DNA from: Fragilaria crotonensis
Taxonomy: Eukaryota > Bacillariophyta > Fragilariophyceae > Fragilariales > Fragilariaceae
NCBI GenBank assembly: GCA_022925895.1
Contig: JAKSYS010000464.1
Location: 1 to 50,515, forward strand
Reading direction: 5' to 3'
DNA length: 50,515 bases
A program made the position numbers and the translations under genes. Position 1 is the stretch's first letter. Every line of letters starts with the position of its first letter. This document shows positions 1 to 50,515 of the stretch, piece by piece. The notes below the pieces were generated by a model. That model was not told where the DNA came from, made no database searches, and worked only from the letters and a program-made list of their open reading frames with translations.

Positions 1-412
1 TTACATCTAAGAGTGCAGATCCGATGTCATGATGTTTATAATAACTCATTACTTCGTAATTCCGTACGAATGTTCGTATTTTTGAAAAAATCCTCCGACA
101 TGCGTGCATCACGTATGTTTTCCTACGCTCCTCAGGAACTGAAAATATCCCTTTAGCATTTTACGAGAACAGTAGGCAATTCCCGTTCCTTTTCAAAGAT
201 CAGGGTCTAAACCCTTTGTAATTACGAAACTGCAGCAAGTTCGTTTTTACTTTTGCGTTTTACGCACTGTTTCACCAATCAAAGCATTTGTTTCGTCTCC
301 GAATTATGATCCTCAGTAAGTATACACTGTTTCGTCTGACGTATAGCGTGCTGGTATTATGTTTAGTGATCAGTACGATGTATGATATGATACGTGTAAC
401 ATGTAGTACCAA
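1..412. other. No gene recognised
   Basis: AT-rich sequence ahead of the transposase remnant. I see no convincing reading frame, RNA gene or terminal inverted repeat. The left end of the composite element that follows may lie here or outside the window. Confidence 0.5.
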
Positions 413-3330
413 ATGTCTTCCTTGTCCTACAGGCATCACCGCCGTCTCTATTTTTATGAATGTAACATGTCGAAACGACGCCGGAAGCAACAAGGATGTG
501 CTCCAATTTATTGCGAGAATCCATTTTGTCCTCAGGATGGAAAGGCGTACACCAGCATGTCGGCATTTACTCAACATATTGGCAGATCAGCGTCATGCGA
601 ACAATATGTTCACGGTCATTTGAATTTACGTTCCATTACTCGCGAAAATGCCACCTCTCTACTGTTGTAACAAACACCAAAAAGCCCTCTGTGTTACGCC
701 GCGACATGGTAAACAACATACCGCCTCTTCCTGACGATGAAGAGGATTTGGGATTTGCAGTTACCGATGCACACAGTTTGCCATGTGATGACGAAGACGC
801 CATTTTCGACAACGAAAGCAATTGTCTTGACGTGCCTACCTTTGCTTTCCGGCCACCGCAAGAAGGTGCTGTTTTGTCCAGTAGTGGATTTATGTACACT
901 ACTCAACAAAAGTGGACCGTCGCATTGTTGAAATTACTGGACGACATAAATGCTCCTGATTACGCATTTCGTTTGATTATTGAATGGGCTTTATCCGCTA
1001 AAGATGATGGATACAGTTTTCAACCACCTGGCGGTGTTACACGGAATGCAAATGTTGATATTTTATTCAAGTCTGTACCTAATGCTCCCCTTCTTCGCCC
1101 CTCTATTCAACCCGTGCGGCGTGTTGACGGTTCCTCAAGCAACGTGATTGTTTTTGATTTTGTTCCTCAACTTCGCCTGCTCCAAAACCCCAGTGTCATG
1201 AAGCCAGAAAATCTTGCTATCAACTTTAATGCTCCCCTTTTGCGTTATGAAAGTCCTGGCAATGTTCTTGGTGAAGCATTGTCTGGTAGTGTATACCGTA
1301 CTGCTTATCAGCGCTTCATCAGCGACCCTTCTCGTCAGCTGTTTGTTCCTATTATTCAATGGATTGATCGCACTTCCGTGACAGGAAATGATAGGTTTTC
1401 TTTAAAACCTTACATGTTTACCCGCAATTTTACCGAATCATTTCGTCGAACATTCAAAGCTTGGGGTATCATGGATTTCTTCCAAAATCAAAAAAATCCT
1501 CAGCGCAAAACCAAACCAAAAACAAGGTGTCAACATTGGCAACTATCACGCCGAGCTTCGTGTTGTCTTAAATACATTCCGTTCTGCCAACAATCGTCTT
1601 CGAAATATAACTCTTCCTATTGGACCTAATGGAAGCATTACGGTGGATATTGTTACGTGCATTTTGTTTGTCATCCAAGACATGCAAGAAGGCGATATGT
1701 TGTGTGGTCGATATGGACCACACACCCTTTAATTAAAGGCATTGTCGCTCCTGTGATGTCAGTTACGACGACCTTGACAATCCAGAGGTTAATTGTACCT
1801 TTCTGCTTTCTCGCAATATGGATTTTATCGCTCAAAGTGAAGACAAAGAACTCCGGTCACGTTGGTCTCAGCACAAGTTGGATAATGCATTCAATCACAT
1901 GCCACTGGCTGATCCTGTACGTGGAATATTCGGCGCAACTCCTGTGGAAACCATGCACGCGTATCGTAAGGGTATGATTGAAATGGTAACCTTTCTTGTT
2001 TTGGATAATGTTCCGGCAAGCAAAAAGGCATTGCTTGACGATCTTGCATTAAAGTTTCACAAATCTCACCGTCAAACTTGGCGAGGTGAATACCCTGCTA
2101 CTGACTTCACAAATGGCATTACAAATCTGACCAAGATTAGTGCTTCAGAGCGACTCGGTTTGGTTTTTGTTTGTAATCTTGGCGCAATACCATGAAGGGT
2201 GGCAAATTTTGGAATCTGCGCTGAAACAACGTACAGATACATCTCTGACTGATGTAGTGGAATTACTCGAGGCCATGCTATGTTTTGATGCATGGCTCAA
2301 CCGAGACACGTTTTGGAATTTAGAAGACGCTGAAACTGCCAAAGAATCAGCACAATTTTCTATCAAAGTACTGATGGAAATGTGCAGCAACTACCTACCC
2401 ACAACAAAATCCAACCGCTGGAATTTTCCGAAATTCCACGAGTTACTGCATATTGTTGATGATATGTCAAGGTTTGGTGCACCCACCAATTATGTGCACA
2501 ACGTCCTGAATCTCTTTTGATTGCCGCCGCAAAGCAACCAGGAAGGCGTGCCCAGAAACGTCATCAGGAATTGATTACGAGCTCAAGCTGCACAACGTTT
2601 GGCTGCTTCAGGTATTATTGAAACAGTTTATGAGAGAATCTTTGACACTCCGTCGCTGTTGTCACACGAAAACATCACCCCACCAAGCACAAATTCAAAC
2701 ACTACGCAAGACAGAAAACTGCGCAAAGCCCAATTTCGAGCATTTCACAAAGTACGGACCTAGCTACCACTTGCACGATCCTCGAGCCATCGACCACTGA
2801 GCCTGGTAATGTTACTTATCGACAGTGCTGGTCAAGTACCACTAAAGTTGAGCACTTGACTTTGCCAACCCCTTGCTGATTTTCTTATGCGAAAAGTTTG
2901 GTCCCGAGTTCATATTTGCACACAGTACAAACGTGATGCATTCACCTTTCGATGTCATCCTGCTTTCCAATCTGGAAATGCAATCTATGATTGGATGTTA
3001 GTCAAATTTGAAACCAAAGCAGATGGCAATCAAGAAGCTGGTGTTGATTACTTCCCATGCAAACTTGTGGCTGTCGTATTCAATAAGGATGCTGTTGTTC
3101 CAAACGATGACGACAAATACCGACTTGTTGTTCAATGCACACTCAACCGAACTGGTGTTAAGTCTGTGTTGCTGACGGAATGGTGGTGGTCGCCTGAATA
3201 TGTGATTATATCACCAGCCGCCATTTTCAATCCGTGTTTTGTTATCACCATAAAGGAAGACCAATCTATTGTGATGGAGACATTAGCATACGAGAAGTGG
3301 CCAGGAGAATTTACAAACACTAAGTATTAG
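413..3330 (+). pseudogene. Plavaka/KDZ-like transposase, multiply frameshifted
   Basis: Fragments in several frames read in order as one transposase. The start (413-670) has a Cys/His-rich zinc-finger-like segment (ENPFCPQDGKAYTSMSAFTQH). Then come 700-1500, 1520-1730 (IVTCILFVIQDMQEGDMLCGRYGPH), 1818-2160 (DPVRGIFGATPVETMH, then SHRQTWRGEYPATDF), 2160-2520, 2530-2800 and a C-terminal part at 2887-3330 (LTEWWWSPEYVI, EKWPGEF). I recognise these blocks as the Plavaka-like transposase family abundant in diatoms. At least five frame changes, at roughly 650-700, 1500-1530, 1735-1820, 2160 and 2500-2530, break it. The final ~440 bp is open. The assignment rests on recalled family motifs; the catalytic residues were not mapped. 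Confidence 0.72.
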
Positions 3331-3361
3331 GCACTTAAACAGAAACCGCAGCTTTTTATGT

Positions 3362-4296
3362 TCACTTAGCCCTCTTGGACGGGAGCGTCATAGCCTGAAT
3401 TCGATTCTTCTTTCCTCCCACGTATCGGAACATAAATCCTCTTCGAAAATCAATGAAAGTGCTCTTTTCTGTTTCCGTACAAGTGCAATAGTCCAGAGCT
3501 TTTTGACATAATGGAATTGCAACAATTTCGTTAGCATCGTAAATGAATCCTCCATGAATGGTAACCGCATGATTACTGTTGCCATCAGAAGCAAGAAGCA
3601 CACCCACGAATACCACAGTCTCGTTCAATTCATTTTCCAATCGAAATGTCGTGGCTTCCAGGCTGGCTGTAACCACTTTGGAAGTACCTCCGAGGCGTAG
3701 GTCATAACCTTCTTCAATGCATTAACTGTTCCATGGGCCAACTTTTCTTTTCCATACTCAGCGATCTTCGTAGCTTCATTGACAAATCCCAGCTCGAATA
3801 ATGCACTAGCAAAGGAATTTGATACGCATAGATCTTCCCCCTCGTTTTGGACAAAATGCACTTTTGGAGCGCCTGTTACCGTCAAATCAGGATGTTGGTC
3901 CAGTGATGACTTCTTCCAATCTCCAACAGGTATGTCAACGAATCCTGTTCGAGTCTCTTTAAGTTCGTTCAGAAATTTTGTTGGAAGTACATTATCAAGA
4001 AAATCCAAGTCTTTCTTGACTCGTTTTCCGTCGGCGTTTACCACGCTCCAATGAGGAGGAACAGTTATATCTTTTCGTGGAACTTCTTTCTTTTTCGGTT
4101 TTTGTTTCTGTGGGGAGCGTTTGACGGGTAGGTCCTCTTTCTGTGTCTCTCTCATCTCTATGACTTTGTCATAATCAAGAATGTTTCGAGTCTGTTCTGG
4201 AACAAATTTTACTCGCGTGATTTTCTTGTTCTCCAGAAACACTTCCATATCAGCTGGAATCGGAAAATACCTCCCATCGGACTCGAGGTTTAGCAC
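3362..4296 (-). pseudogene. Second cysteine-protease-like region of the accessory gene
   Basis: Two overlapping minus-strand frames (3625-4296 and 3362-3676) join into one domain after a frameshift near 3650. The first has a conserved block LCVSNSFASALFELGF with a candidate nucleophile Cys at residue 157 of that frame. The second has NHAVTIHGGFIYDANE with a candidate His at 36 and Asp at 47. The order Cys, then His, then Asp/Asn in a HAV..GG..YDAN context is that of papain-fold peptidases, so I infer a papain-like or adenovirus-type fold. No family was assigned. A Lys/Pro-rich basic tract (KRSPQKQKPKKKE) precedes it. It lies downstream of the Ulp1-like region and could be the C-terminus of the same protein. 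Confidence 0.45.
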
Positions 4297-5624
4297 ATGG
4301 TTGATGACATCGTTAGCAAATCCTGCTTCCTTCCTGAACCACTCTTCTGTGACTGGGATATGTTTTCCACGTTATCACCCTCGTCGTCCGTGTACTGCAC
4401 ACGCGCCACGAATTTGTTTTCGGAACGCACATACTTAACGCCAGTTACTAACATAGCCTCGTCCAAAAGGTAATCATTTTCGAATTGTCTACGGAAATGT
4501 CGTCTTTCTTTCTTCATTGCCTTGAGCAGTTCTGTGTAGTACAACTTGATGATTTCCTTCTGACTTGTAGATTTCGCTTCTTCCACACTCGAGGTCATGA
4601 TCTGGCGATACCACTGCAGGTCCATTTGGTGTTGCTCATTCGAACTCCAGTTCCATTCAAGGAACCGCTTTTCAACGTACACATCCATTGCATTTGTGTC
4701 AATTGGTCTAACTTCATTGCATTTTCCCACTTTTCGTAATATGCAACAAGCAATTCCTGAGCAAACGGAGGCGACTCTTGTTCCAATAAGTTTGCTTGAC
4801 TTTTCGGTTCCATTTCGAGTACTTCTTGAATTCCGAAAAATGATTAGGATCACCACGTCCGACATCTTTCCAGTTTGCTTCCCACGTATTGAATTCCAGC
4901 ATATCATCTGTTGGTATTTCTAACCAAGGAAGATCTTCTCGTTTCAGCTTCGTTTGCTGGAACGATTCATGTGCATTTTGTTGAATGGAATTTGTCAACT
5001 CACGTCCACTCAACTTTCTCTTCTTGCTTTTTTTACGATAGCTTTTTTCTTGCTCGTGCACACTGTCTGATTCGGTAGGAAGTTTAGTTAGCTCCATTTG
5101 CCCGTCTTCGTGCATGGGATCATCTGCGTCCTTCGGAAATTGAGATAGCTCCATTTGCCTGTGTTCTTGATCGTGCACACTGGCTGTGTCGGGAGCAAAG
5201 TGAGATAGCTCGGCATCTGTTGGAAATTGATATAGCTCCATTTGCCCGTCTTCCTGCACGGGATCATCGGTGTTTGTCGGAAATTGAGAATGTTCTATTT
5301 GATCCACAACAGTTTCACCTTGTTGTGGACCGTTGTCCTTGGTTTCTGTACTTTCTTTTTCATCCGCAAGCTTCACTTCAAGGTCAATGAGGAAATCCAT
5401 TTCGGATCCATTTCCAACTTCAGGAACTTCATTTTCTCAATTCCTTTTTGGTCCACATATTCTTTGTTCGACGATTCTTCATCCTCCGAATCCGACGAAT
5501 CAGTTGATGGGTCCTCATTTGTTTCTTCACTATGTGTCCCTAGCAGTTCTAAAAGGGTTGAAGCTGCCCTGTCCTTTTCCCCTTCTTCGTGATGCTGAAA
5601 ATCATTGTGAGGCCATCTGAGCAA
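4290..5624 (-). pseudogene. Acidic, repeat-bearing linker of the accessory gene
   Basis: Three overlapping frames (5373-5624, 4714-5400, 4290-4907) continue the Ulp1-like gene. The first is an acidic Ser/Asp/Glu run. The second holds an imperfect ~30-residue repeat with core QMEL-x-x-[FL]P, seen three times between about 5050 and 5270, then a basic KKSKKRK patch that could be a nuclear localisation signal. The third is charged and helical and passes directly into the cysteine-protease-like region. No catalytic family is recognisable. The frame changes fit decay of a once continuous protein. Confidence 0.5.
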
Positions 5625-7270
5625 GGCTTTTGTTTTTCGTAGCCAGTTTGATTGCTGTGCATCTCTTCAGTGGGACGAACTGAAACCCTTCTTGGTATAG
5701 TAATCCAATACAATTCTGCAAGTCGATCAAAAAGTACAAAGAATTCCTCCCGCAGATTTGCCAGGTAACAATCTTTTCCTGAATTACCGGTCAATTTATT
5801 GTTGTGTAATGTTCTTGGAAAATCGATGAAAAACTCAGGCTTATCGTCTGCTGCCACACCCTCAATCTCCTCAATAAATATATTGTAACGAGCAAAGGTT
5901 TTGCAGTACCTTTCATCATGCTCATTATTTTTCCCAACAACGTCACGGAGAATTGTGGCAACTGCAGCAAGAACACCGAACGCACAATTGTGTGTATCTA
6001 TCTGCTTTGGTAACCAGCGCCGCCCAGTAATCCTCATGGCCGGGAAGTACCGAGTACCCCTCAAATAATGTTTTGAAGACGAATGAAAAACTTCGAGCAT
6101 TTTCATTGGAACATCTTTAAATGAGGGCAGTTTGCAATGTTGCGAGAATGAATAGGCGAGATTCAACAGAAACAAAATGCCATGTTTCATTGGCATATCC
6201 CCAGATCCGCTTGGTTCATAAGGACAATAACGCAAAAATGTCGGAACTAAGTTTCGAGATTCAACAGGGGTTTCCGGGCCAAACGTATCAATACAACTCG
6301 CATTGAAGATGAAGGTTGCCGTCCAGTGATTTTCTGCGCAGAAGGGAAATACGATCAATTTCTTGGTGAGTATGCATGGGTTTGACCGAAGTACTTTTTC
6401 GACCACAAAATTCATAGTCTTGTAATGCAATTCTTCCTTTTCGTGAAGCTTCAACGATATTTCAAGCTCTGAACATAGTTTCTGAGTGAGTGCATCGTGT
6501 TCCTTAAGTCGTTCCTTCACGTTACAATATTCTTCCCACTTGGGGTGATCCTCATTTATAGAAAAAGTGAAGTCATTCACATTTCCTTTTGATGTGCGAA
6601 GGGTAGCACGTTGTGTCTTCAAAAATTGTAATTGCAATCTTGCATTCACATAATCCGAGTACGCTTCAGAAGCCAATGACACATTCTTTGTATAACTGCA
6701 TGGAATGATGGTAACATGATCATTGTATCGTCCATCAGCCATGATGACAGCAAGCATCATGTCCAATTCACCGAGGCTGATGTAACCAGTTCCATTCTTC
6801 TCGCTATGCTGGATGCGCCGAATGGACAACATCTCGCCACCGACACAAAATGCGTCAGGTGGGCATAAAGGATCCTGGAGGGGGTGTGGTAGCAAGACAC
6901 GGATGTGACTAAGCCCGGATGTCGCCGCAACAAAATCATTGTACAGTAACCTCGTGGTTACATCTCTTTGCTGCTGTGCTGTCGGCGGGTAACGGCACCA
7001 CATGACAGGCAGAGCAGTGGCATCACCATCAATACAAACAGCAGCATCAACATCAATAACTGATGTTGAACCTTTCACTGGCGTCAGAATGGCATCAGGG
7101 GCATCAACATCAATAACTGATGTAGAACCTTTCACTGTCGTCACAATGGCATCAGGGGCATCAACATCAATAACATCAGCAGGTGGAGCTTCAGTTCCTT
7201 TTGATGTTGAAACTTCAAATGTTGCTATAGGAGTCTCGACGTCAATGGAATCTGCATGTTCAGTTTGCAC
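5549..7270 (-). pseudogene. Ulp1/SENP-like (C48) cysteine protease domain with SIM-like repeats
   Basis: A 573-residue open frame. C48 proteases cleave SUMO or related modifiers with a His-Asp-Gln-Cys catalytic set, and all four can be read here: His315 in AENHWTATF, Asp328 in CIDTFG, Gln423 and Cys429 in PKQIDTHNCAFG. The N-terminal ~80 residues carry three copies of VIDVD (33-37, 52-56, 71-75) inside a ~19-residue repeat; this resembles a SUMO-interacting motif (inference). The frame opens at an internal Met/Thr-rich stretch and is not a natural start: upstream frames 7389-8341 continue the gene, and a frameshift near 5600 leads into the acidic linker. The domain itself is intact, although the gene as a whole is broken. 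Confidence 0.7.
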
Positions 7271-7388
7271 TTTCCTTGCAGCTTCCAGAGCATCACCGTC
7301 TTCTGTCGCTGGTGTGTTTGTGTTCCCTTGGAGACGAGACGATACAGGACATTGTCGAAGGTGGCACAGGTACGGTAACCATTCTTTT

Positions 7389-8069
7389 TCAAGTTAGAGA
7401 TACCTTGAAAAAAATTTTGGGTGGAGAGTGGACCAAGTTGTTGCGCAGTCCCACTTCGTTGATATCAAGGAAACCAATCGATTTGATAAATGCAAATGAG
7501 ATGGAATCAATTGCATTTACCTGCATGAAAATGTCAATCGTAATTTCACTGTTTTTTGTTGCTGTTTGCGTTTGCACAGTACGCAGTTCCGTATCCAGCG
7601 TTGCTCTCCGATTATCAAAAGCGCACCTTTTGATAATTAACTTCATCAGGAAAGAACCAATTCCTTTTCGACGCCACGATGAGAATAGGTGTGCGGGGAA
7701 GGGTCCCATGTCACGGACACCTAACCATCGAACGAATGCTGTCCCTGGTTTCTCATCATAACAAACACGGAAAGTCGTTGCTGCCACAACAATTGTATTT
7801 TTGTTACGCACAAAGAATTAGGCAACAGTGATTTTGCCTTTTGCCTGAAAGCAATCAAAGCAATTGTCTGATCGACTTTCAATCCGTCGGATACGATGAC
7901 CTGTTGTTCCTCGTTTAGTGAAAATGTCGTACTGTAGAAATTGAATAACATGCGATGCGCCCATTCTTGTAAACTCTCGTGCTGCTTTGACGGTGGCAGT
8001 TTTCTCGCTCGATTGATTAGGTTTGTCCGGTACAGAGCTTGGGTTTAAAAAATAACATCGTAGCCCCAC
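7389..8069 (-). pseudogene. GNAT-like acetyltransferase region of the accessory gene
   Basis: Two frames in the same phase (7818-8069 and 7389-7811) are separated only by one in-frame TAA near 7815. The second reads WLGVRDMGPFPAHLF, then WRRKGIGSFLMKLII, then AFIKSIGFLD. The R-x-x-G-x-G acetyl-CoA-binding signature followed by a late F..GF block is the layout of GNAT N-acetyltransferases. It lies immediately N-terminal to the Ulp1-like region but in another frame, with the change between 7270 and 7389. Either a stop-gained pseudogene or a short unrecognised intron would explain the TAA. Substrate unknown. Confidence 0.45.
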
Positions 8070-8341
8070 CGGAATTGCTTGTTTTCTGGCTGTTTGTGAA
8101 TAACCTCCAACCAGTTGAGGTCAGTCGTCAATTTTGAAAATACGGAAAGGCGCATTGCTGTCAATGGGGTTTTGTGGATGTTTGCGTATACATCGTGGCT
8201 TTTTTGAGGCGTGGGACTGGTCCCATTTCGCACTTTACATGTATGCTCCCTAAATTCGTCAGCCTCCAAATACTGGTACAAATTCTCAAGGTGATCATTT
8301 GTACTAAAAATGTCCAAGGGCAATCCTTGATTCGAAATCAT
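8045..8341 (-). pseudogene. N-terminal fragment of the accessory gene, no domain recognised
   Basis: A 98-residue frame overlapping the GNAT-side frame by 25 bp in a different phase. It contains LENLYQYLEADEFREHTCKV and a Trp/His-rich tail. It has no motif I can name. Position and strand make it the most upstream part of the Ulp1/GNAT gene still visible. The true start is not identifiable. Confidence 0.3.
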
Positions 8342-9069
8342 AGCTTTGTGCTGCTTCGTCAGCGTTGATTGAGGAACGGTACCAGCACACAGTTTGTGTG
8401 TAGATTCAGCTGAATCTAGTTTCGGTTGCCTATGAACTCCGTGGAGACAATACGATCTTGGTGATCCACTGGTGAGGCACGACTGGTTCGGAAAGCGCTA
8501 TTACTGCGCAACCTCGCAGGTGACCAGGTGGAAGCACTTCAGAAAGCGGCAAGGACCCTGTTACCGCTTCACAACTAACGATACGAAGCACACAGCTTGA
8601 ACGGAAGGCGTGATTGTACTATTGATCTGGGGGATCAAGCGGAGGCTTCGGAATTGACGAACAAAAGAGATGAACACGCGTTCGTGTGATCGATGAAACG
8701 AAGTGTGAAGTGACAAAAACCATTTCGTACTACGGAGCGGTGTATGCATAGCTCGAATTCATGAAACGTAGAAACCTGGTATATTCGCCAATTAAAAAAA
8801 TCTGAACTGTCGACTTGCTAAACCGGCGTATGTACTGTTGCAGGACATATGTACATCGTACATCAATGATGTCGTATCGTACCATTATCCTAGAAAACAT
8901 ACGGCGACCTATGCTGTTCACAAATATCACGCGCGGCGGCCGGCGGCGGCTGCCTTGGATCTCGCAACTAGTACAGAATGGTACTGGACCTACTGCTGAT
9001 TTACGTCGACTCCATGATCACCCTCACTCGTAAAAAAGCTCATTTCGGTGTGCTATCGAAGTTCAAGTT
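8342..9069. other. Gene-free spacer
   Basis: About 730 bp between the composite element and the Myb-like gene. It contains a short GC-rich GCGGCGG-type run near 8930-8950 and no supported gene. Confidence 0.5.
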
Positions 9070-9153
9070 TTGAAGATATCACGTGTGCATTCTTCAACAA
9101 AGGAGAAGGTATCAAACTGCCTTTGCGGTGATCGTTGTCGTTTAAATTTGATA

Positions 9154-10769
9154 ATGCCACCAAAGGAGAAGCTTGCTAGAGGGAGAGGTTCTGCCTTCAA
9201 CACAGACGAGTTGACTTTTTTATTGACGAATGTCGAAAAGGTAATTCCTGCAGGCATAACTGGGTGGGACACCATTGAGAGATTGCACAAGGAGCAGTAC
9301 CCGGCTAGGAACAGCGAAGCGTTGAAGAGAAAGTTCGAAGCATTGCACAAGAGCGATGTTCCAGCAGATGAAAACAATGTGATGTACACACACATCATAA
9401 GGGCAAAAGCAGCGCGAAACCTCATTGTTGATGCGTTGAGGGCGGAGGAGGTCAATGGAAGCATCAAAATAAAAGAAGCTGGAGATGGTACAGAACGGAA
9501 GTTGGTAAAAAAGGACGTCTCCTCTGACGTGAATGCCGACAGCAAGGCGGAGTTTAAAAAACAAAATAAATCACTGGCAGATGACGGGAAAAAAACAGAG
9601 GCAAATGAAAATCATTCTTCAAACAATGTCAAGAAAAAGGAGGGAGCGCGTCCATTCCAAAACGACGAAATTAAATGCCTCTTGCAGCTCGTGGCAGGCG
9701 CTTTACCAGTGAGGTTAAACGATTGGGATGCCATTCACAATGCATATAGACAGAGCTATGGTTACAGGACGAGGAAGCTCTGAAGAGGAAGTTCACATCT
9801 TTGCTACGAACACCCGTTCCAGAAGGCGCAAGTAATCCAAACTGCGTGGTGGCAAGACAATTAAACGACAAAATCAAAGAAAAAGAATGAAGAACACCAT
9901 CGAAAAGGCTGCCTCAGAAAAAGCTAGAAAACACAATGCAGTGGCTGCCAAAACCAACGCAGGTTCCAAACTTCATAAGGGTGCGAGGAAGAAGGATAAC
10001 AAGAAAGACCAAGACAAAGAAAATGACGGAGATGATGACATGGTGGACAATGGGAAGGAAAACCAGGAAGAAAACGAAGAAGAAGAGGGGAAGACGACAA
10101 GGACGACGACGAGGATGACAAGGAGCATGACGACGAGGAAGAAGTGGGGACGACGACGACGAGGACGACGACGGGGCGACGGATAGCGACAGCGAGGCGG
10201 CGACGAGGACGAGGATAGCAGCGAGGGCAGCGAGGATGGCGAGGACGAGGAGACGGGGCGAGGACGAGGACGAGGACGAGGATGACGGCGGCGAGGACGA
10301 GGGCGAGGTTGACGACGACGAGGAAAAGAAGTGGAAAAGGGTTGCGAAGACTTCACAAAAAGTGAGAAGAGCGCAGGACTATGAGGTACGAAGGACGGGA
10401 CGGAAGTTTGGTTTGGTTCGCAAGAAGAAGACGGCAGAGGTGCAACAAATGAAAAATGAACATGTATTGTTGTTGAAAGAACAGACACACAAGCTGCTTC
10501 AACATAAAAGAAAATTGGAAAAGGAAATCGGCAGCGTAAAGGCAAAAAAAATGAAAGTAGGTAAGGTGATCGGAATCAAAAAGCAAAAGGAAGATAAGCT
10601 TGCTATGGTGCTTGGCGAGTTAGTAGACATCCACAAATTATTGCTGAAAGAGCGGAAGATTGAGAAACGGGTGAGAAAAATGGAATTGAAAATACAGTCC
10701 GAGTGCATGCTGTCGTTTATGAATTGGATGCAAGCAATGCTAGAGAGAAATGAAACAAAAAGAAAATAA
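9154..10769 (+). pseudogene. Two-repeat Myb/SANT-like protein with coiled-coil tail, frameshifted
   Basis: I prefer the ATG at 9154 (MPPKEKLARGRG) over an upstream non-ATG opening at 9070. A first Myb/SANT-like repeat has LLTNVEKVIPAGITGWDTI, LHKEQYPARNSEALKRKFEAL and NVMYTHIIRAKAARN. This is the arrangement I know from a Myb-like domain (DUF6818) of stramenopile, often transposon-linked, proteins. A second diverged copy starts at ~9640 (DEIKCLLQLVAG...LNDWDAIH) and changes frame near 9775 before EALKRKFTSLLRTPVPEG. A Lys/Glu-rich low-complexity stretch and a 140-residue charged coiled coil (10330-10769) follow in another phase. DNA binding is inferred. Frame changes near 9775, 9890 and 10150-10240 could be decay, assembly error in the purine repeat, or unrecognised introns. 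Confidence 0.5.
10085..10330 (+). repeat. Purine-rich GAC/GAG/GAGGAC simple repeat
   Basis: Dense GACGACGAG and GAGGACGAGGACGAG units form a ~245 bp strand-asymmetric purine tract. It would encode acidic or Arg-rich low complexity depending on frame, and lies where the Myb-like gene changes phase. Confidence 0.85.
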
Positions 10770-10896
10770 TTTAGGGCCGTATAAGGTAGTAACTAGATGT
10801 ATTTTTTTTACCAACGCATCAGCTAAATGTTATTTGTTGCTTATAAACGAGACACGAACATGCACAATTTTCTTAGTCATCTTTGGAATGAGAGAT

Positions 10897-11324
10897 TTAC
10901 TTCGGTGAAAAAACCCAAGATGTGACATTAGGATCGTATGGAACAGAATAATCGTACGAGACAATGCACTCGCGTTCCTCTGTACCAGGAATAGTCTGCC
11001 ATGTAAAAATAGGAGGAGGCCAAAAGGCGTCGCGAACGTCGAAGTTTGCGTATTCCGACAAGTTGTCGTCGAGGCGGTGATTCTCGAGTACGTCGGATCC
11101 ACATTTGCAGGCAACGACGCTACGCATGGGTTGCCATGTGTTGTACAATTGGAATCGTTGGATGGAGCAGTCTTGTCATGAGCCTTGTAAGAATTGCAAT
11201 CGATCTCGTTTGTTGTAGTTGAATCGATCTCGTTTGTTGTAGTTGATTTGTCAATTGCAGAGATTGTTTGAGATGGTACGGAGCTTTTTGGAGGAATAGA
11301 GGAAGATGCCGGAGGACGGGACAT
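10897..11324 (-). pseudogene. Unrecognised gene, divergent to the next, one frameshift
   Basis: Two minus-strand frames (starting at 11324 with MSRPPASSSIPPKSS; C-terminal part 10897-11148) connect through a frame change near 11150. The N-terminal part is Ser/Thr/Asn-rich with a short EIDSTTTNEID repeat. The C-terminal part is compact: WQPMRSVVACKCG, NLSEYANFDVRDAF, FTWQTIPGTEERE, ending SWVFSPK. I have no function to offer. The compact half looks like a conserved domain because it is compositionally ordinary and has paired Cys. It is head to head with the gene at 11661. Confidence 0.45.
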
Positions 11325-11660
11325 GATGATTGGGGTATGGTTGGGTTAGTAAGTGGAATTGTGATTTATTTCGCGCACAACACAAGGGAAAACACAAATG
11401 CTGATTCAAATGCACAAATGCTGTACTTGGCTGTACTTGTATGCTTTGGTACGATGTACAACGAATGCAAAATATGCTCATGCAGAATTTACCGCCTTGA
11501 TTTGAAAATTAAATACTGTTAACAGTCGACGAAAGTAAATAGTACCGCGGGAAGCGGCGGCATTTAAATTTTTGAAATCATAGCACTTTATACAAACCGT
11601 AATGTCATATAATTACAAAAAACCTCCAAGTAGAAAGTTTCTCTACTCTGTTTTTTTTAC
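11325..11660. promoter_or_regulatory. Shared divergent promoter region
   Basis: 336 bp lie between the starts of two head-to-head genes. It is AT-rich, with a T-run (about 11651-11658) next to the plus-strand ATG. No defined element can be named. Its role is inferred from geometry only. Confidence 0.35.
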
Positions 11661-13141
11661 ATGCCAAGAACGAGCACAAAATCAGTCACCATGAGCGAAG
11701 CAAAAACAAGAAAGACAAAGCGTATGCCACCATTAAACTTGCGTACTGATTCTAATGCTATTGTTGAACAAGGTAAAGTTTCAGACAATGCATGTTTTGT
11801 GTATGATGTTCAGAATACAACAAAGCAAATTCATTTGCCAGATGAACAAAAATCAATTGCTGTGGAGCGGGTCGTTCACATTCCAAAAAACAAAGGAGGT
11901 AAGCCTTTGTTCACGGACAACAAAAAAACCTTGAACATGAGTATGACGGCAATTTCCGTGACAAACATGACGAGCATTGTGAAAACATGTGTCAAAACAA
12001 TTATTTTTCGTAAATGCAAGTTTTATTACAGAGATGTGCATGGACGTTACAGTACGAAAGAAAACACAATGTGTGGTCAGATTGTCAAACACTGCAATAT
12101 CACCGATCCAAACGAGGACTGGTGGTACCAGATTCGCCCGATTGTTGTCAACACCATTACGGATCATCGCAACAATTGTATTAAAGCTATACAAAACGAT
12201 TTAGCGGTACGTTTTCTTGGACATAATGCTGATTGGGCTTTTTCAAAGAAAAATACTAAACAAAACTTGAAACAGGACCTTACAATTACCGTGGAGGGCG
12301 ACCTATGTATGTTTATATGAACGGGACGCAGATTGATATTGATAAGCTGTTGATGATGCGTAAGAATTGTGGATTTTACTGTGAAATTATTGATATGTAC
12401 GCACCAGCAATCGTATCCTCCAAAGAATGGAACAACAAAAGCAAGATGAAGGCGTATTGTGGAACTGACAATCCAAAGGAATTCGGAAAACATATTTTGA
12501 CTGTTAGTGACGAGGCATTCCTGTTAATTGTGCTGATCAATTACTCTGCGCACTGGTATAGCGAGATTCAGAAGAAGGCAAAAGTGGTACGTTTGCCAAT
12601 GTGAACCTTTATACGATGTATTATTTCAGGAAACTAATGCCAACGTACAAACACTGGACAGGCACACAACGCATGGACTGCTCAAGATGAACAGGAACAT
12701 GTGGTGAGTAACTTCAGAAGGTAACAAGATAATTTCAAACTTGACTAACGATTGGTATTTCTACAGATCGCAGCAAAATATACATATTCACGAAAGAAGG
12801 GGCAGAAGAACAGTTTACGCCCAGATAACGGAGGCGGAAGTGGCTGGTCTGAAGAAGGCAAACAGTACTTTGACTTTTTATACCGAGCTGTACAGGCAGA
12901 CAGAAACCAACAGGCAGGAGTAGGTGGATCCAGAAAGGACGGCATTTCATTTAACAAAGAACTGTTGAATTTCTTTTTGGGCAGACAATTTGCAGAAGAA
13001 AACACATCGCATTCAGGGATGGAAAAGCCCGTGAAAAAGAAAAAGGTAACACATCACACGTGCGATGATTTCACAGACTCCGAAGATGAAAACGACAACA
13101 GTGCAGACCCAAGTCGCATTAACAACATAATTGCAATGTAA
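11661..13141 (+). pseudogene. Unrecognised multi-exon gene of a repetitive diatom family
   Basis: Starts MPRTSTKSVTMSEAK. Segment 1 (11661-12310) is Lys/Thr-rich. Segment 2 (12305-12586) has a different frame; it contains KMKAYCGT and ILTVSDEAFLLIVLINY. Segment 3 (12767-13141) contains GGSGWSEEGKQYFDFLYRAV. The order, a TVSDEAFLL block followed by GWS.EG...F, is one I recall from repetitive hypothetical proteins in diatoms; function unknown. Likely introns are 12587-12629 (GT-AG, 43 nt) and 12704-12766 (GTGAGT...CTACAG with a TTGACTAAC branch site). As they stand, the exon between them (12630-12703) does not keep frame, and segments 1 and 2 need a shift near 12305. I therefore call it broken or misassembled. 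Confidence 0.5.
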
Positions 13142-13789
13142 AGCCTTTCAGTTCCATGTGCAACCACAAGGAATACGAGACGAGCGAAGCAGAAACACCG
13201 TCATAAAAATAAGAGAATACTTAAATCAACATTCAGGTAAATGCAAACGACGATATATTTTAGGAAGACTTCGCAATGCTTATTTACCAGACACGAGCAA
13301 AGTAAAAACAAACACTGGCCACTCGTGTTGACTGGGACGCTGCTCGGTTAAACCAGCATCAGTTAAACATACTTCATGTCAGAGGTTACGTAAACACTTA
13401 CTTGCTTGTGCTAGTAGGGTCCGAAACAAATACGTCGGAGAAAGAAAAAAGAACCGACAAATACGTATTGTACACATGGTAGTAATGAGCCTAAGACCAT
13501 GTTTTCTGACCTTGTTTGTTACAGAAACAATGAAAATATTACACGAATTTACTGAGGGACATTTTCAGAAATACGAACAAAAAGCTCGTAGGTGGAGAAG
13601 ATCGCTGAGCTGTATATCTCGTGAGTACCCGAAAAAACAATCCAAGAACCTGAACTAATTTTTTTCGAATTTACGTCTTGTAGACGGATTTGCACCCTTA
13701 GATGTATATGAACAATGTCAGCTCAGAACTACTGAGGTGATTACTTCATACACACTACACAGCAAACTTCTTCTTTTCGAATATCTAAT

Positions 13790-14010
13790 TCAGGAATTGA
13801 AATTCATGATCACAAATGAAGAAGTGGTATAGTTCATATATTTAGAGTTCAAGAGTTCAGGAATCCCACCCGAGTGTTAGTAAAAATGAGTCAGTGAAAT
13901 TCAGGAATTGAAATTTTGGAGCTCAGGAATGCAAAGTATGAGCTCCTATGCAAGAGATGAAAAAGTTCAGGAAAAATAAATTTCAGAGTTCAGGAATACG
14001 AGGAAACCCG
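13790..14010 (+). repeat. Degenerate AGTTCAGGAAT repeat cluster
   Basis: The motif TTCAGGAAT, usually within AGTTCAGGAATnnnAA, occurs at about 13793, 13855, 13903, 13926 and 13990, with related partial copies. It looks like an eroded tandem repeat. Confidence 0.55.
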
Positions 14011-14149
14011 CTTCATACACATGATGTACAAGCTCTTTAGTCCTAAGTTTTTACCTATATTTTAGGTAAAAATTATGAACAAAAAATTATCATATCAAAG
14101 ATAATTGGTTTTTCATATCCAAGAGCCGACTTGGTTTTGGCACCCTTAG

Positions 14150-14530
14150 ATGTTGTTTGGTAGAGGATGTTACAGTAGAATTTTTGCACAGTAAGGATTG
14201 CACTGTAGAAGGTAGCATGGTAGTAGGGAGCATTGTAGGGGATTGCACGGTAGGAGGTTGCACGATAGGAGGTTGCGCGGTAGGAGGTTGCACGGTAGGG
14301 GATTGCACGGTAGAGGATTGCACGGTAGGTGGTAGCACGGTAGGTTGATGCACGGTAGAAGATTGCACTGTCAGTAATGGCACGGTAAGAAGAGACTGCG
14401 CGGTAGGAAATGGTGCGTTGGTGGCGGACAGCACAGTACAAGGACTCCGAATTGATTGCATAGGAGAGTTTTGAGCGGTAGAGTCTCGTTGCGCAGTACT
14501 ATGTGGTTTGGTAGAGGTATGCACGGTACG
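14150..14530 (+). repeat. 15-bp minisatellite, consensus GGTAGGGGATTGCAC
   Basis: About twenty imperfect 15-bp units. The most regular block is 14235-14350; units decay on both sides. Because 15 is a multiple of three, all frames stay open through the array on both strands and produce spurious repeat ORFs (for example minus-strand YRATS and TVQPP series). These are not taken as genes. Confidence 0.85.
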
Positions 14531-16459
14531 GTAGGAATCAGAAATCACTGGATTGTTACGGATCACTCGAGAGCACCACGGGAGCAAGGTACAGAGAATT
14601 TCAACGTCGTAGAAAAAGTACTGGATTTGCATGTAGGATGTGAGCAATGGCTGGAAAAGGGGCATCAAATCTTTCAGCTTTTCCATCGTTCTGCTGGTTC
14701 CTCTGGCTGCATTGCAGCATGGCTTGAATGGTTGTTGCTGTTGAAGGTGAGGGAATCAAGTGGCATACGGAGGTGAGAGGGCTCGGAGGCCCTCTCTTTC
14801 ATGGTACTAGCTGTGCTCTTTTTCCTCGTAGAAATTATACTAGGTTTTCACATAGACGCTTGCGACTTTGCCCGGAGTGAAAATTCTCCGGTTGAAGATC
14901 ATAGTAATGTTTTCTGTGATAATGAGATGGCTGCAAAGAATTCAACCAGGCAGGAGTCAACCTTGAAGAAGAAACATCAGACAATGGGGTACCATTGCAC
15001 CTGTGAGCTTCAGGCTGTGAGGATGGTGCAGGGATTACTGAGGAGGATGAGGAGACTTACCTGCTAGATATCTTTACAAAGCTCGTCCTGGCAGGACCTA
15101 AGCCTTAGAATTTATCACAACGCATCCAATGGTAATGTGATGGCAATTTACCTGCAAAGCAGGTATCTGGCCTTGGCCTAGAGGCATAGGTGTGAATGGG
15201 CTAAATCTACTTGGAAATGGATACCCAGACAGCCTCTGGTGTCAAGGTGTTTTGTGAGGAGTGCAAAGCAATCCAGGCGCAACTGCATCACCAGCCAATG
15301 GATCAGTATTTAACTTGTAGGGACTGAACAAATTCAACTGTGTTTTATCAGATTTCTCTGTGTTTTGCTTCTACCTTTGTTCTATCCTTTCCACTAATGC
15401 CCTGATGCACCACACCAATAATGGATTACCACTAGTTACAGCATCATTTACTCATCATAAGCACCTGCAACTCACTTGGTCCCAAGGTACTATAGCAGTG
15501 TTGTTCACAAGTTGTAGATAAGTTTAGTTCTGGTTGGAGTGAATTACCCTACTGTGCTACAGCTACATTCACCAGAACAGGGTTTGCATTTTATCAAACT
15601 CGAAGGCCACTTGGAGGTCGGAGGTCTACGAGGATTTCGAGACTTGCAGCACACAAACAAAATTATGTCCACTTGCATATAACACAAAGGTGTGTTGAGA
15701 ATCCCAGATATTGTGAGTGTGGTACCACAGTACTTGCTCTGGTTATGGGGTGATAACTGCAGTTGTCAGGCCTTGACAATATCAGCATAGTAAAAGTTAT
15801 GAGTTTAGGATCTAACTTAAACTCCTCTTCCAGGTCCCTTTCTCTGTCTCTCCAGAACCTTCTTCTGTCTTCTTCCTTCTTTGTGTCTCCTTCTTGTCCT
15901 TCCCAGTTCTTTTATAGTGGACTTCTGTCCAATCTCCTACATGTTTAATGTTCTCCATTGACTTTCCATAGTTTTCGTCCTCCAATGGAATCTTGGTTTG
16001 TTGGACTCTTTGGAAATCCGTAGCGCGATTAATTTCAAATTCTTTATCCCAGTTCATTCCGTCCGAAGTTCGAATCTCTCTCAGCTTCGCCAACGACAGT
16101 ATTTACTGTCTCACCGGTACTGGACTTATCCAGTAGCCTACTATCCTCGACAAAGGTGTGCCAAGGTTGCGGAGTTACTATGAAATTTTGAGTGAACGTT
16201 CTGGAACGAGACAACGTCGGAAAAAAATCATGAGAAGATCGCGGACCTCCGAAAAGCAAAAAACTCTCGATAGAACGAGCCTGAAGTCGACATACCACAT
16301 ACCAGGTACAAGTACTACATACTGTGGTGTCTTGTATCGTTGTACATGATTCACAACGCTTGCTCACGACTCAGAGAAACGATTTCATGACAATTGTCTG
16401 AACAATTAACCTTAAGACAATTCAATTAAATACTTCCTAGTAACCGACTACACCTTTTC

Positions 16460-16598
16460 ACATCTCATAACCTACGTCGAGAAAGTACAAGTTGCCGCGA
16501 TCCCTGAAGTCAAACCTCAATCCGCTTCGTATCTCACAATCTAGGCCGAGAAAGTACAAGTCGCTGGATCGAATTTGCTCAAGTCAAATCTCGACGCG
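16460..16598. repeat. Tandem duplication of the haloperoxidase-like gene's 3' end
   Basis: A block at about 16460-16520 and another at 16523-16590 share ATCTCA..A.CTA...CGAGAAAGTACAAGT and a later AGTCAAA.CTC. The second copy spans the last ~15 codons and the stop of the minus-strand gene; the first lies just beyond the stop. This is a diverged local duplication of the coding tail. Confidence 0.7.
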
Positions 16599-17707
16599 GC
16601 GACTTTAGCTCTCGTCGCCTGCAAATCAGCTCCATACGATCTATGCAAATAATCAGGCAACTTCCTGGCCAACACTTCCTGGCCCAATTTCCAAGCCGCC
16701 TCGGCTTCGGAAGGGGTGTGGAGACCCGCCAAGATTCGAGCATACGAGAAAGCGTAATCGAAGCGGAGGGCTTGGCAGTACTGGGCCGGAGTAAGTTCGA
16801 ACACAATCGACGTCCAAAATGCAGTTTGGGCGACACCAGCATGTCCGCTTGGCCACGACGGATGAGTCGGAGAACCTTGTGGATATGCTGTGAACTGTGT
16901 TGCCGCAGTCAAACTCCACCCCTCAATGATTGGAATCAAATCAGCTGGGACGCCATCTTCGGCGGTGAGTTCTCCTTGAGCAATCAAAAAAGCAATTTCC
17001 TCAGGGCGCGGACGACCGAAGGCCCATTTGAACACGTATGTGTAGGGCTGGATAGTGGCGATCGTCCACGCACTGATGGCGACATTGCGATGCTGGATTC
17101 CGATAGGATCGTTGACAGAACGGAAAGGAATAATTGTAGGATCAAGCTTGGCCCTCTGAGCGACAAAGGTTTGGAGCAGCTGAGTAGCCAGAACATTGGG
17201 GAAGTCGTTATTGACAACTTGAGCCACTTGGGGGAGGGTAGTGGCGCTGGACCAAACATCTGGAAGCGTGAAGAGCGACGAGGCAGTGCCATTCGCTCGA
17301 CGAGCAACTTGATAGTTAACAACAAATCGAAATTCTTGCCAGAAATGATCATTGCTATCAGTAGTGGGATAAGAAGGAAGAGTTCCAAGATAACGAAGAT
17401 AGGAGAACGCGTTCCTTCCTTTTCCGCCCTTGAGAATAGGTTCACCCTTAACCTCGGGGTCATTTGGACCCAGAGGGGAGGCCGCATTCGTCAGAGTTTT
17501 AAGAACGGTTGCAACGTTGCCTTGAATCGGATAGTCTTCCTTTTTCCAAGGCAAGTAAAGGGGTGCAAGACTTGCGTTGATAAATGGAGTTTTGGAGAAA
17601 CGAATACCCAAATCAGTTCCTTGAGCCGTTCCCCCCTTAGCAAGGGCAAAAAACAAGACGGAGAGAAAGCCCATAGCAAGGAGGCTGCTTGGATGTTTAT
17701 TGGCCAT
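16541..17707 (-). CDS. Vanadium-dependent haloperoxidase-like / PAP2-superfamily protein
   Basis: Intact single-exon gene of 388 residues. I start at the ATG at 17707 because it gives a typical secretory signal (MANKHPSSLLAMGFLSVLFFALA...GTAQ); an upstream in-frame start at 17776 adds 23 residues. Vanadium haloperoxidases oxidise halides with H2O2 and share an active site with PAP2 phosphatases. That site is complete here, in numbering from the upstream start: K250-x6-R257-P, P309-S-G-H312, and R347-x3-G-x-H353. The position where PAP2 phosphatases usually have Asp after the last His is Glu. Trp-rich surroundings (HPSWPSGHAG) favour the bacterial/algal haloperoxidase-like branch. Halide specificity or a phosphatase role cannot be settled from sequence. 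Probably secreted or endomembrane. Confidence 0.85.
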   Translation of the reverse strand: MANKHPSSLLAMGFLSVLFFALAKGGTAQGTDLGIRFSKTPFINASLAPLYLPWKKEDYPIQGNVATVLKTLTNAASPLGPNDPEVKGEPILKGGKGRNAFSYLRYLGTLPSYPTTDSNDHFWQEFRFVVNYQVARRANGTASSLFTLPDVWSSATTLPQVAQVVNNDFPNVLATQLLQTFVAQRAKLDPTIIPFRSVNDPIGIQHRNVAISAWTIATIQPYTYVFKWAFGRPRPEEIAFLIAQGELTAEDGVPADLIPIIEGWSLTAATQFTAYPQGSPTHPSWPSGHAGVAQTAFWTSIVFELTPAQYCQALRFDYAFSYARILAGLHTPSEAEAAWKLGQEVLARKLPDYLHRSYGADLQATRAKVAASRFDLSKFDPATCTFSA

Positions 17708-20240
17708 GGTTCGCGAACGTGGTGCAAGGAACTGGTTCTGGACGAACGATAGTCGACTTTCCAAATTTGTGAGCACATTTGAAGCAAACGGAGGATTGCA
17801 TGTTAACGCCTAATCTCTTCTTCAGACTGCATCTACAAATATTCAATGTCAAATCAAGGAGGTTCTGGATTTTTTTCTCTCCTCGTAATAAAATCTTGTA
17901 GCGTCTGCGAAGATAGGAGGCAAAGTTTCGGAACCCCTGTAGCGGGGCCTTCCTGAGTGCCGGTTAGGGTGCATGTCTGGGGTTATGGATCACGTCTGGA
18001 GAATCTTCATAGTTAGATTAGGATCTGGCGGAGCATATTGACCAAACTTTAACTTCGCAAAACCAACTGAATGGCAATGTAGATTCTATTTCGACATACG
18101 TTGATGTAGATTAACATGAAATTTTCATGTGTTTATCATCTGACGTATTTCACCACATGTTCATATCTCCCTTTGGACTCTCGACCAACGCGACAGGATT
18201 GAGATCTGACGTCAATGCATTCATATGATAGCCGCATGAGCGCTATTGGGACGTGAGCGTTTGATGGGATCGCAGGATTGTGCCTTCGAAGGTGTTCTCG
18301 CCCAGTCCGGTGCAGGCAATGTGAATCATTTCATGTGTATTATGTGTAATCAGAATCTGTGGTTACACATCGAAGCAATTCAATGAGCTGTTCCGTGTTC
18401 CTTCAGTCCCCAATCTTCTGAGTCATCCGCACTGTAAGAATTGAAGAAAAAAATGGACAGCTGTATTGGATGTGCTGGACGTTGCTCCAGATCCAGCATT
18501 CTGTCTGGGTAACATTCACCGTTACTGAATATACTGCACGGTTTTGATCCTGGAGAGCCAGTGGCAGGCCAAGTTGGACGCGCTGGCAGCCCACCATGAA
18601 GCCCATCTTCGACAGCTCTAGACGGCACATAACGGGGACAGTGTCAATGTTTCCGACTTACTTAACAACAGTTGATCATCCCGAGGAAGAGAGCGAGTGT
18701 GAGTCGACGGTGGACGTGCAAAGCGACGACCACAAAATTGAAGGGCAGGACAACGATGATACTGCGCTCAACGTAGTCGAAACGAAATCAACGTCGGAAT
18801 CATTAGGTTCATCGTAATTATGGCGGCATGGATGCTGACGAACCGGTTCCAGAGGAGTTGGCGAATCCACATCAGGAACGGGCGAGGCAGTCCGTCGAAT
18901 GAGCGGAATTGCGTACGATTGGGATCGGCCATTGTCGTGAATATGGCATCGCTCGGTTGAGGTACTGTGTTCGGAGCCGCAGGCATGATTTCATCGCCAG
19001 AACTCTGCCACAATTATGGCATGCAAGTCCGATGAAAATCTTGAATGCTGGGCCAAGCCTGCTGAAATATTCCGATGCCTCTTGTGCTGCCACCAGAAAA
19101 CACGATTCGCGTGTTCTCCAAGTCTGCAGTGCATTCCGATAATACGGAACCCCGTAGATTACCATGAACACGTTTGTCTAGTCGTGTCCGTCTGGACCGC
19201 AAGGGTAACGATCAGGATCACATGGCACCATTACGAATTGCCAACCTACACGTTCACGTCCCGACGCAGATCGATTTGGAGAATTCGTACAGAAACGCAC
19301 AAATTGAAGAAGCTTCCTTGTCGGTAGGAATCATGCTGACCAAGGTGGAGCATTTGTGAAGGCATTGTCAGCCACCGAAGTGACGTGGTCCACAACGGCG
19401 TCTATTCTTGCAAAGGCTCATGCACAATGCAATACGTCGTGCATGTTGCAAATCGAGTGCCTTGGAGTCTTTTTCCAGGGAGCCGGCCTTTCGGTTCTCA
19501 AATCGGACCCCCAACTCCGTTTTACCATGGCAGTGTACGAACATGTAAAGGGGCCGTTTGGCGTTTGACGAAATTTCTCTGCGGTTCCGAGCAATTGTGA
19601 TTCTACCGGTAGTGATTTGAGATGATGCCCTTATAATCCTCATGATCATAAGTTATCAGTCATCGACTTCAGTTTAGCATCACCATGCTTAAGTCAGCTC
19701 TCACTCATGCTGGTACTAACAACAAGAGCAACGCTGTCTTCCTGAAGTTTGTGCAATGAATGTACAGAATCAATAGGACATGAGGGAGGAGGAGTGCATG
19801 TTCAAAACGTCGAACTTCAAATGTTAGGGCGTGATGACGATCGCCTCTAACTTTTTGGTGACCACCATGGAGTCATGGATACATTTTCGCAAACTTAAAT
19901 CCAACAACACTAATAAAATCTTGTCATTGACGTTACGGTAATGGTAGTTCTTCACTCATAATAACCTATTCAATATAGGGTGTGTGATGTATGATGTGTG
20001 TATGATGGTCGAAACTTCCGTGTGCCTGTGTTTCGTCGTACTTGTACTGGAGCATTTTTACTCGAGTACCTGGTACTTCTACCGGTATAGTCATTGGACA
20101 GTGCTACTGGTAGGAGGACGAGTACGCACTTACACCTTCGTCACAACAAGCATTGCCACTGTCTCATGTCATTCCAAGAAGACCTTAAAGCTATTGGACT
20201 GCGGTATACTCCAGAGTAGATCTCTAGAACAGATGCACAC
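17708..20240. other. 2.5 kb spacer, possible unrecognised remnants
   Basis: No gene I can support. Short frames at 18596-18817 (acidic, PEEESECESTVD) and across 18900-19570 are open but unlike anything I know, and are interrupted. They may be eroded transposon or gene relics. A GTAC-rich patch lies at about 20035-20125, upstream of the Clp gene. Confidence 0.45.
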
Positions 20241-23088
20241 ATGGACCGAAAGGCTTTATCGGGTTGCACTAGGTGTTGGCAAACTGTTTTATTGCCATCG
20301 CCGTTGATCCTTAGACTGCTAGGCTGTTTTCTTGTAATTCTGAACAGATCTGGATGTGATGCTTTCGTTCGATCAGGAGTGTCCGTTTCAACATCAGTAC
20401 AAGGTCGCCAACAATACAAACAGCATCATAAACATTCAGGCGTGCATGGAGCTGCGTTTCTATTACCGGGTCACCGCACTTCAAAATTGTCAACGACGGC
20501 TGTCAATCTTGTGTTTCATAGACTATCCGATGATTGCATTGCAGCTCTCAATGTGGCTCAAGAGCAAGCGTCATTGCTGCAACAAGAGGAAATAACCAAT
20601 CCAATCATGTTGCTCGGTATCGTAGATTCACCACAAAGAGCCAAGAGTACATTGGACAAGTTTGGAATTACATGGCAAGCAGTTCGACAAGTCCTCAATA
20701 ATCTCATGGTTTCAAGTTCAATGTCAACCCCAAGACCGTCGGACTTTACCAATGCCAAATCAGATCTCCCGTACAGCAAGGAATTGCAGGCAACTCTCAA
20801 TGAGGCAGGGAAGCTTTCGACTTTAATGGGATCGCCAACCATCAATTCGGAACACGTTCTTCTTGCGCTTTTCGAATACAAGGAAGTTAATGGTCAGCCA
20901 CAAGCTAGTGGCAGAGGAGACAGTTGTGCGGCAATGGAAATTGTGGAACACATTGATGCCACTCTAGATGGAGAAGAAATTTGTCAGTCGTTATTGCGAA
21001 CGCTGTTGGAAGAAAGAGTGGAGGAAAATCTGAAAGCCAAGGAACTGGCTCAAGCCAAAGATTCCGAGACCAAACCAGCATCGATCTTGTCGGAGTTTGG
21101 CATTGATCTGACTCAACGAGCACGTGAAGGCAAATTAGATTTGGTCCACGAACGCGATGAAGAAATCTGGAACTGTTTGAGGATCCTCGTGCGACGTCGG
21201 AAGAAGAATGCATGTCTCATTGGTGAACCAGGTGTGGGGAAAAGCGCCATTGTCGAGGGGATTGCTCAAGTCCTTGTCTCTGATGAATGCCCACCCTTGT
21301 TGAAAGGATATCGCATTGTGGCGCTTGAGCTGGGAACACTCATCGCAGGAACAAAGTATCGTGGAGAGTTTGAAGAGCGAATCCGTGCCGTCATCAAGGA
21401 AGTTACAGACGAAGGTGCAGTACCAACGATACTTTTCTTGGATGAAATTCACACATTGGTTGGTTCAGGATCGACCGACAGCGGTGGGATGAACGCCGCT
21501 GGGTTGCTCAAGCCTGCTTTGGCTCGAAGGGAATTGCAGATATTGGGGGCAACTACAATATCAGAGTTCCAGAAGTATATTGCGAAAGATGCCGCCCTTG
21601 AACGGCGACTACAGTCTGTACTGGTGAAGGAGCCAACCGTGGACCAGACCATTAACATTTTGCAGGCGCTGCAGCCGTCTTACGAAAGACACCACGGTGT
21701 GAAGTTTATGTGGGAAAGCATTGTGGCAGCTGTGAAACTTTCGGACCGATACATTGGGGACAGATTCCTTCCTGACAAGGCAATTGATATCCTTGATGAG
21801 GCGGGCGCTCTCTGTCATCTTAGAAAATCTTCAGGCGGTACACACATTGTTGACGCGCAGATGGTGGCAAACATTGTGAGTGAATGGTCCAATATTCCAG
21901 TCGGTAAATTGAGCGATGACGACATGGATCGGCTGCAAGGCCTAGAGGACGAAATTTCCAGTCGTGTGAAAGGACAGGAGCGTGCAGTGAAGACAGTTGT
22001 GAAGGCGGTGCGTCGTGCTCGAAGTGGTATGCGCAATCCACGAAGGCCCATAGCCTCTCTTCTCATGTGTGGAGTCACGGGAACTGGAAAGACTGAGCTG
22101 TGTAAGACGCTCGCTGATACCTATTTCGGATCTGAAAAGGATATGATTCGTATTGACATGTCAGAGTATATGGAAAAGCACTCCGTGTCAAGGCTTACTG
22201 GTCCTCCACCAGGTTATGAAGGATATGTAAGTACTTCCATTATCCATTTGTTGGATCTCCTATAATAGATTCTTAACTCTTAACCTATGGCTCATCGTGG
22301 TAATTCAGGACGAAGGTGGGCAGCTTACGGAAGCTGTGCGCCGAGCTCCGCATTCACTGGTTCTCCTCGACGAGGTGGAAAAGGCACATCCTGACGTGCT
22401 CAATATTCTGCTGCAGGTTATGGAAGATGGCATCTTGACAGACGGAAAAGGAAGGACAATCTGTTTTAAGAACACCATTCTTGTCCTGACTTCAAACACA
22501 GGAAGTAAGCGCATTCTTGAGCTATCGAGAATGCATGATGGAAGACCTGAGTATTCCCAGCTTGTGGTCGCTGTGAAGAGGGAGTTAGAGGCGACCATGA
22601 AACCGGAGTTGTTGAACAGAATTGATGAAATTGTTGTTTTTGAGCCACTTTCTGACGAAGAGCTGACATTGATTGCTGCCATGATGGTCGTTGAAATTAC
22701 GGTGCGCGCACAGATGGAACGGGGTATCGACATTACCGTGACTCGGGCTCTCACGAAGAAGGTCGTGGAAGAGGGTCGAAAGTCGGCAGGTCAATTCGGT
22801 GCTCGACCAATGCGACGGGCAGTACAGCGTATTGTTGAGGACCCAGTAAGTGACGCCATCGTACAAGGTTTTCTTGCAGCAGACGACAGTGCAGTCTTCG
22901 ATTTAGTTGAAAATGCAGATGCATTTGATGGTTCCTATCAAGTTGCAGTGACGAGATCTCGGGACGCTGCAACACTGTACATTGATATCGAGGAGTCAAA
23001 TCGAGATACTCTTGTGGAGGAGCCTGATGCTATGGTTGAAGCAGACCCTGCACCAGAGGAGCTCAATGGATCTATTGTGGAGCGGTGA
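20241..23088 (+). CDS. Plastid-targeted Clp/HSP100 AAA+ ATPase without M domain
   Basis: Exons 20241-22226 and 22309-23088 (intron 82 nt, GTAAGT...TTCAG, phase 0, TTAAC-type branch sites) give 921 residues. The N-terminus has a hydrophobic signal (~16-34), then CDAF, a plastid presequence cleavage motif. A Clp_N-like double repeat follows (~90-240). D1 has Walker A GEPGVGKS (328-335), Walker B with D401-E402 and ERR at 454-456. D2 has Walker A GVTGTGKT (611-618), Walker B DE at 683-684, LNRIDEIVVF, and sensor-2 GARPMRRAVQRI. It unfolds proteins by ATP-driven threading. The linker between D1 and D2 is too short for the ClpB coiled coil or ClpC UVR segment, and I see no IGF/IGL ClpP loop after TSNTGS. 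It therefore resembles ClpA/ClpC in layout but may not dock ClpP. Intact. Confidence 0.9.
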
Positions 23089-23283
23089 GGTACAGGCCAC
23101 TCCATCCCTACAAGATGCTATAACGTATAGAGTCCCATACAATAAATCATGGTTCTCATATCAGATGAGAAACGTTGAAATTCAACTACGATGATGACCA
23201 AGGGATGGTCACAAGGCTATTAGTTGAGAAGCATTCATGGGAACAGAACTGATCTCAAAATGGAATACAATCCCATCATGAGA

Positions 23284-24821
23284 TTATTGTCTAAGAAGCT
23301 CGATTATTTCAACCTGCCTCGGTGGCGTGCTCATCTTGGGCTTCTTGGCCAGGGGTTCGAATACCACAACAACATCATCGTCGTCGTCGACGGGTTGTTC
23401 TGTGAGCCCATCACCTGGTGGCCGAGTCGGTTTGCCTCGGCGTTCGGCATCGCGCCGTTTGTCCACGAAAATAGCTGGGATGCCACCTTGTTGTTTCTCG
23501 AGCGTGTAAATGGATACTTCCAATTCACATATTGTGGATTCCATATCAGACACACACAGGTTCTCCTGTGATTTCCATTTCTCAGCTAAATCCACAAGAT
23601 AACACCAAGAGACATCCTTGTACCACTTGACTATTTTTTCCTCAAGTTTCAAAAAGTTGTGGAGTGTCGTTGAGTGCGTTTCCTTCAAGATTCGCAGCTC
23701 ATTCCCTGCATATTTCAACACTACAGATTTCGAGAAAAGACTAGAAGACAACTCCTCCATAGTGGCTCGTTCAAATCGGGCATTGGCATCCTCTTTACGA
23801 ATCATTTCCATTTGTTCTCGCAAGTCTTCACTTCGGGCCCGTGCTGCATCCATTTTCTTGGCTTCATCTTGTTCCTCGCGTTGTTTGATAATCCACATCA
23901 TACAATCATCCGGTCCCGCACTCGTAGGATTGGACCGAATCGCTTGCAGAATTTCAGTTTCGTTGTCAAATCCCATTTGATGCAATGCTGAAATGACATG
24001 TCGATCATGAAGGCTCAAGGGTCGGTCCTCTGATGCTGCCATAGAGTGATGAGCAGGAGCTGTGTTGTTGATTGCAGTTGCGTGTGTGCCTGGTTCACGC
24101 TTGACTTTGACATTCGACGCCGTTTGCGGTATCGATTGAGGCAACGGTACTGGAGGCATTCGGTAAGTAAATGCCGATGGGATATGGGCATGTCCAACAG
24201 TGGGACTGGGAGGAAATGGATATGGACACCGCATTGGATCGCCGTGCGGAAATCGGTGCATTCGAGGGTGAGGCGGAGGGACAAAGTGAAAATATCCATT
24301 CGACGTGCGTAAAGGAATGTAGGGATCTGGCGGAAGGCTTTGCGGTATTTGTCGCAGAGGAATAGGAGGTTGCAGGCCAATAGTGTAAGCTGGTGGTCTA
24401 GATGGTAACTGGGGTGTCACCGTGGCGGCAGGATGATTCCGCGAAGTCTGAACTTTATTCGATCGAGCAAGACCGGGGCTGGGATGGTTCGTCCGCGGTA
24501 GCGATTGCACGATGCTCTCATTGGACAAAACAAGCTCTAGCACGTCAACCCAATCCTTCTTTCTTGGCCCATATTTGATACGTATAGTGTCGAGGTTCGG
24601 TGGCAACCGAGGCTGCAGTTCTTTCCAAAGTAGAACAAGTTCTGGCACTGCGAGGAGAGAAAAGAGTGCAGTGTTCAGCACGATGGATCATGGTCACTTA
24701 TCTCGAAATGTGTACTTGCTTTTTGCACATTCCCAACTCTTGACACAGTGACTACTAGTATGAAGAAGCAGCCATCATCAAGAGCGCGCCTGATCCACGT
24801 TACAAAAGCCACCTTCCACAA
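23284..24821 (-). CDS. UBA-like domain protein with coiled coil, function unknown
   Basis: The main exon runs 24647-23284. A Pro-rich middle leads to a UBA-like helix bundle (RHVISALHQMGFDNETEILQAI...GPDDCMMWII), then a long charged coiled coil, an acidic run (PVDDDDDVVVVFE) and a basic KKPKM end. UBA domains bind ubiquitin or act as dimer/adaptor modules. The N-terminus lies in upstream exons. A 50-nt intron 24697-24648 (GTGACC...CTCGCAG) joins in phase to a frame at 24821-24698 (WKVAFVTWIRRALDDG...THFEI). A tiny first exon starting at ATG 24882 and ending at 24859 would also fit, but its 37-nt intron is suspiciously short. The stop is 195 bp from the convergent Clp gene's stop. No targeting signal seen; probably nucleocytosolic (inference). 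Confidence 0.65.
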
Positions 24822-24882
24822 CTGTTACACAAACGATGACCTCTTCGATCCCTTACACTAGTTCACGATGAATTATTTGCAT

Positions 24883-25732
24883 CGTGTGCTGTCGCGACAC
24901 AGCTCACTGCATCCATTATCCATTGTGTACAGTAGAATACTCAAGACAAAACGCGTCCATAGTCATGGTTCCGATTGCATGTTTGCACACTGAAACACCT
25001 CAAAAATCTCAATCATGTTCTCCAACAGTCACTCACCTTTTAGAGACTGCAACCCCCTGCAGGATATGCAATGGATCTTGTGCTCATCCAAACTGAGAAA
25101 ACTGGCAATCCATGACACTGCGTTGGCATTCAATTTCATTGTCATTTTAATAGGAACCTGTGTACTTCGAAAAAGGCTATTGTCGCAATTGGCACAGTAC
25201 TCGGAGTACTGTTGTACTGGAAAATGGTAACGTGGAGAATGCGCTCGGAGTAGTCTTCAGTCTATATTCTATATACTGGTATCGTGGTATAGATAAATCT
25301 ACATAGGAATACGTTTTTAAAAGAATTGCCGTAGTTCTTCCATTGAATACCCCTAATGTGAAGCATTACCATAATCTATGGATAAATGATCCCAGTCGTA
25401 CGCTCCGAGTTTTCAACCAGGGCGGGAAGTACTTGTACTGTATTACAGAGTTTGATACGGAGTACGGAGGACACAGTACTGTACTCCTGAATAGTGAGTA
25501 CTCCGAGTACCAGATACTCCAGTAGACTCGCGAGTGCAGGAAAAGCATGATGCGCCTGTTAATGACATTGGATATTAACGGTTGACCACGTGACATAGAT
25601 GCGTACGCCAAAGGCCAACCAATAGACGAGCCCACACGTACGTGCATTTCTCATTTTTAATTCTGGAAATCGAGGTGAAATAATCTTCGTCACAAAACTG
25701 GACCCAGAAGAACCGTCTCATCATTACTGCCA
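24883..25732. other. Intergenic spacer with GTAC-rich tracts
   Basis: No gene supported. From about 25160 to 25240 and 25420 to 25525 the sequence is crowded with GTAC and AGTACT (GGAGTACTC-like) motifs. The last ~100 bp forms the upstream region of the phosphatase gene. Confidence 0.5.
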
Positions 25733-27085
25733 ATGAAGTCAATGCGTTCTTGTCTTTCTGCTGCTTTGGCAGTCATCCTCGTCTTGTCCTCTGAAGCATT
25801 TGCTCCAGGAATTTCTGCAACAGGAAAACGATCATTAGGTGCTCATTTTAATGCCCTCGAGGCGTCGGACAAGCCTCTCACCGAACTATGTCAGATTACC
25901 AAGGAAGCCTGCGATGTCGTTTCTCCTCTTTTAAAAGGTGCGTTTGTGAATTGAATGGATTTAAACACTGGTCTCGAGAGTCACCCGCGGGAAACGAAAT
26001 GTCGTGTCCGTAACCTCTTCTGTTTCAAATGCGCTCATGATTCTATTTCAGCCCTGTACTCGCAGATCAAGATTGGAACCGGAACCTCCGACACTGCCGC
26101 GTTCAAGTCGGATGCCACATTCTTCACCATTGCGGATGGTATCGTTCAGCACATGTTCATTGAGTACCTCTTTGCCGGAGATAAATTTTTTGAAATTGTC
26201 GGAGAAGAAGATGACTCTGTGGTCAACATCCTTGAAACTCCATTCACTGTCGATGATTTGGTTGTCCCTGAAGAATTCGAAGAACTCATCTTGACGACTC
26301 TTCAACAAATCAAGGCTCTGGCAGCCCGTATTGATTCGACTGCCTACAGTGATATCACTATCTTTGTGGACCCAATCGATGGAACTCGAGAATTTGCAAC
26401 TGGAAAGGGCGACAAGGTAACTATTCTTGTCGGATACAACGATTCTGACGGCATACCCCAAGCAGGAATCATTTATCGACCCCTCACCACTCCTGCCACT
26501 TGGGCATCCGGTTCCAAGAAAGAAGACTTCAAAGACGGCGTTTTGGATACTCCAGAGGAACCAAACCCCAAGGGCGTACTCATCACGGATGGAAAAGTTT
26601 CACCATTCATCCGGAGCACCATTGAAAACTCTGGAATGAACATGGTTCCCTCCTTGGCATCTGGAAATCGTGTCCTCATGTTGGTCGAAGGCAAGGCCGG
26701 AGCGTACATTCGCGACACTGGTGGCTTCGCCAAGTGGGATACGAGTGGTCCACAGGCAGTCCTGGAGGCATACGGAGGCGTCATGGCGAAATTGCCGGCA
26801 TTCCTCGAAGACAAAACCATGATACCATACACTCACAAGAAGACCAAGTTGAATCTTGACTTTTGCAAACGGTCGGTGGGCTTGACCCTATCCAACGCAA
26901 GGGACAAGTCCATGTTCATTCCAGGTCTTGAGTCTATTGTCACGGACGTGCATCTCGTCAAGGAATACAGCTGTGTACAGGGACTTGTTGCATTGGCTCC
27001 TACCAAGATGGAGGCTTTCTATTTAAATGCAATCCACAGTGCGATGAACAATATCAGAAAGGAATCTCCTCCTTTCTACACCTAA
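25733..27085 (+). CDS. Plastid-targeted 3'(2'),5'-bisphosphate nucleotidase-like phosphatase (IMPase superfamily)
   Basis: Exons 25733-25937 and 26052-27085 join in phase (intron 114 nt, GTGCGT...TTTCAG) to give 412 residues. The N-terminus is a signal peptide ending SSEAFAPG, a clear ASAFAP-type plastid motif. The Mg2+-dependent, Li+-sensitive phosphatase signature is VDPIDGT (174-180), with upstream acidic ligands near E120-E121 and KWDTSGPQAVL (296-306) as the second motif. Overall order and the blocks GDKVTILVG and SGNRVLMLVEGKAGAYI resemble BPNT1-type enzymes that hydrolyse PAP to AMP, more than plain inositol monophosphatases. Substrate remains inferred. Intact; convergent with the UPF0047 gene 75 bp away. 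Confidence 0.85.
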
Positions 27086-27160
27086 GCACCAAGGTAGAAG
27101 TGAACGGAAATGAAGGTCATTTAGATACCAGCCTAAGCAAGTTACGGTGTGTTTCATATT

Positions 27161-27748
27161 CTACTTTCCACCCGTGATTTGCACAGCAATACCACGGGTC
27201 TTGGGCCCATCAGCGTCTATTGCCAAAATGCTCTGATACTTACCCTTCTTCATTACTCCAGCACTGATAGGGATGCATTCGGAAGTTCCCAACATCATTG
27301 CAATCAAATGTGAATGTGTGTTGACTGGTTGCGTGCGACGGAAAGCCCGCCATGCATCGTCACCACCAGGCCAATCTTCCGGTCCGACGCGGTAGTCCAA
27401 ATCGTTGTGAAGATAAGGCCTGTTGGGAGGTGCCAAATTCAAAAAGTACTGGCGAATATCATCCACAAGTCTGCCTTCCATTTCGTTAATAGAGATTGAT
27501 AAGGTTGAATGTTTTGACAAGACTGTGACAGAACCTTCCTGGCAGCCGCTTTCGGACACAATGGCTTCGATTTGTGAGGTAATGTCAAAAATGGACATTC
27601 CGTGATCCGTTTCGATCTGAATTTCCTCATAATGAGTCATGAACTCCATCTGCAGATTCGTTTTTGTTGATCTAACCAATCTTGATGGACCAGAGAAGGC
27701 TGTGGCCAATGATAGTGTTGCCACGAGGGCAAATGCTTTGATCACCAT
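27161..27748 (-). CDS. Plastid-targeted YjbQ/UPF0047 family protein
   Basis: Intact 195-residue single-exon gene. The start MVIKAFALVATLSLATAFSGPS is a signal peptide with an ATAFSGP plastid motif, leaving a ~140-residue mature domain, the family's usual size. Family blocks are all present: STLSISINEME, PYLHNDLDYR, HSHLIAMMLG, CIPISAG and the C-terminal DADGPKTRGIAVQI. The conserved histidines and Asp/Glu are retained. Some bacterial members show weak thiamine-phosphate synthase activity, but the physiological role is not settled. Stop codon faces that of the phosphatase gene. Confidence 0.88.
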   Translation of the reverse strand: MVIKAFALVATLSLATAFSGPSRLVRSTKTNLQMEFMTHYEEIQIETDHGMSIFDITSQIEAIVSESGCQEGSVTVLSKHSTLSISINEMEGRLVDDIRQYFLNLAPPNRPYLHNDLDYRVGPEDWPGGDDAWRAFRRTQPVNTHSHLIAMMLGTSECIPISAGVMKKGKYQSILAIDADGPKTRGIAVQITGGK

Positions 27749-28436
27749 TGTTAAAGTTGATCACACAATAAAATGTACTCCATCATGAAAAAGGTTGAGA
27801 TCAATTTTGTGACTGATCAACTTCGCGTGCGTGTGTATTCCAGTTTTTGTCCGTAGTTCGTACGACTACCGCAGTACTGTCTCATAATTTTATGGTGCTG
27901 TGACAAATGGGAAGGCTTGCAGGGGCGGTTTTCAGACATTCGTTCAGCGACTTCGACGATTCATGTGTTCCAGATAATTCGTTAAATGTTACAAAAGCAT
28001 GGACGTTTCGGAATGACTATTAAATAATGATGACTTAATCCGCATCAACGACGAAGTACTAGACTATGCGCACAAACAATTATATAAATGTGAGAATTAG
28101 GAAATTATGACTTAATGCTCAGTGTCAAAGTGTCAAACAATAATTAGACCTACTATTCGTAAAAACTTAGCTTGTGCCTACTAGAGTAGACCTAGTACAA
28201 CTAGCAGATCTAGTGCAGTAATTAGAAATAGAATGTTCTGGTAGGGAATGCCTCAATGCTCATATATATAAGAAAAGAACATGGCTGGGATACACTTGAA
28301 TTTGGACAGAACGAGTCTTATTGTACGCGGAATTTTTGGAGTAGTCGTACACAAGTATCAAAATAACACACACACAACACCATAGCAACAGATAACTCGA
28401 GAAAAGCATCGTCGGCATCAAGATCTTTGCGCCGCA
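27749..28436. other. Divergent intergenic region
   Basis: 690 bp between the UPF0047 gene and the STAND ATPase gene, which are transcribed away from each other. It is AT-rich, with a TATATATAAG-like run near 28262-28271 (about 165 bp before the plus-strand start) and a short (AC)n run at 28370-28378. No RNA gene seen. Confidence 0.4.
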
Positions 28437-31400
28437 ATGACGTCAACAACGAATTCACAAGCTGATCAACTCATACTGCTGGAGATTTTGAATGATGGCA
28501 TGTCGATGGTCAGTGCCGTCACCGGCTTCGATGATTTCGAAAGCCTCAACGAATCGTCCAAAACGCCGAAAACGTTTTTGAATGCAACTAACCTACTTTT
28601 GGGACGTGATGCAGAAATCAAGTTGCTGCAAGAATGTGTCGATCGAGTTTCCCTTGGTTCATCTGAGCTCCTGTTTGTCAGTGGCTCCTCTGGGGTTGGT
28701 AAGTCCTCCCTTGTCGAGTCCCTGAGACAAGGAATGGAGGAAAGTGACAAGTTTTATCTTGTCTCGGGAAAGTTCGATCAATACCTAAGGCGAGAACCCT
28801 TTTCAGCGATCAGCGCCGCATTTGGGGAACTTGTTGATCTTTTTCAACGGCATTCAAAGGCCGATGAAATTGTTGCCGCTCTCAGGACTGGACTCTCTCC
28901 TGAAGAGCTTCAGATTCTTTGCTCGTTTGTTTCAAGTTTGCAAACAGTGGTAGGTACTCCTGGCGATCCGCATGAATTCAGGTTGCGCCACTACCAAGCA
29001 TTCGATGGTTTTAAAATGATCTGTCAAAAATTTCTCCGTATCCTTTCTTCCTATGCTACTCTCTGCATCTTCCTAGATGACGTGCAGTGGGCTGATCCGG
29101 AATCCCTACAGGTACTCACGTCACTGGCAAAAGTCACGGAGTCTACCAATGTTTTACTTGTCGCAGCATATCGCGAGTTAACGCATTCACTTGAAGAATT
29201 TCTAGCGCAAGAATATGATCTCATGCAGACCCATGTTCTCCTCGAAGATCTTGATGAAGGGGCCGTGAATCAAACAATCGCCACCATTCTTGACATGGAG
29301 ACGTCAAAAACGCAACCGCTTGGCGAGCTCGTGTATTCACGTACCATGGGCAATCCTTACCATTTGATTCAGTTCATGCAGAGTCTCCATCGCAATCGAT
29401 TGATTTCATCGGAAGACAACTCGTGGACCTGGGACTTAGCTCAAATTCAATCCGATACGTTCGTTTCTGACAACGTTGCCGATCTCATCCTATCAAAGAT
29501 AGGTTCTCTGCCTGCATTCGTCCAGGGGATACTGAAATTGGGTTCGTGCTTAGGGTATCAATTCGATGCCGACCTTCTCAAGCGCATCGCTCTCGGGTTC
29601 TTGCCTCCACAAAATAGGGAGCAGATGGCTGATGTGTACGGCACTCGCATCGACCAAGCTCTAGAAGTGGGTATCAAGGAGGGACTACTAGAACGATGCA
29701 AAACAAATGGCGCAATCAAGTTCACTCATGATCGTGTGCAACAGAGTTTGTACGGGCTCTTTTCAGATCATGAGCTACCCACTCTTCACGTGCGCGTTGG
29801 ACGATTACTTCAAGAGTCGTTGCAGGAATTGGAAGACGTACAATCTCTTCTGGTCCTGACAGTACGTAGTCTTCAAGAATCGCTGATAGCATCTGATGAG
29901 AAGGTCGTTTCTCTCCTGTTCTTGACAGTCGAACAATTGAATCGCGGTTTAGAGTTGACTGATATTTCGGAAAGGGTGGGTATCGCTGAGCTCAATCTCA
30001 GGGCCTCGCAAGTCGCAATGTCCAAGAGCGCATTTCAGGCGTCGACTGACTACATTCTGGTGTCTTTCAGTTTGTTAGCTGCTAACTGGGAATCCGATTA
30101 CAATCTTACTCTTCGAGCTTATACTACTGCGGCGCAATACCATTGCTGCACAGGACGGTTCGAGGAATCGAAAGCCGCCGCCGACGCTGTCTTGCTTCAT
30201 GCCAAGACCAGCCTGGAGAAAATGCCAGTCTACTACACCATGATTGATGCTTTTGGTTCTCAAGACTTGCTCTCGGACGCTTTGGACCTTGGCAACAAGA
30301 TTCTGAATAAGGAACTTAAGGTCAAGGCCCCGTCGTGCCCATCCTAGTCAGATTGTCGCCGAACTGGGTCGCGTGACGCGTTTGCTGAGGCGGAAGACGG
30401 ACGATCAGTTGATGGACATGCCCGCAGTCTCAGATGAAGTCATGGCCGCTGCTATGCGAGTCACAGTTGCCCTTTCGATGATAGCCTTCTTCGCGCAAGA
30501 AAACATGAACTATCCCTTCTTGTGGGTCAGGGCGATGAAGTTGACATTGCTCCACGGCCAAGACCGACTCACTTCAACCATCTTCGCTTGTCATGGAATT
30601 GTCAATGCATTCATGGGACGATACACTGCAGCTCATCGCTTTGGTATGTTATCGCGGAAGCTTGTTTCTAAAACGGGTGCCTGGGACGATGAACCGGTGA
30701 CCGAGACCTTGATTTGCAGCTTTACCTCGCACTGGAAACTTCCCATTGCAGATCAACTCCCTTACAACGACAAGGCCTTTCGTGTTGGACTCGCTACAGG
30801 CAATACCAACTTTGCTGTTCTGGCCGATATCTCAAAGGTTGAAACGAACTTTGCGACAGGTGCTAAACAAGAAGACGCTCATGAAGGCGTGCCTCCCAAT
30901 TTGGCAGTGCGTATTGAATCTGCAAGGAAAGTCTGAGAACCCCTTGATTTTAACTGGAGACGCCATGGACGAAGACGAGGTTATTGATGAAGACTGCCAA
31001 ACTGGTTTTGACCTTGCCATGTCGAATGCTCATCAGCTCAAAATGACTCTTTCGTGCCTCTTCCAAGCTTGGGATGATTGCGCGGAAGCCGCCAGGATAA
31101 TGAAATCGCATCCTGAGATTTTCTTATGCATCTCAGCACATTGCTTTTCTCTTCCCTTTACACTTTTCTCTGGCGTCGCCTACTTCAACCTCGCAAGGTC
31201 ATCATGGCGACGACGGTACCTACGTGCCGCACGCAGGAACTTGAAACGCGCGCAACACTGGGTCGGCATTAATTGTCCAGATGCCTTTCCCGTCCACGCC
31301 ATTCTCTTGGCCGAAGAAACGGTGTTTCAAAAGAAATCTGACAGTATTGAAGAGGCGTACCGAACCGCTATTGCTGCATCTCAAACCGCCAAACAGTTGC

Positions 31401-31766
31401 ACTACGAAGCTTTTGCCAACGAACGGTGTGGAACTGTGTTGATAGAGATGAAGGAAGAAGCAAAGGCAGAGGCGTACATTATCAAAGCTATGCGACTGTA
31501 CAAAAAAATGGGGTGCAATGGCAAAAGTCGACCAAATCAGGCAACTGCTGCCGTCCGGCGTGAAACCTCCCACCGACATTGAGGAAGGCACTTTCACTTC
31601 GAACGAGAAGGCATCGAATGTTGCCTCCGCGAACAAGGAGAATGCGAACACGAGCTCCGCCTCTGGTAGCAATCCTTCAACAGAGCAATCGTCAGCAGGT
31701 GTTTCATCTCAACCTTCAGCGGAAGCTTCATCTGCCAAGGTCCCAGCTGAACCTTTGCACATCTAA
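28437..31766 (+). CDS. STAND/PknK-like AAA ATPase with TPR-like C-terminus, three single-base frame changes
   Basis: The N-terminal ~636 residues are open: LLGRDAEIKLL, Walker A GSSGVGKS (83-90), GKFDQYLRREPFSA (111-124), Walker B CIFLDDVQWAD (~210-220). This combination marks the AAA_16 ATPase module that follows a kinase domain in PknK-like and hybrid histidine-kinase proteins. Here it lacks the kinase domain and is followed by helical repeat-like sequence. The frame changes at ~30330 (C4), ~30920 (A3) and ~31507 (A7). Each is explained by one extra base in a homopolymer, and removing three bases gives 1,108 residues in one frame, including YKKWGAMAKVDQ at the last junction. This pattern fits consensus error better than decay. 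The last ~80 residues are Ser/Ala/Asn-rich. Signalling role inferred. Confidence 0.7.
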
Positions 31767-32032
31767 TTAACAGGTGATCACACTTTGTGTTCTGTTGCGT
31801 TGGTATACAAACAAGTCTGCAAGGGTTCCGATCGCTCAACTACTCGATATATGTAATTCTTCTGCCGGTGTAGGTGTTTTCAACAATGAAGCGAAAGAAG
31901 ATCATCAGAGGCTGGATGAGGGTAGATCTGCAATGAGCAGACATGAGTCCACGCATACTTTGAGTATATGTGATCAATAATGGATTGCTTTTTGTCTACA
32001 CTATGCCATAATGATATGTTATCGATGTCACT

Positions 32033-33334
32033 TTATTTCGTTTGTGCCATGACGGCACCAATGCGGTTGCGAATATCGGCTTGATCGCCCAAATAACGTC
32101 CAGAAAGGGGACCAATAGCATCCGGATGGGCAATTGGCTTCAAGTTTTCATCCAGTTCGTAGACGAGAGGGGACACCGGTCGGGATGTTGAGTCCCGTAA
32201 TCTCGTCGGGACTAATGTTATCAAGATGCTTGACGAGAGCTCGCAACGTGTTTCCGTGCGCAGCAATCAATACGCGCTTGCCCGACTTGATTTCTGGAAC
32301 AAATACATTGTGCCAGTCCACCATGAAACGATCTTCTGTAAGCTTGAGCGATTCTGTCTTGGGCAACTCATCCTTGGGGATGTTGGCATAACGTTTGTCG
32401 TTGCCTGGATAGTAAATGGATGTTTCGTCCAATGGTGGTGGTGGAATATCATAGGATCGTCTCCAGATCAAGACTTGCTCCTTGCCGTATTTGTCCACTG
32501 TCTCTTGCTTGTTGAGTCCCTGAAGGGCACCGTAATGACGTTCGTTCAAACGCCAAGTATTGATGATGGGCAAGTACATGAGATCTAGATAGGTAGCAAT
32601 GGTGAGCGTTACAAAACAGTGGCATCAGCGATGGATCAAGGGGTCTAACAAGAAAGCCCATAGCTTCACTGCAATGGCCTTCAAAAAATACAACAAACCC
32701 ATGACACCCACACCGCACTCTACAGTCAACACAAAGGTCACTCACCCATTTCTTCGAGAATAATCCAAAGAGTCTTGATGGCACGCTTGAGAGTTGAAGT
32801 GTACGCCACATCAAAATCAAATCCAGCCTCCCGCAACAACACTCCTCCAGCGTGAGCCTCCTCCAAACCTTCTTCACTGAGTGGGACATCGGCCCACCCA
32901 GTGAACAAGTTTTCCTTATTCCACGTCGATTCTCCATGACGGACCAAAACGAGCGTGTACTTCATCGACATGAGAGACGAGGAAGTGCTTCTGTTTTTAA
33001 AAGAAAATGTCATGAGCATCACGTGATGAACAATCATAGACAAGGTTCACAGGCACCGCTGTCTGTACTAGCAACTCAACAACCGGCCATAAGAAGCTGC
33101 GGGTCATGCACTCCTCTCCAACAAATCTCTCACACAATACTCATTGCGTCATGTTGGTACGTACCTAGAACTACGAAGAGAATTGCTGCTACCCACAAAG
33201 GATCCATGGTTGCGCACATGAACATTCCGAGCAGGAGCAAAGGCCTCGGAGGCAACAGCAAGGAACACCACGAACAACATGGTCTTGCGGGTATTGGCAG
33301 TCAATGATTGAAATGTCGACATACTCATCATCAT
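32033..33334 (-). CDS. Plastid-targeted cofactor-dependent phosphoglycerate mutase, three exons, one-base indel
   Basis: Interconverts 3- and 2-phosphoglycerate in lower glycolysis. Exon 1 (33334-33165) encodes a signal peptide plus ASEAFAPA plastid motif. Exon 2 (32990-32746) starts [22 protein letters not shown], and exon 3 is 32584-32033. Both introns are GT-AG (33164-32991 and 32745-32585) and keep phase (AG+A, then G+AT to give EEMDLMYLP). Catalytic residues are the RHGE histidine, the Glu in [11 protein letters not shown] and the second His in [12 protein letters not shown]4 run at 32169-32172 (C4 in the coding strand) has one base too many; without it the frame continues [14 protein letters not shown] to the stop, for 321 residues. 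An extra upstream start at 33385 is possible. The single homopolymer change suggests a sequence error in a working gene. Confidence 0.85.
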
Positions 33335-33385
33335 ACACGGAATATTGATTTTTGATTGTAGTGTTGATCGTCGAATAGACTTCAA

Positions 33386-34116
33386 GTACCAGAATAGCTC
33401 TCACTCTAGAAAAAGCGACGTATGGACCTTGATGGCAAGGGCGGGGGATGTCAAAGGCAGCGCTATCACCTTCAGGTATTTTGTGAGTGATGTGTATGAT
33501 GTACTACTACACGATGATGTTTTGTTCCAGACGTCGCAAACCAATCAAGACACGTCGTCGTGTCGCCGTACGTCGTGCGGTGCATGAATGATGAATTTAT
33601 GGATCTTCAGATATGCTGCGTGTACGAATCTTCCTAGAACTGACGACAGACAGATGGGCAATCAACGAATGGCTCCGCCGCACATTTGCCCGTCAACCCC
33701 TGCATTTCGTTAGTGCCGGTATCATGCCTTGTACCAGGTACTGTTGATCCACTGGGTTTCGTGTACAACAGCACCAGGTACAGTACTTGTATCTTCTCAG
33801 CCACAACATACGCCAAGTCCTACATGTACTTACTACTGAGTACAGTACGCCGAATGGTGCTATGACGGTACACAGTACACACGTGTAAAGCTCCTACACA
33901 GTATGTCATTATGAGAGTCCAAGTCGTGTTTGTCTTATTAACTGATGACCTGTTCAAGATCTACGCGCATGGATTGCGGGAAGAACCAAATTGAGAATCA
34001 TATAATAACAGAAGAAGAGATGACTCGAGCGTTCTCAATGGTGAGAGTTTTTCCAAGGCAGCTACTAGAGTAGAATAGAAGCGCTCAACACTACTCTTGA
34101 CGATTAACTTCTAACC
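33386..34116. other. Divergent spacer with GTAC-rich tract
   Basis: No gene supported. 33725-33895 is rich in GTAC motifs (CCAGGTACTG, ACAGTACTTGTA, GAGTACAGTACG). It is the upstream region of both the mutase and the small membrane protein gene. Confidence 0.5.
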
Positions 34117-34494
34117 ATGCCAGAGCCTTTGGAGATTGAAGAGGCTGCCGACGACAACGATGGTGACGAAGACGACGTGCTTGAGTCAATTGTGGTGCCA
34201 CTTGTTGGACGATCTTCCAAACCTTCAAGAGAATCCTTGAACAATCGCACGTCATCAAAACATAAAAGAAACGTAGGCACGTCTGGAGAAAGTCAAGACA
34301 ACAATGACGGTGGACAACTCAGTCTCTTTCTTTGGCTTGGTGCTGCCGTTGTCGCTTCCCTGATTGTGTACAACATGAAGCACCTTGGTGAAATGGAGGA
34401 TGCAGCCGCTGATGAGTTGCAAAGTTCGACAATTCATACCAGCAATGCTACTGCCTTGTCGGAATTTGTGAACAAGACAATCCATCCCCGATGA
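34117..34494 (+). CDS. Small single-pass membrane protein, unrecognised
   Basis: 125 residues starting at an ATG in good context (AACCATGC). The N-terminal half is acidic (EEAADDNDGDEDD), followed by a basic Ser/Lys stretch. One hydrophobic helix follows (LSLFLWLGAAVVASLIVYNM, ~69-88), then a short Asn/Thr-rich tail with N-x-S/T sites. No signal peptide, so a type II or tail-proximal anchor is likely. The composition looks like a protein and not chance, but I recognise no homologue. Confidence 0.5.
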   Translation: MPEPLEIEEAADDNDGDEDDVLESIVVPLVGRSSKPSRESLNNRTSSKHKRNVGTSGESQDNNDGGQLSLFLWLGAAVVASLIVYNMKHLGEMEDAAADELQSSTIHTSNATALSEFVNKTIHPR

Positions 34495-35163
34495 ATGACG
34501 TTGTTCTACGAACCTTGAAGCTCATTTGCAAGATTTTTGATTACGCTCTGACTGTGGTGGTGGCGTACGTCATGCATGCCGCACATACATACCCCGTCTG
34601 GTAGTCAATTTCGTCGGGAGGAAAACGATTCAGCCAGTTGCTATTGATGCTGTCGCACAATGATGAAGGGAGAGAGTTTTTAACATGAAACGACCGGAAT
34701 TGTCCTTTTCTCGTAATTCGGACACGCAGCATGCTGAGTCACTCCTATACAACCAAGTTCGGTTGCTTGTTCAAGAAGCTGTGGTGTTGATCTTTATCGT
34801 TCCAGATCCAAACCTTTGTCATTCTGCTTCTCCATGATACCAACGTCTCGGCTCTCCTTTGTCCTGTACATGATAGTACCAGTACCAGTGTACCAGTACC
34901 GTCCATAAGTACAAGCACGCTACGCTCAACGACATTCACAGTTCCATACATGTTCACGGTTCACGGTTCACGGTACTTGTAGTGGTTTTGCTACAGTACC
35001 TTACTCTCACCACGATACCCTTGTCTTTAGAATCCAACCCTTCAAATTGGAATTTCCACCTCACTCTCTCAATGAGGCCTGTGTGGCTGTGCTGGGTTGG
35101 AGTAAGCGCCGAGAGGTGAGGAGGAACAATTGAGAATTGACGGTCACGATCATAGGATGATGA
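34495..35163. other. Intergenic spacer with GTAC-rich tract
   Basis: No gene supported. 34865-34990 contains ACCAGTACCAGTGTACCAGTACCG, split by other sequence, and a GGTTCACGGTTCACGGTACTTG short tandem. It is the upstream region of the P-loop kinase gene. Confidence 0.5.
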
Positions 35164-36069
35164 TTGAAAACGGATATGCAACAAAAGGGGATAATACTGC
35201 CGCTCCTAATTCTGCTTCAACTGGTTGGGTCCCTCGTTAGAAAGTCCTCGATTGCGGCAGCCTTCACCCCAAGTTTCACAGGAGGAGGATCCTTTCTTTC
35301 TCGACATGAAATGACAAGAATTCGAAATCTCGCAGACCATACAACTGAAACCAAAAATGATAACAATAATGGTGACAACGACAATTCCGACCATCCTCCA
35401 ATGGTGATTGTCTTTGGACGTCCAGTGCGGGCAAGACAACTGTGGCCGACCGCGCCGCTGCACTTCTTCATGAACAGTGCCAAAATAGCAAGGCCAGGAT
35501 CATCGAGGACGATGATGGTGATGAGGGCTGTGCTACCTACGGCAATGATAATGTTGTTCTAGCCCTCGATCTGGATGTTTGTGTCCCACAATGGATGAAG
35601 GATAATTTTGCCAAGGGTTGTATCCAACCTTGGCACAGCGATTGAATTTGCTGAATTGGCATGTGCCCATGTGGAGACAAAACACAAAGAGCACCACCAA
35701 CAGCAACGACTTATAGAGCAATACGAAAATGTCGATGATGCACCGACACCAACAATTCTTATTGTGAGCTTTTCCTTTGTCAATACGGATTTGAGGCATG
35801 CCTTTCGCCAACGATTTCCTCGTGCCCTGTGGGCTCTCGTAGATACGTCCGAGGACGAAGCTCAACGTCGCATCGAAGAACGACGGGGTCATTTTTACAA
35901 GGGTCGTCGTGCTCCCCCACCTCTACAGCAAGGTAATGATGACGCGACGACGGAAATGGCATTTACTACCAGCACCAGTGCAATCAAAAGTACCGGCACT
36001 AGTGGTACAGCGATTCAGGATGAGAACAATTCTGATTGGGAATTTGCTCCGTTACCTTTGATCATTTGA
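35164..36069 (+). CDS. Plastid-targeted P-loop (gluconokinase-like) kinase, frame broken by single-base indels
   Basis: Starts MKTDMQQKGIILPLLILLQLVG with an IAAAFTPS plastid motif. The P-loop is split: the frame reads VIVFGRPV, and one missing G at ~35429 hides a GRPGAGKTTVADRAA Walker A that continues in the next frame (35442-35640: VLALDLDVCVPQWMKDNFAKG). The frame then changes again near 35625-35655 before IEFAELACAHVE and FVNTDLRHAFRQRFP, with LWALVDTSEDEAQRRIEERRGHFYKG near the end. Either one insertion or two further one-base losses (revealing YPTLAQR) restore it. The lid-like RRIEERRGHF..GR and the size fit small-molecule kinases of the gluconate/shikimate/adenylate group; substrate uncertain. 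Broken in this sequence; could be consensus error. Confidence 0.6.
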
Positions 36070-36289
36070 TATTGCCAGGAGATGAATCGGTGGAAAGGAA
36101 TGCGGAACGAGTGGTTGATTTGGTACGAACGTCGCTATGGAAATGAGCGTGATAGTATGTGCCTGTGTGATATTAACAGTGAGGCTAAGTGTCAGGTTCA
36201 ATACGCAGATAATGCATTGACTCATAATTTCACAACGCAATTCATAATCCAGCACTCTACGCAACATTATAATACCAATATAGAAATGC

Positions 36290-37540
36290 CTAATAATCTC
36301 GATCTCGCGTAGATGCCATTTTTGGTGGTTGTCCTCCATTGCGGTCCAACAATCCTTGCCATATTTGATGCAATAATAGTAGTTTCCGAGTCTCTTTGGA
36401 CAGTGCCGTCGAACTGGTCATGTACGCGACACGTTCGGATGGTGTTGTGAGATTGGACAGTGCTGCCATGAGCTCATCATGGGCCACCCGTGCTTGTTCC
36501 AATACCAACGTGCGTTCGTCCGAATCCATCTGCAACAATTGTGCCAGCAATGTTTGTTCCAGGGCGGCAGTATCCCGTGCCATACGGACAGTCACATCGT
36601 TGTCTTCGTCGGCATTGTTATCGTTGTTGTTGTCTTGACCTGAACGCACCATTCCATTGGTTTGGGGCATTTCACTATCGTGGTTGGAATTGGAATGCGT
36701 CACAGACACGACCCTAGTAACACCTCCTTGTTCAAAATCATTAAGTTCATCTTGCTGCATGTGCATCGTCGCCACAGCAAGTGCCTGTCGAAGTTGGTGA
36801 ATGGTATCGGTAAAGATTTGTTCCAATTCGGCATCTCCTTCAACGAGACCTTGGAGTTGTTGATTGGCCGTGTCGGCATGATATCCCAAAGCTGTAAAAA
36901 ACAATTTTTGAATATACTGCATTCGTTCATGTGGAAAAACGAATTTTCCGACGACATCAGTGTCATAGAGACGCAATGTGGGATGATTGTTGCCACGAAC
37001 AATGGGACTGGAAAAACGACAGGATAAAAACTCCTGGACGGCGTCCAACTGGACAGCCGCTTGACAGAGACCACAAAAATCCAGAACTGCCGTTCTTGTC
37101 AATGGCGGGGATGAGGATTTTGTGGAACGAACTGACTGTTGCTGTTGATTTTTCAATGCCTGCTGCAACACCAGTCGCGCCAAAGCTTGACGAGCTGCCA
37201 TGGTCATGTTCCGCAACGGTCGTTCCAAATGAGTTGCATAATCCACATGAGTTTCCAAGCTTTGCAATTGGTTCTGGACTTGTTCGACCGTAATGACTTC
37301 TTCGGAATCTGTATCTGTATTATTAGTGGAAGCGGAATATGATATGTTTTGTTGATAATCCTGAACCACACTGGACAATGCCGATTGTTGAGTTTGCAAA
37401 ATGAGAATCCTAAAGTCGCTTAATGTCATAGATGAATTGGAACTATCCCATGACAGTGACACCAATTCCTCGGTGGCTTTCTCAAAGAATGATACCAGAA
37501 GGGCGGTAGGAACGGTTGGAACTGATGGTGCTAATGACAT
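36290..37540 (-). CDS. Conserved-looking helical protein, unrecognised
   Basis: Intact 416-residue frame starting MSLAPSVPTVPTALLVSFFEKA. Predicted mostly helical, Gln-rich, with an Asp/Asn-rich insertion (GQDNNNDNNADEDNDVTV, ~305-322) and a Gly-Gly-Gln end. It has no signal peptide, membrane segment or catalytic motif I can name. Two short Cys (DFCGLCQ, ~155) do not form a known finger. The length and lack of stops argue for a real gene. Tail to tail with the kinase gene, 220 bp apart. Confidence 0.65.
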   Translation of the reverse strand: MSLAPSVPTVPTALLVSFFEKATEELVSLSWDSSNSSMTLSDFRILILQTQQSALSSVVQDYQQNISYSASTNNTDTDSEEVITVEQVQNQLQSLETHVDYATHLERPLRNMTMAARQALARLVLQQALKNQQQQSVRSTKSSSPPLTRTAVLDFCGLCQAAVQLDAVQEFLSCRFSSPIVRGNNHPTLRLYDTDVVGKFVFPHERMQYIQKLFFTALGYHADTANQQLQGLVEGDAELEQIFTDTIHQLRQALAVATMHMQQDELNDFEQGGVTRVVSVTHSNSNHDSEMPQTNGMVRSGQDNNNDNNADEDNDVTVRMARDTAALEQTLLAQLLQMDSDERTLVLEQARVAHDELMAALSNLTTPSERVAYMTSSTALSKETRKLLLLHQIWQGLLDRNGGQPPKMASTRDRDY

Positions 37541-37907
37541 GGTCAGTGAGAAGCGTGGTTTTGTTTTTCGTTGGAACGATGTTAAGTGATTCTGGTGGCG
37601 ACATGCTGTGCTCTTGTGAAGACGTCGTGAGATTTTGTGCTACGAATACTGGAGTACTCGAGTACTGTACTCCCTACTACTCTTCGTCTGCAATATGTTC
37701 GTACAACGAGTCTATTGTAGTGTATCTTTTAAACGTATCTCTATTCTACTAGTATCTACTAATACTGTAGTATTAGAGTAGACTGTTTCTACGAGGCAAG
37801 GAATGCTGTGCATCCATAAATGATAAAAAATGTAATAATGTGTATAATCTGCACTGGTCACCGCCTCTTCACATAAACGCATATTCATGAATTCATCAAC
37901 TGTTAAT
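37541..37907. other. Intergenic spacer
   Basis: No gene. 37645-37700 and 37740-37785 are rich in GTAC and AGTACT motifs and TACTAGTATCTACTAATACTG-like repeats. Confidence 0.5.
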
Positions 37908-38807
37908 CTACGGACTGCAACAAGTCAAGGTAATCTGAGCAGACCCTGCTGTGTTTGCCTGCACAACACATCCTTCTTCACCTGTACTATAGGTGTAACC
38001 GCTTGGGGAGGATGGAAAGGTAACACCACCAGCAATAGATCCAACTTTCCAGAGTGTTTTCGATTGTGCTTGGAAACCAGGAGTAGGAGAAGCCAGAGCG
38101 GTAACCGTGCAATCAAATACTTTTGTATACTGGCCATTGACAATTGGGCAGGACCATCCAGCCCACCCAGTAGACGAATACGCTAACACAGAACTCAACA
38201 CAGTCTGGGGATTCTGGCAGGTGCACGATATGGGAGTGGTCGTTGGAGCGCTCGTTGGAGTGCTCGTTGGGGTGCTCGTTGGAGTGCTCGTTGGAGCGCT
38301 CGTTGGAGCGCTCGTTGGAGTGCTCGTTGGAGTGCTCGTTGGAGTGCTCGTTGGAGTGCTTGTTGGAGTGCTCGTTGGAGTGCTCGTTGGAGCGCTCGTT
38401 GGAGTGCTCGTTGGAGCGCTCGTTGTTGGAGTGCTCGTTGGAGCGCTCGTTGGAGTGCTCGTTGGAGCGCTCGTTGGAGTGCTGGTTGGAGTGCTCGTTG
38501 GAGTGCTGGTTGGAGTGCTCGTTGGAGTGCTGGTTGGAGTGCTCGTTGGAGAGCGCGTTGGAGAGCGCGTTGGAGGGCTCGTTGGAGAGCGCGTTGGAGG
38601 GCGCGTTGGAGAGCGCGTTGGAGGGCTAGTTTTTGCCGCCTTTAGCAAACGCTGTTTGTCTTCATCCCTTCTGATGCTTCCCTTATCAAGCTTGACAGTT
38701 GTGATCCCACCGGGGGTGATGTCACTCTCCTGGGCATTGGTTGTGTCCCCAAGAATGCCGATGGCCGCGACGAATCCAAGGAACAGAGATGGAATGAATA
38801 GCTTCAT
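37908..38807 (-). CDS. Secreted Pro-Thr/Ser-rich repeat protein with Cys-containing C-terminal domain
   Basis: Intact 299 residues. A signal peptide (MKLFIPSLFLGFVAAIGILG...TNA) leads to a short acidic/basic segment. About 130 residues of [ST]-x-PT tetrapeptides (SPTR, then STPT/SAPT) run from ~62 to ~195, and a ~105-residue compact domain with seven Cys follows (ISCTCQNP, GWAGWSCPIV, EGCVVQ, ending LTCCSP). Such Pro-Thr stalks are likely O-glycosylated and are common in diatom cell-wall and adhesive proteins. The C-terminal domain could be the functional head. No sugar-binding or lytic family is recognisable. The repeat is encoded by a 12-bp minisatellite that can change length. Confidence 0.75.
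   Translation of the reverse strand: MKLFIPSLFLGFVAAIGILGDTTNAQESDITPGGITTVKLDKGSIRRDEDKQRLLKAAKTSPPTRSPTRPPTRSPTSPPTRSPTRSPTSTPTSTPTSTPTSTPTSTPTSTPTSAPTSTPTSAPTSTPTTSAPTSTPTSAPTSTPTSTPTSTPTSTPTSTPTSTPTSAPTSAPTSTPTSTPTSTPTSAPTTTPISCTCQNPQTVLSSVLAYSSTGWAGWSCPIVNGQYTKVFDCTVTALASPTPGFQAQSKTLWKVGSIAGGVTFPSSPSGYTYSTGEEGCVVQANTAGSAQITLTCCSP
38235..38632 (-). repeat. 12-bp coding minisatellite (GTTGGAGTGCTC on the plus strand)
   Basis: Roughly 33 tandem 12-bp units alternate GTGCTC/GCGCTC and end in GAGCGC/GGCGC variants near 38545-38630. One 15-bp unit at ~38424 adds a residue without shifting frame. Both strands stay open through it (plus-strand VLVG/LECS frames are artefacts). Confidence 0.9.
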
Positions 38808-39274
38808 GGTGACTGTGGCTTGTTAGGTTTGAAGTTCTCGAGAATCACAACGAAACGAATCAAAAAGTTCCCAACCGAAATGCGTGAGAAAGAATGTTCT
38901 CTTAGGAGAAGATCGGACCGGGGCGATAGTTTAGAAGAGAAATCCCCGACAACTTTTCCAAAATTATGAGATAAGTTGCTGCAAAAATGAAATGAACGTG
39001 GATTGGTGTTCGCAATTTTTGAAGCGTTCGCATTTCTCACCGGTTCGCTCAGGAACATTCCAACGTAACTTGCAGTAGAAGGCATATGAGAATAGTTTGA
39101 CACCAGCTTGTTCTTGTGTTGACAAATTCTTCTGCTTATGACGATCCCTGAACCCGGAGCTGCCATTCCGAACTCGTATTCGTGCGTATGCTCATCTCTG
39201 AATGAAATGACGTATGCACAGTGCACAGTCGGAAACAAAATTTGGGAACTACCTGGTACTAGTACTACTACTAG

Positions 39275-41879
39275 TGTCTAGCCTCCCGACGGGGTTAATT
39301 AACCCCAAATGGGGTTAATTAACCCCGTATTTGCACATCACAAAAATTGTTCGCAACTACTTGCAAATCTTCCGTTCGACTAGTGTCTAAACGCCCGGGG
39401 GGGTATCTTTAATTAAAGACAAATCTGTCTTTATTTAAAGATGGCCATTTTCGTACGTTTTGCAAGACGGTCAATGTACGTTCGATACCACCATCAACAC
39501 GAAATTCGACATTGACAATGGCCGATTGCCGTCATCAATATCTTGACACATCTACACTAATGATCATAATGTAACATTTAGAACCTATTGATTGTTCACC
39601 ATGGAAGGAGGCTAGGTGGGTATGAAAGTCTAGCTTTCCAGAAAATCATCATTCTCGTGGTGCAGTCCTAAACAGGCTTTCATCGGACAGGAAGTACGAC
39701 CATGTTGACAAGAAGAACTGGCAGACTTGGCATTGTTGACCTGAAAGACAGACAAAGAAGGCAGGGCACTGTCCACTAGCAATTCCCTTCCTCCTCTTGT
39801 TTGATCCCAGGTGACAGACAGTCCCAGTGCTTGGGTCACCAAGCAACTCAAGCTTTCGCAATCGTGCTTCGCTCCTTGCTCGACAACCACTGCACGCAAA
39901 CAGCAATGATTGCAACCTCACCTCTGTCTAAACAGAAGCACAAGAATCATGTTCTCCGTCATCAGATGGGACTGCTGGCGGCAAAGTCAGCATGACATGT
40001 CTAAGCAGAGCAAAGGTAGTGAGAATTCAGGATTCGAAGTAATTTGGAGTTCAACAAATATAACGGATCATCATTGCACTCAAGAATGTCAGCGCCAGAA
40101 CACTGCAATGAATGAACATTTGAGATTGGCCTCCATAGGAACCTACCTCTCAAGAGAACTTCCATGACAAGTGTTGCTCAGCCCATTTGAATCAATGCAT
40201 CAGGGCAAAAGATGAATTCGATACGTTGATTGAGGTCTCAAATGAAATGATCTTACGTAGCCTCCGTAGGGCATGTACCAAAAATATGGTTCCACATCAC
40301 CTTCATTTGCAGTGTCTAACTCACGAAGAGTGAAACTTAGAGATAGTCGTCCGTTACATACCTTCACTTCAGAGAACGTCCAAGACATTTCTTGCGGACC
40401 GTTTGAGTCAATTGGAGTGGACGATGATGAAAGAATGCGGCAAATAAGGCCTCAAACGATGACCTTGTGCATAGAGTGCGTAGGCATGTACTGAAAACGT
40501 GTTATTTTTGACCTTAAAACTCGCCAAGAAAGGGCTCTAGTTTTCCTTTCTAAAGCATAAACCAGGAACTGTCGCTAACTAAGAAACACCCATTTGGCCC
40601 ACAGGGTTTAACTCAATGGAAACACTTTGGCCGTCTTAATTTTGTCAAAAACGAAAAATGAAGAAGTTGAGTAAGGGTCGAAATTGATCTTTAATTAAAG
40701 ATTTCACCAGTGAGCGATCTTTAATTAAAATTTCGGCGTTAGACACTAGAAACTTGGGCAGTGGCTCAAGGACCCCATGATTGTGCATGCCATCAAAGCC
40801 CAGTATCTGTATATTGTTTTCATCGAGAAACAAGAGTTTTCTGCATCGATTTTCTTGACCCTCTGATTTTTTCCTGTCATTTCTGATTTAGACTAGCAGT
40901 AGAAATAATACCCGATGCTACATAAAACTCACTATTCTGACACTCCTTTTGGCCTGCGGTTTGTTTACGCTCATGTCAAATTCAACCAAAAGTAAGGTGA
41001 CTATTGTGTGTCAAATACATTGAAGTATTGTATCTAAACATGAAACTTGTCGGGCGTTCAATATTTAAGTGACAGCAATCAATTAGAGAAAGACATCAAA
41101 CCAGAAAAAAAGCAGAAGAATCCTCGTGTAGAAAAAATACCAAAGTCTACGAAGGAGTAGGTGGTTTCGAATCCCCCGGTTTTAGATAATTCTCATCTAC
41201 ATATAGAAAAAGCTGAGGTGATCATCATCTTCAGTTTACCTTCTATGGTGATGAAGTACTCAGGACATTTGACCAGCTTGAAGAATTCACAAGTATAGGT
41301 TGATCGGAAAAAGGAACCCCAACGGACAATTTCCACACAGAAATCGTGTAGAATTTGTACCAAGCGTTGAAAAAAATTCTCTACTATGACAGATTTTGAA
41401 TTAAGAGTCAGAAGATGATTTCGAAGCGCTCGGCTTAAGGAGTGAGGATGCCAGATACTTCGAAAAGTTGTCGGTCACCGGTCACGCAGTAATGTTTTTT
41501 CAAGGTCTCAATTTGGCTTTGCAGAGTTGAATAAATTTGGACTTCAAAAAAAAACTGTTTTGAAGTTACGTAGAACCTCTACCACACTCTACGCAAGTTT
41601 GCATACCTTTAGTCAGAGACTGATCGGGGATGAAAGACGAAGTATCGCGCTTTTCTTTCACATCAGTGACTTCCACTGAAAACAAAGAAAGGAAAATGGA
41701 TCAAATGGATGCACTTAAGTATCGTCATCTTGCAACATAGATGACTGCAATTGGAGCACTTTTTCTGTGGCCGTGGTATTAAATGTACAGAAAAGCGTCT
41801 TGCACACGTACGAAAATGACAGGGTTAATTAAGGCAATTGACGGGGTTAATTAACCCCAAGGCTCCGGGAGGCTAGACA
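39275..41879 (+). mobile_element. Non-autonomous piggyBac-like element, copy 1 (carries a nested relative)
   Basis: Left end TGTCTAGCCTCCCG, right end its inverse CGGGAGGCTAGACA, flanked by CTAG at 39271-39274 and 41880-41883. Inside each end sit two TTAATTAA-centred palindromes (left: two full GGGGTTAATTAACCCC). After removing the nested element at 39384-40745, the element is ~1,239 bp. It has no coding capacity. It is homologous, in the opposite orientation, to the element at 45635-49654 over its whole length (for example 40746-41879 against 45635-46769). Confidence 0.85.
39384..40745 (+). mobile_element. Nested 1.36-kb relative with AT-palindrome ends
   Basis: Begins TGTCTAAACGCCCG and ends GGCGTTAGACA, between CTAG at 39380-39383 and 40746-40749. 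Its subterminal palindromes are CTTTAATTAAAG-type instead of GGGGTTAATTAACCCC, but placement is the same. The homologous position in the other host copy (near 46756-46759) has a single CTAG with no insertion, giving a clean empty site. No protein-coding gene recognised inside. Confidence 0.82.
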
Positions 41880-41883
41880 CTAG

Positions 41884-42131
41884 AAGGCAGGTGAGAATAG
41901 GTTGACACCAGCTTGTTCTTCCGCTCATTTTTGTGTGCCGTGATCCGTGATGCATGTGATGCCGGATGACACCACTCCTGAACCGAGCAAGAATTGTGTA
42001 GTGTGTGCGTGGGGTGAGGGGGGTTTTGTATCTTGTACTTGAAGGTTGATGAGAATAGGTTGCAAAGGCTGTCCCACATATATTAACATTTATGAGCTTC
42101 TCAATATGCATTAACATTTATTCGGCTGTTC
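41884..42131. repeat. Short dispersed repeat beside element copy 1
   Basis: 41884-41925 (AGGCAGGTGAGAATAGG...GACACCAGCTTGTTCTT) matches 39080-39115 almost base for base, and the GAGAATAGGTTG core recurs at 42050. The first two copies flank or approach the two ends of element copy 1. This may be a local duplication or an older repeat. Confidence 0.5.
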
Positions 42132-42139
42132 CCTATACC

Positions 42140-42493
42140 CAGGGGTGGGCAATTTAGGCGATCCGGCCGGCGCGCCTACCAGCGCCTAAAATAGGTTAAT
42201 TTAGGCGCTTTGTCAGACTTTGATTTAGGCGCAGGGGTTAGGGGTTAGGGGTACGGTACAGTGCCTCCGTGCCAGTACAAAATCGGGTTTAGAAATAACA
42301 ACCGTACTACAGTAGTTGAAATACAGTGAGCTACTGGTACCCACTACTGTTTATCGAAGTACTGTATACTGTATATTTATATATATATACAGCACGATGA
42401 TGAATATGTGCAATAATTTAGGCGCTTTGTCGAAGTCGAATTTAGGCGCCTATGCCCCTTTTTGAAGGCGGCCGCCTTAGAAACCCACCCCTG
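42140..42493. mobile_element. hAT-type MITE, 354 bp
   Basis: Terminal inverted repeats CAGGGGTGGG / CCCACCCCTG are hAT-like. Flanking octamers CCTATACC and CCTATCCT match at the first five positions, so the 8-bp duplication is eroded. Subterminal TTTAGGCGC motifs occur at both ends, and a short (TTAGGGG)n run lies at 42237-42250. Confidence 0.7.
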
Positions 42494-43192
42494 CCTATCC
42501 TACTATATTATAAATTAATTGTGTGCGTGTGTGCGTGCGTGCGTCCGTCTGTTACGGAGTATGACCACTCTGGGGTACTGGATCAAATGAATACTGTCTC
42601 ATACTCGGAGTATGATATATGTCATACATGCATACTGGAGTACTCCGTAAGCGATGTCGGTAAGATTTGCATATCGTTAGTTGCGTCAGTCGTCGTCTGT
42701 TACGGAGTATGACCATCTGGGGTCTGCTACTTGCGTATAGTACTGAACTGTACAAACAGTACACACAACCGTGCACAACCCATACCGTACACGTATTCCA
42801 AAAGTCCGACCAATTGGGAGGTACATATGTACACGTTGGACGTTTTGGAAAATATCAGAAGCCACAGCGCCAGCCCGATCCGGCCACATTCAAGGCGAGT
42901 GTGTTCCTCTCGACTAGCCGTATCTTGTGTGTTTTGAAAAAATATACAAGCAGTTTCAGTCTCGTATTCCATATATTCTTCATAGTTAAAAGAACGTTTC
43001 CGCATGATGCTATGATATATATCTTGAATGTACGACAAGGTACCGTAGATACAAGCTCTCTACGAGTACTAGACAGAGTGCCGGAGTGCTGAGTGCTGAG
43101 TCAGGGGGAATGAGCGTTTCTTCTTCCATTGACGGCGTTCCCATTAAATATTTCCACCTGCATTGTAAGGTTCCACTGTAGAAGTACTTGTA

Positions 43193-43670
43193 CTCCCTCT
43201 GTCCCATAAAAAACCTCCCAGAACTTTTAACGAGAACACGTTTTCACCGTTACAATCAGTCATTCTGGTGTAGAAAATGATATCAATCCTACGAGCTGAC
43301 CATGCTGGCGCGTTGTGGATAAAAAAATTGCGCGTGGCGGTTATTTCCCCGTTTCGCCAATACCCTAAGTACTTTTGATTTGCAATACGTTCTTTGCATT
43401 GTGTCTTCACGACTTGTCTTGATGTTGCACTTCCCTCGTCAACAAAAGACGAAGAGATGATTCCTGAAGTTCGGTTACTCAAATGTCCTTCTGCTTGGTG
43501 TTTCACCAAAAAACTTGAATGGGCTGATTTTTCTGACTTTGAAATTGAAAAATGAACATTCAAATCATAAAGCCGACATTCACGTTTATTTGAATGACCT
43601 GACGTTTCGGGAGAATGCCAAAATTTTTTCTAAGTAGTGATCTCTCTGGTGTGTTTTTTATGGGACAGAG
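43193..43670. mobile_element. Stowaway/Tc1-mariner-like MITE
   Basis: The left end CTCCCTCTGTCCCATAAAAA follows TA (43191-43192), and the right end TTTTTTATGGGACAGAG is its inverse, with the final GGAG lost. CTCCCTC.GTCCCATAA is the classic Stowaway terminus. The minus-strand frame covering it (43144-43563) crosses the left end and is not taken as a gene. Confidence 0.7.
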
Positions 43671-44569
43671 TTATTGATGTGTATAATTGAAATCTTGAGA
43701 CGAGTGTGGCATTATACCGTATAATACAGTATTATAGTACCAAATGGTATTATACAGCACAACCGTACAGTGATGAGTACCCTACTAGAGTACTGAACAC
43801 ACGGAGCTGTACTACATCATCGTAGAATCCCTCCACGTCAAAAACCAAACGCAGTGCCTTGTTTGCTACAACAGTGCTACAGTGTTGCTGCCACCATCAG
43901 ATACGTTGACTGTTACTCGAGACAACAAAGTGAAGGAATGATTTAACCTTAGAAACCTCCATAACCATGACACTGAATAGTAGTTTTCTTGCTGTTGACT
44001 AGTATTAGTAAGGTAGCTCATCTTGTTCTCCATCATTTACAAAGAGGCATTCATCCGCAATGGTGTCTATTCCACCAGACAAGTCAATCTTATAGTAATC
44101 GAATTCATCGCCAGCATCCTCAACATTGTTCTCCACATCATCAAAGAAAAAATCACCTTCCTCTTCGTCACCTGGCAAATCGAGCTAGCAGAACATTTGC
44201 AGTACTTAGTCTTGGACCCGCCCTCAGGCAGGTATACGGCACCAAAATGAATCCAGATCTCACTCTTACTTTTCATTATAGACAACTCGTTAGTACTCCT
44301 AATGGATTTGTGTGCCTGACGATACAAAAGGCATCAAATTGCTGCCACAAGTTTGGAGTTACTATGCCTGAAACTGCATTCCTCTGATGATTGCTCACGC
44401 ACGCAAATGGTAGCATCACCATATCACCATTAACCCTTAAGGCTAACAAGCATTCCAATTATACAAATATACCATACCAAAAAAACGAGTGTGGTATAAT
44501 ACAGTGGTATAATACCGCGGGTATAATACCCCAATTAAACAAACACATCAATAGACAGAGGGAGTACAG

Positions 44570-45020
44570 CAGAGTCCTGCACCGGGTATGAAGCCTGTGC
44601 CCATGGGTACCCAAGGCTGCCGGTAGGCAGGCTTGGACCACCCATGACCCACCCACGCTTCGCGCGGTCACGGCTGGACCACCGTTACCCACCCACGCCC
44701 GGTAGGGCGGTAACCACCCATCTACACCCACTGCCCATTTTCCTGCAAAATTCAGCCCGCCGCAGGCATTTTTCTAAAGTTGCTCTCACCGCGTACTATA
44801 CTCTACTACTCCTTACTAGCTACAGTATACTTGGAGTACAATGGTCGATTCGCGTTGGCAGGCTTGGACCACCCATTACCCACCCACGCTTTGCGAGTCA
44901 AGTTGGGACCACCCATTACCCACCCACGACTGGTTGGGCATGCCCATACCCAACCATTAACCATGGGTATGGGTGGGTAGTGGGTGGGTACTGGGTATGG
45001 GTACCCAGTGCAGGACTCTG
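44570..45020. mobile_element. hAT-type MITE with perfect 8-bp target duplication, 451 bp
   Basis: Ends CAGAGTCCTGCACCGGGTA / TACCCAGTGCAGGACTCTG. The octamer GAGTACAG lies at both 44562-44569 and 45021-45028, exactly. Inside are four copies of a GGACCACCCATTACCCACCCACG-like unit (44635, 44680, 44865, 44907 area) on either side of an unrelated centre. No coding capacity. Fresh-looking insertion. Confidence 0.85.
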
Positions 45021-45028
45021 GAGTACAG

Positions 45029-45630
45029 TACTCAATACTCTGTGTCGTGCGAATTCAGCCAGTATTTCACATTTCAAGCCGTAGATTTTTACGCCGAAAT
45101 TAGTCAAAAACGTCATCAATTCTATTCGTGTGATCACACTAGTATATATAAAACCTAATTATAGAGGGTTAGCACCGTCTAGGAACCGTGAGGTTCCCAG
45201 AGTGTACCCCGTTCCGGCGTGCGTTAGCACGCGAGAACTTAATTACTACTGCTGTGGTTGGTTACCGTACTGTGGGGAAAAAACTTTGTATGGTTGTCTG
45301 ACGTTTGCCGTCGATTGCATGGAGTTGCACGGAGGATTTGATGAGTCGTAGCCATCTGCGTCGTGTTGAGGATGACCCTGATAAGAGTTTGTTCAAGCTT
45401 CTATTGCATAGATGTCGATCGTCGAAGCGTAGTAGCTGGGGGCGTTGGTGGTAGTAGGATACTTCGACTTGTTCTGCGGTGCGAGCGGTGTTGAGATTTT
45501 TGGTCTGTGTCTCTTCGTGTAGGACTGAGTTGCGAGCAAGCCAGAGAGTGCGTGTGAAGATGTGGATGGCGGAAATGCTCGTGCGGAGTCTCTGGAGTCC
45601 TTTGGGTTGATCTGATTTCGTGTGATCACA
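45029..45630. other. Spacer with hairpins and a direct repeat of GTGTGATCACAC
   Basis: The 12-bp palindrome GTGTGATCACAC, in a 19-bp identical context, occurs at 45128-45139 and 45620-45631. After the first copy come TATATATAAA (45144-45153) and two strong hairpins, GGAACC/GGTTCC at 45182-45197 and GCGTGC/GCACGC at 45217-45232. No gene is recognised. Confidence 0.5.
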
Positions 45631-46782
45631 CTAGTGTCTAGCCTCCCGGAGCCTTGGGGTTAATTAACCCCGTCAATTGCCTTAATTAACCCCGTCATTT
45701 TCGTACGTGTGCAAGACGCTTTTCTGTACATTTAATACTACGGACCACATAAAAAAGTGCTCCAATTGCAGTCATCTATGTTACAAGATGACGATACTTA
45801 AGTGCATCCATTTGATCCATTTTCCTTTTCTTCATTTTCAGTGGAAGTCACTGATGTGAAAGAAAAGCGCGATACTGATTTTTGTCCCAATCAGTCTCTG
45901 ACTAAAGGTGTGCAAAAGTGCGTAGAGTGTGGTAGATGTTCTACGTACCTTCAAAACAGTTTTTTTTGAAGTCCAAATTCATTCAACTCTGCACAGACAA
46001 ATTGAGACGTTGACAAAACATTACTGGTGACCGATGACCGACAACGTTTCGAAGTATCTGGCATCCTCACTCCTTAAGCCGAGCGCTGCAAAATCATATT
46101 CTGACACTTAATTCAAAATCTGTCATAGTAGAGAATTTTTTCCAACGCTTGGTATAAATTCTACACGATTTCTGTGTGAAATTGTCCGTTGGGGTTCCTT
46201 TTTCCGATCAACCTATACTTGTGAATTCTTCAAACTGGTGAAATATCCTGCGTACTTCATCACCATTGAAGGTATACTGAAGATGATGATCACATCAGTT
46301 TTCTATCATGAGATGAGAATGGTCTAAAACCGAGGATCCGAAACCACCTCATCCTCCGTAGACTTTGGTATACATTCTACACGATTCTTCTACGTTTTTT
46401 CTGGTTTGATGTCTTTCTCTAATTGATTGCTGTCGCTTAAATATTGAGCGGCAGACAAGTTTCATGTTTAGAAACAATACTTCAACGTATTTGACACACA
46501 ATAGTCACCTGACTTTTGGTTGAATTTGAGATGATGAGCGTAATCAGCGGCAGGCCAAAGGAGTGTCGAAGTGAGTTTTACGTAGCATCGGGTATTATTT
46601 CTACTGCTTTTCTAAATCAGAAATGACAGGAAAAAATCAGAGGGTCAAGAAAATTGATGCAGAAAAACTATTGTTTCTCGATGAAAAACAATATGCAGAT
46701 ACTGGGCTTTGACGGCATGCACATTCATGGGGTCCTTGAGCCACTGCCCAAGTTTCTAGTCCAACGGAAGATTTGCAACTAG

Positions 46783-49568
46783 TGTCTAGCCACCCGGGGC
46801 CATGGGGTTAATTAACCCCGTCATTTGCCTTAATTAACCCCATCAAATTTTTGCGACTCCGTGTACAAAAAATACTATCATCTACTCAAAAATGGTGTTG
46901 ACCATGACGGTCAATACGGATGTGTTCACACTAATGAAAGCACATTGAACTATTGAGATTAGGCTTACAACTCATCAAGGTGTGCATGGTTTCGAGCCAG
47001 GTGGTTCAAAAAGCACCGTTGGCCATTTTTTGTTGCACAAAGATACACAATTTTTCCATCATCACCGCAATCTGAGCACTGCCATGTCGTCTTCTTCTGA
47101 CACTCCTTGCACCTCCCTTGATATCTGAATGTGGTTTTTTCGCCTTTGCTGTTCTTCAGGCGCTTCACAGGTGTTAAATGAGTGAGCACACCAGCCCTTG
47201 GACCTCCACTTTCAAGTGCTCGGATACAGGCATCTTGAAACGACCTTCCGGAAGTAGGCGATGACCGAGGTCGCGTTACTCGACCTCTATTGCCATATGA
47301 ATTGTCAATGAGCTCTTCCGAAAGAACAGAATAGAATTCCTTTTGATTGTATTCAACGGTTGGTGCATTCTTAAAGGCAGAAAAGACGAGCCAGGTATCA
47401 ACAATGATCATCGAAAAAATTGATAAATTCACTCGTGTAGACCAATCCTTTGTCTCAATTTTCTTTTCAATCCGAAGGTCATCCTGTCGCAGTCTGTTGT
47501 GTTTGTCGATAGCTGCACATGTAGAGTAGTAAAGCTCTGCAATCTTTGGTTGCTTTATGGAGAACATCACCTGCTCTGGAGCTGCGTTCGGAGTTTGATC
47601 CACCTGTCTCCAACGACAGCGAACGTAGGGTGTTCCATCTTCAAGGGAACCAGCACTTGAAATAAAGTACCGACGCTCACGATCCATCCAGACGAATGCA
47701 CCCAGTTCTGGTGTGAGCTCCGCATCGATGGCTGGCACTGCTCTCTTCAATGCCATGAAGTCTCCTCGGTTTGCCAGCTCCACGCTTGAAAGGAATGCTT
47801 TCGGAAAACCTCGAGTTGCTGTCTTCACAACTCCAATGAAACGAGGCCATTCCTGAATAATTCTTCTGCTGCTCCCACTGAAGCAAAGTACGAATCGGCA
47901 CAAACAATCCTGTTTGAACCAAACCAAGGTGCAACAACTTGTTTCAAAACGTTCGTACCATGTAGCAAGCTTGTCTCGTTTGCTCCGAACACTTCCTCTT
48001 CCACGCCAGGAAGGTCAACACCCTTCACAAGCTTAAGGCGAAGCATCACGCCACTCCTTCCACACGCTGCATTCTGTATTTCACAGCCATTCTCAGGCTT
48101 ACGATCAATTGCAACATACTGAGGGAGGCCATGGTTGATCCAGTGCCCTCCCTGACCGTACCAACGGCTCATAGATTCGTCGACACAGATTAGATCGGAA
48201 GGGTTGAAGTAATTTGCACGATGGTCGTTGAAGTTGTTGACGAAGTCGTCAACCAGCATCCATCGATATTGCTCTGAGGATACCCCCTCGTCAGGGACGT
48301 CAGGCTGGTGACTCCACCGAAGGCATCGAAAAAGGTCTTCAAACCTGTGTTTCGACATGCCTGTCAAGCCAAATTGTGGCGCAGGTCGATACTTTGACCA
48401 TGCCGTCGTTTGCCACAAGGAGGTCCTGGTGGTGAACTCAAACTTCGTGGTGAGGATGAAAATGCCAAACAATTTTAACAACTCACTCTCTGTTGTCTCC
48501 CTTAACTCCAGCTTGCTCAATTGACGGTTCGTCCATCCAACCATATCAAGAAGTTGCTTTGGAGGGAACATCAAGAGAAAAAAATCCAACGGCGACATAT
48601 CCTGCGTTCCTGCCCTGTTTTGACCAGGAACAAATACTTCACCAACCATGTTCCTAATACTCCAAACACGCAGTGGTACATTGCCATTCAATGGCGGGTC
48701 ATTGATTGCCGCCCTTACCCATTCAATTCCATTAACAGTTGCAATGGTTTGACGTGCAGAATTATTTTCCTCGTTCCCTGCTTCCTCATCCTCTTGAGGG
48801 AATTCTTCAGTATCATCAGGAGAAGTAGCCGGTGCAACTATTTCACCCACATTGTTCTCGGCAATGTTCACGGGCATTGGGTTGGGATCGTTCGTTGCAG
48901 GGGATGTGGAGGTTGGATTTGTTGCAGCAACTGAAACGGAGTTTTGATTCACGCTTTCAGTCACGAGTCCATTGCCATCGTTGGGAATGCTTGGAACGTG
49001 ACCGGCCTTCACTGACCTTGAATTCAGTGTGGTTGTCTTTATTGTATTCCCACCAAGGAAATAGTTTGCTGTGATCAAAGTCACGGTACGCTTCTTGGTG
49101 GATGATGGGGTTGTGTCAACGCGACAGACCATTCCGTTGAGAAGCTTGGTTTTTCGCGTTGCTTCCGTATCTTCGATGGCACTCGATCAGGGAAGTCACA
49201 TGGATAGCTTTTGCGTGCACCCTTGCACCAAACTGGAAACGAGGATCCGTTGCGCTCATTTTGAGATCAATCGATGAAGATGGAGATGAGCATTGACGGC
49301 ATGAATATCATGGTCCGGAGAATTCCCATAACCCAAAAAATTCACGAAAAAAAATTACAGCTCCAGAATTTCTTTAATAACTCAATTACAAACAACATCC
49401 ATCAATTGCCTATTTAAACCATGCAACCTTTTACTGTTCCAAGGAGATTGGCCAAGTTTGGAGTCCAACGGACCTTCTCCAAGATAAGGGGAAGCATATC
49501 CGAGATTGGCAAATACGGGGTTAATTAACCCCAAATGGGGTTAATTAACCCCGTCGGGTGGCTAGACA
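46783..49568 (-). mobile_element. piggyBac-type element, 2.8 kb, nearly autonomous
   Basis: Left end TGTCTAGCCACCCG and right end CGGGTGGCTAGACA, bounded by CTAG at 46779-46782 and 49569-49572. Each end has a pair of TTAATTAA palindromes; one of the left pair is a half-palindrome (GCCTTAATTAACCCC). It contains one transposase gene on the minus strand. The empty-site equivalent in copy 1 reads GTAG/CTAC where this copy has CTAG, a small mismatch. Confidence 0.85.
46965..49259 (-). pseudogene. piggyBac-type (DDE_Tnp_1_7) transposase, two frame changes
   Basis: Three collinear frames. A likely N-terminus starts at ATG 49259 (MSATDPRFQFGARVHAKA) and changes frame near 49190. The main frame follows (from 49132; 435 residues). 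A one-base loss at ~47845, between FRNGL and RFIGVVK, leads to the C-terminal frame (46965-47860). The catalytic Asp residues of the piggyBac RNase-H fold can be read: D318 in ICVDESMSRWYG, D412 in RIVCADSYFASV, and a third in FSMIIVDTWLVF of the last frame. The C-terminus has a Cys/His-rich finger (CKECQKKTTWQCSDCG...CFLNHLARNH), as expected for piggyBac. The few lesions suggest recent activity. Confidence 0.82.
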
Positions 49569-49658
49569 CTAGTAGCGAACAATTTTTGTGATGTGCAAAT
49601 ACGGGGTTAATTAACCCCATTTGGGGTTAATTAACCCCGTCGGGAGGCTAGACACTAG

Positions 49659-50406
49659 TGTCTAAAGGCCCGACGGGGTTAATTAACCCCATTTGGGGTT
49701 AATTAACCCCGTATTTGCGATTCTCCGAAATGCTTCCCCCTAATCTTGTCCGATGTCCGTCGGACTCCAGACTTGGCCTATCTCCTTCGAACACTGACAG
49801 GTTGCATGGCCTACGTAGGCAATAGCTCAATGTTGTTTGTTATTCAGTTATTAAACAAAATCTGGAGCTAAAAAAATATGCGTGTAATTTCGTCGTTCAT
49901 TTTTGACCATGACATCACATCGTCCACAGCTCACGATGTTCAAATCCAATTTAGCTCATAAGTGGCGGACATGATTCTCCGAAAGGCTGTCGTACATCAA
50001 TCACTCAGCATGTTTGTCTCAAAGTCTCAACACGACATTGTAGAATTGAATGAAAATGGACTTACAAAAATAAAAAGCTGTTTTGATCTTACGTAGAACA
50101 TGTACCAAGCGCTACGCAAGATTGCATGCCCGTAGTCAGAGACTGATTGGGGATGAAAAAATGAAATATCGAGCTTTTTTTCACATCCCTGATTTCCACA
50201 AAAGTTAAACAAAGAGGAAAATGGATCAAATGAATGCAGATAAGTGTCATTATCTTATGACATTGATGAGTGCAAACAGAGTATTTTTTCCAGTGGTCCG
50301 TAGTATAAAATGTACAGAAAAGCGTCTTGCACACGTACGAAAATGACGGGGTTAATTAAGGCAAGTGACGGGGTTAATTAAGGCAAGTGGTCCGGGCCTT
50401 TAGACA
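49659..50406 (+). mobile_element. Chimeric 748-bp member of the same family
   Basis: Starts TGTCTAAAGGCCCG and ends CGGGCCTTTAGACA, between CTAG at 49655-49658 (shared with copy 2) and 50407-50410. The left ~210 bp is the inverse of the right end of the piggyBac element (49358-49568). The right ~190 bp matches the right end of copy 1 (41690-41870). No coding capacity. It is an internal-deletion or recombinant derivative. Confidence 0.8.
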
Positions 50407-50410
50407 CTAG

Positions 50411-50515
50411 ACAAAACTGGAAAAAACACGTTCAAGCATTGGCCGGAAAAGGAATGAAAATTTCACGAAAATGACCGAAGTAGGAGAAACTGAGCAAATT
50501 TTTTCACGTGTTGTC
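50411..50515. other. Window end, nothing recognised
   Basis: About 100 bp of AT-rich sequence beyond the last element; too short to assign. Confidence 0.4.

Follow-up and report, generated by a model that had tools for sequence, protein, structure and literature searches.

PiggyBac is one of the main tools for gene transfer, and TTAA is regarded as its invariable target; piggyBat likewise targets TTAA. The structural account of piggyBac, as given in the available text of PMC7351741, attributes the choice of TTAA to specific contacts with the unpaired tetranucleotide, which lacks base pairing in hairpin and target alike and is gripped by the omega loop and the insertion domain. The omega loop residues named there are Arg-275, Tyr-283 and Lys-290, with Tyr-439 and Tyr-283 contacting the backbone, Asn-440 making a base-specific contact to the central A, and Val-414, Leu-416 and Tyr-439 forming a pocket for the central T. 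The outer A stacks on Tyr-283, and the outer T (T0) bonds with the outer A (A3) (PMC7351741, same portion). Members of the piggyBac superfamily are described as carrying a CC[C/T]T motif at their termini (PMC2872659, in the part available). Among diatoms, the accessible text of PMC2806351 mentions an element of Phaeodactylum tricornutum that is "weakly related to piggyBac" and has a homologue in Thalassiosira pseudonana.

The window analysed here is the whole of a 50,515-nt stretch of Fragilaria crotonensis contig JAKSYS010000464.1, and the genome searched alongside it comprises 62.1 Mb. An earlier sequence-only reading of the window had described five elements that start with TGTCTA, end with TAGACA and are bordered on both sides by CTAG; all five (E1–E5) were confirmed in the window sequence at the positions it gave. 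E1 and E3 belong to the same non-autonomous family, as two copies that are oppositely oriented. E1 (39275..41879, TGTCTAGCC..GGCTAGACA) lies between target-site copies of CTAG at 39271..39274 and 41880..41883 and measures 1239 bp once the nested E2 and one CTAG are subtracted; relatives elsewhere in the genome are 1225–1251 bp long (e.g. C4, C42 and C230). The nested E2 (39384..40745), a non-autonomous element of the TGTCTAAACGCCCG family, is flanked by CTAG at 39380..39383 and 40746..40749. E3 (45635..49654) has its left CTAG at 45631..45634 and holds the transposase-bearing E4 (46783..49568, reverse strand, TGTCTAGCCACCCG..CGGGTGGCTAGACA), which is itself enclosed by CTAG at 46779..46782 and 49569..49572. 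E3 abuts E5, the two having the CTAG at 49655..49658 in common; E5 (49659..50406, TGTCTAAAGGCCCG..CGGGCCTTTAGACA) is non-autonomous, 748 bp long, equal in length to a copy on C218, and is followed by its right CTAG at 50407..50410. The sequence CTAGTGTCTA occurs exactly 10 times in the window and 11 times with at most one mismatch, whereas shuffled sequences averaged 1.77 and none of 100 reached 11.

The terminus pattern TGTCTARNNNCCCG, defined so as to exclude the flank, gave 145 matches across the 62.1 Mb genome, compared with 23 for the reversed control. Preceded by CTAG, the same pattern still gave 118 matches and its control none, while TTAA plus the pattern gave 0 matches in the 62.1 Mb genome, in line with the sequence-only reading that the family appears to target CTAG instead of TTAA. 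Among the loci first read, 49 of 61 distinct terminus matches carried CTAG, as did six of seven further single ends; the seventh (C501) has TAGT, read here as CTAG with one base added. Three loci (L023, L026 and L032) looked unlike ends of elements and were not entered in the element table. One related end was found outside this genome, on an IMG/VR contig (L151/L152), where CTAG stands at the left end and the right end was not found; the evidence on the target thus comes from one genome and one IMG/VR contig end. A reading of the elements as standard TTAA piggyBacs, with the looseness of targeting known for that group, has a precedent in the Daphnia element Pokey, about 12% of whose duplications are TTAT, ATAA or CTAA (PMC3849761, in the part available), but a count of 0 TTAA against 118 CTAG before 145 termini is hard to reconcile with it, the more so as TTAA outnumbers CTAG (87 versus 53) within the window's first 39,200 bases. 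We regard the probability of this explanation as vanishingly small.

To count the duplicated tetramer, 46 elements were read on both sides, drawn from 100 of the 145 pattern places together with the window elements and with C3 and C12. The flanking 4-mers are identical in 41, and 38 of these matched pairs are CTAG, the others being TTAG (C38), CTAA (C415) and CTTG (C443), one each. Because C3 and C12 were found through CTAG only, the count is also given without them (39 of 44 identical); leaving out in addition the four elements with one end located via CTAG (C93, C109, C111 and E2) gives 35 of 40 identical, of which 32 are CTAG. In the other five the two flanks differ (CTAG/CCAG, TAAG/CTAG, AGAG/CTAC, GAAG/CTAC and GTAG/GCAG); three elements with unequal flanks (C45, C153 and C188) belong to one common left-end subfamily, and an empty copy resolved C45 only. 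The flanks of C339 and C363 resemble each other, and the two probably derive from a single insertion that was copied. CTAG therefore stands on both sides of 38 of 46 elements, with three matched variants and five unequal pairs, and no other tetramer is fixed.

A near-invariant palindromic target conceals the length of the duplication, since a CTAG/CTAG element looks the same whether CTAG or only TA has been duplicated. The 38 such elements would accordingly give identical sequences if the duplicated unit were TA, with the G and C forming part of the ends (GTGTCTA..TAGACAC) and C-TA-G targets favoured. It is the three matched variants that separate the two models. The TTAG/TTAG element has a T where the TA-only model requires a C on the right side, the CTAA/CTAA element has an A where it requires a G on the left side, and the CTTG/CTTG element lacks TA altogether, so that a parallel double mutation would be needed for all three. 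As each variant is duplicated on both sides, these data show a true 4-bp duplication, and we consider the TA-only model highly improbable.

The presence of CTAG ahead of 118 of 145 termini would also be expected if CTAG were simply part of the termini and nothing were duplicated. Empty sites argue otherwise, as the empty copies of six elements retain a single CTAG, and the variants just described are matched at both sides. For E4, an empty host-element copy (L041, on contig C42) matches the joined flanks at 56 of 56 bases and has one CTAG; at the same site the other aligned host-element copies have GTAG or GTAA. Copies of the host element that are empty at the E2 site have one CTAG (L041 and L042), ATAG (L039, L054 and L072) or CTCG (L008). 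For each of two further elements (C111 and C4), one copy matches the joined flanks without a difference and contains a single CTAG; the empty copy of C123 has one CTAG and one mismatch over 79 bases. The empty copy of C45 again has one CTAG, and the filled site carries four extra bases ahead of the left end. The sequence-only reading had treated the two host copies in the window as mutual empty sites. This stands for the E2 site, whose equivalent in E3 is one CTAG at 46756..46759, but not for the E4 site, whose counterpart in E1 is CTAC (39357..39360).

Other empty copies deviate. The repeat copies matching C133 show one CTAG, ATAG or, in a single case, CTAGCTAG; that of C73 has CTAG plus AG, and that of C489 differs by seven further bases. 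Such deviations could reflect imprecise excision or ordinary indels; seamless excision through tetranucleotide hairpins is a mark of the piggyBac superfamily, and some of the empty copies here resemble footprints. For the empty-site search 45 joined sites were prepared and 28 were run against the genome in two sets of 14, the best 40 of 303 and the best 40 of 175 candidate matches being scored. A junction-crossing match was aligned for six of the 23 CTAG-type sites (C4, C73, C111, C123, C133 and C489_29277), and C505 gave a short one. For the remaining 16 of 23, no junction-crossing copy was present among the matches listed (40 of 303 and 40 of 175), and with only that share of the candidates scored such misses prove little. 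Given single-CTAG empty copies for six elements and variants matched on both sides, we judge it extremely improbable that CTAG belongs to the termini.

The transposase gene of E4 is read as two overlapping ORFs on the reverse strand in different frames, and this copy is hence damaged. The N-terminal and main catalytic part is an ORF of 435 aa at 47825..49132 (PF13843, E 1.2e-27), and the C-terminal part, also piggyBac-type, is an ORF of 320 aa at 46965..47927 (PF13843, E 5.4e-06); elsewhere in the genome, relatives keep open frames as long as 811 aa, and C108 has one of 772 aa. PF13843 (DDE_Tnp_1_7) scored above the cut-off in the window ORFs and in L051, L052, L048 and P0012, while a search of NCBIfam returned little or nothing. 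In an alignment of 22 rows, Asp-353 and Asp-449 are invariant (22 of 22) and Asp-576 is conserved in 90% or more. Aspartates align with Asp-268, Asp-346 and Asp-447 in all 19 aligned rows, these being the 19 of 22 that passed a filter which itself demanded the motif around Asp-268. The predicted structure has the piggyBac fold, with Foldseek and VIA both placing piggyBac and piggyBat above Tn5, at a mean pLDDT of 64.1 and with the omega loop among the worst parts. The earlier statement that one element encodes a piggyBac-type transposase is thus borne out for E4, with Pfam, the catalytic triad and the predicted fold in agreement. As to the C-terminal cysteine-rich domain of the superfamily, seven residues (Cys-711, Cys-714, Cys-722, Cys-725, Cys-735, Cys-743 and His-747) are conserved in 90% or more of the 22 rows, and the Pfam scan assigned no zinc-finger family. 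The model of the CTAG transposase also has a predicted folded N-terminal domain, a difference from Trichoplusia ni piggyBac that we record as a lead only.

In a FastTree of catalytic-core sequences, with piggyBac and piggyBat as the root, the CTAG relatives form a separate clade (19 rows, support 0.77). The marks of the piggyBac superfamily are divided: the 4-bp target-site duplication is present, TTAA as the duplicated sequence is absent, and the CC[C/T]T termini are absent, the ends here being TGTCTA. As the transposase fits piggyBac and the TTAA and CC[C/T]T marks do not, we treat these elements as a separate lineage of piggyBac-type transposons that targets CTAG.

The enzyme is assigned to these ends by sequence, and 28 of the 46 elements, at 748–1746 bp, are too short for a whole transposase gene; both points would suit a scenario in which a different, unseen transposase serves the CTAG ends, with the piggyBac-type gene carried along as a passenger. 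Against this, PF13843-type ORFs lie within CTAG-ended elements of several diverged groups (C108, C93 and C73; C3; C386, C442 and C363), and the 4-bp stagger is that of piggyBac, so that we think the passenger scenario very unlikely. Our main reading is that these are very probably cut-and-paste DNA transposons, comprising copies that carry a transposase and shorter copies that do not, whose piggyBac-type DDD transposase would select CTAG, insert the element across a 4-base stagger and leave one CTAG on each side.

Another lineage of this genome also has the piggyBac fold, and its relaxed target choice provides a contrast. Its 4-bp duplications have no fixed sequence in five of five cases and are varied and mostly A/T-rich (ATAC, ATAG, AAAA, ATTT and AAAT). 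The empty-site search matched two of these five sites (C162 and C24), with the C24 copies carrying extra small indels that make their support weak. For two more members (C259 and C201), two clear ends were not assignable. In the same-core FastTree the relaxed lineage forms its own clade (19 rows, support 0.998), and a PDB sequence search with its protein returned little or nothing.

Alignment of the CTAG relatives to piggyBac and piggyBat shows that the surroundings of the tetramer have been rebuilt, as several residues that contact the tetramer or hairpin in piggyBac are replaced. All 19 rows have Arg-275 to Tyr, Tyr-283 to Ala, Val-414 to Arg, Leu-416 to Phe, Asn-440 to Tyr and Arg-372 to Lys; Lys-290 is Asn in 18 of 19, and Tyr-439 is kept in 19 of 19. 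The omega loop also contains a GG-x-WIN-x-G insertion. The column of Tyr-283 may shift by two residues, a Tyr standing nearby, and with the omega loop poorly modelled by pLDDT the residue matches there rest on a low-identity alignment. Asn-440, Val-414 and Leu-416 face the central TA, which is retained in CTAG, and their change therefore gives no simple account of the outer bases; the relaxed lineage has these positions changed as well. Together these two points make the omega loop the candidate for the change of outer bases.

By analogy with the piggyBac structures, an element would depart with each end sealed by a hairpin that spans the flanking tetramer; the CTAG target would be unpaired, its single strands held by the omega loop and the insertion domain. 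The central TA is retained, and the outer T:A pair, joined in piggyBac by the T0–A3 bond, is exchanged for C:G. The rebuilt omega loop, with its insertion, the loss of Tyr-283 and the replacements at Arg-275 and Lys-290, may favour the outer C:G, and the changed pocket (Val-414 to Arg, Leu-416 to Phe and Asn-440 to Tyr) may act with it.

Judged on these sequence comparisons, CTAG targeting is real and represents a new target specificity inside a known superfamily. The sequence-only reading had called the specificity new as far as known, and this agrees with our finding no paper on a CTAG-specific piggyBac in the literature searched, which covered few subscription journals and to which Repbase was external. 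A target rule believed fixed would then have been altered in nature by piggyBac-type elements of a diatom. We consider it likely that TTAA is a trait of one piggyBac branch and not of the superfamily, that this diatom holds a strict CTAG branch and a relaxed one, and that the 4-base stagger is conserved while the choice of bases is set by a replaceable module made up of the omega loop and the Val-414/Leu-416/Asn-440 pocket. A naturally occurring lineage that shares the catalytic core and the stagger but uses another tetramer offers a direct comparative test of the target-setting contacts, with the relaxed lineage of this genome as a second contrast. If this is true, diatoms hold natural variants for working out the code by which piggyBac reads its target. 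For annotation, searches that demand TTAA duplications would miss both the CTAG and the relaxed families.

Among the closest known systems, Trichoplusia ni piggyBac (6X67/6X68) targets TTAA, whereas the CTAG lineage targets CTAG and has TGTCTA termini; relative to it, Arg-275, Lys-290, Val-414, Leu-416 and Asn-440 are replaced, Tyr-283 is not kept, and the omega loop has an insertion. PiggyBat of Myotis lucifugus (9C0F) keeps Arg-275, Tyr-283, Lys-290, Val-414, Leu-416, Tyr-439 and Asn-440 like piggyBac, and the CTAG lineage mostly does not. The P. tricornutum element comes, like the CTAG lineage, from a diatom, and the text of PMC2806351 examined gives no target site for it; a P. tricornutum protein with 46% identity to the query (P0046) is a candidate match. 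Pokey, a Daphnia member of the piggyBac superfamily, resembles the CTAG lineage in that some of its duplications are not TTAA, but in the available text of PMC3849761 88% are TTAA and the rest TTAT, ATAA or CTAA, whereas the CTAG lineage has no TTAA and CTAG is dominant. PiggyMac of Paramecium, a domesticated piggyBac, makes 4-base 5' overhangs centred on a conserved TA, and the CTAG lineage likewise has four bases with a central TA; according to the portion of PMC3408717 at hand, PiggyMac is a nuclease that excises IESs at which TA alone is conserved, whereas the CTAG lineage is mobile and all four of its bases are selected. The published departures from TTAA that we found are thus either minor, as in Pokey, or concern PiggyMac, a domesticated nuclease at whose sites TA is conserved.

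Beside the lineage that duplicates CTAG, the Fragilaria crotonensis genome contains a second lineage with the piggyBac fold, whose termini read CGGATATTGG..TAAACCG. All five of its elements in which both ends could be read (C162:46259-48790, C24:45645-48179, C2:52538-55072, C230:59463-61971 and C706:12803-15329, by contig) are flanked by 4-bp duplications of no fixed sequence.

Within the CTAG lineage, a left-end subfamily carries TGTCTAAACGCCCG followed by TTGTATTTAATT or CTGTCTTTAATT, and the flank ahead of TGTCTA is not CTAG in its members at C45:22725, C153:185581 and C188:191. Alignment with an empty copy, a repeat copy of the insertion site without the element, explains the C45 flank, the only one of the three so resolved, as CTAG plus four bases.

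In loci L143 and L142, CTAGCTAG is present at one repeat copy of the C133 site and CTAGAG at the C73 site, and CTAGTGT precedes the left CTAG in the left flanks at C43:79223 and C253:32035. These are possible excision footprints.

The piggyBac-type transposase domain PF13843 also lies within P0158, an F. crotonensis protein named xylulose kinase, perhaps a gene-model fusion.

A relative of the transposon occupies positions 2859-5340 of IMGVR_UViG_3300049043_000356 (L151/L152), a contig that its catalogue lists as viral and that may be of viral or diatom origin. The right end of this relative was not found; its left end reads CTAG and then TGTCTATCCTCCCG, and identity reaches 61% in the best segment.
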